64,000 nucleotides of DNA from positions 1 through 64,000 of the forward strand of contig JAGBSH010000025.1 in assembly GCA_017631885.1 (NCBI GenBank), read 5' to 3'. Made by a program: the position numbers and the translations under genes. Below the pieces are notes generated by a model. The model worked only from the letters and a program-made list of their open reading frames with translations. It was not told the origin of the DNA and did not search any database. The DNA comes from Fibrobacteraceae bacterium. Lineage in GTDB: Bacteria; Fibrobacterota; Fibrobacteria; Fibrobacterales; Fibrobacteraceae. Shown here one piece after another: positions 1 through 64,000 of the stretch. Positions within the stretch are counted from its first letter, which is position 1. Each line of letters begins with the position of its first letter.

Positions 1-1
1 T

Positions 2-199
2 AAGGTTAAAGTTTCATATAAAAAAAGGCGGAACTTTGCTTTAAAGACAAAGCAAGGTTTCTATTTGTATAAACGCTTAAGCAAAGGAATTATGATCATA
101 AAATTTTGCAAAAGAATGTTTACAGAATTTGTGCCGGAAATTGCGATGAGATTGCTTCTGTCACGCCACAAGTGTGGCTCGTGGCTGGCTCACATTTAG
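2..199 (+). CDS. 3' end of an unidentified CDS (partial)
   Basis: An open frame enters from the left edge and stops at TAG 197-199. The first ~45 residues are Lys/Arg/Tyr-rich with short hydrophobic stretches (KVKVSYKKRR, GIMIIKFCKRM), the kind of tail often found on GT2-type glycosyltransferases; that reading is only inference. The last ~20 codons lie in a dispersed intergenic repeat, so the original stop may have been replaced when the repeat arrived. Its position just before a Wzt-type exporter gene fits a polysaccharide locus. It may not be coding at all. Confidence 0.3.
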   Translation, partial: KVKVSYKKRRNFALKTKQGFYLYKRLSKGIMIIKFCKRMFTEFVPEIAMRLLLSRHKCGSWLAHI

Positions 200-545
200 G
201 CTTCGCAAAAAAATCTTTTCAAGTTTCGCAATGACAAGATTCGCGGGCAAGAACCTCGGGCAAATTCAGGGTTGTCATGGCGAATGAAATGACGCCATCT
301 AATAACAAGTTGTCATCGCAAACGCAGTGCGAATTGTCATCGCGAACGCAGTGTGGCGATCTAACAACAAGTTGTCATGGCGAGAAGTCTTTTAAGACGA
401 CGTGGCCATCTTGGCTTTTGTCATTACGAGCGTAGCGAAGTAATCCAAAAAAAAACAAGTGTTGCTTGCAATGGGATTGCTTCTGTCACTACGTTCCATC
501 GCAATGACAAGAACCGAGCGGCAAATTCAGGGTTGTCATTGTAAG
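136..545. repeat. Cluster of dispersed TGTCAT-type intergenic repeats
   Basis: This stretch is built from recurring blocks: TTGTCATCGCGAACGCAGTG, TTGTCATGGCGAG and TGTCATTACGAGCGTAG, each with matching GGCGATCT or GTAATCC ends. The blocks occur in both orientations, for example ATTGCTTCTGTCAC at about 152 and again at 476. The same family reappears at 13968-14110. The copies are imperfect and no gene is seen in them. They resemble the short palindromic repeats scattered between genes in several bacterial phyla. They could form RNA hairpins or be remnants of small non-autonomous elements. Confidence 0.7.
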
Positions 546-627
546 CGCACTGCGGCTCACGATTCTTAAATTCTCAATAAAAAAATACTATCAGACAAAT
601 TTTAATCTATATTACTCAACAAGAAAG

Positions 628-673
628 CCGCCAATGAGGCAAGCCTTTTTTAAGGCATAGCAATCCAAGGCGG
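628..673 (+). promoter_or_regulatory. Nested inverted repeat in the leader of the Wzt-type gene
   Basis: CCGCC at 628-632 can pair with GGCGG at 669-673, and inside it GCCTT (643-647) pairs with AAGGC (652-656) across a TTTT loop. The structure ends 22 bp before the ATG at 696. It could be a terminator for the upstream transcript or a leader structure for the exporter operon. It does not carry the RfaH ops sequence usual in enterobacterial O-antigen leaders. Confidence 0.35.
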
Positions 674-695
674 TTATACATAGATTTTAAAAAAC

Positions 696-1964
696 ATGAC
701 CGCAATCGAGTTTGAAAACATCAGCAAGCAGTACCGCCTGGGGCTAGTAAGCACTGGGACGCTCAGCCATGACCTGAATAGGTTCTGGCAAACAAAAATC
801 TTGCGGCGTGAAGACCCTTACTTAAAAGTAGGTGAGGTCAATGACCGCGCAAGCAAGGGTAATAGCGAATACGTGTGGGCTTTAAAAGACATCAATTTCA
901 AAGTAGAACAAGGCGATGTTGTAGGAATTATTGGCAGAAACGGCGCAGGCAAAAGCACTCTCCTCAAGTTATTGAGCCGCGTAACCGCCCCGACAACAGG
1001 CACAATACGCGCTCGGGGCCGCATTGCAAGCCTATTGGAAGTAGGAACAGGTTTTCACCCAGAAATGACTGGCCGCGAAAACATTTACATGAATGGTTCC
1101 ATTATGGGCATGAGCCGCGCAGAAATCACTCGCAAACTTGACGAAATTGTTGATTTCAGCGGCTGCGAACGTTACTTGGACACACCTGTAAAACGCTACA
1201 GCTCCGGCATGACCGTGCGCCTCGGCTTTGCTATCGCAGCACACCTAGAACCCGAAATTCTCGTAGTCGATGAAGTGCTAGCCGTGGGCGACGCCGAATT
1301 CCAGAAAAAAGCCATCGGCAAAATGCAAGACGTAAGCAAAGGCGAAGGCAGAACCGTGCTGTTCGTGAGCCATAATATGGGCGCGGTGAAGAATCTGTGT
1401 AAGAGAGGCGTGTTGCTTGAAAACGGGATGATTCGCAATACCGGGAATGTAAATGAAATTGTTGATGAATACCTTACACAAAACCAAAATATCGGTCAAA
1501 CAGATTTCAACCAAAGCAATCAGCGATATGGCAATGGACTTCTAAAAATCAAAAAATTACAATATTCGGATTCTTCAGGAAATGTCACAAGCACATTCCG
1601 AGTCGGCCAAGAAGTTTTCGTCAAAATTGCATTTGACATCAACAAGTCCCTCGACGGCGTCACCGAATCTTATATAGATATCGGAATAAACAACGAAAAC
1701 AGCCATAGAGTCGCTTGGCTCAGTTCCAAGATTTTCAAAAAGGCTCTAGATTACAACAAAAAAGAACTCGTTATAAAGATTCCGCAAATGATGCTTAATC
1801 AGGGAAGCTATGACGTCAACCTGCATTGCGCTACAAATTTTGGAGTATCTGACTGGTTGCGGAATGTCGGACATTTTGAAGTTGTTTTTGACGATTTTTT
1901 CAAAACAGGTGTAAACATTCCCGATTCACAAGGAAGCTCTGTCTTAAATTTTGAGGTTGTATAA
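696..1964 (+). CDS. O-polysaccharide ABC exporter ATP-binding subunit (Wzt/TagH type)
   Basis: This is the ATPase half of an ABC exporter that moves undecaprenyl-linked O-polysaccharide across the inner membrane. Residues 1-250 form the nucleotide-binding domain, with Walker A GRNGAGKST, the signature YSSGM, Walker B ILVVDEVLAVGD and the switch His in LFVSHNMG. Residues ~270-422 are a beta-rich C-terminal extension in the position of the Wzt carbohydrate-binding domain, which in known systems recognises the modified glycan end. The 422-residue length fits Wzt proteins that carry this domain. The permease partner (Wzm) is not in the window and is presumably upstream. The stop overlaps the next start (TAATG), so translation is probably coupled to the methyltransferase-like gene, which suggests end modification of the glycan. 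Confidence 0.88.
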   Translation: MTAIEFENISKQYRLGLVSTGTLSHDLNRFWQTKILRREDPYLKVGEVNDRASKGNSEYVWALKDINFKVEQGDVVGIIGRNGAGKSTLLKLLSRVTAPTTGTIRARGRIASLLEVGTGFHPEMTGRENIYMNGSIMGMSRAEITRKLDEIVDFSGCERYLDTPVKRYSSGMTVRLGFAIAAHLEPEILVVDEVLAVGDAEFQKKAIGKMQDVSKGEGRTVLFVSHNMGAVKNLCKRGVLLENGMIRNTGNVNEIVDEYLTQNQNIGQTDFNQSNQRYGNGLLKIKKLQYSDSSGNVTSTFRVGQEVFVKIAFDINKSLDGVTESYIDIGINNENSHRVAWLSSKIFKKALDYNKKELVIKIPQMMLNQGSYDVNLHCATNFGVSDWLRNVGHFEVVFDDFFKTGVNIPDSQGSSVLNFEVV

Positions 1965-2704
1965 TGGGATTAAGGGATAAAATAAGGGAATTCTATCTTG
2001 ACAAAAGCGGGATTCGTGCAATTTTGGAAAGTCAAAACCTGCAAAACAGAATGGCACAAGAGTCCCTTGCGGCGATAACCTTCTCCAACGCCATACAAAA
2101 TTCAGAATGGCTGAAATATAAAAGTTTCTACCCGGGAAGATGGGCTGTCGAATACACCTTTTTACTCACGTTGTTCCGCATTTTTGAACATCACAGGTTT
2201 ACGAATCTCCTGGAATTCGGACTTGGACAGACATCCCGAATGCTCCATCAATATGCGGCATTTTACAATGTACCAGCAATCACCGTAGAACACGATGACA
2301 AATGGATAGAATTTACGCGCAAGGACACCCACAACGCTTACCCGATAAACGTAAAAATTTTGCCACTAGGAATGGTCGACTATAACGGCTATAAAACTAG
2401 AACCTATCAAGGCGTTAAGGCTACATTTGAGAACCAGAAATTCGATTTCATCCTTGTCGACGGCCCCTTCGGTTCCGAACATTATTCCCGTTCGCAAATC
2501 ATTCAACTCGCAGAAAACAACTTGGCGGAAACATTCTGCATCATCATTGACGACTGCAATAGAATTGGCGAACAAGAAACCGTTGCAGAAGTGGAAAAAA
2601 TACTAAAAAACAATGGCGTAAAATACGCAATTAATAAATATTATGGATTATCGGATTATGTTGTGATTTGCTCGGAAGATTTGAAGTTCTTGGCAAGTTT
2701 ATGA
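1964..2704 (+). CDS. Rossmann-fold methyltransferase-like protein of the polysaccharide locus
   Basis: A 246-residue soluble protein. LLEFGLGQTSRML (about residues 84-96) looks like the glycine-rich SAM-binding motif I, followed by an acidic residue at the end of strand 2 (TVEHDD). FDFILVDGPFGSEHYSR and FCIIIDDC resemble later core strands of class I methyltransferases. Substrate is unknown. It overlaps the Wzt-type gene by one base, which suggests it modifies the exported glycan; capping methylation is a known partner activity of Wzt exporters with C-terminal domains. No catalytic residues can be assigned. Confidence 0.6.
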   Translation: MGLRDKIREFYLDKSGIRAILESQNLQNRMAQESLAAITFSNAIQNSEWLKYKSFYPGRWAVEYTFLLTLFRIFEHHRFTNLLEFGLGQTSRMLHQYAAFYNVPAITVEHDDKWIEFTRKDTHNAYPINVKILPLGMVDYNGYKTRTYQGVKATFENQKFDFILVDGPFGSEHYSRSQIIQLAENNLAETFCIIIDDCNRIGEQETVAEVEKILKNNGVKYAINKYYGLSDYVVICSEDLKFLASL

Positions 2705-2749
2705 CTAAAAAACGGATATTAACTTTTTGCGAGTATATTAGGCTCACAC

Positions 2750-3673
2750 ATGAACAGACTCGTAATCATTGGAAATGGATTCGACCTTCATCACGAACTT
2801 CTTACATCGTATAAAGATTTTCGAAATTATTTAGCAGAGGAAGTCATTTATAACAACTCAAAAACAAAGTTTCCTCGTAATAGTGAACTGTTGTACTTAT
2901 TAGATTCCTATTTCTATTTTGAACACAATTGGTCTGATTTTGAAGAAAAGCTAAGTTCTTTTGATTTACAGTCCTTTATTGAGGAAGAAGGATTGGACCT
3001 AGTTTGCGATGACGAGGAAGACATTCGTCCAATGCATGATCAAGCGGTAATAGAGGACAATTGTTTTGCAAAATTAGCCCTTTTAATAAACGGCATTCCC
3101 AAAGAAATTAATAATTGGATTTATTCTTTGTCGTATGATAAAATAGACAATGATTTAATCGTTAGGTGCATTGATAATCAGGACATGTTTATATCGTTCA
3201 ACTACTCATCCACATTGGAAGACGTATATCAAATAAGCCCATCTCAAATCATCCACATTCATGGATTGGCACAGCAATCATTCATAAATAAAGATCAAAT
3301 TATTGTTGGCCATGGTAACAAAAATGTCGCGATACCAAATTACAAACACCGGACCAATCTCCTTCACGACATGTTTGCTGAAGTCACATATGAAAAATGT
3401 AAACACTTTTATAGAGATACTTACAAGGATCCTTTCTCGCAAATATCCTTTTTAACACCTTATCTAAGCAGAATAAAACAATGTAAGGAAATGCTTATAC
3501 TTGGTCACTCGCTTGGGTTTGTAGATGAAGAGTATTTCAAGTATATGTCCAAAATCATCCAACCAGACGCAAAAATAAATGTTTTTTACCATGATCTACG
3601 TGAATTAGATAATTTAAAATATCGCGCAGAAAAATACTTTTTCCCACATGAGATAATTTTTTTAGAGTGGTGA
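2750..3673 (+). CDS. AbiH-family abortive infection protein
   Basis: The N-terminus has the AbiH hallmark: a hydrophobic strand, then IGNGFDL (residues 7-13), then TSYKDF. AbiH was named for lactococcal phage abortive infection. Several features also recall SIR2-like NAD-binding effectors: GNGFD at the N-terminus, FNYSSTLE (150-157), IHIHG (168-172) and LILGHSLGFVDEEYF near the C-terminus, in the same order as the SIR2 TNYD, LHG and GYS motifs. NAD hydrolysis is inference from these motifs. The next gene follows after 4 bp, so the two are probably co-transcribed. A TATATT at 2734-2739 is a plausible -10 and would leave almost no leader. Base composition is lower in GC than the exporter genes to the left. 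Confidence 0.8.
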   Translation: MNRLVIIGNGFDLHHELLTSYKDFRNYLAEEVIYNNSKTKFPRNSELLYLLDSYFYFEHNWSDFEEKLSSFDLQSFIEEEGLDLVCDDEEDIRPMHDQAVIEDNCFAKLALLINGIPKEINNWIYSLSYDKIDNDLIVRCIDNQDMFISFNYSSTLEDVYQISPSQIIHIHGLAQQSFINKDQIIVGHGNKNVAIPNYKHRTNLLHDMFAEVTYEKCKHFYRDTYKDPFSQISFLTPYLSRIKQCKEMLILGHSLGFVDEEYFKYMSKIIQPDAKINVFYHDLRELDNLKYRAEKYFFPHEIIFLEW

Positions 3674-3677
3674 TAAA

Positions 3678-4262
3678 ATGACGTATCAAAAAAAAAGTAC
3701 GAATCCCAATGTTCTTCCACCGTTTATTCAAGCGGGCATAAGAGGAATCCTTTATTGGATGGGGCATAGAAATTCCATCTACAAATCACATGACATCATG
3801 GAAGGCGCAATTGTAGAAGAAATAACCAAAATAATCAAAGCTCATTTAAGCACAAAAAAAGAAATAAAATGTGAATTTCCCTATAACAAAATAGATCCTT
3901 CCATTAAATCGGAAAATGGCAACCGAACTCAAAGAGCGGACTTCGTTATCAAATACAAAAAAAAGTTTTTCAATGGGAAAATTGAACGCATTTTTGAGGT
4001 CAAAAGATTCAAAAAAAAATATATAAAAGAGATTTCAGGCGATATAGATAAATTAGCCGCATTAAATGCTAACAATGCTGAAAGATACATCCTAATCATA
4101 TCTTCTGGTAAATGTGACTTAGAAAAAGAAATACAATCAAACAATCCCAAAAATTTTTCAATTATTTGGGAAGGGAAAACCGAGTTTAACGATTGCGCAG
4201 GAAAACGCGAATACTACTCTGCACATGTAATAAAAATTGAGGCAGTCTCCAAGTTGAAGTAA
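3678..4262 (+). CDS. Small PD-(D/E)XK-like nuclease candidate paired with AbiH
   Basis: A 194-residue basic protein with no family recognised by eye. E46/E47 in a helix, D88 in RADFVI and E107-V-K109 in IFEVKRF have the order and spacing of a PD-(D/E)XK nuclease core (helix Glu, strand Asp, strand Glu-x-Lys). The following segment RYILIISSGK would be the next core strand. It starts 4 bp after the AbiH-like gene, which implies coupled expression. It could be the effector or a control protein of the pair, or an unrelated restriction-type nuclease. The family call rests on motif reading alone. Confidence 0.55.
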   Translation: MTYQKKSTNPNVLPPFIQAGIRGILYWMGHRNSIYKSHDIMEGAIVEEITKIIKAHLSTKKEIKCEFPYNKIDPSIKSENGNRTQRADFVIKYKKKFFNGKIERIFEVKRFKKKYIKEISGDIDKLAALNANNAERYILIISSGKCDLEKEIQSNNPKNFSIIWEGKTEFNDCAGKREYYSAHVIKIEAVSKLK

Positions 4263-4296
4263 AACAACCCCCTATTGCCTAAACGCCCCCATAGAA

Positions 4297-4305
4297 TGTA
4301 TATTT
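4297..4305 (+). promoter_or_regulatory. Candidate extended -10 element (TGTATATTT)
   Basis: TGTATATTT lies 17 bp upstream of the ATG at 4322, and GTGAGGAA between them can serve as the ribosome-binding site. The same element precedes several other genes here. No convincing -35 hexamer is visible. Confidence 0.5.
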
Positions 4306-4321
4306 CCAGTGAGGAATACCC

Positions 4322-5767
4322 ATGCCCAAGAAAAGAATTTTCATAAGTAGCGTCCAGAAGGAGTTTGCCGAAGAGCGCAAGCAGCTTTTCGACTATTTAA
4401 TGGATGATCCCATACTATCGAAATTCTTTGTGCCGTTCATTTTTGAAGATTACCCTGCAACAGGGCGTTCAACTTCAACAGTGTATCTGAAAGAAGTTGA
4501 AAAGAGCGATATCTACCTTGGCATTTTTGGTGACGAATACGGCTTCCAAAACAAGGCTGGGCTTTCCTCAACGGAACAGGAATACAACCTCGCCCACAAA
4601 CTACACAAAGACTGTCTTATCTACATAAAGAGAGATTCTTCTAAACGGCAAGCCAAGGAGAAGACCTTTATTCAAAAGGTAGAGGCAGATGTTGTTCGCA
4701 GGACCTTCGACAATTACGAAGAGCTGAAGGCTGCCGTTTACAAATCGTTAGCCCTCTATCTTGAAGAAAAAGAATTGTTCCGCCTAGTCCCCTTTGATCA
4801 AGCCAAGGACAACGAAGCGACAATAAAAGACATAAGCGACGATAAAATCAAATCTTTTATCGAGTTATCCAAGCAAAAAAGAAACTTCAAATTTAAAGAA
4901 AACATATCCGCAACAGACCTGCTAACGCACCTGAGCCTGATGGACGAATCTGGGCACTTGACAAATGCAGCCATTCTTCTTTTCGGAAAAAAACCGCAAA
5001 AGTTCTTTATTTCGTCCGAAGTCAAATGCATGCAATTTTACGGCAATGAAATCGAAAAGCCCATCCCGTCGTTACAGATTTACAAGGGGGATATTTTCCA
5101 ACTTGTAGACCAGGCGACAAGTTTTGTCATGAGCCGCATCAACATGTGGATTGGCACAAGAGCCAAAAGCGCTTCCGTGCCGACAAAGCCCGAATTACCC
5201 GGCGAAGCCGTACGCGAAGCGATTGTCAACGCAATATGCCATCGAGACTACACAAGCAACGCCAGCGTACAAGTGATGCTGTTCAAAAACCGTCTCGAGA
5301 TTTGGAATCCAGGACAGTTACCGTATGAATTGACCACGCAACAGCTTTACAAGCCTCACAAATCGCACCCAAACAACCCATTGATTGCAGAACCCCTGCA
5401 GCGTTCGGGGTTCATAGAAAAGGCTGGAACAGGCACCGGCGAAATCGTAAAACTTTGCCTACAACAAGGCCTAAAAAAGCCCGTTTTTGAGCAAGATGGC
5501 GACTTCAAGGTGATTATTTGGCGACCTGTCCCCCAAGATGGCTCCCAAGATGGCACTCAAGATGGCACTCAAGATGGCACTCAAAAGCAACTAGAAGAGA
5601 AAATCATCAGCCTTATAAAAGCAAACCCTAAAATTTCTAGAAAAGACATCGCCACAGCAACTCAAACATCGCCACGCACAATAGCAAGAAGAATAAAAGA
5701 AATGAACGATAAAATTCGTTTTGTAGGAAGCGGCTATAGCGGTCACTGGGAAGTGATTGAGAAATAG
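4322..5767 (+). CDS. DUF4062 / AlbA-RecG-like ATP-binding regulator with C-terminal HTH
   Basis: The N-terminal ~95 residues match DUF4062 (KRIFISSVQKEF, then SDIYLGIFGDEYG), a TIR-like fold seen in signalling and defence proteins. The middle resembles the 'ATP-binding protein, RecG-like C-terminal' group: GEAVREAIVNAICHRDY (~residue 293) is a GHKL-type N box, and RLEIWNPGQLP and RSGFIEKAGTGTG are typical family motifs. A hydrophilic linker of four QDG(S/T) repeats (5534-5581) then leads to a winged-helix-like C-terminus (ISRKDIATATQTSPRTIARRIKEM). The role is unknown; related proteins are usually thought to be regulators. It lies next to the AbiH pair and before a convergent glycosyltransferase. 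Confidence 0.75.
   Translation: MPKKRIFISSVQKEFAEERKQLFDYLMDDPILSKFFVPFIFEDYPATGRSTSTVYLKEVEKSDIYLGIFGDEYGFQNKAGLSSTEQEYNLAHKLHKDCLIYIKRDSSKRQAKEKTFIQKVEADVVRRTFDNYEELKAAVYKSLALYLEEKELFRLVPFDQAKDNEATIKDISDDKIKSFIELSKQKRNFKFKENISATDLLTHLSLMDESGHLTNAAILLFGKKPQKFFISSEVKCMQFYGNEIEKPIPSLQIYKGDIFQLVDQATSFVMSRINMWIGTRAKSASVPTKPELPGEAVREAIVNAICHRDYTSNASVQVMLFKNRLEIWNPGQLPYELTTQQLYKPHKSHPNNPLIAEPLQRSGFIEKAGTGTGEIVKLCLQQGLKKPVFEQDGDFKVIIWRPVPQDGSQDGTQDGTQDGTQKQLEEKIISLIKANPKISRKDIATATQTSPRTIARRIKEMNDKIRFVGSGYSGHWEVIEK
5534..5581 (+). repeat. In-frame 12-bp tandem repeat (four units, QDGT)
   Basis: Four consecutive 12-bp units lie in the linker between the ATPase and HTH parts of the surrounding gene. 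Units 2-4 are identical (CAAGATGGCACT) and unit 1 differs in its last four bases. Each unit codes for QDGT (QDGS in the first). Slipped-strand mispairing would change linker length without a frameshift, so the copy number may vary between strains. Confidence 0.9.
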
Positions 5768-5829
5768 TCTCAAACTTTAATAAAAATATTCTCATTCGGG
5801 ATAGTTTTTGAAAATATGTGTGTGAAGTA

Positions 5830-6801
5830 TTATTTGAATTTTTTTATAAGATTTATTAATAAACATAAAGTTTTCTCTAATAAAAAAAACATTATGTTTT
5901 TTTCTCGTTTACTGTAGATATCCACGAGAAAACCATATAGTGCTGTTTGCCGAAATTGGTTTTCTGAAGAGCCATAAACATTCCATTTTTTTTCAAAAGC
6001 TTTTATTGGATTTTCAATTAGATTCTGAACAAATGGTGTTATCCCATTTTGTTTGATAGTTTCCCAAAAATGTTTTTTTTGAAATAGATATGGGGATTCA
6101 AATAGATTATGTTGCCATCCTGTATAAAAATGAATTATTTTGGCATCAAAAAAAAATTCCCATGATCGACTGATTTGAACATTGTATGAGTCGGGTAGGG
6201 TAAAAAAAACTGATTTCATCTGATTAATCACACAATTTAGCGAGGGTTGATCAATATAGCATCCATGTTTAGATGTTTCTAACCACAACTCGTGCCATTG
6301 TTTAAAGAAAGAATTAGAAAAAGCAGAATCTTTGGAAAATAAAACTCCACTATTCACATATTCAATTACATTTGGATTGCAATTTGTTTTTTTAAAATCT
6401 TCTTCTATACTAGTTTTTAACATATGATTTGTTAGTATACAGTGCCCATCTAAAACGCCCATAATGTCATGTGTAAAATCTGATTTTTTAACTGGGGTGT
6501 TCCACACAGTATCTGCATCTATGTATAAAAAATCACCAGTTATATATTTTCTCATAGAGGTTTTTATATAGCGAGATTTTGCTATAGGAGGGATGTTTTT
6601 TTTGATGGGAATTACCACATATTCAGTAACATATTGTAAAATACAGCCTATCTCTTTTTTAAAATTCTTGTCTGTTTCGTCGTCTACTAATAGAGAAATA
6701 GAAGCATTAGAAGTAATAGACTTCAAAGACATCATAGATACCAATGTTTGTTCGCAATAAAAACTATCTTTTGAAGCTACGAGAACATATAAATATTTCA
6801 T
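5830..6801 (-). CDS. Glycosyltransferase, GT-A type (nucleotide-sugar transferase)
   Basis: From the ATG at 6801 the protein begins MKYLYVLVASKDSFYCEQ, a typical first strand of a nucleotide-sugar-binding fold. A longer reading to 6867 would overlap the divergent neighbour and is rejected. GDFLYIDADTVW contains a DxD-type metal/nucleotide-sugar motif, as in GT8-like enzymes. The aromatic FYTGWQHN near residue 230 is common in acceptor-side loops. Product length is 323 residues. Acceptor and sugar are unknown. It is divergent from the GT2 at 6848 and convergent with the DUF4062 gene, and has the low GC of this glycosyltransferase block. Confidence 0.65.
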   Translation of the reverse strand: MKYLYVLVASKDSFYCEQTLVSMMSLKSITSNASISLLVDDETDKNFKKEIGCILQYVTEYVVIPIKKNIPPIAKSRYIKTSMRKYITGDFLYIDADTVWNTPVKKSDFTHDIMGVLDGHCILTNHMLKTSIEEDFKKTNCNPNVIEYVNSGVLFSKDSAFSNSFFKQWHELWLETSKHGCYIDQPSLNCVINQMKSVFFTLPDSYNVQISRSWEFFFDAKIIHFYTGWQHNLFESPYLFQKKHFWETIKQNGITPFVQNLIENPIKAFEKKWNVYGSSENQFRQTALYGFLVDIYSKREKNIMFFLLEKTLCLLINLIKKFK

Positions 6802-6817
6802 GATTATACCAATAAGT

Positions 6818-6826
6818 TGTATATTT
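6818..6826 (+). promoter_or_regulatory. Candidate extended -10 element (TGTATATTT)
   Basis: TGTATATTT lies 21 bp before the ATG at 6848, in the 46-bp gap between two divergent glycosyltransferase genes. It probably drives the rightward pair. Confidence 0.45.
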
Positions 6827-6847
6827 ATATAAAATATAGTAGTATTT

Positions 6848-7885
6848 ATGATTAAAGTTTCCGTCATAGTTCCTGTTTATAAAGTCCCTTTAGAGTATCT
6901 TCGGGCTTGTTTTGATTCTTTGACTGCTCAAACTATGCAGGAATGTGAATTTATTGTGGTTTCCGATGGAGCTCCAGAAGCAGAGTGTTCCATTTGTGAG
7001 GAATATGTTGCAAGGGATTCTAGATTCAAATTTTTCAAAAGAGAGCATGCAGGCGTATCAGCAACAAGAAATTATGGCATAGACCAGGCACAAGGTGAGT
7101 ATATCACGTTTGTTGATAGTGATGACTGGATTAAGCCAGAATCATGTCAACATGCTTATGTTTTTGCATCAAATAACAATTCAGATGTGGTTTTGTTTGA
7201 TTATGTCCCTCAAGGAGAAAAAAAACATAGGCAGAAGTGTTATAACGATTTTTCTATAAGTATTATGTCAATGAAGGAAATTCATGATATTTTGTGTGAA
7301 ATTGTATTTTTGAAGAACGAAAAATTTGTTGGTGCAGTGTCAACTTGCTGTAAGTTGACAAAACGAGATTTATTCGTTAAAAATCAAATTCAGTTTCCTT
7401 GTGGTATTGCGGTTGCGGAAGATAGAGTTGTGTCATACGCTATTTTTCAGAAAGCCCTTCGCGTCTCATATTTAAAGGAATTTCTGTACATATATAACTT
7501 TCGACCATCATCGATAACCAATGCTTTTGACGACAATACGTTAAAAAAAAATCTTCAATATTTGTATGAAATAAAAAAAATAAGTGCAAATCACATTCAA
7601 AATATTGCAGATTCAGCTATGAATATTTATTTTGCTAGTTGGGAAAAATGTTATTTAAATAAAAAAAATAAAAAAACAATTTTTAGAAGAATACATGATG
7701 TTCTCAGTGTTGTACATTCAAAAGAATTTCGTGACATAATTCAAATTGCTAATATAAATAAATTTCCTTTAATTATACAACAAGAGGCTTGGTTGTTAAA
7801 ACATGGAATCGGATTTCCGTTCCTTTTTCATATGTTAAAGTTCCTTTTAAAGGATACATTATTAGTTTGGAAAATAAAAAAATGA
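6848..7885 (+). CDS. Family 2 glycosyltransferase
   Basis: A typical GT2 (GT-A fold) enzyme: KVSVIVPVYKV at the N-terminus, FIVVSDGAPE with an acidic nucleotide-binding residue, GVSATRNYGIDQAQGEYITF, then VDSDDWI (~residues 89-95) as the DxD metal-binding motif. The C-terminal ~100 residues are basic and aromatic, and probably contact the membrane. The 345-residue length is usual for capsule or O-antigen transferases. Its stop overlaps the next start (ATGA at 7882-7885), so it is translationally coupled to another GT2. The sugar donor cannot be assigned. Confidence 0.85.
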   Translation: MIKVSVIVPVYKVPLEYLRACFDSLTAQTMQECEFIVVSDGAPEAECSICEEYVARDSRFKFFKREHAGVSATRNYGIDQAQGEYITFVDSDDWIKPESCQHAYVFASNNNSDVVLFDYVPQGEKKHRQKCYNDFSISIMSMKEIHDILCEIVFLKNEKFVGAVSTCCKLTKRDLFVKNQIQFPCGIAVAEDRVVSYAIFQKALRVSYLKEFLYIYNFRPSSITNAFDDNTLKKNLQYLYEIKKISANHIQNIADSAMNIYFASWEKCYLNKKNKKTIFRRIHDVLSVVHSKEFRDIIQIANINKFPLIIQQEAWLLKHGIGFPFLFHMLKFLLKDTLLVWKIKK

Positions 7886-8748
7886 GAGATAGAGTTCTTG
7901 TAATTATAGTAACGTATAATGCGATGCGGTGGATCAAAAAATGCATTCAAAGTATAGAAGAATCTACGACGCCATTAGATGCGTTAATCATTGATAATTT
8001 ATCTAGCGACAATACTGTGAAATACGTAACAGAAAACTATCCTTCGATAAAACTTATTCAAAATATGCATAATCTTGGTTTTGGTGCAGCAAATAATATT
8101 GGCTTACAATATGCGATAGACAATAATTACGATTATGTGTATTTATTGAATCAAGATGCTTGGATTAAGCCAAATACGGTTTCGCTTCTTATTGAAGTTC
8201 ATAAAGCAAATGCTAAATATGGTATTCTTTCTCCTATGCAAATGTACGCAAATGAAAAGGTGCTAGATAATGATTTTAAAGCTGTTTATTCAATGGCATC
8301 CAAAGATAGTTCCATTCTTTCTGTTAGTCATGTAATGGCTGCTCATTGGTTGATTAGTAGGGAATGTATATTAGCAGTTGGAGGTTTTTCTCCATCGTTC
8401 TATCATTATGGAGAAGATGATAATTATTGCGATCGAGTTCGATATCAAGGACTTAAAATTGGTATTGTTTCCACGGCATTTGCCGTACATGATAGAGAAA
8501 ATCGTACATATAGTGCGTCTCAAAAATTATACCAATCATATGTTCGTACAATAGTTTATTTGAGTGGATTTGAAAGAACAACTTTTTTTGCGTTATATGG
8601 GCTTATTTGTGATTGTATCAAATACTTAATTAAGGAAAGGTCTTTTTTATTTTTAAAGTATATAAAATTATTAACATGTGAATTTTGTAGAATAAAAAAG
8701 AATAAAAAGGATTCTATGGAAAAAACAGCTTTTTTGCATAAAACCTAA
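7882..8748 (+). CDS. Family 2 glycosyltransferase (rhamnosyltransferase-like)
   Basis: The start is the ATG at 7882, overlapping the preceding stop; a longer frame to 7789 lies inside the upstream gene and is not used. VLVIIVTYNAMRWIKKC, LIIDNLSSDNT, NLGFGAANNIGLQYA and LLNQDAWI form the pattern of the WbbL/RfbF-like rhamnosyltransferase branch of GT2, with NQDAW in place of a canonical DxD. HYGEDDNYCDRV carries the later ED acceptor motif. The protein has 288 residues. Rhamnose is a plausible donor because gmd and rmd for GDP-rhamnose occur at 59-61 kb, but this is not proven. Confidence 0.82.
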   Translation: MRDRVLVIIVTYNAMRWIKKCIQSIEESTTPLDALIIDNLSSDNTVKYVTENYPSIKLIQNMHNLGFGAANNIGLQYAIDNNYDYVYLLNQDAWIKPNTVSLLIEVHKANAKYGILSPMQMYANEKVLDNDFKAVYSMASKDSSILSVSHVMAAHWLISRECILAVGGFSPSFYHYGEDDNYCDRVRYQGLKIGIVSTAFAVHDRENRTYSASQKLYQSYVRTIVYLSGFERTTFFALYGLICDCIKYLIKERSFLFLKYIKLLTCEFCRIKKNKKDSMEKTAFLHKT

Positions 8749-8772
8749 AATTGCATTGATTAAAGGTTTTAT
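8738..8772. terminator. Bidirectional terminator between convergent glycosyltransferase genes
   Basis: ATAAAACCT (8738-8746) is a perfect inverted repeat of AGGTTTTAT (8764-8772), with a 17-nt loop. The arms overlap the stop codons of the two converging genes. Stems are AT-rich and T-runs are short, so strength is uncertain. Confidence 0.5.
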
Positions 8773-9905
8773 TTCATGAATTTTTCATAAAACTTGTAGG
8801 CTAGCATTGCATTTGTAGAAGTGGAGAATTTTTCCATTGCGTAATTTTGAGAATTAATCAAATTAGATTGAAATATTTCTCTTTTTTGGTGATAGGTTTT
8901 TATCGCTTCCGCTACTTCCTTGGGATTATTAGGTTCTACAAGTATCCCGAGATTTTCATTTTGTAAAAGTTCCGGAGTTCCCCCAGTTTTTGAAGCTATA
9001 ACAAAAAGAGAATGGCTCATATATTCTACAGTTGTTCTTCCGAAGGCTTCCGCGTTGCTTAACGTTAATCCTATTTCGTAATTATTCAGCTCATTATCTA
9101 AATTGTTTGAAAAACCTTTAAAAGAAATATATTTTTCAAGTTTTTCTTGTTTTGTAAGATTGCGTAAATATTTTTCGTGTTCACCATTTCCAAAAAAATC
9201 TAAATGAATTTTTTCCAAAATAGTTTTAGGAAGAAATGTTAGAGATTTTATAGCAACAGACTGACCTTTTGCTGAACACAATCTTCCACACATACAAATT
9301 TTTATGGTAGAATCTAGTTTTTTTGGGGGCTTGGGTTTGAAGTTGTTGATAACTCCATTGTATATGACTTTAATATTTTTCTTTATTCCTCGATTATGCC
9401 AGTGCATTGCAACGGCATTAGAGACGGCTATGATTCCACTAGAATTTTGTTCTATGTAGTTGGGTAAGTTATGAATGTAAGGTAAAATATTAAAATCTAA
9501 ATCACCAAATTCTCGTAAATACCAAATATGAGGAATTTTAAGTTTACGGTGTAAATAAGCACCGAAATCAATAACACTAGAATTGGAAATTATTAGAGAT
9601 ATTTCTGAAAATGAAATTATTTTTTTTAAATGCTTATAACCTGTAAAATTATAGAAAAGTCGATAATAGGGGCGCTTGATTGTGTGCAAAGTTTTATGAT
9701 GAGTCCAGACAGATGTATAGTTAAAAGTGATTGGATAACATTGCAAATTTTTCTTTTGTAAGTGTTTAGTTAATGAATTTTTTTTCCATGTTATAACAAT
9801 GGGTTCTGCTAAATTATTTTTTTTTAGATATTCAATTTGCGCAGTTATACTTCTTGCAGAACCTCCTCTTAGATCATCGTGAGTAATAATAAGAATCTTT
9901 TTCAT
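8769..9905 (-). CDS. Family 4 glycosyltransferase
   Basis: A 378-residue GT-B enzyme. The N-terminal domain begins KKILIITHDDLRGGSARS, with a Gly-rich acceptor loop. The C-terminal domain has IKVIYNGV, MCGRLCSAKGQSVAIKSL (the GRL..KG donor-binding motif) and SNAEAFGRTTVEYMSHSLFVIASKTGGTPELL, the E-x7-E nucleotide-sugar site of GT4. Its ATG overlaps the stop of the upstream GT2 by 4 bp, making it the last gene of a three-gene leftward GT operon. Confidence 0.85.
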   Translation of the reverse strand: MKKILIITHDDLRGGSARSITAQIEYLKKNNLAEPIVITWKKNSLTKHLQKKNLQCYPITFNYTSVWTHHKTLHTIKRPYYRLFYNFTGYKHLKKIISFSEISLIISNSSVIDFGAYLHRKLKIPHIWYLREFGDLDFNILPYIHNLPNYIEQNSSGIIAVSNAVAMHWHNRGIKKNIKVIYNGVINNFKPKPPKKLDSTIKICMCGRLCSAKGQSVAIKSLTFLPKTILEKIHLDFFGNGEHEKYLRNLTKQEKLEKYISFKGFSNNLDNELNNYEIGLTLSNAEAFGRTTVEYMSHSLFVIASKTGGTPELLQNENLGILVEPNNPKEVAEAIKTYHQKREIFQSNLINSQNYAMEKFSTSTNAMLAYKFYEKFMK

Positions 9906-10774
9906 TTTTTTTCTTTCCCCTTGTAAAATACGTCATACGCCCAAAATTCTAACTTAGTATAAGCAAACCATAACTTAGCAAAAAACATCTGTAGCTTGTT
10001 TGCTTTTTTGTATTTCCTTAAAAATAATTCACCGCTTTTTAAAAGAATGCTATGTTGTTGAGACCAACGGTTATATGTTTTAGAAATGCTGACATGATGG
10101 TTGTGAATGTATGAACAATCTAGTCGCAAAATAGTTTTTAATCCAACATTTGAAAATTTTTGTGCCAGAACAAATTCTTCATAATAAAGAAAGAATTCTT
10201 CATCATACATGCCATACTGCAACATTTTTTTTGTATCAACCATTAGCAGTGAGCCTGGAACGGCAAAAACTTCTGCAAACTTCTTATTCTTAAAATATTT
10301 AGATGGATAACAACGAATTTTTAACCATACTTCAAAAAATAAGCTCGTAGCAAGTACATATTGCAAGGTGGAACAATTTTTCCAGGCACAATCAGGGGAG
10401 TTAGATTGTTTTGCAGAAACCACAGCGACATTTTGATTTACTTGAAATGTTTCGACAAGTTTCTTAATGCAATCTTCTTCAAAGATAACATCAGGATTTG
10501 CGATAAGAGTAAAATTTGATTTTAAAATATCATAAGTATAGCGTAATCCTAAATTATTACCTGCTCCATAACCGCCATTTTTCTTTGCTTGAATTAAATG
10601 GATTTTTTCATTTTTATAGGGTTGTAATTTTTCCCATGAGTCATCTGTAGAGCAGTTATCTACGATCACGATATAATCTAAAATTTTAGAATGACTAATG
10701 TGTTCCACCAATTTGATTGTAGTGGAAACATCGTTGTAGTTTAAAATAATGCAAGAAACAACTTTATTTTTCAT
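9902..10774 (-). CDS. Family 2 glycosyltransferase (rhamnosyltransferase-like)
   Basis: A 290-residue GT2 of the same branch as the gene at 7882: SCIILNYNDVSTTIKL, YIVIVDNCSTDDSW, NGGYGAGNNLGLRYT, then LIANPDVIFEED as the nucleotide-sugar/metal motif. EEFFLYYEEFVLAQKF is the ED-type acceptor motif. It overlaps the upstream GT4 by 11 bp and the downstream GT4 by 4 bp, so the three are translated together. Confidence 0.85.
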   Translation of the reverse strand: MKNKVVSCIILNYNDVSTTIKLVEHISHSKILDYIVIVDNCSTDDSWEKLQPYKNEKIHLIQAKKNGGYGAGNNLGLRYTYDILKSNFTLIANPDVIFEEDCIKKLVETFQVNQNVAVVSAKQSNSPDCAWKNCSTLQYVLATSLFFEVWLKIRCYPSKYFKNKKFAEVFAVPGSLLMVDTKKMLQYGMYDEEFFLYYEEFVLAQKFSNVGLKTILRLDCSYIHNHHVSISKTYNRWSQQHSILLKSGELFLRKYKKANKLQMFFAKLWFAYTKLEFWAYDVFYKGKEKK

Positions 10775-11861
10775 AGAATTTTTTTAGAATCTTATAGCAT
10801 AATCTAATATTAAATCGCGAATTTGTGATTTGTGAACGGTGATGATCAAAAAAATTATGGTTGCAAACCTCTTCAATCCATGGATTTGTGTCGTTTATAG
10901 GTAGGTACTTAATTTTTCCTGAAATATCTACTTCCTTCGGCACATTTTCACTTACAACATAAGGCAATCCGTTATACTGAGCCTCCAATAAAACAATTCC
11001 CAAAGCTTCTCTTATAGAAGGTAAACAAAAAACATCCATTGCGCTATAATATAATTCGGGATTTTTTTGCAAACCAGCAAAGATTACAGAATTGGTCAAT
11101 TCAAGGGAATCTACTTTATGCATAATATGTTCTCGCAAAGGTCCATCGCCTAGTAAGAGTAATTTTGCATTTGAATCCTGTTTATGTACCTCACTAAATA
11201 CATCTATCAGAAACTCATGATTTTTCTCAGGATAAAACCTTCCCACATGCCCGATAACAAAATCATCTTCAGCTATTCCATACTTCTTGCGAATTTCGTT
11301 GCGGGCTGTTTCGTTATATTTGAACCTTTCAGGGTCAATCGCATTTGGAAGAATTGTTACCTTGCTTTTCTCAAAGGCTCGCTTTCCCCAGCCGTTAATC
11401 GCTGCCGCTTCGCCGCAAGCAAGCCAATGGGTAGCAAAGAGTTTACAGGGAATACGCATTAAAGCACATAATAAAATCAGCAATGGATTTGTGGGGTGGT
11501 AAGCCTGATGGTGGTGGGCGATTCGTTTCTTGACTCCAGCGAGCATGGCCAAAAAACACACATAGCTGTTCATAAACCAATCCAAGTGGCTATGGATGAC
11601 ATTATAATTGCCTTTGCGGAAAATTCTGAACATTGTCCACAAGTGTTTAAACGGATGATGAACTTTGTCGGGAATTTGAATACAGTTTATTCCAGCCTCA
11701 TTAAAACGTTCTAAAATTTGCGGGTTTGGTTCGTATTGGAAAAGCAAATCAAAATGAATATCGTGCATGCGCGAACAATAGTTTAGAACCACCTGTTCTG
11801 AGCCACCGCCTACAATCCCGTGCAGCACTTGGCAAACGCGAATGTTTTTATTTTGAGACAT
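10764..11861 (-). CDS. Family 4 glycosyltransferase
   Basis: A 365-residue GT-B enzyme and first gene of the leftward GT operon. VCQVLHGIVGGGSEQVVLNYC is the N-terminal glycine-rich loop; VIHSHLDW and RIAHHHQAYH follow as in EpsF/WbpT-like enzymes. VTILPNAIDPERF, IGHVGRFYPEKNHEFLI and SIREALGIVLLEAQYNGLP give the donor site and the E-x7-E motif. It lies 9 bp from the DUF4143 gene upstream and could share its transcript. Confidence 0.87.
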   Translation of the reverse strand: MSQNKNIRVCQVLHGIVGGGSEQVVLNYCSRMHDIHFDLLFQYEPNPQILERFNEAGINCIQIPDKVHHPFKHLWTMFRIFRKGNYNVIHSHLDWFMNSYVCFLAMLAGVKKRIAHHHQAYHPTNPLLILLCALMRIPCKLFATHWLACGEAAAINGWGKRAFEKSKVTILPNAIDPERFKYNETARNEIRKKYGIAEDDFVIGHVGRFYPEKNHEFLIDVFSEVHKQDSNAKLLLLGDGPLREHIMHKVDSLELTNSVIFAGLQKNPELYYSAMDVFCLPSIREALGIVLLEAQYNGLPYVVSENVPKEVDISGKIKYLPINDTNPWIEEVCNHNFFDHHRSQITNSRFNIRLCYKILKKFYEK

Positions 11862-11870
11862 ATTCTTACT

Positions 11871-13235
11871 CTAAATACACCATGCCATATAAGAAGGAAC
11901 CTTTATGATACCATCTTCTATTTTTAATTGTTTCGGATGAACAATGATAGATTCACCCACCCGTTTTTTGAATTTATCCTTGAACTTGCCTAACGACGTC
12001 GTGGTGTAGTTCTTTGAAGATTTTACCTCCACTGGCTGTATCTTGAAATTGACCTTGCTTTCGTTAGAAAGCAAGAAGTCAATTTCCATAGAATTGCGAT
12101 GCTTGGCGGCATCATACTCTGTATAGAAAAAAAGTTTTCTGCCTTTAGCACGAATCATTTGTGCAATCATGTTTTCATGGAGCATTCCTTCGTTCAGCGA
12201 GAGTTTGCCGTCCATTATGGACTTATACAACTGATTGGATGCGATTTCATTTTCGCTGAAGGCAAGGCTCACCAAAAGTCCCGTATCGCCCAAGTAGCAC
12301 TTAACAAAGGATTCATTCTTGTTAAGAGCAAAACCAATATTTGGATCGTCGCATTTGTAACAAAGGTTGCAAATCATTGAGTCATCAAGCCAAAAGAGAG
12401 GCTCATCATATTTTGAGAAAGTCGCCGCATTGGATTTGTCTATTTCAGTAAGGACAATTTTTTTTTCGTGGGTAGAAAGGTAGCCCGGAATATTTTCAAA
12501 AATTGCGGAAACCTTGGAATTATAATGCTTGGAGGCTTTTCTGATATCATCGCGATAGAGATTTAGAATTTTTCGTTTTTCTTTGTCACTTTTCAAGAAA
12601 TCCCGATTGTTCTTTGCATAAGCCACAATGCTTTGCGGCATACCGCCTACTAGCATGTATTCTCTGAAAAGGCGTGTAGCGCGTTTATGGAAGTGGTCCT
12701 CTAGTGGCTTTTTTTGTGCAAAGCATTTAGCGATATACTCCAACAAAACATCCTCACCCAAGGCTTTAGCGAATTCCTCAAAATCACAAGGGAACATTTT
12801 CAATTTTTCTTCTTCGGAAGGAATCGTTATATCGTTGACATTTTCTTTAATTGAAATCAGTGAACCAGTTTCAATGAAATCGTAACGGCCGTCTGCCACT
12901 AGATACTTTATTGATTCTCGCGCTTTCGGGAATTTTTGGATTTCGTCAAAGATAATCAGTGTTTCTCTCTTATACAAAGGCTTATTGTATTCTAGAGACA
13001 AGACCTGAAAAAAAACATCCAAATTATTTAGGTTTGTATTGAAATTATCTCGGATTTTTTTTGATGCCTTATTGAAATCGACAAGAATATACGACTTGTA
13101 TTCTCGTTTACCGAAGTGCTCAGCTAAGGTGGATTTGCCAATTCGACGAGCGCCTTCTATTAACAGTGCGCTCCTCCCGTTGGCTTCTTTTTTCCATTCC
13201 ACAAGCCGGTCGTAGGCCTTTCTTTGAATTTCCAT
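11871..13235 (-). CDS. DUF4143-type AAA ATPase
   Basis: Starting at ATG 13235 the protein is 454 residues and aligns end to end with the paralogue at 40293. GGAAAG 6 bp upstream decides this start over ATG 13247, which has no ribosome-binding site. GARRIGKST is the Walker A of this family and LIIFDEIQKFP the Walker B. SLNEGMLHENMIAQM marks the DUF4143 region. EIDFLL followed by PVEVKSS gives a D...ExK arrangement like a degenerate PD-(D/E)XK nuclease domain. Function is unknown; the family is often linked to DNA or defence roles. The promoter region has three 34-bp-spaced direct repeats. It interrupts neither neighbouring operon and may be read through into the GT genes. Confidence 0.88.
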   Translation of the reverse strand: MEIQRKAYDRLVEWKKEANGRSALLIEGARRIGKSTLAEHFGKREYKSYILVDFNKASKKIRDNFNTNLNNLDVFFQVLSLEYNKPLYKRETLIIFDEIQKFPKARESIKYLVADGRYDFIETGSLISIKENVNDITIPSEEEKLKMFPCDFEEFAKALGEDVLLEYIAKCFAQKKPLEDHFHKRATRLFREYMLVGGMPQSIVAYAKNNRDFLKSDKEKRKILNLYRDDIRKASKHYNSKVSAIFENIPGYLSTHEKKIVLTEIDKSNAATFSKYDEPLFWLDDSMICNLCYKCDDPNIGFALNKNESFVKCYLGDTGLLVSLAFSENEIASNQLYKSIMDGKLSLNEGMLHENMIAQMIRAKGRKLFFYTEYDAAKHRNSMEIDFLLSNESKVNFKIQPVEVKSSKNYTTTSLGKFKDKFKKRVGESIIVHPKQLKIEDGIIKVPSYMAWCI

Positions 13236-13249
13236 CGAACTTTCCATTT

Positions 13250-13334
13250 CAATAGTACGCAAAGTAAAATATATTCTATTTATCAATAGTGCGCAAGGTA
13301 TTTTTCGTAAAAATCGTCAATAATGCAGAATGTA
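13250..13334 (-). promoter_or_regulatory. Triple direct-repeat control region of the DUF4143 gene (34-bp period)
   Basis: On the minus strand, copies TACATTCTGCATTATTG (13334-13318), TACCTTGCGCACTATTG (13300-13284) and TACTTTGCGTACTATTG (13266-13250) start exactly 34 bp apart. The two nearest the gene match at 15 of 17 positions; the farthest is more degraded. TATATT (13273-13268), a likely -10, lies between copies 2 and 3, and GGAAAG with the ATG follows copy 3. The region before the gene at 40293 has the same plan. Confidence 0.75.
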
Positions 13335-13370
13335 GCCGATTTTATGTTCCCTTTCCAATTTTATTTCTGA

Positions 13371-13928
13371 TTAAGGGCTTTCTTGTTTTTCAATGAGTAA
13401 AGGCTTGAAAAATTCAGGGCGGTGAAAGTCTGGTTTTTCTGTGTCTATGGGGAACAGAGAAAGGTAGTGCGGGGTTTTAGCTTTGTCGGCACATTTATAA
13501 AGATTGCCTTTTAAAGAGTCGTTTTTTGTTAAACCGAGTAGAGAGTAGGGGATTTTTGCTTCAAGTTCCCAGGAATAGGTTGAATTTGAGGGCGAAATGG
13601 AAGTTTTACGAAAAATATTTTGAAGAACCTCATTTGAGAGTAGTGTACGGTTTTCGCGGTTTTTGCCTTTTGCGGCAAGGCAATGTCCAATGGAGTTGAA
13701 TTCAAAGTTGAAATATTCGCCAGATGGCGTTAAGAGAAATATTTCTACGCAAGAGTCTTCGTAGCAAGGGGCGTTATCTTGTGTGTGTTGTAAGTGAAAA
13801 CAAGCAACAGGTTCAATGACTTTGAAATGAACACATAGATTTGTTTCTGTTGTCGATAAATTTACAGAAACTTGTGGCAGCACAATGCCTTGATTTTGTT
13901 TCCAATTGAGATTTGCCTGAAGTTCCAT
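13371..13928 (-). CDS. CBM9-like carbohydrate-binding family protein
   Basis: A 185-residue protein without a signal peptide. VCVHFKV-type strands, CYEDSCVEIFLLTPSGEYFNFEFNSIG and the C-terminal WELEAKIPYSLLGL follow the pattern of the family 9-like carbohydrate-binding/DOMON-like beta sandwich (the IP..LLG end is characteristic). Lack of an export signal suggests a cytoplasmic or fragmentary role, so sugar binding is inferred from the family. It stands alone between the DUF4143 gene and a repeat-rich gap. Confidence 0.7.
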   Translation of the reverse strand: MELQANLNWKQNQGIVLPQVSVNLSTTETNLCVHFKVIEPVACFHLQHTQDNAPCYEDSCVEIFLLTPSGEYFNFEFNSIGHCLAAKGKNRENRTLLSNEVLQNIFRKTSISPSNSTYSWELEAKIPYSLLGLTKNDSLKGNLYKCADKAKTPHYLSLFPIDTEKPDFHRPEFFKPLLIEKQESP

Positions 13929-13967
13929 ATTTGAAATATAGATTTAAATTGCTTTTTGAAACGTTCT

Positions 13968-14110
13968 TGTAGAAACTTTCTATGTTCGCGATGACAACTT
14001 GCTAACAGATGGCCGCGAGGCACAAGGCCTCTCGCCATGACAATCCTGAATTTGTCATTACGAGCCGTGCAGAAAGCACGGCGTGGTAATCTCCTCGCCA
14101 TGACAAGTTT
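13968..14110. repeat. Dispersed TGTCAT-type intergenic repeats, second cluster
   Basis: This is the same family as at 136-545: GCGATGACAACTTGCTAACAG, then a GGCCGCGAGGCAC...GGCCTCTCGCCATGACA inverted unit, then TGTCATTACGAGC...GTGGTAATCTCC with a GTGC/GCAC hairpin inside. The rest of the gap to 14568 holds AT-rich sequence and no supportable gene. Confidence 0.65.
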
Positions 14111-14568
14111 TCGAGACTCTCACTTTTCGGGTTTTATAGAAACCCATTTCGCTCGGCAATGCTAACTCGCACAAGTGCGGTTATCGCAGCACTCGCTTGT
14201 TGAGTTTGGGGTTGAATGAAGCACTTGTTATGGGTACTATGAAATAAGGTTTGATAAGTAAAAAGATTCCTTAAGTTCGTTAATATTTGTTTACAAAGAA
14301 ATAAAAAACAAAAAGATTTTATTGGAAACAATAATATTTCATAAAGGGCAGAAACATTAGCTTTAAAAGAGAGCTGTATAAGGGGAATTTTGTGGGTAAA
14401 TTTTAGCGATTTGGTTTGTTTTTAGAAAAAATTTCTAAATTTGGCGCGTGGTCGTGTCTTTTTTCCTTTTTTTTGGAAAACGCAATTTGCGAAAATTAAC
14501 CCAATTACGGCCGCCCGTTTCAAGCTTTTTTCCGGCTTGGTTCGGCTAACCCTATTATGAGGTCCCTA

Positions 14569-15180
14569 ATGGAAATAGTTCAAATCGTAACGTTAGTTGT
14601 GGCTTTTATTGCTGTAGTACTTTCTTTCGCTACTTTGCAGAAAGTGAATAAGCTGATGGTTATGCTTCGTTCTCCTATTGTCAAGAAGCTTTCTCCTGAC
14701 ATGAATTTAAGACCGTCTTCTCGCCGTCCGGTTACTGCTCAGGATATGGCTGCACGCGGTGAACGTCAGAAGGAAACCCGTCAACCAAAAGAACCACAAC
14801 AACGTCAATCAAATAAAGAAAACCGCGAATCGCAAAATAACCAACGTCGCGAACGCCGCAATAATAATCGTGGCGAAATGCGTCAGCGTCGTGAAGCTCC
14901 TGCGGTTGAAAAAGCTCCGGTTGCAGTTGAACCTGCAGTCGCAGCTGTCCCTCCTACTGTGACTCCTGAACCAGCTCCTGCTCCAGTTCAGGAACAACCA
15001 GTTCGTCGTCCTTTGCCACCACGTATTGCTCCAGAAAACGTTCCAGAAGTTCCTGCTGTTCAAGCTCCTGTTGAACCGGCTCCAGCCGTTGTCGAAGCAG
15101 CAAGTGCAGTAGCTCCTGAAAAGGTTCGTTATGGTCGCCGCAATGTGATGCGTAAGGTTCCCGAGCTAGAAGAGAATTAA
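14569..15180 (+). CDS. Membrane-anchored Pro/Ala-rich protein
   Basis: Function not recognised. ATG 14569 is preferred over ATG 14557 because GAGG at 14559-14562 sits 6 bp upstream. An N-terminal membrane helix (IVQIVTLVVAFIAVVLSFA) is followed by a conserved-looking LRSPIVKKLSPDMN segment. Next comes an Arg/Gln/Asn-rich hydrophilic stretch (residues ~65-110), then a Pro/Ala/Val/Glu linker, and a basic end (RYGRRNVMRK). The layout suggests a small inner-membrane anchor with a long disordered arm in the cytoplasm or periplasm. A clear terminator follows, so it is probably monocistronic. Confidence 0.7.
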   Translation: MEIVQIVTLVVAFIAVVLSFATLQKVNKLMVMLRSPIVKKLSPDMNLRPSSRRPVTAQDMAARGERQKETRQPKEPQQRQSNKENRESQNNQRRERRNNNRGEMRQRREAPAVEKAPVAVEPAVAAVPPTVTPEPAPAPVQEQPVRRPLPPRIAPENVPEVPAVQAPVEPAPAVVEAASAVAPEKVRYGRRNVMRKVPELEEN

Positions 15181-15205
15181 TTTTTTATTCCCTTCTGGGA
15201 TTTAA

Positions 15206-15248
15206 AAACGGGCCTCAAGTCTTTTGACTGGGACCCGTTTCTTTTTTT
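15206..15248 (+). terminator. Rho-independent terminator
   Basis: AAACGGG pairs with CCCGTTT, with an inner AGTC/GACT stem around TTTT, followed by a run of seven T (15242-15248). It closes the Pro/Ala-rich membrane protein gene 25 bp after its stop. Confidence 0.85.
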
Positions 15249-15252
15249 GCTT

Positions 15253-15283
15253 TTGACTTGTCTGAATGTGTATTTGTTATATT
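15253..15283 (+). promoter_or_regulatory. Candidate sigma70-type promoter
   Basis: TTGACT, an 18-19 bp spacer and TATATT just after the terminator would start transcription close to the ATG at 15292, giving a very short leader for the outer-membrane protein gene. Confidence 0.45.
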
Positions 15284-15291
15284 TTAAAATC

Positions 15292-16506
15292 ATGGAACTT
15301 CTCCAAAATTTTATTTCTAAAAAAGATTCTGCTTTTGTTTTTTTGCCTAGAACTTGCCTTTGGCTTGTTTCTTTTTTGGTAGTTTCTTTTAGCATGGCTT
15401 TTGCGTCGCCAATTACTCCAGAAGCCCTTTCTCGCGGTGGGAGAGTTTCTCAAGAAAATCAATTAGATGAAATTTCTGAAGTAGTGCGCCCCGGAGTTTC
15501 TGGTTTCATTGGCCTTGGAACTTATTATTTCCCACACCCTGGGCAAACGGCTCTTGAAAGTAATTTTGGCAAGCACGAAGGTTTTGCATTTAGACAGCGT
15601 TTTGCCATGTATTTTGCAGGTCCTCTTGGTAAGTCAGATTTTTCTCTTGGTTTTTTTTGGTGGCTTGAACGCCATGGTTTTGATTCAGAAGATTTTTTAT
15701 TGTTCCCAGCTTATGGTCAGTTTTCATTAGTGCGCAATGTGCAAACAGCTGGTGTGAATCTTTCTTTTAAACCACTTGCTTTTGCACTTTCTGGCGGTAT
15801 CCAGTATTCTAATCCAGAACATGTTGCAAGTGAAATCTATTTGCCTGAATCAGATACCTTGTATGGTTTTACGCAAGCAGCTTTAGGCCCGTTATTTGGA
15901 CAAGTTGTTTTTAATGAAAATGGTTGGACTTCTGCTCGTGGTGCATTGCGTTTAGAATCTAAAGAAGTTTTGGGTGGAGCATCTCATGGGATTAAAACTT
16001 ATTTGCCAAATATTGATGTGGCTTTTTATCGTGATGCCAAAGATTCAATTAAAGTGAAATGGGAACAAAATCTTTTCAAACAAATTTTGTATGGTGAAGC
16101 GGTTGGTTTTTTCCCTGATTACGGATTTTATTCTGCAGCGTTAAAATATTACCCAGACCCATCAAGGTTAGTTTCGCTTGAAGCAACTTGTTTTAGAAAA
16201 GAAGATGGTGATTTAGTTTTTGGTGGCGGTATTTCTATTTTGATGTTGCGTTTAGCTTACAACCATGCAGGCGATATTGAAAATTTGTTCGGTTCTAAAG
16301 GCACATTTGTAATGGAATTGTCTTTTGCTCTTGGAGCAAGTGATGGTAAAATGTTTGGTAGAAATGCCGCTAAACCAGCTCCGATGGAATCAAGTACAAA
16401 GACTATTTTTGAACATGGTTCTTCTTACAAACCACCAAAAGATGCAGGTAAAGAAGAAATCAAAGAAATTAAAGCAACAGGTATTCGCCGGGAGAAAGTA
16501 AAATGA
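15292..16506 (+). CDS. Outer-membrane or surface beta-rich protein
   Basis: Family not recognised. From ATG 15292 the protein has 404 residues, with an N-terminal hydrophobic segment (CLWLVSFLVVSFSMAFAS) that looks like a signal peptide cut after AFA. The mature part has many alternating aromatic strands (GFIGLGTYYF, FRQRFAMYFAG, FSLGFFWWLER, MLRLAYNHAG), as in outer-membrane barrels, and a charged, Pro/Lys-rich C-terminal tail. Its stop overlaps the following lipoprotein start (ATGA). No Shine-Dalgarno sequence precedes the ATG, so the true start could differ slightly. Confidence 0.65.
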   Translation: MELLQNFISKKDSAFVFLPRTCLWLVSFLVVSFSMAFASPITPEALSRGGRVSQENQLDEISEVVRPGVSGFIGLGTYYFPHPGQTALESNFGKHEGFAFRQRFAMYFAGPLGKSDFSLGFFWWLERHGFDSEDFLLFPAYGQFSLVRNVQTAGVNLSFKPLAFALSGGIQYSNPEHVASEIYLPESDTLYGFTQAALGPLFGQVVFNENGWTSARGALRLESKEVLGGASHGIKTYLPNIDVAFYRDAKDSIKVKWEQNLFKQILYGEAVGFFPDYGFYSAALKYYPDPSRLVSLEATCFRKEDGDLVFGGGISILMLRLAYNHAGDIENLFGSKGTFVMELSFALGASDGKMFGRNAAKPAPMESSTKTIFEHGSSYKPPKDAGKEEIKEIKATGIRREKVK

Positions 16507-16859
16507 AAAAGTTTTTTTGCTTAAGTTGCTTGTTTTTGCTTATGGGGTGCGTTACGCATTATGTTATTGATGGTACAGTTCGCCTCCAGTTAGGAAACGC
16601 TACCGATAATTGCACGTTAGAAACATTGATTATTGTTGGCGAAGATGGCGAAGAATTAGTTTGGATCGATGAAAGTGTTTTTCCTGGTGAATCTTCAAAA
16701 GTAAAAGAGCGGGATTTTGTCGGGACTTTCAAAGTTCGTTTGTCTTATAAGCAAGATGGCGTTTCTAAAGATACTGTTTTTAAAAAACATTTTGATGGCG
16801 GTAGCGTTTATTTGCAAATTTCTGAAAAGGAAGGGAATTTGCAGATTCGTACAAGATAA
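16503..16859 (+). CDS. Small lipoprotein
   Basis: A 118-residue protein with a lipoprotein signal: KK, then LSCLFLLMGC, with the lipobox Cys near residue 16. The mature part is a short beta-rich domain (GTVRLQLG, ETLIIVG, FKVRLSY, GSVYLQIS). It overlaps the upstream outer-membrane protein gene by 4 bp, so the two are likely made together and may act as a pair in the outer membrane. No known family recognised. Confidence 0.7.
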   Translation: MKKFFCLSCLFLLMGCVTHYVIDGTVRLQLGNATDNCTLETLIIVGEDGEELVWIDESVFPGESSKVKERDFVGTFKVRLSYKQDGVSKDTVFKKHFDGGSVYLQISEKEGNLQIRTR

Positions 16860-16889
16860 ACATAGAGAAAGATTTTATATTGGTTTAAA

Positions 16890-23025
<6,136 letters not shown>

Positions 23026-23034
23026 AAAACCTCT

Positions 23035-23430
23035 TTAACAAGTAGGAATCGTATAAACCGACTCAAAAGCATTTTGAAAATGTTTAATCAAAATATTACT
23101 TTGTTTGCAATGAATCGCTAAAACATCAAAGCGACAAGGTGTATTTTCCGGGAATTTTTTTGTGTACAGATAATGGCAGGCTGTTCTCCAAAGGCGAAAC
23201 TTTTTTTGAGCATTCACCCGACTTTCCGGCGCGCCTTTTTTTGTATTCCAAACCGTTTTAACTTCAACAAACAAGAGCGTTCCAGAAGAAGATTGGGCAA
23301 TAATATCTAGTTCGCCCCCACGATAAGCATAGTTGCGGTCTAAAAGAGTATAACCATTTCTTTTGAGAAATGCTGCAGCATGCACTTCCCCGATTTTCCC
23401 TTTTTTTCGGTTTTGAGATAACTGCATCAT
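23035..23430 (-). CDS. YraN / UPF0102 family endonuclease-like protein
   Basis: A 131-residue protein with the UPF0102 pattern: GEVHAAAFLKRNGYTLLDRNYAYRGGELDIIA, then LLFVEVKTV. The Glu, the Asp in GELDII and the E-V-K make a PD-(D/E)XK-type core like Holliday-junction resolvases. Cellular function of the family is not settled. Its start overlaps the kinase stop by 4 bp. RFDVLAI near the end is also typical. Confidence 0.92.
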   Translation of the reverse strand: MMQLSQNRKKGKIGEVHAAAFLKRNGYTLLDRNYAYRGGELDIIAQSSSGTLLFVEVKTVWNTKKGAPESRVNAQKKFRLWRTACHYLYTKKFPENTPCRFDVLAIHCKQSNILIKHFQNAFESVYTIPTC

Positions 23431-24920
23431 TCTAATTGCATTCCTAAAAGCCTGATTTCAGAAAGAGCATAAGCTTGTGAAGCGTCAGATTCAAAAGGTT
23501 TTAAAAAGAAAATTTGAATTTCTGATGTTTCTATTGGGGTCATTGTTGGGTATTGCATACCGCGAATATCTTCAAGTTTAATTTCTTGTTTAGCGCCTTC
23601 TTTTGTTTTTAAGGAAATGGTTTTTAATTTGTTATAAATGTTGAATCTATTGCCAATACCATCATCATCAGATTTTTGATAACCATTTGCAAAACCAATA
23701 TGTGTGATTAAAACAGGGGTTTCAAATTTCATAGTTAAAATAGGATTCTTGATATTGGCAGGTTTTTCAAAAAGCCATGCGGTGCGTAAAGATGCATCAA
23801 ATAAATTTTCTGGATTATAATCAGAAACTTTTGGCTCAATACTTTTTTCTAAAAAAGCACCTTGTAATTCTTCTGGAGAAATTTCTTCTAGTGTGTGTGA
23901 TGGTCTATATAATAACATAAGTAAAACCATCAGTATAATAATGAGTGGGAACAAAAACATTCCAGAAAGCATCAGCCGTTTTTGTAAAGGGATAATTCTT
24001 TTTACGGAATCTTTTAAAAGGGATTGAGAAAGGAGAGGAGTTCTTTCTTTTTTTTCAAATTCTTTTTGTTTGTTTTGCTCAAAAATAGTGTCGAAAGCGT
24101 CTAAAAATTCTTCCATATTATGGAATCGATTTTCAGGTTTTTTCTCAAGGCATTTTAAAATAAGTTTTGATAAACCAGTTGGAATTTTAGGTCTAAAAAT
24201 TTCTGGTGCTGGTGGCGCTTCTTGTACATGTTTCAAGGCAATTTCAATAGGTTTTGCGCCAATAAATGGTAAACGCCCACAAGTCATTTCGTATAAAATA
24301 ACGCCAAGACTATAAATGTCAGAAGAAAGAGTGACCTCATCGCCATGACATTGTTCTGGGGACATATATTCTGGTGTACCCATAGCCATACCAGTCATTG
24401 TGAGGCGTTCTTTTTCAAGTTCTTGTATATAAGAAATGCCAAAATCCATTAAGTACACGCGATTATCATGAGTGAGCATGATGTTAGAAGGCTTGACATC
24501 ACGATGCACAATTCCTTTGGAATGAGCAAATAAAAGCCCGCGAGCAATTTGTTTGGCAAGAAGTTCTATGGCGCCTAAATCTAGCTTGCTTTTGTTGCGG
24601 AGAACTTCAGCAAGCGAAGTGCCTTCTACAAAAGTCATTGCAATGAAAAGTTGTTTTTTATGTTCACCAAAGTCAAATACATGAACAATGTTCTGGTGAT
24701 CTAATTCTTTCATAGCTCTTGCTTCTAAATAAAAGCGTTCAATAGCTTCTTTGTCAGAAGAAGAGTCTAAAACTTTTAGGGCAACATCGCGTTGCAAACG
24801 CAAGTCTTTGGCTTTGTAGACATATCCCATACCGCCTTGCCCGAGAACACCGAGTAATTCATAGTTCTCGTTAAAAGGGCGAGGAAAGTTTTTATCTTGA
24901 GTAAGAGAATGAAGAGTCAT
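23427..24920 (-). CDS. Membrane-bound Ser/Thr protein kinase with extracytoplasmic discoidin-like domain
   Basis: A Hanks-type kinase. The catalytic domain (~20-275) has GQGGMG (P-loop), VALKVL (ATP-binding Lys), HRDVKPSN (catalytic loop), DFG and TPEYMSPEQ. A single membrane helix (~318-340) separates it from a periplasmic C-terminal region. That region has DASLRTAWLF, LTMKFETPVLITHIGFANG and IRLLG, resembling F5/8 type C (discoidin-like) folds, in place of the PASTA repeats common in Gram-positives. It may sense a carbohydrate or envelope ligand. It overlaps by 4 bp the FHA-domain ABC transporter upstream, an obvious candidate partner, as FHA domains bind phosphothreonine. Confidence 0.9.
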   Translation of the reverse strand: MTLHSLTQDKNFPRPFNENYELLGVLGQGGMGYVYKAKDLRLQRDVALKVLDSSSDKEAIERFYLEARAMKELDHQNIVHVFDFGEHKKQLFIAMTFVEGTSLAEVLRNKSKLDLGAIELLAKQIARGLLFAHSKGIVHRDVKPSNIMLTHDNRVYLMDFGISYIQELEKERLTMTGMAMGTPEYMSPEQCHGDEVTLSSDIYSLGVILYEMTCGRLPFIGAKPIEIALKHVQEAPPAPEIFRPKIPTGLSKLILKCLEKKPENRFHNMEEFLDAFDTIFEQNKQKEFEKKERTPLLSQSLLKDSVKRIIPLQKRLMLSGMFLFPLIIILMVLLMLLYRPSHTLEEISPEELQGAFLEKSIEPKVSDYNPENLFDASLRTAWLFEKPANIKNPILTMKFETPVLITHIGFANGYQKSDDDGIGNRFNIYNKLKTISLKTKEGAKQEIKLEDIRGMQYPTMTPIETSEIQIFFLKPFESDASQAYALSEIRLLGMQLE

Positions 24921-27019
24921 TTAGCCTTCCCTAAAATCGAAAATAAACGCCAAGTTATAATATAGAATATACAAGCAAGAATGATTGGCACAATTAAATC
25001 TTGAGAGTGTATAGAAACGTTCAAAAATAAATTCTTTAAGCAATCAAGATTGTATTTTGCAGGAATCAATGCTGAAAGCATTCGGCCTATTGTAGTCATT
25101 TGGTCTATAGGCACTAAAGCTCCTCCAAGAATCACTTGTGGAATAATGAGTAATGGAAGTAAAATATTGGCTTGACTTGTATTTTTTACAAGACAACTGG
25201 CTAAAAGGCCTAAAAGAGTTGCTGGTAAAATTGTGGTTAGAAATGCCACACAAAGCCAAAGTGGAGAAACAGCAATAGATAAAACGGCATTTAAAAATCC
25301 AAAACAAATTAAAGTTTGGAAAAACGCAATGGAACTAATGAAAAATAATTTGGCAAATAAAATTCCAAAAGGAGAAACGCCTTTTCTTATTTCACTAGAA
25401 AAAAGATTTTTTTCTTGTATGATTTCACGGATAGAAAGAGAAAGGGCAAACCAATTTGCTGAAAGAATAAGAGCAAATGCGGCTATCCATAAAGAAGAAT
25501 TTTTTGAAAAAGTTTGTGAAAAAAGAAACCCGATAATAAGTGGTTGTAAAAGTAAAGCAAAAATTTTCCCTTTATCTCTAAAATATTGCTTGCATAAAAT
25601 TTTAAAATAAGAGAAGCAAGAAACAGAATGTTTTATTTTGGGAAATAGAAATATTTGTTTTTCTGAAGCTTCTGGGAAAATCCTCTCTTTTAAAGAAGAT
25701 TGTTCCCATTTTTCTAAAGAAGATTCTTTTAAACTCTGCAATGCTTTTGCTGGAGAAGTTGTATCAAAGTACAAGAATGTTTCTTCGGGTGTTCCAAAAA
25801 ACGCTTCGCGACCTTTGTGTAAAACGAGAACTTTATTGGCTATTTCAAGAGCTTCATAGCCATGTGTTGTTAAAATAATGGTATAGCCTAAAAGCGAAAG
25901 CCGGCGTAAATGGTAGCAAAGGATTTTGATGTTGACCGGGTCAAGACCTGCTAAGGGTTCGTCTAAAAGAATTAACCCAGGAGAACCAATTAGTTCTTTT
26001 GCTAGAGCGACTCGCCTTGCTTCTCCACCGCTTAAAGAAACCGTTTTACTTTTGGCTAAATGTTTTAAAGAAAGTAATTCTAAAAAGTTGTCTAAAATAT
26101 CTTGAATTTCTTGTTCGGTTGTGTCTTTTGGAAGCGTAATTGACGCGGCTAGTTCTAAAGTTTCTTGTACAGTAAGGTCTTTTCGTAATACAGGTTCTTG
26201 TTCTAAAAAAGCAATGTGTTTTCTGATTTTTTCATTTTTATAAGAAATGCCGTTTAATAAAAGAGTAGAATTGTTTTCGATTTTGTGCTTGCCTAAAAGT
26301 AAACGTAAAAGCGTACTTTTTCCTTGGCCAGACCTCCCGATAACAGCTAAAATTTCTCCGCGAGGTAAATAGAAATCAATGCTTTTTAAAAGTTGTTTTT
26401 TATCAACTATAACATTTAAGTTTCTAGCTTCAACAGAAAATCCTGGGGTTTGTTTGTGTACAAAAAGGAAAGAATCTTTGCATTCTAAAGAACACCAGGG
26501 CAAATTTATTTTTTCATTTTCATTTAGAACAAATGAAGATTTTGTTTTTTTGTTTTCATTGAAAATTTTGTTTTTGAATTTAATAGAATATCCGGCTTCT
26601 TCTTTTTTTACTTGTGCAAGATAAGCAGGGCAAGCAGAGGAAAGGATTTGTGCTTCTGGAATTTTAGTTTTTCGCCCAATGGTAATTTCATTTTTAGAAA
26701 ATACAAGTGGGGCGGATTCATTATTTTTTATCAGTAAAATTTGAAGAGTTTTGTTTTTTATAGAAATAGAAATTTTTTGTGTTCCTAGTGATAAAATATC
26801 GCCATCTTCAAGAGTCTTTTCATCAATAGAAAGGTTGTTGCAAAATGTCCCGCTAGATTGGCTTAAGTTTTTTAAAATCCATAAATTATTTTCAAAACGA
26901 ATAGAAGCATGCTCTCTTGAAACATAACGATCTTCTAAAACCAAATTACAATCCGATTTTCGGCCAATGCGAAAAATCTCAGATTGTGAAGGTTCTAAAA
27001 GTAAAAAATCGTTGTTCAT
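24917..27019 (-). CDS. FHA-domain ABC transporter (ATPase-permease fusion)
   Basis: A 700-residue fusion. An FHA domain (residues ~1-85: FRIGRKSDCNLVLEDRYVSREHASI) is followed by a second, weaker FHA-like segment (ITIGRKTKIP). An ABC ATPase comes next (GRSGQGKSTLLRLLLG; LSGGEARRVALAKELI; LILLDEPLAGLD). Last is an ABCG-type permease (~480-700) with about six membrane segments. Fusions of this order occur in several phyla, often next to Ser/Thr kinases. The substrate is unknown. Overlap with the kinase start suggests phosphorylation-dependent control. Confidence 0.9.
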   Translation of the reverse strand: MNNDFLLLEPSQSEIFRIGRKSDCNLVLEDRYVSREHASIRFENNLWILKNLSQSSGTFCNNLSIDEKTLEDGDILSLGTQKISISIKNKTLQILLIKNNESAPLVFSKNEITIGRKTKIPEAQILSSACPAYLAQVKKEEAGYSIKFKNKIFNENKKTKSSFVLNENEKINLPWCSLECKDSFLFVHKQTPGFSVEARNLNVIVDKKQLLKSIDFYLPRGEILAVIGRSGQGKSTLLRLLLGKHKIENNSTLLLNGISYKNEKIRKHIAFLEQEPVLRKDLTVQETLELAASITLPKDTTEQEIQDILDNFLELLSLKHLAKSKTVSLSGGEARRVALAKELIGSPGLILLDEPLAGLDPVNIKILCYHLRRLSLLGYTIILTTHGYEALEIANKVLVLHKGREAFFGTPEETFLYFDTTSPAKALQSLKESSLEKWEQSSLKERIFPEASEKQIFLFPKIKHSVSCFSYFKILCKQYFRDKGKIFALLLQPLIIGFLFSQTFSKNSSLWIAAFALILSANWFALSLSIREIIQEKNLFSSEIRKGVSPFGILFAKLFFISSIAFFQTLICFGFLNAVLSIAVSPLWLCVAFLTTILPATLLGLLASCLVKNTSQANILLPLLIIPQVILGGALVPIDQMTTIGRMLSALIPAKYNLDCLKNLFLNVSIHSQDLIVPIILACIFYIITWRLFSILGKAK

Positions 27020-28209
27020 TTGAGTGATTTTACTCCAAGTTCAAAACGCTTGCTTGCTTCTAAAAGCGTTTCTTCTGACGCGGCATAAGAAAAACGAATG
27101 CAAGAATCCATGCCAAAGGCTTTGCCTGGAATAATTGCTAAGCCAAAACTTTCTAACAAATAACTGCAAAAAGAAATAGAATCAGAAATGACTTTGCCGT
27201 TTGGCGTAACTTTTCCATATAATTCCTGAACCGGAACAAATAAGTAAAAAGCACCTTCTGGATTAGGAAGTTGTTTTCCAAGCGTTTCAGAAATTTTTGA
27301 ACGGAGTAAATCACGGCGAATTTTAAAAGTATCGCGCATATTAAAAACAAAACTGTTGTCTGATTTAAGCGCAGCCAAAGCTCCATATTGTGCTGGTGTA
27401 GAAGGGTGGTGAATCGCCTGGCTTTGAATTTTAGTAATTAAAGGAGCTATGGTTTCTGGTAATGCGTTGTAGCCAATACGCCAACCAGTCATGCAATGAG
27501 ATTTTGAAAAACCATTGATTAGAATAGTGCGTTCATACATGCCTGCAAAAGAAGCAATGGAAGCAAATTCAGTTTCATAGCAGAAATGTTCGTAGATTTC
27601 ATCTGAGATACAAAACAAATCGTTGTCAACAATAACTTCTGAAAGAGCTTTTAATTCTTTTGGCGAATAAACAGCACCACTTGGGTTACAAGGGTTGTTT
27701 AAAATAACAGCTTTTGTTTTTTCTGTAATAGCGTTTTTTAATTGTTCTGGCGTGATTTTAAAAGCTGATTCTGGAGTTGTTTCTATAAAAACAGGAATCC
27801 CTTTAAACCATTTTACAAGTTCAGGGTAAGTGACCCAATAAGGTGCTGGTATAATGATTTCATCATCTGGATTGATAAGGGCTGCAAGAGAATTGAATAC
27901 CGCTTGCTTTGCGCCACTTGTTAAAACAATTTGATTCGCACTATAAGAAAGTCCGTTTTCTTTTTGGAGTTTATGGGCTACAGCTTTTCGAACTTCTTCT
28001 AAACCAGTTGGTGCGACATATTTTGTTTTGCCTTGTTCAATGGCTTCTTTAGCGGCGTTACGAATTATTTCAGGTGTTTTAAAATCAGGTTCTCCAGCGC
28101 CAAGAGAAACAATATCTTTGCCTTCTGCTTTTAATTTTTTGGCAAGGGTATCAATTGAAACCGTCATAGATGCTGCAATAGAAGAAGTTTGTAGAGAAAG
28201 AGATTTCAT
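27016..28209 (-). CDS. Aspartate aminotransferase (class I PLP enzyme)
   Basis: A 397-residue class I/II aminotransferase: IVSLGAGEPDFKTPE, then YVAPTGLEEVRKAVA, NNPCNPSGAVYS, CISDEIYEHFCY and the PLP-lysine motif INGFSKSHCMTGWRIGY. This is the pattern of the AspC Ib subgroup, which transfers amino groups between aspartate and 2-oxoglutarate; other amino acids are possible. It overlaps the FHA-ABC gene by 4 bp and is 1 bp from the RND-like gene. Confidence 0.93.
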   Translation of the reverse strand: MKSLSLQTSSIAASMTVSIDTLAKKLKAEGKDIVSLGAGEPDFKTPEIIRNAAKEAIEQGKTKYVAPTGLEEVRKAVAHKLQKENGLSYSANQIVLTSGAKQAVFNSLAALINPDDEIIIPAPYWVTYPELVKWFKGIPVFIETTPESAFKITPEQLKNAITEKTKAVILNNPCNPSGAVYSPKELKALSEVIVDNDLFCISDEIYEHFCYETEFASIASFAGMYERTILINGFSKSHCMTGWRIGYNALPETIAPLITKIQSQAIHHPSTPAQYGALAALKSDNSFVFNMRDTFKIRRDLLRSKISETLGKQLPNPEGAFYLFVPVQELYGKVTPNGKVISDSISFCSYLLESFGLAIIPGKAFGMDSCIRFSYAASEETLLEASKRFELGVKSLK

Positions 28210-28210
28210 A

Positions 28211-30565
28211 TTATTTTTTCCTTTTGCTTTTTTTTATGCGGTAATCATCAAGCATTACGGCTAAAAGCGGGAAGATAACGAAATTAGCAATGGCTATGGA
28301 GAAAACCCCGATGAATGAAACAACACCAATACTTCTAAGTCCAAGGTGTGAAGAAGATAAAAGAGAATAAATACCAACAAAAGCCATTGTTTGAGAAATG
28401 GCAATGTTTTTTCCATGGCGGCGAACAATATCTATTGCAGACCCGCTTTGTTTTGAAAGGTAGTGATTCCAAAAATGTAAAGAACCGTCTAAGCTCATTC
28501 CGATAAGTAAAGGAAAAGCCAAAGCACTATACATAGAAAGTTTAATGCCAAAAATATTCAAAACACCTAATATCCAAATAAAAGCAATTAAAGGTGGCGT
28601 GAGCGTAAACATAGCATAAGAAAATTTGTTGTAATACAATAAAAGAATAAAGAAAATAGAAATGGTTGCAAAAAGAATGGAACGGAAAATGTAAGGCAAG
28701 ATTTGGTTTAGAGCTTGTGCCTGAATTAAAGTTTTTCCGGCTTTTGGAAAAGAAGATTCTTGTTCAATATCTTTTAAATCTTTATCTAACCTTCTACAAA
28801 ATAAGCCATTATCCGCCGATTCAGCAGGTAATACAAAAGCCAAAGTTTCTTTGCCTTTTTGTAAAGAATAAAATTGTTTAAAAGAGTTCGGTAAATTTTC
28901 TTCGGTTAATTCAGAAACATTTAAATTATTTTTAAAACGTTCTAATCTTAACGAATCACTTTCAGGTAACATTGAAAAAATAGGATTATCAAGTAAAGAT
29001 TTTATGTTAGAAATGATTTGTAATTTATAACGTTGGTCTGTTGGTAAAAGGTTTCCAATAATGAAAATGTTATCAATAGATTGGTATTTACCTTTGGCTT
29101 TACCTTCTTGAAAACGGTCTAAAAATTTTTCGTTTGAATTTTTATCTGGGAATTGAACGATAACAGGGTCATTAAAATAATGTCTGATTTGCATGACTAA
29201 AGAATCTGCTCTAGTCATAGAGATAAATTCGGTTTCTGCAAAATTGTAATGGAATTTGGGGAATATCCCATTAGATATCAATAAAAGGGTAAATGCGATT
29301 AAAATAAAAATAGGAATTCTGATTTTTTTATAAGGAATATTTTTTTTGACTTGTAACTCTTCTGGGCTGATTTTGCCGAATAATAAAAATTCTTTTTTCT
29401 TTTGAGAAAGTCTCAGGAGAGCTGGTGTAATTGTTGAACATAAAACCCAGTTGAATAACGCACAAATCGCACCAAGAATCCCGAGTTCTTGAAGGCCTTT
29501 AAAAGGAACTAGTGAAAGCGATAGAAAAAGAGCTGCCGTTGTCATTGCAGAAACTGCTGAAACTGGACTAATGCCAAGGATAGCACTTTCTAAACTTAAA
29601 GCTGAATTCAAACCTTTTCTTCTTTCTTCAGCGTAGCGTGTGTAGATATGTGTGACATGCTGAGCAGCAAGCCCCGGAAGAATAATTGCGAGCAATAAAG
29701 AAAACAGGCAAATACGGCCATAAAGTAAGTAAGAAACCGCTAAAGTCCAATAAATTGATAAACTAATGGGAATGCCCGCGGGTAAAATTAACTGAGGCTG
29801 TCTAAAAAATGCAATGAGCAAAAGAATAGCAATAAAAATAGCCGTAACAACACCAGCTTTTTTGGCTTCTGGTAAAAGGGCGCGGCCCGTTTGAATGACT
29901 TTTTCTGCATGCCCCGTATAACTAACCTGAACATTTTCTGGTTTTAATTGAGCAACAGTTTTTTTGATAGAAGAAACGAAGAACCTGGCTGAATCAAGAA
30001 TGTCTGTATTAATGTTTGGGAAAACATCAAAAATGCGAACTGTTCCTGAAGCATTTTTAAAAACATTGCGGAATTTATTACGGTATTTTTGTTCAAGAGA
30101 ATCTGTGTTAATAAATTTTTTTTCTTCTAGTTGAACGATAAAAGGGTTTTGTTGGCTAACAATATCATCTTTTACTGCTAAAAGTCCTTGGTATAAAAAA
30201 TTTAAATCTTTTGTGCTTAAAAAAAGCAATTGATTTTTTTTATAAAAATCCATGTCAACATAGTAACTGCAAAAACGAACAAAAGATTGTTTTTGTAATT
30301 CTTTTTCTAAGGATGCTGCAAATTGCCCAAGTAAAAGAGTATCGCTACTTTCTAAAACAAGCGAAAGTGGCAAGAGTTTTCCGACTTTTAAATCTTCTGT
30401 TTTCGGGTATCTAGAATCTTCTTGCAACATATCTGAAAGTTGCAGTTCCCAACGCAGATTAAAAACAGGGTATATGCAAGCAATAGATATTATAACCACG
30501 GCAATGAGAATGGCCTTGGGTTTTCGACTTAAAGACTGTAACAATCTAGAGAAAAATGAAAACAT
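28211..30565 (-). CDS. RND/MMPL-family transporter
   Basis: A 784-residue membrane protein with one helix at the N-terminus, a ~180-residue periplasmic domain, five or six clustered helices (~235-400), a second periplasmic domain and a second helix cluster (~630-775). The layout is an RND half repeated, as in MMPL/HpnN-like exporters, which move lipids or hydrophobic molecules. GMSLDGSLHFWNHY in the second cluster and AAQHVTHIYTRYAEERRKG in the first are the equivalent loops. No membrane-fusion protein or TolC is adjacent. It is the first gene of the leftward operon ending in ligA. Confidence 0.88.
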   Translation of the reverse strand: MFSFFSRLLQSLSRKPKAILIAVVIISIACIYPVFNLRWELQLSDMLQEDSRYPKTEDLKVGKLLPLSLVLESSDTLLLGQFAASLEKELQKQSFVRFCSYYVDMDFYKKNQLLFLSTKDLNFLYQGLLAVKDDIVSQQNPFIVQLEEKKFINTDSLEQKYRNKFRNVFKNASGTVRIFDVFPNINTDILDSARFFVSSIKKTVAQLKPENVQVSYTGHAEKVIQTGRALLPEAKKAGVVTAIFIAILLLIAFFRQPQLILPAGIPISLSIYWTLAVSYLLYGRICLFSLLLAIILPGLAAQHVTHIYTRYAEERRKGLNSALSLESAILGISPVSAVSAMTTAALFLSLSLVPFKGLQELGILGAICALFNWVLCSTITPALLRLSQKKKEFLLFGKISPEELQVKKNIPYKKIRIPIFILIAFTLLLISNGIFPKFHYNFAETEFISMTRADSLVMQIRHYFNDPVIVQFPDKNSNEKFLDRFQEGKAKGKYQSIDNIFIIGNLLPTDQRYKLQIISNIKSLLDNPIFSMLPESDSLRLERFKNNLNVSELTEENLPNSFKQFYSLQKGKETLAFVLPAESADNGLFCRRLDKDLKDIEQESSFPKAGKTLIQAQALNQILPYIFRSILFATISIFFILLLYYNKFSYAMFTLTPPLIAFIWILGVLNIFGIKLSMYSALAFPLLIGMSLDGSLHFWNHYLSKQSGSAIDIVRRHGKNIAISQTMAFVGIYSLLSSSHLGLRSIGVVSFIGVFSIAIANFVIFPLLAVMLDDYRIKKSKRKK

Positions 30566-30654
30566 AATCTATTAACTATAAATCCCTAAAATGATAATAT
30601 AAAAATTATCTTCATAGCTGTTTTTTGAAAGAGAAAAAATTAAATTGGAATATA

Positions 30655-32154
30655 ATGGAAACAAACGTCAGAAAAAGTAAAGAATACAAGATTTGTTGCA
30701 TTTTCGCAAAATGCGTTTTGCTTTTTATTTTTTGTTTCTTATTGTCTCCTGTTTACGCAAGTGATACAATCGAAAATAACGCAGAAAAACAAGCTCAAGA
30801 AGAATCTGAAAATAAAGAAAACTCCGGAAATCTTTTATTAAAAATTGTGTTTTGGCCGTTTGAAGCTTTATTGCAACCATTAGCCGAAGTAATGATTTAT
30901 CCTTTTTCAGAACCATTGCGCTACGCTTTTCAAAATGGCGTGGTTGAAAAAGCAGTGGACTTAATCACATTTGGTGAAAATAAAAATATTTTTATTTACC
31001 CAGTGATGAATTTAAAACCAGGAACTTCAACAATGCTTGGTTTTATGTACCGGCATTCGTTTTTACTATTCCCTAATGATTATTTTGTGTTAAGTGGTGA
31101 ACTTTATGCAAACAGTGATACTTATTATTCAGTTCGTTATAGCCAAAAGCGATTGTTTGATGGCAATACTTATGTTTCGCTTCAACATAAAGGGAACTTT
31201 AACCGAGACGGAAATATTAGACTTTTAGGCTCTGATGATGCTTATTATTTGCCAGATACAACGCTTCGTTTTGATTTGATTGTAGCCCACCCATTACCAT
31301 TCCCTAACACATCGGTGGATTTTTCAACGGGCATAAATATGCGTTATTTTGGCTTGCCAGAAATGCGAGAGGATTGGGTAGAATTTGAAGATATTAACAA
31401 ATTAGAAGAGCGTGGGCTTTACCAAGATTTTAAAATTTTCCCACAGAGTTTAACAGTTGTTTTTGATAATACAGAATCTCCATACGTTCCTTCTTCTGGT
31501 TTTCGCATACAAGGGCGAGCGAGTTATAATTTTGTAACAGATTATAGCAATTTACCTTCAGATGATTGGGATTTTTTTACATCTGAAAAAAATCATGATT
31601 ACTGGAGTTTAGAATTTCTCTTTCAAACTTATTTCTATTTAGGTAAAGATTCTAAACAATATTTGCTTTCAAAAAAAGAAGCGAGAGAAAAGCGTAAAGA
31701 ATACGCTGATTTTTCACTTAACCATCTTGCTCGCCTTTGGAATCCGTCCAAATTAAATTCTTTACTTTTAGAACGTCGAGTTTTGGCTTTACAATACCGT
31801 TATTTGCGGTATTTTGAAATGGAAAAAGGCGGTATGCCTGCAATTTCGTTTCCACGTTTGAATGATAGGTTTCCTTTGCGTGGCTATGAAAATACTTGGG
31901 CTGCACTTGCCATTACAGGCCTTTCTTTAGAATACCGCTGGCCAATAGACTATTACATAGATGGCGTTTTATTTTCAGAATGTGCTGTATTTGCTGATGA
32001 AAAAGGCGATTTTCAATGGGATAATTTTAAACATTCTTGGGGAATGGGTATTCGTGTTCGCAGACCAGATATGTATTTTTTCCGCTTTCAGTTAGGTTTT
32101 CATGGATTCCATGGGATTCACCTAGTGATGACAATAGCACCAGAATTCCAATAG
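30655..32154 (+). CDS. Omp85/BamA-like outer-membrane beta-barrel protein
   Basis: ATG 30655 is preferred to TTG 30625. The protein has 499 residues. A signal peptide (CVLLFIFCFLLSPVYAS) precedes a hydrophilic segment, a short amphipathic region and a barrel. YVPSSGFRIQGRASYNF, FPRLNDRFPLRGYENTWAA and the final aromatic residue in IAPEFQ match the D15/surface-antigen barrel pattern, with RGY as the lid-type motif. No POTRA domains are evident, so it may belong to a short Omp85-related branch such as patatin-linked or TamA-like transporters. It is divergent from the RND-like gene. Confidence 0.8.
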   Translation: METNVRKSKEYKICCIFAKCVLLFIFCFLLSPVYASDTIENNAEKQAQEESENKENSGNLLLKIVFWPFEALLQPLAEVMIYPFSEPLRYAFQNGVVEKAVDLITFGENKNIFIYPVMNLKPGTSTMLGFMYRHSFLLFPNDYFVLSGELYANSDTYYSVRYSQKRLFDGNTYVSLQHKGNFNRDGNIRLLGSDDAYYLPDTTLRFDLIVAHPLPFPNTSVDFSTGINMRYFGLPEMREDWVEFEDINKLEERGLYQDFKIFPQSLTVVFDNTESPYVPSSGFRIQGRASYNFVTDYSNLPSDDWDFFTSEKNHDYWSLEFLFQTYFYLGKDSKQYLLSKKEAREKRKEYADFSLNHLARLWNPSKLNSLLLERRVLALQYRYLRYFEMEKGGMPAISFPRLNDRFPLRGYENTWAALAITGLSLEYRWPIDYYIDGVLFSECAVFADEKGDFQWDNFKHSWGMGIRVRRPDMYFFRFQLGFHGFHGIHLVMTIAPEFQ

Positions 32155-32168
32155 CATTTTATAGCTAA

Positions 32169-33203
32169 TTAAAATTCCATTTCAGTTTGTTCATATTGTT
32201 GATTTTTAGGAAAAGGACGTTCTAATTTGCGGTAAGCGGCTGGTGTAACCATTCGGCCACGAGGAGTTCTTGACAAGAAGCCTTTTTGAATTAAATACGG
32301 TTCATAAACTTCTTCTAATGTATTTTGTTCTTCGTTTAAAGCGGCTCCAAGCGTATTTATACCAACTGGTTTGCCATTGAATTTATCAATCATGATAGAA
32401 AGAATTTTTCTATCCATTGGATCTAAGCCATCAGAATCAATGCCAAGCATTTCTAAGGTTTTTTCTGCAGAAGTTTTATCGATAATCCCGTTCCCACGCA
32501 CTTGAGCGACATCGCGGCACCTGCGTAAAACTCGGTTTGCAATTCTTGGGGTGCCGCGACAACGAGAACTTAAAATACTAGCGGCATCTTTTGTCATTTC
32601 CACTTTTAAAATGCGGGCACTTCTTTTTAAAATTTCTTTAATTTCTTTTTCTGTATAAAGTTCTAGTCTGCAATGTAAACCAAACCTATCGCGCATCGGG
32701 CTTGAAAGAAGCCCACTTCTTGTGGTTGCGCCAACAAGAGTAAAAGGGCGAAGAGGCAAATTAACGCTACGCGCTGCAGGTCCAGAATCAAGCATTATAT
32801 CTAACCTGAAATCTTCCATAGCAGGGTAGAGGTATTCTTCAATTACTCGATTCATGCGGTGGATTTCATCAATAAACAAAACATCATTAGGGTTTAAACT
32901 GGTGAGTAATCCAGCTAAATCACTTGCTTTTTCTAAAACTGGCCCGCTGGTAATGTGCAGAGAAACGCCCATTTCTTTTGCAATAATCCCGGCAAGCGTT
33001 GTTTTTCCAAGCCCCGGAGGCCCAGAAAATAAGCAATGGTCAAGAGGTTCGCCACGGTGTTTTGCTGCTTCTATAGCAATGGAAAGAGATTCTTTAAGCG
33101 CTTCTTGGCCAGTAAATTCAGAAAGCCCTGTTGGTCGCAAGCTTTTTTCAATTTCAGATTCTTCGTTGTTTTGAACAGATTGTGAAATCACTCGATCGCT
33201 CAT
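32169..33203 (-). CDS. ruvB: Holliday junction branch migration helicase RuvB
   Basis: A 344-residue AAA+ motor: LRPTGLSEFTGQEALKESL, GPPGLGKTTLA (Walker A), VLFIDEIHRM (Walker B), LVGATTRSGLLSSPMRDRFG (sensor and arginine-finger region), then winged-helix domain ending RGRMVTPAAYRKL. It forms hexameric rings with RuvA at Holliday junctions. It follows ruvA by 10 bp; ruvC is not in the window. Confidence 0.98.
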   Translation of the reverse strand: MSDRVISQSVQNNEESEIEKSLRPTGLSEFTGQEALKESLSIAIEAAKHRGEPLDHCLFSGPPGLGKTTLAGIIAKEMGVSLHITSGPVLEKASDLAGLLTSLNPNDVLFIDEIHRMNRVIEEYLYPAMEDFRLDIMLDSGPAARSVNLPLRPFTLVGATTRSGLLSSPMRDRFGLHCRLELYTEKEIKEILKRSARILKVEMTKDAASILSSRCRGTPRIANRVLRRCRDVAQVRGNGIIDKTSAEKTLEMLGIDSDGLDPMDRKILSIMIDKFNGKPVGINTLGAALNEEQNTLEEVYEPYLIQKGFLSRTPRGRMVTPAAYRKLERPFPKNQQYEQTEMEF

Positions 33204-33213
33204 AAATTTAGGC

Positions 33214-33795
33214 CTAAATATGCTTTAATGCTTCAGAAATAAGGGTTGCTGTATTTGCTTCACTATCAAGATTTTTCTTTGCTTTTTTGATGGCTTCTTT
33301 AGCGGCGCTTTCTTTTACGCCAAGAGTTTGTAGAGCAAGGAACGCTTCTTGTTCTGCGCTAGAGAAACTAGAAGTTTCGTTTAGAGCTTGTAAAGCAGTC
33401 GCTTTATCTTTCAAAGAAATAATCAATTGTTCAACAGTCTTTTTTCCAATTCCTTTGATTTTAGACAAGGCATTTTTATCTTCTCTGGCAATCATGTCTA
33501 AAAAACTAGATGGCGAAACACTGCTTAAAATTCGCTGTGCCATTTTGGGACCAATGCCGTTTACATCAATCATTTTCAAGAAAAGTTCTTTTTCTGCCAT
33601 TTCAGAAAATCCGAAAAGAGTCAAAGAATCTTCGCGAACAACTAAATGCGTAAAAAGCGAAACTTGAACCCCAATTTCTGGCAAGGATTCGCCCGTGCGT
33701 GTTGAAATTTGCACCCCAAAACCAACGCCGTTGCAATCAACCACAGCAAAAGTCGGGTGCTTAATTTTTAATATGCCACTTAAAATTTCAATCAT
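33214..33795 (-). CDS. ruvA: Holliday junction DNA-binding protein RuvA
   Basis: A 193-residue protein with the three RuvA domains: an N-terminal OB fold (MIEILSGIL, VVDCNGVGFGVQIS), a helix-hairpin-helix pair (IDVNGIGPKMAQRIL and IKGIGKKTVEQLI) and a C-terminal RuvB-contacting domain (AFLALQTLGVKESAAKEAIKKA). It is the first gene of ruvAB. Confidence 0.98.
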   Translation of the reverse strand: MIEILSGILKIKHPTFAVVDCNGVGFGVQISTRTGESLPEIGVQVSLFTHLVVREDSLTLFGFSEMAEKELFLKMIDVNGIGPKMAQRILSSVSPSSFLDMIAREDKNALSKIKGIGKKTVEQLIISLKDKATALQALNETSSFSSAEQEAFLALQTLGVKESAAKEAIKKAKKNLDSEANTATLISEALKHI

Positions 33796-33836
33796 AAAAA
33801 ACCTTTCCTTTCAAATATAACAAATGAAATGAAAAA

Positions 33837-33924
33837 TGGCTCTGTCGGGCCAGGCCGTACTTTTGGGTCGAAACTGCGAAAATGCTGCGAAAATGACCCT
33901 CTGGCTCTGTTAGGCCAGGCCGTA
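33837..33924 (+). repeat. Pair of direct repeats (23 bp, 65 bp apart)
   Basis: A 23-bp word beginning TGGCTCTGT and ending GGCCAGGCCGTA occurs at 33837-33859 and 33902-33924, with two mismatches. Each copy is followed within 30 bp by CTGCGAA(A/C)ATGCTGCG. It looks like a local duplication. It marks the left edge of a region with broken genes. Confidence 0.6.
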
Positions 33925-34021
33925 TAGCTGCGAACATGCTGCGGACCGCCGAACGGTCATTTCAGCGTAAAAACATCGGTCATGCAGCCGAAAAACAGTT
34001 TTGGAAGGGCTTACGGAATGA

Positions 34022-34258
34022 GGATTTTTTGCTAGCCGAGGGGTGGCTGACCTGCCGCGCAGTTTCCCGCGTAACGACAAGCAAATCGACACCGACGCAG
34101 GCGACATCATCCTTTACCAGGGCAATTCCATCACCATCTACTACGACAAGAATTCCTGGAACTTTACGCGCCTCGCCCGTATTGACAACGTAAACAAGAA
34201 ACGCCTCCAGCAGATCTTCGGCAAAGGGAACGTGAAGGTGACATTCTCGGTGGAATAA
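34022..34258 (+). pseudogene. 5'-truncated cyclophilin-like fold protein
   Basis: The only supportable protein is the C-terminal ~70 residues, ADLPRSFPRNDKQIDT, GDIILYQGNSITIYYD, WNFTRLARID. These match the end of the small cyclophilin-like (Cyclophil_like) proteins often found beside flavodoxins. In frame, a TGA at 34019-34021 blocks any upstream extension, and no N-terminal half is present. A GTG at 34043 could start a 71-residue remnant. Probably dead. Intact members are around 130-160 residues. Confidence 0.65.
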
Positions 34259-34318
34259 ACGTTTTCTTGTCACCTCAAGAAAAATACAATTATTCTCTTG
34301 CTTTTCAAAAATAATGTT

Positions 34319-34339
34319 TGTATATTTACGAACAACGAA
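34319..34339 (+). promoter_or_regulatory. arsR promoter -10 with candidate ArsR operator
   Basis: TGTATATTT (34319-34327) is directly followed by GAACAACGAA (34330-34339). The same decamer occurs inverted at the promoter of the thioredoxin-like gene. ATG 34351 follows, so the regulator probably represses itself here. Confidence 0.6.
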
Positions 34340-34350
34340 CGGGAACCGAA

Positions 34351-34677
34351 ATGGCAAAAAAAAGCAAATACTGTGAAGAAACCGAGACCTTGGCGAGGTA
34401 TGCCAAGGCTTTGGCGCATCCCGCACGCATAAGTATCATGCAGTTCTTGGCCAAGCGCAATACCTGCTATTTTGGCGATATCCACGAAGAACTGCCCATT
34501 GCGAAGGCCACGGTTAGCCAGCATTTAAAGGAGCTAAAAGAGGCCGGTTTGATCCAGGGTGAAATCGAAACGCCCAAGGTCAAGTACTGTATAAACAAAA
34601 AAAACTGGAAAAAGGCCCAGGCATTGTTCAGTGATTTTTTCAATAAAGAATTTTGCGATAGGGAATGCGATTGCTAA
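34351..34677 (+). CDS. ArsR-family transcriptional repressor
   Basis: ATG 34351 is used; TTG 34318 is inside the promoter. The product is 108 residues. The winged helix is clear: [18 protein letters not shown], then [41 protein letters not shown]-rich ends (KYCEET near the start, FCDRECDC at the end) give plausible thiol ligands for As(III) or other soft metal ions. It precedes a thiol-disulfide protein, an ArsC-type reductase and a permease. The shared decamer motif upstream of itself and of those genes suggests it controls both transcripts. Confidence 0.9.
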
Positions 34678-34691
34678 AAAATTTTGCCATA

Positions 34692-34711
34692 TATATTCGT
34701 TGTTCTACGAA
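34692..34711 (+). promoter_or_regulatory. Second candidate ArsR operator with -10
   Basis: TATATT (34692-34697) overlaps TTCGTTGTTCTACGAA (34696-34711), which has 5-bp inverted arms. Its first ten bases are the exact reverse complement of GAACAACGAA at the arsR promoter. It would regulate the three-gene operon starting at 34735. Confidence 0.6.
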
Positions 34712-34734
34712 CTACAAACAAATAAAGAGGAAAA

Positions 34735-34974
34735 ATGAAAAACATAAAAATACTCATGAGCCGGTGTGGCTGCAACATTGCTTTCGCCGAATCTGTTGAA
34801 AAAATCGTTAAGGAATCGGGCCTAGAAGCTTCAGTTTCCCGCATTGACGATGTTGTCCAAATGCTTCCGTACAATGTCATGACTTTACCCGCGCTTGTTG
34901 TCGATGAACGGCTTGTGTCCACAGGTAAAATTAGCGAAGATAAAATAAAAGAACTTATCAAAGGTGAAATATGA
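34735..34974 (+). CDS. Small thioredoxin-like protein (redox-active disulfide family)
   Basis: A 79-residue thioredoxin-fold protein of the TM0996/MTH895 type. IKILMSRCGCNIAFAESVEKI carries a CGC site in the CxxC position, and the cis-Pro loop is MTLPALVVDERLVSTGK. AGAGG (34725 onward) is a good ribosome-binding site. It overlaps the arsC-like gene by 4 bp. A likely role is supplying reducing equivalents to the arsenate reductase or holding As(III) for the permease; this is inferred from context. Confidence 0.85.
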   Translation: MKNIKILMSRCGCNIAFAESVEKIVKESGLEASVSRIDDVVQMLPYNVMTLPALVVDERLVSTGKISEDKIKELIKGEI

Positions 34975-35390
34975 AGATACTCTTTCTTTGTACAGGCAAC
35001 AGGTGCCGTAGTCAAATGGCCGAAGGATTTCTCAAGGCTCTGGATTCGTCGTTGACCGTATGTTCTGCAGGAACGTTTCCGGCAAAGAACGTGCATCCGA
35101 CTGCAATCGAAGTGATGAAGGAACGAGAGGTTGACATTTCCCTTAATAAGCCCAAAAATGTATCGCAGTACCTTGATACATCATGGGACTACGTTGTCAC
35201 CGTCTGCGACAAGGCGAAAGAAAGCTGTCCGATTTTTTTTGGGGCCGTCAAGAACAGAATTCATCTTGGCTTTGATGATCCTGACGCGTTCAGAGGGACT
35301 GAAACCGAAATTCTGCAGGAATTTCGTCGTGTAAGGGATGAAATAGACACGGCAGTAAGGGCTTTCTATGATACAATCATTCACCGATAA
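34971..35390 (+). CDS. arsC: Arsenate reductase, low-molecular-weight phosphatase type
   Basis: A 139-residue LMW-PTP fold enzyme: ILFLCTGNRCRSQMAEG has the CX5R phosphate loop (C8), DYVVTVCDKAKESCP provides the two further Cys (V-T-V-C and S-C-P) of the thioredoxin-coupled ArsC triad, and FDDPDAF the general acid Asp. The three Cys distinguish it from ordinary LMW tyrosine phosphatases. It overlaps the permease start by 23 bp. It reduces arsenate to arsenite for export. Confidence 0.92.
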   Translation: MKILFLCTGNRCRSQMAEGFLKALDSSLTVCSAGTFPAKNVHPTAIEVMKEREVDISLNKPKNVSQYLDTSWDYVVTVCDKAKESCPIFFGAVKNRIHLGFDDPDAFRGTETEILQEFRRVRDEIDTAVRAFYDTIIHR

Positions 35391-36357
35391 TCTTGTTTAC
35401 AACATCATTGGATTGGATGGCTCGTCTCCTTTAGGCTCGACGATAAATTTCTTCGTTTACGACAGCCTCAAAATTATCCTGATATTGCTTTTTATTAGTT
35501 TCCTGATGGGGCTGCTGAATACGTTTTTCCCGATTGAGGCGATTCGCAATTTTTTGTCGTCGCATCGTTTGTACGGAGTCCAATATTTCCTCGCCGCAAT
35601 CTTCGGAGCGATTACCCCTTTCTGCTCATGTTCCAGTATTCCCCTGTTCATCGGTTTTGTCAGGGGCGGCATCCCCCTTGGCGTCACGTTCAGTTTTCTT
35701 ATAACATCGCCACTTGTAAACGAGGTCGCTGTTGCTATGCTTGTGGGAACATTCGGATTGAAAGTGACTGTGATTTATGTAAGTTCCGGCGTGTTTCTTG
35801 GAACATTTTTAGGGATGTTCCTGGAACGGTTCAAGCTGGAAAGATTTCTAAGCGAATGGGTGAAAAATTTGCAGCGGACAAACGAATCCATCAATAACGA
35901 TGCAAAGCCATGTAGCCTTAAGCAAAGATTCGTTCAAGTACTGCGGAAAATACCCCAAGTAGCAAGGGATGCCCTTGGTGTAACGCGTTCGGTTTTGCCC
36001 TATGTGCTTGCAGGCATTGCGATCGGCGCTGTAATGCACGGTTATGTTCCTTCGGGATTTTTTGAAGAATACCTGTCAAAAGACAAATGGTTTGCCGTTC
36101 CCCTGGCGGTAATTCTTGCTGTTCCCATGTACGCAAATGCAGCTGGAGTTATTCCCATTGTCGAGGTTCTTGTTCAAAAGGGTGTCGCTCTTGGCACGGC
36201 ACTTGCCTTTATGATGGCCGTTGTGGGACTCTCGCTCCCCGAAGCCATGCTTTTGAAAAAGGTCATGACACTTAAGCTGATATTTGTCTTTTTCGGAACG
36301 GTTACAGCGGCAATCATCGTTCTTGGGATCGGTTACAATCTTTCTATAAGTTCCTGA
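35368..36357 (+). CDS. ArsP/UPF0718-type permease
   Basis: A 329-residue membrane protein with about eight helices. The signature ITPFCSCSSIPLFIGFVRGG with adjacent Cys, then SFLITSPLVNEVAVAMLVG and later VPMYANAAGVIPIVEVL, is that of the DUF318/UPF0718 permeases that include ArsP. ArsP exports trivalent methylated organoarsenicals; other members are uncharacterised. Coupling to an arsC-like gene argues for an arsenic role here. Confidence 0.88.
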   Translation: MIQSFTDNLVYNIIGLDGSSPLGSTINFFVYDSLKIILILLFISFLMGLLNTFFPIEAIRNFLSSHRLYGVQYFLAAIFGAITPFCSCSSIPLFIGFVRGGIPLGVTFSFLITSPLVNEVAVAMLVGTFGLKVTVIYVSSGVFLGTFLGMFLERFKLERFLSEWVKNLQRTNESINNDAKPCSLKQRFVQVLRKIPQVARDALGVTRSVLPYVLAGIAIGAVMHGYVPSGFFEEYLSKDKWFAVPLAVILAVPMYANAAGVIPIVEVLVQKGVALGTALAFMMAVVGLSLPEAMLLKKVMTLKLIFVFFGTVTAAIIVLGIGYNLSISS

Positions 36358-36367
36358 TTATTTAGTT

Positions 36368-36376
36368 TGTATATTT
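36368..36376 (+). promoter_or_regulatory. Candidate extended -10 element (TGTATATTT)
   Basis: TGTATATTT starts 10 bp after the permease stop and ends 7 bp before the ATG of the broken secreted-protein gene. It suggests that gene once had its own promoter. Confidence 0.4.
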
Positions 36377-36383
36377 TATAAGG

Positions 36384-36654
36384 ATGTATTTACGGAATAT
36401 AGCGACATTTAAAAAGATATTGGTGCTTGTGCTGTTCGCAGCATTTACCGGTTTCGCACATGCTGAAACGCCAGCGGCCGATTCGACAAGCGCGGATTCC
36501 GCAGCCATCGATAGCGCGCCCGAACCGGGATTCAGACACCGCACCCGCAAAACCATGTAAGGCGAGTGCCGCAGGGGTTTCTGTAACGTCCGGGCTTGAT
36601 ACAAACTGTCAGTTTTTACTCGAAATGAGGGCAGATTCTCATCTAAATGAATGA
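36384..36654 (+). pseudogene. Frameshifted secreted Ala/Asp/Ser-rich protein
   Basis: Frame 1 from ATG 36384 gives a signal peptide (KKILVLVLFAAFTGFAHA, cleavage after AHA) and an ADSTSADSAAIDSAPEP region, then runs out-of-character (RHRTRKTM) to TAA at 36560. The +1-shifted frame continues the low-complexity style at that point (DSDTAPAKPCKASAAG) and ends at 36654. A one-base indel around 36525-36535 would restore one protein of ~90 residues. That is still short, so the 3' part may also be lost. Function unknown. Confidence 0.55.
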
Positions 36655-36683
36655 AAGGGTGCGTGCTTTTCTCTGAAAAAGAT

Positions 36684-36692
36684 TGTATATTT
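36684..36692 (+). promoter_or_regulatory. Candidate extended -10 element (TGTATATTT)
   Basis: TGTATATTT lies 58 bp upstream of the Abi_2 start and is its likely promoter -10. Confidence 0.45.
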
Positions 36693-36750
36693 AGAGTAAC
36701 AGGACCCCCCGCACCTCTCATTGATGTGTCCCAGGGGGGACATTTTTTTT

Positions 36751-37617
36751 ATGGAAGTAAAAAAGGCGACAACTTATAGGGAACAAGTAGAAAAGATTGA
36801 ACAACGCGGCTGTTGTATCGAAAATGTTGACGATGCCATCCGCTGCCTTGAATCCATAAATTATTACAGGCTCTCCGCTTATTTCCTGCCGTTTAGAAAA
36901 GCAGATGGGGCCTACAATGCCGGAACAAGCTTTTCAAGGATTGTACAGATATATGAGTTTGACCGCCTGTTGAGAAGGTCGCTCTTTTCGGCTCTTGAAG
37001 AAATAGAAATTTCTATGAGAGCGAGGCTTGCTTATTTCCATGCGCATAAGTACAGCCCCATTGGCTATTTGGATGCGTCGATTTATTCACAATCGCATAA
37101 GCATCAGAAATTTCTGGACACGTTCAATAGGGAAGTTGAGCATAGTTCAAATGTTCCTTTTGTGAAGCACCATCAAGACAGTTATAATGGAGTCTTCCCT
37201 ATTTGGGTGGCTGTAGAATTGTTCTTATTTGGGATGTTGTCCTATTTTTATGCGGACCTTGTTCTTCCGGATCAAAAGCACTTTGCTAGCGAGTATTATA
37301 AGACCGTTCCGAAGAATCTGAAAAGCTGGCTAAGGTGCGCAACAGACTTGCGCAATATCTGTGCCCATTACGGGCGACTCTACTATAGAATTTTCTCTGC
37401 AATTCCTGCAAATATTGAGGAAGTTGAAAAAAAAGATGAACGCTCTCTTTGGGCGGCGTTCCTTGCTGTGCGAAATTTGTATCCGAATCCCCAAAAGTGG
37501 AACGAAGAATTTCTCCCGTCAATTAAGGCCTTGTTTGAAAAGTATTCGTCAGCCATTCAGTTGAAACATATCTCGTTCCCTGAAGATTGGGCGGTGAAGG
37601 CAGTTGCCAAGATATAG
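36751..37617 (+). CDS. Abi_2 (AbiD/AbiF) family HEPN protein
   Basis: ATG 36751 is chosen, with AGGGGGA about 10 bp upstream; ATG 36724 is an alternative. The 288-residue product matches Abi_2: YREQVEKIEQRGC near the start, ESINYYRLSAYFLPFR, IVQIYEFDRLLRRSLFSALEEIEISMRARLAY and FPIWVAVELFLFGMLSYFYADL. LRNICAHYGR carries the RX4H motif of HEPN RNases, so RNA cleavage on phage infection is the likely role of the family. It stands alone among gene remnants. Confidence 0.88.
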   Translation: MEVKKATTYREQVEKIEQRGCCIENVDDAIRCLESINYYRLSAYFLPFRKADGAYNAGTSFSRIVQIYEFDRLLRRSLFSALEEIEISMRARLAYFHAHKYSPIGYLDASIYSQSHKHQKFLDTFNREVEHSSNVPFVKHHQDSYNGVFPIWVAVELFLFGMLSYFYADLVLPDQKHFASEYYKTVPKNLKSWLRCATDLRNICAHYGRLYYRIFSAIPANIEEVEKKDERSLWAAFLAVRNLYPNPQKWNEEFLPSIKALFEKYSSAIQLKHISFPEDWAVKAVAKI

Positions 37618-37624
37618 TTAGAAC

Positions 37625-37649
37625 AAAAAAGGCGAGGAACTTCCTCGCC
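37625..37649 (-). terminator. Strong hairpin terminator (leftward)
   Basis: GGCGAGGAA and TTCCTCGCC (37631-37649) form a perfect 9-bp stem with a one-base centre. On the minus strand it is followed by six T (37630-37625). The nearest minus-strand gene is the truncated propeller protein ending at 37810. The plus side has no T-run. Confidence 0.55.
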
Positions 37650-37784
37650 AAAGATGGACCTGGGTCTTTCGACCAGCCCGATGATGTCCTTGAAGCCATG
37701 AAGCAGGCCGTATCGCAGTTCGTTTGCGGCGCAGAGCAAAGCGACGACCTGACGATGCTCGCCATCTTATACAAGGGCGCCTAG
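37650..37784 (+). pseudogene. C-terminal remnant of a SpoIIE/RsbU-type phosphatase
   Basis: About 45 codons ending at TAG 37784 read PDDVLEAMKQAVSQFV, then QSDDLTMLAILYKG. The D-D-(L/I)-T-M-L block with a final (R/Y)Y is the metal-binding C-terminus of PP2C-type Ser phosphatases with a SpoIIE domain. The rest of the gene (usually over 300 residues) is absent, and the sequence directly before it is a terminator hairpin. A deletion must have joined the two. Confidence 0.65.
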
Positions 37785-37809
37785 GCGGACAGACTAAAGG
37801 GGTTCGTCG

Positions 37810-38601
37810 TTAAGGTTCCTTCTGGAAAACGTCATAATAGTTTTCACCATAAATGGACGCCACATATTGTCCATTACCATAGACAACCCGCAGAATATCC
37901 CTATAGGCGACCTTGTCTTGCTGTACCCAGTCCTGACCATTCTCAGAAACAAGTAAATACGAAGTTGAACCGGCCATCATCCCGCCGCTATAGGCAAGAA
38001 AGATTCCGCCATCAAAGATAACGTCCTCGTAGAAAATAGACGACGCATTGCCATTTTCAAGCCTCGTCGGATTCCACTCAAGACCATCCCTCGACCACTG
38101 CAATGCATTGAGTCCATTATAGGTGCCCCTTACATAAACGCCATTACCAAAAGCAATCTGATATCCGTTAAGAGTTCCACTCGTACTTGTAGAATCCCAT
38201 GTAATACCATCATCCGAATACATAATTACACCACTTGCACCCGACATTCTATAGCCGGGTTCGCCCCAAGCCACATTGTTTCCACATGCAGATCCACCAT
38301 TACGCAGTTTCATCTCTTGCCATGTTTCCAAATCAGAGGTCACATAACAGGGTTTGCTGCTTGTCACAAAGACTTTATTATTGGCCACATGGAAATTGGC
38401 CCTGTACAGCACGGAATCTTTCAGAAATTCCGCAGGGAGCCCAACCACAGGAAGAGAATCCCAATGAGAACCATCTTTTGAACTGAAAAAGAAGGTGGTA
38501 TCCTCATCTGTATGGAACAAATAATAAAAACGATCCTTCCATGTAAAAGCCGATGTTATGTAAATGACTAGCCGTATGTTCGAATTTTTCAAATACTTCA
38601 A
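37810..38601 (-). pseudogene. 5'-truncated beta-propeller/BNR-like surface protein
   Basis: A 263-residue frame whose only near-N-terminal start is TTG 38601, with no signal peptide. The sequence repeats a blade-like pattern: FFFSSKDGSHWDSLP, YVTSDLETWQEM, IMYSDDGITWDSTS, LQWSRDGLEWNPT, LLVSENGQDWVQQ, alternating with FGNGVYV/YGNGQYVA strands. This is typical of exported BNR or kelch-like propellers, which normally carry a signal and more blades. The missing start suggests a truncated gene, though it could be expressed from the TTG. It is divergent from hsdM. Confidence 0.6.
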
Positions 38602-38667
38602 GGCCTTTTACGAGGATTACTATGAGTGAATTATTTATATTGCATCCAAAAGAAAAGGCTTTAATAC

Positions 38668-40197
38668 ATGGCACGTATCTCGAAATCGGCAAAATCGTTG
38701 CAATCCTCGGCGACTCTCGGCTTTGAACAGCAAATCTGGAACGCCGCCTGCGAACTCTGGGGGCATATCCCCGCAGCGGATTACCGCAAAATTTTCACCG
38801 GGCTCATCTTCTTGCGCTACATTTCGACCGCATTCGAAAAACGCTACAACGAGCTCGTCGCCGAAGGCGAAGGCTTCGAAGAAGATCTTGACGAATACGT
38901 GAGCGAAAACATCTTCTTTGTTCCACAAAACGCCCGCTGGTCAGAAATCGCAAAAGCCGCCCACACTCCTGAAATCGGCAAGATTCTCGACCAGGCGATG
39001 ATCGAAGTCGAGAAGAACAACAAGGCGCTCAAGGGCGTGCTCCCCAAGAACTACGCGGCCCCCGACCTCGATAAGCGTGTACTCGGCAATGTGGTCGATG
39101 TGTTCAGTAACATGGACATGAGCGACACCGAAGCAAGCAAGGATTTACTCGGCCGCACCTACGAATACTGCATCGCGCAATTCGCAAGCTACGAAGGCGT
39201 CAAGGGAGGCGAATTCTACACCCCTGCAAGCGTCGTGAAAACCATCGTGAGCATCCTCAAGCCGAGCGAAGGTAAGCGCGTTTATGACCCCTGCTGCGGC
39301 TCCGGCGGCATGTTCGTGCAGAGCATCAAGTTCATACAGGATCACAGTGGCAACCGCAACAATGTAAGCGTTTACGGACAAGAGGCCAACGCCGACACCT
39401 GGAAAATGGCGAAAATGAACATGGCCATCCGCGGCATCGACGCGAACTTCGGCGAACACCACGCAGATACGTTTTTCCACGACCTGCACGCCAACGAACG
39501 CTTCGACTTCATCATGGCGAACCCGCCCTTCAACCTCAAGAACTGGGGCCAGGAACAACTGCAAGAAGACCCGCGCTGGCAATACGGTCTCCCGCCCGCA
39601 GGCAATGCGAACTTCGCATGGATCGAACACATGATTTATCACCTCGCGTCCGGCGGAAAAATCGGGCTCGTCCTTGCGAACGGCGCACTCAGCACCCAAA
39701 CCGGCGGCGAAGGCGAAATCCGCAAACGCATCATCGAAGCGGACCTCGTCGAAGGCATAGTCGCCATGCCCACCCAGCTTTTCTACAGCGTCACCATCCC
39801 CGTCACGCTCTGGTTCATAAGCCGCGGCAAAAAACAGAAAGGCAAGACGCTCTTTATCGACGCACGCAACATGGGCCACATGGTGGACCGCAAGCACCGC
39901 GACCTCAGCGAGCAGGACATTGAACGCCTCGCGAGCACCTTCGAGAAATTCCAGAAAGGCAAACTCCAGGACGAGAAAGGCTTCTGCGCCGTAGTCGAAA
40001 CCGCAGACATCGCCAAGCAGGACTACATCCTCACTCCGGGCCGCTACGTCGGCATCGAAGACACCGTGCAAGACGACGAACCCTTCGAGCAAAAAATGAC
40101 CCGCCTCACCGGCGAACTCTCCCAAATGTTCGCGAAAAGCCACGACCTCGAAAAACAAATCAAGAAAAACTTGGAGAAACTCGGATTCAAGATGTAA
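38668..40197 (+). CDS. hsdM: Type I restriction-modification methyltransferase subunit HsdM
   Basis: A 509-residue HsdM. The N-terminal helical domain (FEQQIWNAACELWG, AADYRKIFTGLIFLRYIS) is followed by GGEFYTPASVVKTIVSIL, the SAM-binding motif VYDPCCGSGGMF (~205-216), and the catalytic NPPF in IMANPPFNLKNWG (~281-293). The C-terminal coiled region contacts HsdS. It methylates adenine at sites chosen by HsdS. It is richer in GC than its neighbours. A DUF4143 gene separates it from hsdS, and hsdR is 13 kb further right. Confidence 0.96.
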   Translation: MARISKSAKSLQSSATLGFEQQIWNAACELWGHIPAADYRKIFTGLIFLRYISTAFEKRYNELVAEGEGFEEDLDEYVSENIFFVPQNARWSEIAKAAHTPEIGKILDQAMIEVEKNNKALKGVLPKNYAAPDLDKRVLGNVVDVFSNMDMSDTEASKDLLGRTYEYCIAQFASYEGVKGGEFYTPASVVKTIVSILKPSEGKRVYDPCCGSGGMFVQSIKFIQDHSGNRNNVSVYGQEANADTWKMAKMNMAIRGIDANFGEHHADTFFHDLHANERFDFIMANPPFNLKNWGQEQLQEDPRWQYGLPPAGNANFAWIEHMIYHLASGGKIGLVLANGALSTQTGGEGEIRKRIIEADLVEGIVAMPTQLFYSVTIPVTLWFISRGKKQKGKTLFIDARNMGHMVDRKHRDLSEQDIERLASTFEKFQKGKLQDEKGFCAVVETADIAKQDYILTPGRYVGIEDTVQDDEPFEQKMTRLTGELSQMFAKSHDLEKQIKKNLEKLGFKM

Positions 40198-40201
40198 AAG
40201 C

Positions 40202-40281
40202 TGCATTTTCGTGCTGATTTGCATAAGTAAAAACTTGCACTTTTGTGTATAATTATATATATTAGTTTCTGCACTTTTGTG
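40202..40281 (+). promoter_or_regulatory. Triple direct-repeat control region of the second DUF4143 gene (34-bp period)
   Basis: TGCATTTTCGTG (40202-40213), TGCACTTTTGTG (40236-40247) and TGCACTTTTGTG (40270-40281) start exactly 34 bp apart, the first being an imperfect copy. TATATT (40258-40263) lies between copies 2 and 3. GGAAGG follows copy 3 and overlaps its last two bases, and the ATG is at 40293. The first copy begins 5 bp after the hsdM stop. Confidence 0.8.
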
Positions 40282-40292
40282 GAAGGCTGGCA

Positions 40293-41630
40293 ATGGAACG
40301 CAAAATAATTCAGAAATTCCTTGAATGGAAGAGAAAATCCGACGGCAGGACAGCCCTGCTTGTTGATGGGGCCAGGCGCATAGGCAAAAGCTATGCCGTT
40401 GAGACTTTTGCCAAAACCAACTACAAAAGTTACCTATTGATTGATTTTTCGTACCCACGCCCGGGAACTCTGGAATGCTTTAAAGAAGACTGTTACGACC
40501 TGGACCTTTTTTTCGCGAAGTTATCCGCCATATACGGAGTGCAATTATTTCCCCGGAAAAGCGTCATCATCTTTGACGAGGTCCAGCTATTTCCATTTGC
40601 AAGGCAACTTATAAAACAATTGGTAAAGGACGGACGTTTCGACTACATCGAAACAGGCTCTCTGATTTCGCTCCACAAAAATGTGAAGGATATTCTGATT
40701 CCCTCCGAAGAAGAACATCTGGAAATGTTTCCGATGGATTTTGAGGAATTTCTATGGGCGCTTGGAGACAAGGCAACAGTTCCCTTTCTAAAAAACTGTT
40801 TTGAAAAAAGGATTCCGTTAGGGCAAGCCTTGCACCGGAAGACACTGAACGAATTTCGCAAGTACATGCTTGTTGGTGGAATGCCGCAAGCGGTCGAAGC
40901 GTTCCGCAACTCCGGTGATTTTGCAAAAGCAGACACCATAAAAAAACAGATCCTCTCACTTTACCTGGCCGATATAGGAAAGTACGCCGGGAAAGACGAA
41001 TTAAAAGTTTATTCGCTTTTGGGAGATATTCCCGGTCAACTTTCTAAAAAAGAGAAGAAGTTCAAACTTGCCGACATTGACCAAAATGCACGAATGCGAA
41101 CATACGAAGACTCCTTTGTTTGGTTAGACAAGTCCATGATGATCAACCGCTGCGTAAACGCAACCGACCCAAACATCGGCCTTTCAATGAGCCGCGACAA
41201 CACAACGCAAAAGTGCTACATGGGCGATACAGGATTATTGGTAACCCAGACCTTCCGCGATAACGAATATACAGACAACTTACTCTATAAATCTGTTCTA
41301 TTGGATAAGTTAAACGTAAACGAAGGAATGCTAATGGAAAACATCGTGGCTCAAATGCTGCGGTGCAACGGCCACCACCTGTTTTTCTATTCACGAATTG
41401 ATTCGGCTAACCGTTCGAACAACATGGAAATTGATTTCCTGATATCGGACAACAAGAAAATATCGCCCGTAGAAGTAAAGTCTTCTGCTTATAGAAAGCA
41501 CTCTTCGTTAGACAAGTTTTACTCGCGGTTCAAGAACAAACTTGGAGAAAGATACGTGCTGTACCCCAAAGACGTCATGATAAAGGATGGAGTCGTCCAC
41601 TTACCCCTTTACATGGCTATGTTCTTGTAA
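40293..41630 (+). CDS. DUF4143-type AAA ATPase (second copy)
   Basis: A 445-residue paralogue of the protein at 11871-13235. Walker A GARRIGKS, Walker B VIIFDEVQLFP, YIETGSLISL, LNVNEGMLMENIVAQM and the C-terminal EIDFLIS...PVEVKSS (D...ExK, nuclease-like) are all shared. It sits between hsdM and hsdS, which is not the usual gene order of the type I operon. Its own promoter region makes it a separate unit. It may be an insertion that uses the hsd locus as a landing site, or a modulator of the restriction enzyme. Confidence 0.9.
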   Translation: MERKIIQKFLEWKRKSDGRTALLVDGARRIGKSYAVETFAKTNYKSYLLIDFSYPRPGTLECFKEDCYDLDLFFAKLSAIYGVQLFPRKSVIIFDEVQLFPFARQLIKQLVKDGRFDYIETGSLISLHKNVKDILIPSEEEHLEMFPMDFEEFLWALGDKATVPFLKNCFEKRIPLGQALHRKTLNEFRKYMLVGGMPQAVEAFRNSGDFAKADTIKKQILSLYLADIGKYAGKDELKVYSLLGDIPGQLSKKEKKFKLADIDQNARMRTYEDSFVWLDKSMMINRCVNATDPNIGLSMSRDNTTQKCYMGDTGLLVTQTFRDNEYTDNLLYKSVLLDKLNVNEGMLMENIVAQMLRCNGHHLFFYSRIDSANRSNNMEIDFLISDNKKISPVEVKSSAYRKHSSLDKFYSRFKNKLGERYVLYPKDVMIKDGVVHLPLYMAMFL

Positions 41631-41695
41631 TAGATTGAAATACGGAGTAACACCACGGGAATCTTAAACCTTAAAGGAATTGAAGAGAACAGAGA

Positions 41696-42889
41696 ATGAG
41701 CAAAACGGAATGGAAAGAATATAAACTCGGTGAAATCTACGAAGTTCACAACGGTTTATCCAAAGGACGAGAATTCTTTGGATCTGGTTATCCATTCATT
41801 TCATTTTCTACAGTTTTTAACAAATGGTTTATTCCCGAAATAATAACAGATTTCGCTCAAACAACAGAATCCGAGCAAGAAAGTTATTCCATTAAAGCTG
41901 GCGATATTCTTGTTACAAGAACTAGCGAAACTGCCGATGAATTGGGGATGAGCTGTGTTGCCTTGAGAGATATTCCTAACGCAACTTATAATGGTTTCTG
42001 CAAAAGGATGCGTCAATATAATAAAGATGTTGATGTTGATTCCAAATATGTTGGCTACTATATGCGAAACCCTGAATTCAGAAAGAAATTTCAGGCTTTT
42101 GCAGGATCAATGAGTACACGGGCTAGTTTAACGAACGACGCATTGCTTGGACTGACTATAAAATTACCCCCACTAGCTGAACAACAACGCATCGCCAAAA
42201 TTCTATCATCCCTTGATGACAAAATCGAACTCAACAATGCAATAAACAGGAATTTAGAGGAGCAAGCCCAAGCAATCTTCAAGAACTGGTTCATTGATTT
42301 CGAACCGTTTGGCGGGAAGATGCCGGAGGATTGGAAAAACGGTAGTCTTTCTGATATAGCTGATTATCTTAATGGTCTCGCTATGCAGAAATTCCGTCCA
42401 AAGAATGAAGAGGTCGGACTTCCTGTTCTAAAAATTAAAGAGTTACGTCAAGGCTTTGCCGGAGAAGATGCAGAATTATGCTCTCCAAACATAAAATCCG
42501 AATACATTGTAAATGACGGAGATGTCATTTTCTCTTGGTCAGGAAGTTTACTTGTTGACCTATGGTGTGGCGGAAAATGTGGATTGAATCAGCATTTATT
42601 CAAAGTGACATCAGAGCGTTATGACAAATGGTTCTATTACATGTGGACAAAGCATCATTTAGATCGCTTTATATTCCTTGCCGCCGACAAAGCAACCACA
42701 ATGGGTCACATCAAACGCGAAGAACTCGACAAAGCCGAGGTTTGCATCCCAACAAAGGCTGATTACAACAAAATCGGAAGCTCTCTAGAACCAATGATTG
42801 AAACAATAATAGCGAAAAGAGTTGAAAATCAACGTCTAACTTTGCTTCGTAACAAATTGCTGCCCAAATTAATGTCAAATTCGCAATGA
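41696..42889 (+). CDS. hsdS: Type I restriction-modification specificity subunit HsdS
   Basis: A 397-residue HsdS with two target-recognition domains (residues ~1-150 and ~210-370). Each TRD is followed by a conserved helix: PPLAEQQRIAKILSSLDDKIELN after the first and a similar PTKADYNKIGSSLE...NQRLTLLRNKLLPKLMS after the second. It sets the two half-sites recognised by the methylase and restriction complex. AAGAGAACAGAGAATG gives a weak ribosome-binding site. Confidence 0.95.
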   Translation: MSKTEWKEYKLGEIYEVHNGLSKGREFFGSGYPFISFSTVFNKWFIPEIITDFAQTTESEQESYSIKAGDILVTRTSETADELGMSCVALRDIPNATYNGFCKRMRQYNKDVDVDSKYVGYYMRNPEFRKKFQAFAGSMSTRASLTNDALLGLTIKLPPLAEQQRIAKILSSLDDKIELNNAINRNLEEQAQAIFKNWFIDFEPFGGKMPEDWKNGSLSDIADYLNGLAMQKFRPKNEEVGLPVLKIKELRQGFAGEDAELCSPNIKSEYIVNDGDVIFSWSGSLLVDLWCGGKCGLNQHLFKVTSERYDKWFYYMWTKHHLDRFIFLAADKATTMGHIKREELDKAEVCIPTKADYNKIGSSLEPMIETIIAKRVENQRLTLLRNKLLPKLMSNSQ

Positions 42890-42934
42890 TGGTAATGATT
42901 TGTTGAATAGTTATTAAAGAGGAACGAAAAAACA

Positions 42935-45376
42935 ATGAATATGACTTTAGAAAAAACAAAAATCTACCAAGAATTGGAATCAAGAGGCGTTTCTGCTAAA
43001 ATATTGGGAAATTTGATAAATCTTTCTCAATGTTGTGAAAGCATTCTGTCAAAAGTTAATAGTGCATTCCCTCATTTTACGAATCATGATATAGGTCATT
43101 CCTTTCGTGTTGCTGATTTCATGTATGATTTATTGCCACAGTCTATTAGTGATTATTGTGATACAGAACTTATAATGATGCTTTATGTTGCGATGACACA
43201 TGATTTGGGGATGGTTGATGATTCTTTTGAGGTAAAATCATTTGAAGATTTGGAAAAAATACGGACGAATCACCATAAAAGATCTGCAGAAATGGTTGAG
43301 GATAAAAATCTATTTAACGATGGCTTTTTTTCAATAGATGAAATTGATGTACGAACAGAAATAGCAAATATTTCAAAATCGCATAATGAATCTGTTGAAT
43401 GGATTATTGAAAACATAAAAGAAGAAAAGAATATAGGAAGAGATGTTGTTCATTGTAGATTTATTTGCTATTTACTGAGAATTGCAGATTTAATTGATTT
43501 TGATAATCAAAGAACTCCTTTAGTTGTATATAAATTATTTGAAAAAGAATTACAGAAGAACGAATATAAAAAGAGTGATGAAGAATGGAAAAAACAATTA
43601 TCTGTAACTAATTTTAATCATGTAAAAAATAATAGAGCACAAAGAAAATGCAATATTGTTTTTGATGCAAAAGTTTATTCTTCTGCCATATGTAGAAGTC
43701 TTTTTGAATATTTTAATTATATTGAAAAAGAAATTGCAGAAATCGAAAAAGTTAATCCCAAAGATGAAAAATTTAAATTTTTTATAGATCCAAAGGTCAA
43801 GCAAAATATTGAACGAAATGGGTTTGATGTTAAACCATTAATACAATATGTTGACTATTTGTCGATTGCAAATATTCTTGTTGGTGAAAATCTTTATAAT
43901 AAAAAAGAAGATGCTTTAAGAGAACTTTTACAAAATGCTATGGATGCGATTCTTTTGATGAAGGAAATAAAAAATGGTGCAAGCTATACTCCCACAATAA
44001 AAATATCTGTAGATAAAGAATATCTTTCTATTTCCGATAATGGAATTGGAATGACTTTGAAAGATATAGAACAATATTTTTTATGCATAGGAAAATCATT
44101 TTATAAATCAAAAGATTATCACTATAACTATAAACCAATAAGTAATTATGGTGTTGGTTTTTTATCAAGTTATTTATTGTCTAACAAAATTATTGTTGAA
44201 ACCACATCGTATCAGGATTCAAATAATCAAATAAATCTAGAATTGAATAGAAATGACGAATATGTCATTTTTTCACAAAAACATTTGGACGTTTCAAATC
44301 ATGGTACCATTGTTAAATTAGTAATATCGGATGTTTTAAAAGTATTCGGTGATATAAAAGAAATAATAAGTTTTATTGAAAAAAATTTCGTTAATCCTGG
44401 TATTTCAATTGAATTTTATGATAATAATAGTTGTAATAGTACACCTATAAAATTGAATGATTTTAACAATGAATATCGAGAATATTTAGATGATATTTTT
44501 CTACAGTGTGATTTAGGAACAGCTAAATTAGATGTTTCGGCTTGTAAAAATTTTCTTTCCGAAGAAGACTTTGTATTTGAAAATGGTCGTTATATAAATA
44601 GTAAAGAATTTAGCACAATCGGTCATTTAAAAACGCTAGTTTACAATGATGACTGTATTAACTCAATTATTGTAAAGGGCTTGTCTGATGAGCAAGAACA
44701 AATTTTAGATGATAATTCAGGACGATGCTCTGAAAGCGAACTCATCAGCGATCGATTTAGCGAGTATTTCGATGATTTAGATCAATATGAGCAATGTGTT
44801 GAAATATATGCAAATAATGAAGATTTTTCGGATGTTATTGATGATGACTCTAGTGTGATAGATGAAAGAGATGGTGATTTTTGGATTCCAGATGAAAACG
44901 GAGAAATATCTTTTTTGGATTTTGTGTTAGAAGAATTATATCCCTGTAAAAGATTTCTCATTGAAAAGAAAGTACATAATATTATCGTTAATGATGATGA
45001 CTTCTCTTTCTTCCGAAAAAATGTAAAGTGTAATGCTTCTGGTTATTTTTACCGTGATGAAGGCTTTCAAATGGATTTTTATGTAAAAAATGTTCGTGTT
45101 AACAATGCTGAAATTTCCATTCCTTTTTGCTTTTCAAATATATCTTTGAAAAAACTAAAAATCAATGTTCTCAATAATTGCGTCCCTGATTTAAGCAGGT
45201 CGAAAATACCTGAAGATATCGCGCAATCTATAGGATATGCTGTTGGTAGAGCGGTTCACCTTGCTTTATTAAAAAAACGCGAAATTTCTGGTAAAAAGTT
45301 GTCTGAGAATGAATTGAGACTATTAGAAAAATTTGTATCTAAATATTATACAGAAAAGAATCTTTTTTGTAAGTAA
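42935..45376 (+). CDS. HD-domain and GHKL (HSP90-like) ATPase fusion
   Basis: An 813-residue protein. The N-terminal HD phosphohydrolase region has HFTNHDIGHSFRVAD (H51, D52, H55) and AMTHDLGM (H89, D90). From ~300 a GHKL ATPase follows: EDALRELLQNAMDAI (N box, ~323), ISDNGIGMTL (G1, ~367) and ISNYGVGFLSSYL (G2, ~404). The C-terminal ~350 residues are acidic and not recognised. HD plus HSP90-like ATPases occur in bacterial conflict systems; their activity is not established. It is AT-rich. The DUF2971 gene follows after 32 bp and is probably co-transcribed. AAGAGGAACG is the ribosome-binding site. Confidence 0.82.
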   Translation: MNMTLEKTKIYQELESRGVSAKILGNLINLSQCCESILSKVNSAFPHFTNHDIGHSFRVADFMYDLLPQSISDYCDTELIMMLYVAMTHDLGMVDDSFEVKSFEDLEKIRTNHHKRSAEMVEDKNLFNDGFFSIDEIDVRTEIANISKSHNESVEWIIENIKEEKNIGRDVVHCRFICYLLRIADLIDFDNQRTPLVVYKLFEKELQKNEYKKSDEEWKKQLSVTNFNHVKNNRAQRKCNIVFDAKVYSSAICRSLFEYFNYIEKEIAEIEKVNPKDEKFKFFIDPKVKQNIERNGFDVKPLIQYVDYLSIANILVGENLYNKKEDALRELLQNAMDAILLMKEIKNGASYTPTIKISVDKEYLSISDNGIGMTLKDIEQYFLCIGKSFYKSKDYHYNYKPISNYGVGFLSSYLLSNKIIVETTSYQDSNNQINLELNRNDEYVIFSQKHLDVSNHGTIVKLVISDVLKVFGDIKEIISFIEKNFVNPGISIEFYDNNSCNSTPIKLNDFNNEYREYLDDIFLQCDLGTAKLDVSACKNFLSEEDFVFENGRYINSKEFSTIGHLKTLVYNDDCINSIIVKGLSDEQEQILDDNSGRCSESELISDRFSEYFDDLDQYEQCVEIYANNEDFSDVIDDDSSVIDERDGDFWIPDENGEISFLDFVLEELYPCKRFLIEKKVHNIIVNDDDFSFFRKNVKCNASGYFYRDEGFQMDFYVKNVRVNNAEISIPFCFSNISLKKLKINVLNNCVPDLSRSKIPEDIAQSIGYAVGRAVHLALLKKREISGKKLSENELRLLEKFVSKYYTEKNLFCK

Positions 45377-45408
45377 TGAAAAAACATATTTAGCAAAGGG
45401 TTTAAAAA

Positions 45409-46293
45409 ATGAGTATAAATGGTTTACCATTTAAATTATATAAATACAAGGGAGTGTCAGACGGGGTTCTTGATGGATTGAGTAAGGGAAAAGTTTGGTT
45501 TTCTCATTTAGACAAATTGAACGATCCATATGAGAATGATTATGATTATGACGATTCAATGTTTTTTTCAAATCTCAACAATTATCTCAAAACATTTCCA
45601 GATAAAGGAATGCCTATAGAGATTCAAAATAAAATTGATGAATTAAAATGGCAAAAAAGAGATGATGCCACAATAATACAGTATTTGGAGCGGTTTTCTG
45701 TTGATGGCGGATTGAGACCCCAACTTGATAAAATCAAAAAAATTATAAAAAATCACAAATCCAGCAAAGCCGGAATTTTAAGTTTATGTGAAAATTACGA
45801 CAATCTCCTGATGTGGGCGTATTACGGTGACAATTATGCAGGACTTTGCATGGAATTCTCTACAGAAGAAAATGCGGATGTCTTAAATAATGAAAAATTC
45901 ACATTCAAGGTTGACTACAATAATTGTCATTACAATATGATGGATGTATTCCCAATCTATTCTTCAGAGTTTCCCAATAAAACGCAGGATGATCTTGAAA
46001 TGGGAATATGTATATCGAAAATATATGCGCACAAATCAACCGATTGGTCGCACGAAAAAGAATGGCGAGTCATTTCGGATATTTCAAAACAAAAGGAAAA
46101 TCCTGACAAAGGAGGTGCGTTAATGCCATTCCCAGGGAAATTAACAGCAATTTATTTTGGAGATAGAGCAACTAGCGAAGCAATCAACAGCGTTAAAGAA
46201 GCTGTCGAAATGGGTTCTTATGGTTACGAACCTCTTTACAAGCGGGCCAAGTTAAGAAAAGATTCCTTCGGAATAGAACTAATAGACATTTAA
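45409..46293 (+). CDS. DUF2971 family protein
   Basis: A 294-residue protein with the DUF2971 pattern: KLYKYKG, VWFSHLDKLNDPYEND, AGILSLCENYDNLLMWAYYGDNYAGLCMEFS, YAHKSTDWSHEKEWRVI and AIYFGDRAT. The family is widespread in defence islands but its biochemical activity is unknown; the fold may resemble ADP-ribosyltransferase-like proteins (uncertain). AAAGGG precedes the start. It probably works with the HD-GHKL protein upstream. Confidence 0.85.
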   Translation: MSINGLPFKLYKYKGVSDGVLDGLSKGKVWFSHLDKLNDPYENDYDYDDSMFFSNLNNYLKTFPDKGMPIEIQNKIDELKWQKRDDATIIQYLERFSVDGGLRPQLDKIKKIIKNHKSSKAGILSLCENYDNLLMWAYYGDNYAGLCMEFSTEENADVLNNEKFTFKVDYNNCHYNMMDVFPIYSSEFPNKTQDDLEMGICISKIYAHKSTDWSHEKEWRVISDISKQKENPDKGGALMPFPGKLTAIYFGDRATSEAINSVKEAVEMGSYGYEPLYKRAKLRKDSFGIELIDI

Positions 46294-46404
46294 GCAACCT
46301 ATAATATGACCTGTTATTTAAAGAATATTTCATAATCTACATGAATTTTCCACTATAAGAATCTCATTTTTTTACAATAAGATCGCCATGATGTCACTAT
46401 TTGT

Positions 46405-46432
46405 CATGTAGTAGATATATGTTTACTACATG
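46405..46432 (+). promoter_or_regulatory. Inverted repeat spanning the start codon of the CoiA-like gene
   Basis: CATGTAGTA (46405-46413) is the exact inverse of TACTACATG (46424-46432), with a 10-base loop. The ATG at 46430 is the end of the right arm, and no Shine-Dalgarno sequence is seen before it. It may be a repressor operator or an RNA hairpin that hides the start. Confidence 0.5.
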
Positions 46433-47419
46433 GCTAAAATAAAACTTCTTTACACATCCGCATTAGATTCAAAGAGTACTCTTGTTACTGCTTTACAGGC
46501 AGAAAAGGGTGACGAATACTCATGTCCACTTTGCCAAGGGGAAATGATTCTTCGAAAAAGTGGCAGGGAAGGTCCAGGCAGTAGAAAACCTCATTTCGCC
46601 CATAAGGCTCTTACTCCTAATTGTACTCCTGAAGGAGTCCTACACCATTCCTTTAAAATGATGCTAGCGAATATATTGAGAACCAAACTGGCTAATAACG
46701 AACCATTCTCATTATCTTTTACATGTGGGCATTGCGGAGAAGCGCACGAAGCGAATCTTTTGAAGATTACAAAAGAAGTTGCCGTTGAAAAAAATCTGGG
46801 AACCTGTATTCCAGATATCGCCTTGATTGATAAAAATGGGAAGCCCTATCTTGCTATAGAAATCGTTGTAACGCATCCTCCAGAAGAAGAAACTCTGGAA
46901 TACTATCGTAAAAACAATATCGCTCTTTATCGATTGAACATTAGCTCTGAAGCTGATTTAGATAATATTGAAAATCGTGCCAAAAAGCCGGATGAATTTT
47001 GGTTCTGCAAGAATCCCAAATGCCCGACTTGCGGCGCCTTTATGGACACGAAAATTATGGCAATTGGAAATATTGAATGCCATCGTTGTGACCAACCAAT
47101 GAAAATAGCCCTGATTGTCAGCTCCGCCTGGCTAAAGAAAAAACATTATGATCCCAAAACTCCAATCAGTTTTGACGAACATGAAAGAACCTTTGCAAAA
47201 GAACATGGGGTTATCGTGCAACAACGATTTAGTAAAACTAGGGGAGAATACTACCAAGCAAATGTTTGCCCTCATTGTAATGCATTCATTGGAGAACATT
47301 TTTTAATTGATTACATCATGGAATTGTTCTACGATGACGAGAACAAGGACTCCAGCATGTTCGAAAAGGTCAAAATGGGATGGTTCTGTCCCAAATGCGA
47401 AATGGGAATAGAGGAATAA
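46430..47419 (+). CDS. CoiA-like nuclease with zinc ribbons
   Basis: A 329-residue protein. The N-terminal part resembles competence protein CoiA: a first zinc ribbon (CPLC), then RKPHFAHKA, and VLHHSFKMML. The putative PD-(D/E)XK core is CIPDIALIDKNGKPYLAIEIV (D129 and E144). More CxxC pairs follow (FTCGHCG, NPKCPTCGAF, IECHRCDQ, VCPHCNAF, WFCPKCEM), so it probably binds several zinc ions and nucleic acid. It is not among competence genes. A PIN-like gene follows after 2 bp. Defence or DNA-processing function is inferred. Confidence 0.72.
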   Translation: MAKIKLLYTSALDSKSTLVTALQAEKGDEYSCPLCQGEMILRKSGREGPGSRKPHFAHKALTPNCTPEGVLHHSFKMMLANILRTKLANNEPFSLSFTCGHCGEAHEANLLKITKEVAVEKNLGTCIPDIALIDKNGKPYLAIEIVVTHPPEEETLEYYRKNNIALYRLNISSEADLDNIENRAKKPDEFWFCKNPKCPTCGAFMDTKIMAIGNIECHRCDQPMKIALIVSSAWLKKKHYDPKTPISFDEHERTFAKEHGVIVQQRFSKTRGEYYQANVCPHCNAFIGEHFLIDYIMELFYDDENKDSSMFEKVKMGWFCPKCEMGIEE

Positions 47420-47421
47420 AT

Positions 47422-48456
47422 ATGAATCAGTTTACTCCAATTTTATTTGATACATCTATTTGGGTAAAACTTATTAAAGAGAATATTTCACCCAATGAAT
47501 GGGAATGCCGCAAAGCTATTCCTTTTCTGTCCTTAGAAGTGATTTTAGAATTAATAAATGTTGATGTCGACACCAGAAAGCAACGTTTAACATATCTAGC
47601 AAATATCCCTCAAATAGCAATACTGCCGCATTCTTCTAAAATCGAAATAGGAGGCGTCATCAACCTAGTTTCTCTAGAGTACTTATACAAAGTTTTCAAA
47701 AATGAGAAACCCTTACGATTTTTTCTAAAGGAAAAAATTAAGACTATAACAGGTCATGAATTAATATCATATTGCTTCCAAGGAGCAAGCGACAATCATC
47801 TTGATTCTTTTTTGAACCTGAGTAAAAAGAAAAATGCCATTCTAGCCAACCCAATGCTAAAGGATCCACAACTGTGGAAGATGAAAATATCTGATTTCCC
47901 TATTGAAAAAGTTTTTGATGAAAAACAAATACCTTCTATAAGGACACTTCTTGATTCAAGATTGTACAAAAAAGAATCCGAAAATAATCCAGCTTTTTGC
48001 AAGGACTATTTTATAGATTATGCAAAAAATCTTGCTAGTGACGGACTATTGAATCTTATAAAAGATTTCGCACTCAATGTATCGCAAGATATGCTAGTTT
48101 CGGATTTTTCCCGTTCATTCTCAATAAATATCCTTTTGCAAGATTTTTCTGCAAACACAAACGTTCCTTTAGAAATTCTAAAAAGTATTGATTTCCGGAC
48201 ATTAACAATTTTAAGTTTATTAGACGCTTTTGAAGAAGAATACTGCAAAGATTATAGGAAAGATGAACGGCGTAAAATAGAGTCTAGTTCTTATATGGAC
48301 AAAAATTTAGCCGCATATTCTTATTTCGTTCCAGTTATGGTTGATGCGAGAACCCATATTATTTTGGATCGAGTTAAAGCCCGTGGATTTAACTTGGAAT
48401 ATTTTCAAGCAGGCAATGTCAAAGCGTTTTTAGAAAAGCTGAATGACTACGCCTAA
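47422..48456 (+). CDS. PIN-like domain protein
   Basis: ATG 47422 is chosen because GAGGA lies 6 bp upstream; a longer frame to 47380 overlaps the CoiA-like gene. The product is 344 residues. ILFDTSIWVKLI (D10), FLSLEVILELI (E43) and FVPVMVDARTHIILDRV (Asp ~307) occupy the positions of the metal-binding acidic residues of PIN ribonucleases, with a long insert between the second and third. RNase activity is therefore a reasonable guess. It is the second gene of a pair with the CoiA-like nuclease and converges on the TOPRIM-like gene. Confidence 0.6.
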   Translation: MNQFTPILFDTSIWVKLIKENISPNEWECRKAIPFLSLEVILELINVDVDTRKQRLTYLANIPQIAILPHSSKIEIGGVINLVSLEYLYKVFKNEKPLRFFLKEKIKTITGHELISYCFQGASDNHLDSFLNLSKKKNAILANPMLKDPQLWKMKISDFPIEKVFDEKQIPSIRTLLDSRLYKKESENNPAFCKDYFIDYAKNLASDGLLNLIKDFALNVSQDMLVSDFSRSFSINILLQDFSANTNVPLEILKSIDFRTLTILSLLDAFEEEYCKDYRKDERRKIESSSYMDKNLAAYSYFVPVMVDARTHIILDRVKARGFNLEYFQAGNVKAFLEKLNDYA

Positions 48457-48486
48457 AAAGATCTCGACCAAGTTCAAAAAGCGTAA

Positions 48487-49266
48487 TCAAGGATCAATCA
48501 TCCTAGCAATTTTCCCTGCTCCCAAATATTCCAGCAAGAAGAACGGGAACGCGCTTAGGGTCGCGACAACATTATCTTGCTTTATCAACTTTTGTTGGTG
48601 TTGCAAGATGGCGGCTTGTTGCATTTGGTCAAGAACAGAAAACAACTCTTCAGAAGTCAAGTGCATTAGCCACTGGGCTTTTTCATAATTTGCCCTGCAA
48701 ATAATCAACCAATTTTCTCGGCAATTTGCTCTGCAGATTGTTTTTGAATCACGGTTCAAATCATTCACAAAATGTTTGAAACCGTCTTCTTCGCAATCAC
48801 AAATTTTAAATAGTTTTCGGTCTTCGGGCATAAGACCGTTTGAACGGTCGCATATATTGACCACTTCGACCATCGGATAACTTAAAAACAGTTTGCCGTT
48901 TTCGGTTTCGTTGTCGAAGAAATTCAACAGTTCGTCAAGTTGTTCGCAAGATTGCTCAATCGATTGGGCGAGTCCATGGATATCCAAATCAAAGAACAAG
49001 AATACCTGAGAAACTGATTCCCTATCCAAATCCTGGAGTTCCTCATCTTCCTTATGCCGTTCTTTTAGGATCTCTACAACATCTAAAAAGCCATCATCGT
49101 CTTTTAGCTTACCATAAAGGCTATAGATGTTGGACGAGAAAACAATTTTCACCAAATCGCTAGACAAATCGGCTAGTTCTTCAGGGAAAGCCTTTTGCAA
49201 TCGGTCGACAATGTTCCCTTCGGGCTGCTCACCCTCCAATACAAAAAGGACCTTTGCGGAACTCAA
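48487..49266 (-). CDS. TOPRIM-like protein paired with an AAA ATPase
   Basis: A 259-residue protein. VLFVLEGEQPEGNIVDRL (E11) and VFLFFDLDIHG (D93, D95) match the Glu and DxD motifs of a TOPRIM nuclease domain. Its start overlaps the stop of the ATPase gene by 4 bp. ATPase plus TOPRIM pairs include the OLD-type, PARIS (AriA/AriB) and RloA/RloB or AbiL-type defence systems; which group this one belongs to cannot be decided by eye. Confidence 0.65.
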   Translation of the reverse strand: MSSAKVLFVLEGEQPEGNIVDRLQKAFPEELADLSSDLVKIVFSSNIYSLYGKLKDDDGFLDVVEILKERHKEDEELQDLDRESVSQVFLFFDLDIHGLAQSIEQSCEQLDELLNFFDNETENGKLFLSYPMVEVVNICDRSNGLMPEDRKLFKICDCEEDGFKHFVNDLNRDSKTICRANCRENWLIICRANYEKAQWLMHLTSEELFSVLDQMQQAAILQHQQKLIKQDNVVATLSAFPFFLLEYLGAGKIARMIDP

Positions 49267-50393
49267 TCGAAAGCTCCTGCACGGAACATTTTGGGAATGT
49301 TAAGAGCCTGACGGAGTTCCTTTTCTGTCCTAGACGAAAGCGGCCCCATTACATAAGAATCGGAGTCCTTGTATTCTGGAAGCATATTAAATGCGCAATC
49401 TGGACGAAGCAATTCATTTGTTAGCAGGCTTGAATCATGCGTGGTAAGAATGACCTGGCTTTGTGTTTGCCGCAACAATTCAACAACTTTTGCCGCCGTT
49501 TTCTCATGATAGAATGCATCAAACTCGTCAAGATATACAAAGCTGGGTACCAACGACGGATCGGCCTGCATCTGCATATACCAGTAAAAGAAGAAAACAA
49601 GAGATTGAGTTCCTGTTGATGCGTTTTCCCAAAAATCAATATAATGATTATCACCAAAATAAAAGAACATTTTTTGCTGTCCGTTTATCTCTAGATTTTT
49701 TAGCGAGCACTCAACATCAGCAGAATTCAAAAACGACTCTAATTCTGCAAGTTTTCCTTTTTTTATAATTTCAACATCAACGAGAGGGTTGCCGACAATA
49801 AAACCTTGATAATAGTTTTGTCTGAGATTAGAGAACATTAGCATTCGATCTATAAAGCTAAAAAACGACCAAACGACATTATTTGTCGGATTATCCGCAA
49901 GAACAGCGTTCGCTTTTATAAATCGCATTACAGATATTTTAGAATTCAATTTATTGCTATTTAAGGTCTCCGATCCTTCCAAAGCCGTATGAAATGTATC
50001 TTCATACCGAGAAACAACCTCAACACCGTCTATAAAAAAGACTTCTTTTATGATATCTTCGTAGGTCAGTTTAGTATATTCATAACGGACTCGAGATGAA
50101 CCAAAAACAAACTCATATACAAACTCAATAGCTAGTTCTAGATGTTTTGCATTTGCATAAGATGAATAGAGTGCTGGAGTTCTCTCTTTGTCTGTCAGGT
50201 TCTGCACGATGTCAAAAATAGCCTTGCCCAAGTTTGATTTTCCGATGCTATTGGGACCATAAATAAGGCCCGTCTTGACAATTCCGTCTTTGACACAGGC
50301 TTCGGAATAAGCGTATTGCTTGGTATTTGACAGGTCAATTGTGAACTTTTTTTCAAAGTTCTTAAAATTTTTTACGGAAAATTTCGCTAGCAT
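49263..50393 (-). CDS. SMC/ABC-type AAA ATPase (AAA15/21 type)
   Basis: A 376-residue ATPase: FSVKNFKNFEKKFTIDL start, YGPNSIGKSNLGKAI (Walker A, ~45-59), ASTGTQSL (signature-like), SFVYLDEFDAFYHEKT (Walker B) and QVILTTHDSSLLTN (switch His). This is the pattern of RloA/AbiL/AriA-type defence ATPases, which hold a partner nuclease inactive. GTATATTT about 30 bp upstream is the likely -10, in an AT-rich 127-bp leader region. Confidence 0.85.
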   Translation of the reverse strand: MLAKFSVKNFKNFEKKFTIDLSNTKQYAYSEACVKDGIVKTGLIYGPNSIGKSNLGKAIFDIVQNLTDKERTPALYSSYANAKHLELAIEFVYEFVFGSSRVRYEYTKLTYEDIIKEVFFIDGVEVVSRYEDTFHTALEGSETLNSNKLNSKISVMRFIKANAVLADNPTNNVVWSFFSFIDRMLMFSNLRQNYYQGFIVGNPLVDVEIIKKGKLAELESFLNSADVECSLKNLEINGQQKMFFYFGDNHYIDFWENASTGTQSLVFFFYWYMQMQADPSLVPSFVYLDEFDAFYHEKTAAKVVELLRQTQSQVILTTHDSSLLTNELLRPDCAFNMLPEYKDSDSYVMGPLSSRTEKELRQALNIPKMFRAGAFD

Positions 50394-50421
50394 TCGTAAA
50401 ACCTACCTTAAATCGCTATAA

Positions 50422-50431
50422 ATATACCTAA
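50422..50431 (-). promoter_or_regulatory. Candidate -10 of the AAA-TOPRIM pair (GGTATATTTA)
   Basis: On the minus strand GGTATATTTA lies about 28 bp before the ATG at 50393 and agrees with the other TGTATATTT elements in the window. Confidence 0.45.
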
Positions 50432-50520
50432 ATATTTAAATAAAAACAATATCTGCCGTAAAATTTTTACGCTGTAATGACTAATCTGCCGATTTTCTCC
50501 AAAAAAAAGCATTTTTCTAT

Positions 50521-51384
50521 TCAAGCCCCTTGTTTCTTGGCCCTCTGATTGAGAAATTTGGTAATCTTGAACAAGTAGTTCAATAAAATAAGCTCAAACA
50601 AGGCGTCTTCGTTATTCACATATTCATTATGAGCTCTTTCGTTGCGGAAGCCTTCGAAACATGCTTTGAATAAGTCGTAGCGAGCCTTGCAAATTCCATT
50701 TGATGGATTATCATGCCAAATATTATTGTTTGCCTTTTCTGGTCTAAGGAACATTTCAAAAATTTTTGTCCCAAAGCTGTTCGTTTTGAACTTTTCTTGT
50801 AGATGTTGTTCCAGGCGTTTGTAGCCGTTTGACAGAGTCTCACCAGGATTTAACTTAAACTTTTCTAATAGGTCTGAAATTGCGGGATCAATAATTGAAT
50901 ACGGAATAATTTCTTTAAATAAGTTGAAAATCCCTTTTACATCGTCGTATTTAAACGGCAAGGCGTCTAAATAATCATAACATGCGGTTGGTTCTTTTGA
51001 TCTATATTGATCTAGCCCTTGAACATCTGCTTGGGTGACTTGACCGTAATTGACTTTTTTGAGCCAATCTTCGTTTACGTTGAACTCTCGTATTTGGATA
51101 TTGAAGAACTGCGCTAAACGAAATACTTTAGCAAGACCCTTTGGCCCCTCTCCAGGATATCCTGACGTAAAACCACTGCGAATAAAAGCGAGTCTATTGC
51201 TTTCGCCAAAAGTTAGCATAAGTGCGTGACAGTGATTACATGACAAAATGGACATTACAGTGATAGAATCATTGCTGTTTAAATATCGTATAAAAGCGTC
51301 GATGCATGATTGCGTTGTTTGTGGCGAACCGGCATATTCAAAGTATGGCGCATTTTGCCCTATGGGATCGTTGTTAAAGAACAT
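50521..51384 (-). CDS. TIGR02391-like HEPN protein with unknown N-terminal domain
   Basis: A 287-residue protein. The C-terminal part has GYKRLEQHLQEKFKTNSFGTKIFEMF and DLFKACFEGFRNERAHNEY, close to the TIGR02391 (Ymh) HEPN pattern. R247 and H252 form an RX4H motif, so RNase activity is plausible. The N-terminal ~130 residues (SILSCNHCHALMLTFGESNRLAFIRSGFTSGYPGEG, FFNIQIREFNVNED) were not recognised and could be the sensor. It lies between the AAA-TOPRIM pair and HigBA, on the same strand. Confidence 0.6.
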   Translation of the reverse strand: MFFNNDPIGQNAPYFEYAGSPQTTQSCIDAFIRYLNSNDSITVMSILSCNHCHALMLTFGESNRLAFIRSGFTSGYPGEGPKGLAKVFRLAQFFNIQIREFNVNEDWLKKVNYGQVTQADVQGLDQYRSKEPTACYDYLDALPFKYDDVKGIFNLFKEIIPYSIIDPAISDLLEKFKLNPGETLSNGYKRLEQHLQEKFKTNSFGTKIFEMFLRPEKANNNIWHDNPSNGICKARYDLFKACFEGFRNERAHNEYVNNEDALFELILLNYLFKITKFLNQRAKKQGA

Positions 51385-51427
51385 GTGTGTCCCTTTTCAA
51401 AAAAATGGCAAATTCGAGAATTAATTT

Positions 51428-52543
51428 TTATCCCACCTTACACATTGCAGGTATTCTTTCCACGACTTTTTCTCTGTACTTGGCGAACTGACGCCATTCT
51501 ATAAGTTTGTTATGCTGTAGAATGCCAAGCGCGACTGGTACAGAGATGCCAACATTTTCACTAAGTTCATTTAAACGTGCTGCGGTTAAATATTTCCCAT
51601 ACTTTTCGCCGTAACAGAGCACATCGTCTGTGCGTAGCATTTCATTTGCATTTGCGTCTGCTTCTTTTTCCCGTTGGCTTTTCGCATCAGAATCAAGGTT
51701 GTCGAGGACTGGCTTGCTTAAAATATCATAATGCAAAAGAACATGACTTATTTCGTGAGCCAAGACAAACCAAAAATTGTCAACTCTGTCGTACCGCCCT
51801 GTATAAACTATAACAGGGTTCTCTCCTACAATAAATGTCGCACCATCAAGGTATGTTTTGCTCAAATGGCTTTGTACAAAGAATGCGACACCACATTCCT
51901 TCAGCTTTTTAATGATTTCAATTTCACCATTTTCTTTTGCTGTATATTGATAAAACTTTTTTGATAAAGTGGCTAGCTTTTCTTTGTTATAAGGTTTTAG
52001 TTTGGTGAATTTTTTTGCATGTAATTTTGCATATTCATACCAGGTTCTACAATACCATTGGCTGTATTGATAATCGTATTTTGTTTGGCGTGCTGCAAAT
52101 TTCATTCCTTGGTTATATTCTTCTTCGGGAATGCGCTCTACGCCAAAAAGTCGAAAACATTCTTTCTTTATGCCTTCTTCCGTAGAAACATCATTGGCGA
52201 ACCAACCCTTTTTCTTAATTTCGGTAACGGGCATATACTTACGCAAGGTCGCTTTCAGTCCTGTTAAACGTTCTTTTTCCAAGTTGGAATCTTGACGTTT
52301 GCGCAGTTGATACTTTGCATCGAGATTCAACCACATTTCCGCCGATGTGGAAAATGCCTTCCCTAAAAGAAGTGCCGTTTCAGGGGTTATGCCTTGCTTG
52401 TTATTGATAATCTGGTTGATTGTTTTTTCGGTTAGTCCCGTAATATCGGAGAGATCGCTCTGTTGCCATCCAAGTTCTTCCATAGCGTCGCGGATAATGT
52501 CACCGGGACCCGGGTTGAAAAAAAGTTTCAGTTCTTCGGCCAT
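51428..52543 (-). CDS. HigA-type antitoxin with ImmA/IrrE metallopeptidase-like domain
   Basis: ATG 52543, four bases after the HigB-like stop, with GGAG 8 bp upstream; ATG-less extensions to 52579 overlap the toxin gene. The product is 371 residues. The HTH is IIRDAMEELGWQQSDLSDITGLTEKTINQIINNKQGITPETALLLGKAF. The C-terminal IrrE-like domain has FVLAHEISHVLLH (HExxH) and later REKEADANANEML, the third zinc ligand. The fusion of a HigA-type HTH with IrrE is common. It should neutralise the HigB-like toxin and repress the operon. Confidence 0.88.
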   Translation of the reverse strand: MAEELKLFFNPGPGDIIRDAMEELGWQQSDLSDITGLTEKTINQIINNKQGITPETALLLGKAFSTSAEMWLNLDAKYQLRKRQDSNLEKERLTGLKATLRKYMPVTEIKKKGWFANDVSTEEGIKKECFRLFGVERIPEEEYNQGMKFAARQTKYDYQYSQWYCRTWYEYAKLHAKKFTKLKPYNKEKLATLSKKFYQYTAKENGEIEIIKKLKECGVAFFVQSHLSKTYLDGATFIVGENPVIVYTGRYDRVDNFWFVLAHEISHVLLHYDILSKPVLDNLDSDAKSQREKEADANANEMLRTDDVLCYGEKYGKYLTAARLNELSENVGISVPVALGILQHNKLIEWRQFAKYREKVVERIPAMCKVG

Positions 52544-52547
52544 TTTC

Positions 52548-52862
52548 TTAGTCTCCGTAATGTTTTGAGAGTTCCACAAGATTTACTACATCAACGCTAA
52601 CTTTGTTTTCGTCAGTCCATGTAATAGTGAGTTCTAAACGCCATTGAACATTCATACGCATAGAATATCTTTCAGAATTGGCTAATTTCTCAATTTTATA
52701 CCCTGGAAAATTCCATACATCTTGAATGCAAATCGCACTTTCTAAAACAGCTACAGCTTTTACGAGTTTCAGTACGACTTGTGTAGGAACATTTTTATAT
52801 TTCCTAGATGACCCTTTCCGGTAAAGTTCCTTAAGATTGTCATTTTGAAACTGTACTCGCAT
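52548..52862 (-). CDS. HigB/RelE-type toxin
   Basis: A 104-residue protein of the HigB/RelE/ParE superfamily. NDNLKELYRKGSSRKYKNVP, LVKAVAVLESA, WNFPGYKIEKLANSERYSMRMNVQWRLELTITW match the plasmid maintenance killer HigB. HigB toxins cleave mRNA on the ribosome. It precedes the antitoxin, the usual order for higBA. A near-consensus promoter lies directly upstream. Confidence 0.88.
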   Translation of the reverse strand: MRVQFQNDNLKELYRKGSSRKYKNVPTQVVLKLVKAVAVLESAICIQDVWNFPGYKIEKLANSERYSMRMNVQWRLELTITWTDENKVSVDVVNLVELSKHYGD

Positions 52863-52880
52863 TATAACCTTTTTGGTATT

Positions 52881-52909
52881 AATATAGCTTCAAATTTTAA
52901 AATTGTCAA
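52881..52909 (-). promoter_or_regulatory. Consensus sigma70 promoter of the HigBA operon
   Basis: On the minus strand, TTGACA (52909-52904), a 17-bp spacer and TATATT (52886-52881). The predicted start is ~12 nt before the toxin ATG at 52862. AAAAAGG is the ribosome-binding site. It is the best match to the textbook promoter in the window. Confidence 0.75.
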
Positions 52910-53126
52910 TAGGAAATGTAGATATTGGTAATTCAATGATTTCGTATTTATTTGTTTTTCTGGTAAAATGTAACTTTGGAAAAATGTCATAGACGAATAT
53001 TTAGTATAGAAATTTCGTTTTATGGTACTCAAATAGAAGCATAAATGCTGCAAAAGCGCGTTTTTCTTCAAAAAAAAACGCCATTATCCGCACCAAATTA
53101 GATTATCTTTATTGCAACGGTAATCT

Positions 53127-56100
53127 ATGTCTCTTTTTTACGACGAAAACGCCTACGAGCAATGCCTTATTGAGTTGTTCAGGGATACCCTGGGCTGGGA
53201 TTATTGCTATGGGCCCGATGTAGAGAGGAATTTTCGAGACCCGCTTTACGAGCCGGTTCTTGAAGAAGCGATTTGCCGAATTAATCCGAAGGCGGATTCG
53301 CACGCCATCGCAGAGGCGTTGAACAAGATTCGTCATTTTGAAAATAACGACCTTGTAAAACAGAACGCCCTGTTCATGGATTATATCCAGAACGGTGTCG
53401 AGGTCACTTATTCAAAGAATGGCGAAACTAAAGCCGATATTATTTACCTGGTCGATTACAAGAATGTCGAGAACAATTCCTTCATTTTTGCGAACCAGTG
53501 GACGGTTATCGAGAAGTCCAACAAGCGGCCCGATGTTCTGTTGTTTTTGAACGGGCTGCCGATTTGTCTGTTTGAGCTCAAGTCTCCAAGCCGCGAAGAG
53601 ACTGATGCAAGCGAAGCTTACTTGCAGATTCGTAATTACATACAAGAAGTCCCGAGTCTGTTCATTTACAACTGCATTTGCGTGATGTCGGATCAGCTTG
53701 TTTCTAAGGCAGGCACGATTACAAGCGGCGACGACCGCTTTATGGAATGGAAGACGAAGGACGGCAACAAGGAAACGACTGCGCTTGCCGATTTCACGAC
53801 TTTCTTTGAAGGGATTTTCCAGAAAGAACGGCTGCTGGACATTATCAAGAATTTTATCTGCTTCAACAACGAAGGGCTAAAAAGCTACAAGATTCTGGCG
53901 GGGTATCATCAGTATTTCGCGGTTCGCAAGGCGATTGTCCGCACGGAACAGGCCGTGCAGGGCGACGGTAAAATCGGCGTCTTCTGGCATACGCAAGGCT
54001 CGGGTAAATCGCTCAGCATGGTGTTTTATGCGCACTTGCTACAATCAACGATTGAAAGCCCGACGATTGTGGTGATTACCGACCGCAACGACCTTGACAA
54101 TCAACTTTATACGCAATTTGCCAACTGCAAGGATTTTCTGCGACAGGTTCCTGTTCAGGCGGAATCGCGCGAGCATCTGAAATCGCTGCTGAACGGGCGC
54201 AAGGCGAACGGCATCATCTTTACGACGATGCAAAAGTTTGAAGAATCGAACGAGCCGCTTTCTGACCGCCGCAATATCATCGTAATTGCAGACGAAGCGC
54301 ATCGTGGTCAATACGGCTTGACTGAAAAAATCAAGACAACGAAGGATGACCAGGGTAATTTGATTGCGCATAGGGTCAAGGGGACTGCTCGCATTATCCG
54401 CGATAGCCTTCCGCACGCTAGTTTTATCGGATTCACTGGAACGCCCATCAGCCGCGACGACCGCAACACCACCGAAGTATTCGGAAACTATATCGACATT
54501 TACGATATGACGCAGGCAGTTGAAGATGGTGCGACTCGCCCTGTCTATTACGAAAGCCGCGTTGTTAAACTCAAGTTGGACGATAAGGTCCTCAAACAAA
54601 TTGACGATGAATACGATTTGCTCGCCGGTAACGCGGACCCGGAAGTCATTGAAAAGAGCAAGCGAGAATTGGGCCAGCTAGAAAGTGTCCTCGGGAACGA
54701 CAAGACAATTGCTTCGCTGGTGGATGATATTCTTGAACATTACGAAGAACACCGTGAACACCTTTATACGGGCAAGGCGATGATTGTTGCGTATTCTCGC
54801 AGCATCGCAATGAAAATTTATGAGCGTATTTTGGAACTTCGCCCCGAATGGGCGGGGACAACATCGCATGTGACAATCGGCTCAAAGCTGGTTACAGTCC
54901 CCGGGGATGACGCAAAAGTTGCCGTGGTCATGACGGAAAGCAACAAGGACCCGGAAGAATGGCGACCGATTGTCGGCAACAAATCGAAACGTCAAGAACT
55001 TGCTGTTCGTTTCAAGGATAATGAAAGCCCCTTGAAGATAGTCATTGTCGTTGATATGTGGCTTACTGGATTCGATGTGCCGTCGCTTGCCACGATGTAC
55101 GTTTTCAAGCCGATGGAAAACCACAACTTGATGCAAGCCATTGCCCGCGTGAACCGCGTTTATCAGGACAAAGAAGGCGGCCTCGTTGTTGATTACATCG
55201 GAATTGCAAGTGCGCTCAAGCGCGCAATGAACGACTATACCGTTCGTGACAGGAAACGCTACGGTGATATGGATATTGCTAAGGAAGCGTTCCCCAAATT
55301 CCAGGAAAAATTGGAAATTTGCCGCAGCCTGTTCCACGGATTCGATAACGTCAAATTCTTTACGGGTTCTGCATTGCAAATTGGCATGTGCATTACCGAT
55401 GCGCTGAACTTTATTCTAGACCCGAGCCGCGAAGAACAAAAAAAATCGTTTATCAAGGAAGGGTTGATGTTGCGTCAATCGCTTTCGCTGTGTTCTTCGA
55501 TTGTGCCAAAGAACATGCAGGCCGAGGCGAACTTCTTCGAAGCAGTCCGCGTGCAAATTATGCGTTTTCTCTACGGTCGCGGCGACAAAAAGTTCAGTCT
55601 AAAGGAAGTCAACGAGCGCATTAACGAACTCTTGAAACAGAGCGTTAAATCAGATGGCGTATTGAACCTGTTTAGCGATGTCGGTGAAAAGTTTTCGCTG
55701 TTTGACCCGAAATTCCTTGAAGACATCGCCAAGATGAAGCAGAAGAACATCGCGGTCGAGATTCTGAAAAAGTTGATTGCAGAGCAGGTCAAGGTCTATT
55801 CCCGCACAAATGTGGTGAACGCGCAGAAGTTTTCTGAACTTTTCCAAGGAGCGATGAACCGCTACCTGAACGGAATGCTGACCAACGAACAAGTCATTCA
55901 AGAAATGCTCAATTTGGCACAGCAAATTAAGGAAGCCGCATTCTCTGGCGAAAAACTTGGCTTGACAAAAGAAGAAGTCGCGTTTTACGATGCGCTCACC
56001 AAGCCCGAAGCCGCAAAAGATTTCTATAGCAACGATCAGTTGGTCGCCATGACCCGCGAACTAACGGAACTCCTCCGCAAAAACAGGACGATCGACTGGC

Positions 56101-56348
56101 AACGCAAAGAAAGCGCCCGTGCCAACATGCGCAGGCTCATCAAACGCTTGCTCAAGAAATACAAGTATCCGCCCGAAGGCCAAGAAGATGCCCTAAAAAC
56201 CGTCATCAACCAATGCGAAATGTGGACGGATAACATGGATGATTTCGAAGCGAGTGTAGAAAATACCGCGGCGAATAACCAGCTGTATTTTGCGCCTGAA
56301 ATGCAATACAGAAATGTTGCAGATAAGCAGGCTGATTACAAAGCGTGA
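53127..56348 (+). CDS. hsdR: Type I restriction enzyme motor/nuclease subunit HsdR
   Basis: A 1073-residue HsdR. The N-terminal nuclease domain has RPDVLLFLNGLPICLFELKSP (D136, E149-x-K151 region), the PD-(D/E)XK core. The motor has Walker A FWHTQGSGKSLSMVFYAHLL (~286), DEAH in VIADEAHRGQYG (~385), FIGFTGTPI (motif III) and MQAIARVNRVY (motif VI). It cuts unmethylated DNA after translocation. It is separated from hsdM and hsdS by the cargo at 42.9-52.9 kb. Confidence 0.96.
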   Translation: MSLFYDENAYEQCLIELFRDTLGWDYCYGPDVERNFRDPLYEPVLEEAICRINPKADSHAIAEALNKIRHFENNDLVKQNALFMDYIQNGVEVTYSKNGETKADIIYLVDYKNVENNSFIFANQWTVIEKSNKRPDVLLFLNGLPICLFELKSPSREETDASEAYLQIRNYIQEVPSLFIYNCICVMSDQLVSKAGTITSGDDRFMEWKTKDGNKETTALADFTTFFEGIFQKERLLDIIKNFICFNNEGLKSYKILAGYHQYFAVRKAIVRTEQAVQGDGKIGVFWHTQGSGKSLSMVFYAHLLQSTIESPTIVVITDRNDLDNQLYTQFANCKDFLRQVPVQAESREHLKSLLNGRKANGIIFTTMQKFEESNEPLSDRRNIIVIADEAHRGQYGLTEKIKTTKDDQGNLIAHRVKGTARIIRDSLPHASFIGFTGTPISRDDRNTTEVFGNYIDIYDMTQAVEDGATRPVYYESRVVKLKLDDKVLKQIDDEYDLLAGNADPEVIEKSKRELGQLESVLGNDKTIASLVDDILEHYEEHREHLYTGKAMIVAYSRSIAMKIYERILELRPEWAGTTSHVTIGSKLVTVPGDDAKVAVVMTESNKDPEEWRPIVGNKSKRQELAVRFKDNESPLKIVIVVDMWLTGFDVPSLATMYVFKPMENHNLMQAIARVNRVYQDKEGGLVVDYIGIASALKRAMNDYTVRDRKRYGDMDIAKEAFPKFQEKLEICRSLFHGFDNVKFFTGSALQIGMCITDALNFILDPSREEQKKSFIKEGLMLRQSLSLCSSIVPKNMQAEANFFEAVRVQIMRFLYGRGDKKFSLKEVNERINELLKQSVKSDGVLNLFSDVGEKFSLFDPKFLEDIAKMKQKNIAVEILKKLIAEQVKVYSRTNVVNAQKFSELFQGAMNRYLNGMLTNEQVIQEMLNLAQQIKEAAFSGEKLGLTKEEVAFYDALTKPEAAKDFYSNDQLVAMTRELTELLRKNRTIDWQRKESARANMRRLIKRLLKKYKYPPEGQEDALKTVINQCEMWTDNMDDFEASVENTAANNQLYFAPEMQYRNVADKQADYKA

Positions 56349-56694
56349 AATTTTTTTCTCATCGGACTTAACTGAATCAACAAATCTTCAATCTGTTCTT
56401 CAGATATTACACCACTAAGCATTTCTAGCAGTTCTTCTTGCCGGGATGCCCGGAACAGCAAAAACGAGTCATGCAACCTACAATGCTGTTAAACCGCATG
56501 ATTGTATCAGCAAATGCCGTATCAATGGCTCTGTAACCTTCCTTGTACAGAAAATCAAGTTCCTGTACGTTTATCGGGGCTTCATTGATATAGCGATGCT
56601 TTTCAAAGTTCACGAAGGTTATATCAGACATTAACATGGAGCTGATTTTCGGACTCTCCATATCTCTAATGAATGTTATTTCTGCCTTTTTCAT
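56336..56694 (-). pseudogene. Small unidentified protein, probably frameshifted
   Basis: Not recognised. Frame A from ATG 56694 gives 89 residues (EITFIRDMESPKISSMLMSD, then INVQELDFLYKEGYRAIDTAFADTIMRFNSIVG) ending at 56425 in a Cys-rich tail unlike the rest. From ~56470, another frame continues in the style of a helical C-terminus (HDSFLLFRASRQEELLEML, SEEQIEDLLIQL) to a stop at 56336-56338, overlapping the end of hsdR. One indel would join the two. The shorter reading, 89 residues, could also be real. Confidence 0.35.
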
Positions 56695-56904
56695 ATTCGA
56701 TTCCTACTGGATTTCTAAAATTATCTTTTGTATGTGACAAATGTTGTCATTTGTTGCTATAGCGTTTTTTTTGTTTTGAATATTGGCTTTTTGGCAATAT
56801 AAAGATAGGCAATCGCAGATCCATTTTACTGCCAAGATAAAATTTATTGGGAAATTATGGACTAGTTACAGGAAAACACAGTTGAATAGAAAAAAATAAT
56901 TGTA

Positions 56905-57852
56905 TTATCTTTTCGGTAGTTTAGTTCCGATAAGAATTATGGCTCCTTGTAGAGTTTGGAAGAACATGGGAATGTAGCCGATAAGAGCAGCCGCAAGCAC
57001 TGTATCTGCGGGAATACCAAGAAGTCCTGTGAACAAACTCACATTCACCCCCTCGCGAATACCAATTCCATTAATTGAAATTGGGAGCATAGCAACTGTA
57101 ATGGTAATGGTCATAAATACGGTGATGGTTGCAAGGTCTATAGGAACATCTACTGCTTGGAAATAGGCGTAATGTATAGCAACAGAGGAAAGTTGTAGCC
57201 AGATAGAGTCAATTCCCGAAAATGCGAAAGCTTTTTTATGGTTTCGGTAAATGGAAAAAGCGTTCTGTAACTTAAGCAGAAACGGGATTTTGTTTGAAAT
57301 GGTTATAGGGAGTTTTATTTTATCTGAAAAAAGTCCGCCGACGATAATGAGTATAGAAAGAATCGCAACTGTACAGACAACACTAGTGTATATGGTAGGA
57401 ATTTGGTAGCGTGCAATCACAAAGGGGAGAGCGATAAAAAAGCATAGGAACATGGATAGGAGTCCCATTACACGTGAAATGACTATGGCAGCAACGGAGT
57501 TTGCCATATTTCCGAATCGTTTGCCAAATGCAATAGTCTTGACGGCATCACCCCCAAATCCGCTAGGAAGTAGGTTGTTGAAAAAGTAGCCGATGGCAAT
57601 GTAGGCATAGAATGTGCGAAATTTGATTTTCTTGCCTTCATCAAGAAGTAAACCTCGCCAGCGATTTGCTTGGATGGTCATACTGAATATGGTACAAGCG
57701 AGAATCAAACCAATCCATGGGAGGGCTGTTGTTGTCCAGTGTTCATAGATATTGCTAAATGGAATTTTACAAAATATATAGACAAGGCCACCGAAACTCA
57801 CGATGAATTTCAGCACATTTAGAAGAATTTTCTTCGCCTTAATCTGTTGCAC
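56905..57852 (-). CDS. Lysylphosphatidylglycerol synthase TM-domain (flippase-like) protein
   Basis: A 315-residue inner-membrane protein with about eight helices. FFNNLLPSGFGGDAVKTIAFGKRFGN and the later PISINGIGIREGVNVSLFTGLLGI are the conserved segments of the UPF0104/LPG_synthase_TM family, which flips lipids or glycolipids. No synthetase domain is present. It is the last gene of the gmd-rmd-GT4 operon, so a part in moving a rhamnose-containing lipid-linked sugar is plausible. Confidence 0.85.
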   Translation of the reverse strand: MQQIKAKKILLNVLKFIVSFGGLVYIFCKIPFSNIYEHWTTTALPWIGLILACTIFSMTIQANRWRGLLLDEGKKIKFRTFYAYIAIGYFFNNLLPSGFGGDAVKTIAFGKRFGNMANSVAAIVISRVMGLLSMFLCFFIALPFVIARYQIPTIYTSVVCTVAILSILIIVGGLFSDKIKLPITISNKIPFLLKLQNAFSIYRNHKKAFAFSGIDSIWLQLSSVAIHYAYFQAVDVPIDLATITVFMTITITVAMLPISINGIGIREGVNVSLFTGLLGIPADTVLAAALIGYIPMFFQTLQGAIILIGTKLPKR

Positions 57853-57860
57853 TTTGTACC

Positions 57861-58949
57861 TTATTTTGCTACTACTTCGGCAGCAATTTGTTGGATTTGT
57901 CGTGCACTATTTTTCCAAGTGAATTTCTTTACCCAAGCCTCAATATCGCTATTATATTTTCCTTTGTCGTCAATAGCATTTTCAAGGGTATGGGCAATAC
58001 TAGTTGTATCCTTTGGGTCAAAATACTTAGCGACGTTCCCTCCTACTTCGGGGAGTGAGGAAACATTGGAACAAGCGACTGGCGTGCCACAGGCAAATGC
58101 CTCTAGAATCGGGAGTCCGAATCCTTCGTAAAGTGAGGGAAGTACGAATAGATCAGCCAAATTATAAAAGTTAACTAGGTCTTCCTGGTTGACCATGCCG
58201 GCATGAATGGTGAGACCTTCTAGTCCTAAATCCTTTTCTTGGGATTCTTGAGTACGTCCATTAAAGGCTTTGCCTACAAGTAGAAGTCTACACCCTTCTT
58301 TGCCATTCATCTTGGCGAAACCTTTTAATAGGTTGTTTAGGTTTTTGTGGGGAAGTAAATTACCAACATAAAGGATAATTTTTTTGTCGCGGGGGATGTT
58401 AAACTTTTCGTATAGGTATTCAATTTCGCTTTTGGACTTGCGAACGAATTCGTTTCCGACCCCGAGAGGAACCACAGTCATTTTAGATTCGTCGGCCTTA
58501 TAGAATCGTAAAAGATCTCGTTTGGTACTTTCGGAGTCTGTGAGAATATGATTCGCTCGTTTACAAATGAACCAGAAGATAAACCTAAAGTACAGGTGCA
58601 CTAGTTTCATAGGCAAAAATTCTGGATATACTAGATGGGTTAGATCATGGACCGTTACCATCATTTTGCCTCGATAGAACAATGGTACATTGCAATGTGG
58701 AATATGCAGGAGATCGTTTTTTTCTTTACGTAACTTGCGGTATGGGAACTTTAGTTGTTCTTTGTAACCATAGATGCTGCATTTAAAGGGAATCTGTTTG
58801 GGAACAGAGTTTTTGTAAGGTTCTAATTCTGATTGGTCACCGAGTGCTACTGCATAACCTACATCTTGAAGCCAGTGCTGGATGCAAGTGCCGATGCCAG
58901 AGCGGTTTACCATGCGGGCGTCTATGGCTATTTTGGGAGAATTTTCCAT
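57861..58949 (-). CDS. Family 4 glycosyltransferase
   Basis: A 362-residue GT-B enzyme: IAIDARMVNRSGIGTC (acceptor-side loop), VHDLTHLVYPEF, ILYVGNLLPHKNLNNLLKGFAKM (donor loop) and SLYEGFGLPILEAFACGTPVACSNVSSLPEV (the E-x7-E motif). This is the pattern of mannosyl- and rhamnosyltransferases close to WbpY/WbdB types. It lies 8 bp after rmd, so GDP-D-rhamnose is a likely donor. Confidence 0.88.
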   Translation of the reverse strand: MENSPKIAIDARMVNRSGIGTCIQHWLQDVGYAVALGDQSELEPYKNSVPKQIPFKCSIYGYKEQLKFPYRKLRKEKNDLLHIPHCNVPLFYRGKMMVTVHDLTHLVYPEFLPMKLVHLYFRFIFWFICKRANHILTDSESTKRDLLRFYKADESKMTVVPLGVGNEFVRKSKSEIEYLYEKFNIPRDKKIILYVGNLLPHKNLNNLLKGFAKMNGKEGCRLLLVGKAFNGRTQESQEKDLGLEGLTIHAGMVNQEDLVNFYNLADLFVLPSLYEGFGLPILEAFACGTPVACSNVSSLPEVGGNVAKYFDPKDTTSIAHTLENAIDDKGKYNSDIEAWVKKFTWKNSARQIQQIAAEVVAK

Positions 58950-58957
58950 TGTTACCC

Positions 58958-59848
58958 CTAGGCCTCAGCCTTATAGTGGTCGAACATCTTTTTAAGCGTT
59001 ACACGAATGTCAATACCATTCCAGTATTTTTTTATGCGAGTATTATCGGCGCAGAGATATGGTATTTCCACAGGTCGTACTTTCTCTGGGGCCACGACGA
59101 TTTCGATATCGACAGATGTAAATTTGAGAATTACATCCTTCAGCAAGTCTTCGATTTTATTGGCTATGCCTGACCCCACATTGTAAATATCAAATTCGTT
59201 CTCGTTTTCAAGAAGCATACGGTAGACATGTACTACATCTTCTACGTCAGAAAAATCGCGCCAGGCGCTTAGGTTCCCCACAAGAATTTTACCAGGATTG
59301 CCTGATTTGTCTATTGTGGCGACTTGTTTCACGAAACTTGGAAGTGCGAACGTAGTTGTTTGACCGATTCCGGTGTGATTGAAAGAACGAGTGCATACAA
59401 TGCTCATTCCGTATTTTTGGCGGTAAAGTTGAGCAAAGTTCTCTTGAGCGATTTTTGAAATGCCGTATGGATTACTTGCTTCCAAAGGGTCAGTTTCCTT
59501 GAGTGCCTTGTACCCTTTAGGAATGGCATATTCCTCAGCACTTCCGATAAGAAGTGTTTTTGCTTTTGGGGCGTGCTTACGGACCGCTTCTAAAAGATTC
59601 AGGGTGCCGTTTACGTTTACGCTGATGGTATTGGTAGGGTAAATCCAGGAGGTTCTCACGGAACTGATAGCAGCAAGGTTTACAACAGCATCGGGACTAT
59701 GGTTAGCGACAAACGCATCTACTTGGGCAGCATTCAGCAGATCCAACTCGGGAAGGTCTGTTTTTATGACAGAGTGTCCTGCAGATTCAAGTTCGTAAGC
59801 TAGGTAACTACCCACGAATCCTGATGCTCCGATAATGACTACCTTCAT
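58958..59848 (-). CDS. rmd: GDP-6-deoxy-D-mannose (GDP-4-keto) reductase
   Basis: A 296-residue extended short-chain dehydrogenase: GASGFVGSYLAYEL (NAD(P)-binding), AAISSVRTSW, LIGSAEEYAIP and NPYGISKIAQENF (YxxxK), with TRSFNHTGIGQTT in the substrate region. The NHTG motif is typical of Rmd-type enzymes. It reduces the 4-keto intermediate made by Gmd to GDP-D-rhamnose. A fucose-type epimerase/reductase is less likely because that family has different motifs. It overlaps gmd by one base. Confidence 0.88.
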   Translation of the reverse strand: MKVVIIGASGFVGSYLAYELESAGHSVIKTDLPELDLLNAAQVDAFVANHSPDAVVNLAAISSVRTSWIYPTNTISVNVNGTLNLLEAVRKHAPKAKTLLIGSAEEYAIPKGYKALKETDPLEASNPYGISKIAQENFAQLYRQKYGMSIVCTRSFNHTGIGQTTTFALPSFVKQVATIDKSGNPGKILVGNLSAWRDFSDVEDVVHVYRMLLENENEFDIYNVGSGIANKIEDLLKDVILKFTSVDIEIVVAPEKVRPVEIPYLCADNTRIKKYWNGIDIRVTLKKMFDHYKAEA

Positions 59849-60867
59849 TAAATTTTTCCTTCTGCAAGGAGCTTGATGTCGTTTTCTACCATGCGTTTAA
59901 CTAATTGTTCATAACAGATTTCAGGTTTCCAATTGAGAATTTTCTTGGCTTTGCTAGCATCACCTACGAGCAAGTCCACCTCGGCAGGACGGAAAAATTG
60001 CGGGTTCACCTTCACTACTACCTTATCGGTTCCTTTGATGGTGGCGTATTCATCAACACCTGTGCCGTGAAATTCTATTTCCATATCAGCGGCCTTGAAA
60101 GCGAGCTGTACAAATTCACGAACTTTGTGAGTGGATCCTGTGGCGACCACATAATCATCTGCTTCGCTTTGCTGAAGCATAAGCCACATAGCTCGCACAT
60201 AGTCAGCACTATGGCCCCAGTCGCGACTTGCATCCATATTGCCGAGTTCAAGTATGTCTTGCTTGCCTGCTTTGATTTTTGCAACAGCGATGGTAATCTT
60301 CCTAGTCACGAATTCGGCACCGCGGCGTTCAGATTCATGGTTGAATAAGATACCCGAACAAGCGAACATTCCGTAGCTTTCGCGGTAATTTTTGATAATC
60401 CAGTGTCCATAGAGTTTAGAAACTCCGTAGGGACTACGCGGATAGAAAGGCGTTGCCTCGTTTTGTGGTACTGCTTGCACCTTACCAAACATTTCACTGG
60501 TTGATGCTTGGTAAACACGAGTGTTGGGTTTGCAGAGACGCACTGCTTCCAAAAGTTTGGTAACACCGATAGCATTAATATCAGCGGTAGAAAGAGGGGT
60601 TTCCCAAGATGTGGTTACAAAGGATTGAGCTGCGAGGTTGTAAATTTCATTGGGCTTTGCAATTTCCATAGCACGTAAGAGTGATGCTGAATCGGTCATA
60701 TCGCCAAAGATGAAATAGACTTTACCCTTAAGATGTTCTGCGTTGTTGAAATCGAGCTTGCTCTTGCGACGGACAAGCCCGTAAACTTCATATCCTTTCT
60801 CGAGAAGAAATTCTGCCAGGTACGAACCATCCTGACCTGTAATACCTGTAATAAGAGCGCGTTTCAT
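59848..60867 (-). CDS. gmd: GDP-mannose 4,6-dehydratase
   Basis: A 339-residue SDR enzyme: ALITGITGQDGSYLAEFLLEKGYEVYG (Gly-rich NADP site), IYNLAAQSFVTTSWE, YQASTSEMFG and FYPRSPYGVSKLYGHW (catalytic T-E-Y-K set), SGILFNHESERRG and GNMDASRDWGHSADYV. It converts GDP-mannose to GDP-4-keto-6-deoxymannose. It is the first gene of the operon. Length and motifs are ordinary. Confidence 0.97.
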   Translation of the reverse strand: MKRALITGITGQDGSYLAEFLLEKGYEVYGLVRRKSKLDFNNAEHLKGKVYFIFGDMTDSASLLRAMEIAKPNEIYNLAAQSFVTTSWETPLSTADINAIGVTKLLEAVRLCKPNTRVYQASTSEMFGKVQAVPQNEATPFYPRSPYGVSKLYGHWIIKNYRESYGMFACSGILFNHESERRGAEFVTRKITIAVAKIKAGKQDILELGNMDASRDWGHSADYVRAMWLMLQQSEADDYVVATGSTHKVREFVQLAFKAADMEIEFHGTGVDEYATIKGTDKVVVKVNPQFFRPAEVDLLVGDASKAKKILNWKPEICYEQLVKRMVENDIKLLAEGKI

Positions 60868-60928
60868 ATTTTAAAAATAGATTTTTTGCAGAATAAAATG
60901 GAAGTTTCTTGAAATCTGAACACAAAAT

Positions 60929-60958
60929 AACAACGTTGTTTTGGAAAAATGTATATTA
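60929..60958. promoter_or_regulatory. 12-bp palindrome and -10 between gmd and the LamG lipoprotein gene
   Basis: AACAACGTTGTT (60929-60940) is a perfect palindrome centred in the divergent promoter region. TGTATATTA (60950-60958) to its right is the likely -10 of the lipoprotein gene, putting the palindrome over its -35 region. It may be an operator controlling one or both genes. Confidence 0.5.
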
Positions 60959-60985
60959 TTTGAAGAATAAAATTAAGGAGTGTTT

Positions 60986-62662
60986 ATGAAAAAGAATACC
61001 ATAAAGTTTGTTGGGCTTATGCTGGCAACAGTAGGAATTTTGTTTTTTGGTTGTACTACTTCTAGTTCAGGTACCGATACTCCTATTGATGATGAAATTT
61101 TTCAAAAAAACGAAGCAAAGAAAATGTGGGCTAGGATGGATGCCCTTGGAATAGCAGGGTATTTTGATTCTCTTTCTCAAACTGAAAACCCTCCGATCAT
61201 CAACGTTTCGTCACTTATCAATAGTCACTGTCCATCTCCGGCCCTTGCGATGGATGAAAATACTCGTTATTTGGATGAACTTGAGACATTGTTTGATGAA
61301 GGCGAGCAGGTGAAGGGTGTTTGTGGAAATGCACTCAAGTTGAACGATGGTCAAGTAGCACCGCTTGGAGTCAATTTAATTGATTCTATGAGAATTGGTA
61401 CAATAGAATTTTGGTTCCGTCCAAATGAGGATTTTTATGACCAGAAGGCTAGGACTTTGATAGGTAACGACGGCGCGCGTATTCATTTCTTCTACAAGGA
61501 TGGAAAACTCTATTTCCAGAAAAATCACCACAACCAGCATTTTTTTGTGCAGGGACCTGCAGAACTGAAGGATGATTGGAACTTGATTGCTGGTCAATGG
61601 GGAGATGGTTATATGAGTGTATGGCTCAATGGTAAGATGGTTGCTCGCTGGGAACATAGTATGGGCTATGCACCAGCAACGCGTGGAATCCCGTTTGAAA
61701 ATTTGGTTGTTATTGGCTACAAGTCAAGTTGTTGTATGGAAGGGGTAAGTCAATACGTTGGTATGACAACATCTGGTTCGTTTGATCAGTTCCGCATTTC
61801 GAATATTCCGCGTTACAAGATGGAAAATGTTCTTGTAGAAGATGAATTTTCTGATTCTTTAGAAGTGCCAGAGTCTTCTAGTTCATCTGAATATCTTTCC
61901 TTTTCTAGTTCGTCAGAAATGTTAGAATCATCTAGTTCATTTGAAATCTTCTCTTCTAGTGCGGCACAAGAAAAGAAAAACTCTTTGTGGACTACTTTCT
62001 ATCTCTATGGGGTTTCTGCTTATTTTGATACCACCGCTTTGCCTCAGGTGTCTGCTTTTGTATCGGAACGCTGTGCTGCGCCTGCGCTAGTAATGGATGA
62101 ACAAACATTGTTTTTTGATGAATTAGAAACTATTTATCAGGAAGGTGAATTGGTTGATGGTGTTTGCGGAAAGGCAATAATGTTGAAAGATGGTGAGGTT
62201 GCTCCTTTGGGCATAAATTTGGTGGATTCTATTAGTGAAGGAACAGTTGAATTTTGGTTCCGTCCAGGTTCTGATTTTGGCGAGAAGTCGGCAAGAACTC
62301 TCTTGGGAAGTGATGAATCTCGTATACAATTCTTGTATGTTGATGGAAAGTTGATTTTTCAGGAAAATCTTGCCGATGCCCATTTTTATGTTCGAGGTGA
62401 AGTACAACTTGAAAATGATTGGAACTTGATTGCTGGGCAGTGGGGTAATGGTTCTATGAGCCTTTGGCTAAATGGCGAAAAAATTGCTGAAAAAGTTCGT
62501 TCAGATGGGTATGTTCCTTCGAATCGTAACAAAACATTTAGCAATTTGCTTGTAGTTGGTTACAAGTCTAGTTGTTGTATGGAAGGTCCTGGTGTTTTTG
62601 AAGCGCTTACTACCTCGGGAACCTATGACCAACTTAGGATATCTAGTGTTCCCCGCTATTAA
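60986..62662 (+). CDS. Lipoprotein with two LamG-like domains joined by a Ser-rich linker
   Basis: ATG 60986 is supported by AAGGAG 5 bp upstream. The product has 558 residues. The N-terminal signal ends at the lipobox ILFFGC. Two homologous LamG/concanavalin-like domains (~40-285 and ~330-558) share AYFDS/T, a Cys before the PALxMDE motif, GTxEFWFRP, DDWNLIAGQWG, SxWLNG and the unusual SSCCMEG. They are joined by a linker of Ser clusters (ESSSSSEY, SFSSSSEM, ESSSSFEI), the style found between domains of exported proteins in Fibrobacter. It should display a carbohydrate- or protein-binding pair on the cell surface; ligand unknown. Terminator follows. Confidence 0.88.
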   Translation: MKKNTIKFVGLMLATVGILFFGCTTSSSGTDTPIDDEIFQKNEAKKMWARMDALGIAGYFDSLSQTENPPIINVSSLINSHCPSPALAMDENTRYLDELETLFDEGEQVKGVCGNALKLNDGQVAPLGVNLIDSMRIGTIEFWFRPNEDFYDQKARTLIGNDGARIHFFYKDGKLYFQKNHHNQHFFVQGPAELKDDWNLIAGQWGDGYMSVWLNGKMVARWEHSMGYAPATRGIPFENLVVIGYKSSCCMEGVSQYVGMTTSGSFDQFRISNIPRYKMENVLVEDEFSDSLEVPESSSSSEYLSFSSSSEMLESSSSFEIFSSSAAQEKKNSLWTTFYLYGVSAYFDTTALPQVSAFVSERCAAPALVMDEQTLFFDELETIYQEGELVDGVCGKAIMLKDGEVAPLGINLVDSISEGTVEFWFRPGSDFGEKSARTLLGSDESRIQFLYVDGKLIFQENLADAHFYVRGEVQLENDWNLIAGQWGNGSMSLWLNGEKIAEKVRSDGYVPSNRNKTFSNLLVVGYKSSCCMEGPGVFEALTTSGTYDQLRISSVPRY

Positions 62663-62694
62663 ACAACGGAAGATATAACGTTTTCCTTTTATTG

Positions 62695-62723
62695 AAAAAA
62701 ACACCCACGGAGGGTGTTTTTTT
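62695..62723 (+). terminator. Rho-independent terminator
   Basis: AAAAAAACACCC (62695-62706) pairs with GGGTGTTTTTTT (62712-62723) around ACGGA; the seven T complete it. It lies 33 bp after the LamG lipoprotein stop. Confidence 0.9.
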
Positions 62724-62901
62724 GTAAATAGAAAACCAATAGCTAGGCCGATAATTCCATAAAGGTCTTCTGGCGGTCATGAAAAAAATCCTTTGACTAT
62801 TATTAGAATGCGGTCTGCCAACTGCGTAACAATAAATACAAAGGATTTAAAATGAATGATAGAAATAAAAATTAGGAATGTGTATTTTTTTTTTCTGTAA
62901 A

Positions 62902-62942
62902 TTTTTTATTGTATTTTGGAATATTTAAAATACAATAAAAAA
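62902..62942. repeat. Perfect 16-bp AT-rich inverted repeat
   Basis: TTTTTTATTGTATTTT (62902-62917) and its exact complement AAAATACAATAAAAAA (62927-62942) flank a 9-base loop. It stands alone in a gene-poor stretch and could be a bidirectional terminator or a remnant of a small transposable unit. The rest of 62724-63343 shows no gene. A 7-codon ATG frame at 62851 after AAAGGAT is too short to support. Confidence 0.7.
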
Positions 62943-63343
62943 CTGCATTCTCCATAAATTATTGTTTTTTACAATTAAAGGAAGTGTCATGAAAAATTCC
63001 TCTAATAAGTATAAACTATGAAAAAAAACGAAATAGTTATACAAATGGTTTCAAACATAAAACACTAAATATGCGAGGAGAAACTATTGAACTATTACAG
63101 GTGTTATGCTTTAAACTAGAAACACCACATTTTAAGTAAATGAATTCAAAAATATAAGTTTCATTTGCGAATAGAATTATCTTGGTGTAATTAAGCGAAC
63201 ATCTTTGTCAGATAAGTTTCTACGGACTCTACCATACAGGGAATCTCCTAATAAATTGTTCTAGTTGTATTAGGTTTTGATTGTATCGGTGGGGTTCCCA
63301 GAGACTTACTACTAGAACATAAAAATTTTCGGTTTATAATTTT

Positions 63344-64000
63344 CTAAAAACTATTGTCTAAGAATTGAAACATGGCTTTGTAGGCGTTGTCACGAGCTGG
63401 TTTACGCGAAAGGAAAAGGTCGTGGAGTCCGTTTTCGATTTCTCTGAGTTGGACATTCGAACCGATTTTTGGGCCAAATTCGCGGATGTGTTCCACGTTT
63501 AAAACGCCATCACAACGAGTATATTCTTCGCTCCAGTCATCGTCGCGGAAACTACAACTGCTATGCATTACTAGTATAGGAACCGAGAGATTTAAACCTT
63601 CTTGAACGCGAACATGCCCCGTATGAATTGCATGTAGCCAACCGAAATCTATTGGAATACTCCCACGAACTTTTAATTTGGAATCGTATTCCCACTCACC
63701 AAAATCTGTTTTTAAAAGACTTTTGTCATAGTTTTCATTATGCCCGCGCGGAATCCCTAAGTTTGGAAATAGAGACCCAACCATTGAAAGTACAGGAATA
63801 GCTAAACGACGAACGGGCCATGGGTAATTCATTTCTAAAAAAGGACTGTTTAATACAATCGCTGCAATATTTGCTTTTTTATTGTCTGCGGCATAAAGGC
63901 ATGCAATGAGACCACCAGTACTATGCCCAAGTAATACGAGTTTTACTGAATCTCCTTTAGCACGCCGAATAAACGCAATAGCAGAATCTATTTCAGCGTA
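63344..64000 (-). CDS. Alpha/beta hydrolase (partial, enters from the right edge)
   Basis: The frame runs uninterrupted from the stop at 63344 to the window edge, 219 codons, so the 5' end is outside. Reading from the edge gives YAEIDSAIAFIRRAK, VKLVLLGHSTGGLIAC (GHSTG nucleophile elbow), AAIVLNSPFLEM. Further on, IPIDFGWLHAIHTGH, then VPILVMHSSCSF (acid-residue strand) and EIENGLHDLFLS (catalytic His). The pattern fits serine aminopeptidase S33/monoacylglycerol lipase-like hydrolases. Substrate unknown. The ATG at 63832 is internal and not the true start. Confidence 0.85.
   Translation of the reverse strand, partial: YAEIDSAIAFIRRAKGDSVKLVLLGHSTGGLIACLYAADNKKANIAAIVLNSPFLEMNYPWPVRRLAIPVLSMVGSLFPNLGIPRGHNENYDKSLLKTDFGEWEYDSKLKVRGSIPIDFGWLHAIHTGHVRVQEGLNLSVPILVMHSSCSFRDDDWSEEYTRCDGVLNVEHIREFGPKIGSNVQLREIENGLHDLFLSRKPARDNAYKAMFQFLDNSF

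Follow-up and report, generated by a model that had tools for sequence, protein, structure and literature searches.

Two ATPase genes in one stretch of bacterial DNA each stand behind a row of short, evenly spaced direct repeats, and the question is what these repeats do and which protein reads them. The stretch (herein the window) comprises 64,000 nucleotides of a Fibrobacteraceae contig, and both genes are of the AAA_14/DUF4143 type, a family that is common in bacteria and archaea, uncharacterized, and listed as a possible antivirus defense gene. By profile, the protein encoded by the second of them (the window gene) is a member of PDC-S01, the PADLOC phage defense candidate combining AAA_14 with DUF4143. 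PDC-S01 has been reported as the fourth most common defense annotation in prokaryotes, its function being experimentally unvalidated, and as the most frequent single locus in rumen genomes. One paper describes the fusion of an ATPase with a PD-(D/E)-X-K domain and gives antiviral function as pending validation for most such defense candidates (PMC12988326). We found no report of an upstream repeat array of PDC-S01 in the open-text literature, most subscription journals and preprints lying outside the scope of the search; open-text searches turned up no relevant account of DUF4143 with repeats, of COG1373, or of AAA_14, the one DUF4143 match being an expression table.

The window gene is preceded by three copies of TGCAYTTTYGTG in exact 34-bp steps with TATATT between copies 2 and 3, as the original prediction had it (Table 1). 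GGAAGG, placed right after copy 3, is present there and starts on the last base of that copy, and copy 1, described as abutting the hsdM stop codon (TAA, 40195 through 40197), adjoins it across a gap of 4 bp. Copy 3 is separated from the ATG of the window gene by 11 bp. The other gene (the first paralogue), whose product is about 49% identical to the window protein, has the copies TTCTGCATTATTGA, TTGCGCACTATTGA, and TTGCGTACTATTGA, with TATATT at 13273 through 13268; the layout is that of the window gene and the motif is different, which confirms the claim that layout is kept while repeat sequence differs between the two paralogues. At both genes, TTGCNC followed by 17 bp and TATATT forms a promoter-like pair around copy 2; a scan with the strict sigma-70 consensus did not call the TTGCAC/TATATT pair as a promoter, and no known RNA family was found in the region. 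The window 12-mer has five exact matches in the whole 2.37 Mb genome, namely the three array copies and two isolated singles; beyond the arrays, this genome holds only isolated single matches for the window and first-paralogue motifs that could be other targets. The remaining two DUF4143-matching genes of the same genome have no array and carry an inverted repeat before the start, with 17-bp perfect arms (TTTTACGGAATTTGGGA) at C24:268557-269036 (L001) and 11-bp arms (TGGTGCGGAAA) at C1:95631-96098 (L004).

Table 1. Features of the window discussed in the text, with coordinates numbered from its first letter
Feature	Position	Strand	Basis or remark
First paralogue, AAA_14/DUF4143 type	11871-13235	-	PF13635 match, PADLOC PDC-S01
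Array of first paralogue, motif TTGCGYACTATTGA, 34-bp steps	13249-13330	-	14-mers at 13330-13317, 13296-13283, 13262-13249
hsdM, left neighbor of cassette	38668-40197	+	Pfam N6_Mtase and HsdM_N
Portable cassette: array, one gene, and tail of about 30 nt	40198-41659	+	Right edge approximate
Repeat copy 1, TGCATTTTCGTG	40202-40213	+	Read from sequence
-35-like hexamer TTGCAC	40235-40240	+	17 bp from -10-like TATATT
Repeat copy 2, TGCACTTTTGTG	40236-40247	+	Overlaps -35-like hexamer
-10-like hexamer TATATT	40258-40263	+	Between copies 2 and 3
Repeat copy 3, TGCACTTTTGTG	40270-40281	+	At expected transcription start
GGAAGG, likely ribosome binding site	40281-40286	+	Read from sequence
Window gene, AAA_14 + DUF4143 ATPase with PD-(D/E)xK nuclease-like C terminus (PADLOC PDC-S01)	40293-41630	+	Pfam, PADLOC, AF2
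hsdS, right neighbor of cassette	41696-42889	+	Pfam Methylase_S; leader common to empty sites

The window protein exceeds the curated Pfam cutoffs for both of its domains (AAA_14, 72.2 bits; DUF4143, 80.6 bits) and matches the PDC-S01 profile with E = 1.4e-105. Residues G31, K32, D95, E96, E379, E394, and K396 are invariant in 56 relatives and D381 is nearly so; with the Walker A/B and ExK residues thus conserved, the ATPase and nuclease-like motifs are intact. We read the protein as having three parts, an AAA/STAND-like ATPase, a winged-helix-like middle, and a PD-(D/E)xK nuclease-like end. Its AF2 model has pLDDT 90.4 and pTM 0.89, and the middle part is called winged-helix-like from secondary structure in that model alone, with no domain match. 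The best solved fold match is the archaeal STAND-type ATPase 2qen (PABY2304), with TM-scores of only 0.40/0.49, followed at low TM-scores by Apaf-1, ORC/Cdc6, RFC, and others; another archaeal STAND-type ATPase, 2fna (SSO1545), is a weak sequence match (E = 0.043).

Relatives were searched for in 111 genomes of the same bacterial family and found in 85; a wider scan, of species genomes, added 80 loci (Clostridia, Bacteroidales, spirochaetes, Bifidobacterium, archaea, and others), and the 171 loci analyzed represent this family and more than ten other bacterial or archaeal groups. The best upstream repeat lag is 31 to 35 bp in 83 of 90 family loci and 32 to 34 bp in 72 of 80 wider loci. At least three upstream copies, each matching at 11 of 16 bases, precede 134 of the 171 relatives; no such array appeared in Markov shuffles (0/171). 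Of 375 other genes located on these contigs, 10 have such an array, and three of those ten are themselves relatives (two AAA_14/DUF4143 genes and one ATPase_2/DUF234 gene). Copy number reaches six; about a fifth of the relatives have fewer than three detectable copies, and no array copies were found in some of the distant relatives examined. Step length is narrowly distributed (330 steps: 33 bp, n = 193; 34 bp, n = 104; 32 bp, n = 24; other, n = 9). The original prediction would have been refuted by loss of the 34-bp spacing in orthologs; the spacing is kept, with steps almost always of 32 to 34 bp. Neighboring copies have per-base identities of 0.82 to 0.90 in their cores and 0.32 to 0.59, near background, in the linkers. 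The linkers thus hold their length but not their sequence, which favors selection on the spacing over a remnant of recent duplication. A palindromic site was rejected, since the similarity of motifs to their own reverse complements (0.33) is close to that of unrelated motifs (0.28); the sites are mostly asymmetric.

The core promoter of the gene is overlapped by the copies, and in the clades tested their register is fixed, the promoter elements being predicted from sequence and not mapped. Measured from the TTGC of a copy, a TATAAT-like box begins 23 bp on in 8 of 24 loci of the window clade and in 11 of 17 of the TTGCG clades, against chance expectations per offset of 0.57 and 0.41, respectively (loci non-redundant); in the CTTGATTTCGTG clade, 10 of 36 loci have the box starting 3 bp after the first G of GTG (chance, <1 per offset). 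Because the copies hold this register with the -10-like box, binding would be expected to block the promoter, and we infer, without reporter data, that repression is the probable outcome. Several clades speak against this, having copies at -35 and further upstream that an activator could use too. Self-activation from the array, or a switch between activation and repression, is nevertheless improbable: many Clostridia loci have the last copy at -35 and further copies upstream, as activation would have it, but the window clade has a copy at the expected transcription start, downstream of -10, and copies inside the -35/-10 spacer fit occlusion better.

Array and gene are coupled. A relaxed doublet of the window motif has 10 exact matches in the 111 genomes, and each stands directly upstream of a family gene (one of these genes being cut by a contig end). 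The same doublet matches six viral contigs, five of which are one similar sequence, and no family gene was found in the viral sequence examined; the idea that phages carry arrays as decoys was rejected on these grounds. The five similar contigs (L250 through L254) have in common a 33-bp-spaced pair, TGCACTTTAGTG.

The proposal that the whole unit is a portable cassette is borne out by occupied, empty, and alternatively occupied sites next to hsdM homologs of 89 to 99% identity. The cassette follows the hsdM stop in three genomes: the present one, G072 (a different genus), and G110. A different spacer takes its place in G022, G093, and G056, followed by the same hsdS leader; G028 has a spacer and then a similar gene start, and G070 has unrelated sequence at this position. 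At the L271/L272 loci, the hsdM stop is followed in G055 by another family gene with a 32-bp two-copy array (ATCACGTTTTCTGCAA) and in G109 by similar promoter sequence, the gene not being recovered in the stretch examined. A relative of 82% identity (L008) lies in a different genomic context. From these comparisons we infer that the cassette is exchanged via recombination in its flanks. Its mobility and its presence at different loci would also suit repeats that are transposon ends or a homing target, and tandem duplication could leave repeats as a by-product; this group of explanations has very little in its favor, because the right edge of the cassette carries no array copy, no obvious target duplication is found, and the linkers show no sign of recent duplication. 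With the array at the left end only, the cassette lacks the hallmark of a transposon with terminal repeats. The window gene sits inside a type I restriction locus; elsewhere its relatives have diverse neighbors and no conserved partner. The surrounding segment of the window (36721 through 56348) is rich in defense genes, encoding Abi_2, hsdM, the cassette, hsdS, an HD-CE/HATPase protein, DUF2971, an AAA_21 (AbiEii-like) protein, an HTH_3/M78 protein, and hsdR.

Repeat sequence is related to protein clade. Across 116 non-redundant loci, protein identity correlates with motif similarity (Mantel rho 0.33; largest of 999 permutations, 0.13), a relation whose absence would have refuted the original prediction; shared descent contributes to the correlation alongside any coadaptation. 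Below 55% protein identity, mean motif similarity stays flat at about 0.3; at 80 to 90% it is about 0.7. The window motif class includes an Aeromonadales (gammaproteobacterial) relative of 69% identity (TTGCACTTTCGTG) and Clostridia relatives near 61% (TTGCTTTTTCGTG); the CTTGATTTCGTG class extends across many phyla, and the spacing class too follows protein clade. The repeat sequence goes with the clade of the protein and not with the host. Since the motif goes with the protein clade from phylum to phylum, whatever binds it must move together with the cassette, and the ATPase gene is the only gene there; it is likely, by inference and without binding data, that the protein binds its own array. 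A host regulator reading the repeats in place of the cassette's own protein is hardly credible, since it has nothing beyond general possibility to support it and would have to account both for one motif accompanying one protein clade in different phyla and for different motifs at paralogues within one genome. The long-type paralogues examined in Bifidobacterium panos (45 DUF4143 genes) and in a Thermoplasmatales archaeon (29 DUF4143 genes) have different arrays. The further suggestions, that each paralogue coevolves with its own sites and that this keeps systems separate, hold in part: motif and gene travel and change together, but binding specificity is not shown, and motifs within a genome are rarely alike (similarity above 0.6 in 2 of 135 pairs, one of the two being the same locus counted twice), but the contrast with pairs between genomes (4.1%) is weak.

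The array, its clade-set spacing, the link of motif to clade, the coupling of array to gene, and the boundaries of the cassette are shown by computation, as is, for the clades tested, the fixed register of the copies with a -10-like box. The reading we favor, with reservations in the absence of binding or expression data, is that the array is a private operator bound by the product of the gene behind it, which thereby represses itself; the identity of the binder, the repression, its trigger, and any role in defense are inferred. The ATPase protein would bind the repeats cooperatively, with one unit to each step of roughly 33 bp, and the bound row would cover the core promoter and keep expression of its own gene low. 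Should a trigger such as foreign DNA draw the protein off or switch it, expression would rise. Array and gene would move between genomes as a one-gene cassette, with changes in repeat sequence accompanying changes in the protein. It counts against repression that three to six phased sites are seldom needed for negative autoregulation of a gene. In the partial correlation between motif and protein windows, the highest values fall at residues 369 through 400, with lesser peaks at 185 through 216 and 249 through 280; these peaks are suggestive only, and such covariation as such is in keeping with the protein being the binder. The main one falls in the nuclease-like part and not mainly in the winged-helix part, which, together with the relatives that have fewer than three copies or none, weighs against the self-repressor reading.

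This peak would suit an array that serves as an assembly or loading platform for an ordered ATPase filament (self-marking, licensing, or nuclease targeting), with any promoter effect secondary. The constant 33/34-bp spacing, the presence of up to six copies, the unconserved linkers, and fold matches to AAA assemblies on DNA, among them ORC/Cdc6 and MuB filaments, agree with such a platform; the overlap of the copies with promoter elements in fixed register does not, nor do the promoter inverted repeats, like ordinary operators, often found in a shorter subfamily, and we regard it as possible but unlikely. Equally tentative is the thought that the family comprises many mutually separate, fast-diverging protein-DNA address systems, the array both setting expression and marking cassette DNA as self; if true, dozens of paralogues could coexist in one genome, each ATPase-nuclease assembling on a private phased array.

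Iteron-type origins and Tn7-like end arrays also consist of regular direct repeats to which an associated protein binds. Arrays of the window type differ from these in covering a promoter and flanking a single gene on one side only, without a second end, in a cassette that has no replication or transposase gene. Toxin-antitoxin operators such as that of AbiE likewise place a self-encoded regulator on repeats over its own promoter (PMC7319586); the window system differs in having one gene with no separate antitoxin, direct and not inverted repeats, a longer and fixed spacing, and a repeat sequence that changes by clade. The array is a direct handle on the family, since it predicts where each one of thousands of PDC-S01 proteins would bind. 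Protein-site swaps across clades occur naturally in PDC-S01, and the arrays would constitute a natural data set on DNA-binding specificity changing while spacing stays fixed; possibly they supply many orthogonal promoter-regulator pairs.

Among shorter relatives (DUF4143 proteins of about 390 aa), the seven loci read with arrays (L175, L176, L189, L194, L201, L202, and L203) have up to eight upstream repeats in 22/23-bp steps, and others have promoter inverted repeats, among them the copy on contig C24 of the present genome with its perfect 17-bp arms; the private repeat type thus goes with the subfamily. A Thermus pTT27 ATP-binding gene (L296:19854-21074, minus strand; probably TT_P0211) has TGAATGACTATCATTCA just before its start. 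No direct-repeat array was found in the TT_P0211 region, which shows, on reading by eye, only a short palindrome beside the start; its RNA was reported to be 6.6-fold higher with plasmid and Argonaute (PMC4406477). In Bifidobacterium jacchi, an ATPase_2 + DUF234 gene (L125:7659-9059, minus strand) has an array of its own, with 30-bp steps of TGATTTATCAAATCAT; related ATPase families may share the arrangement.
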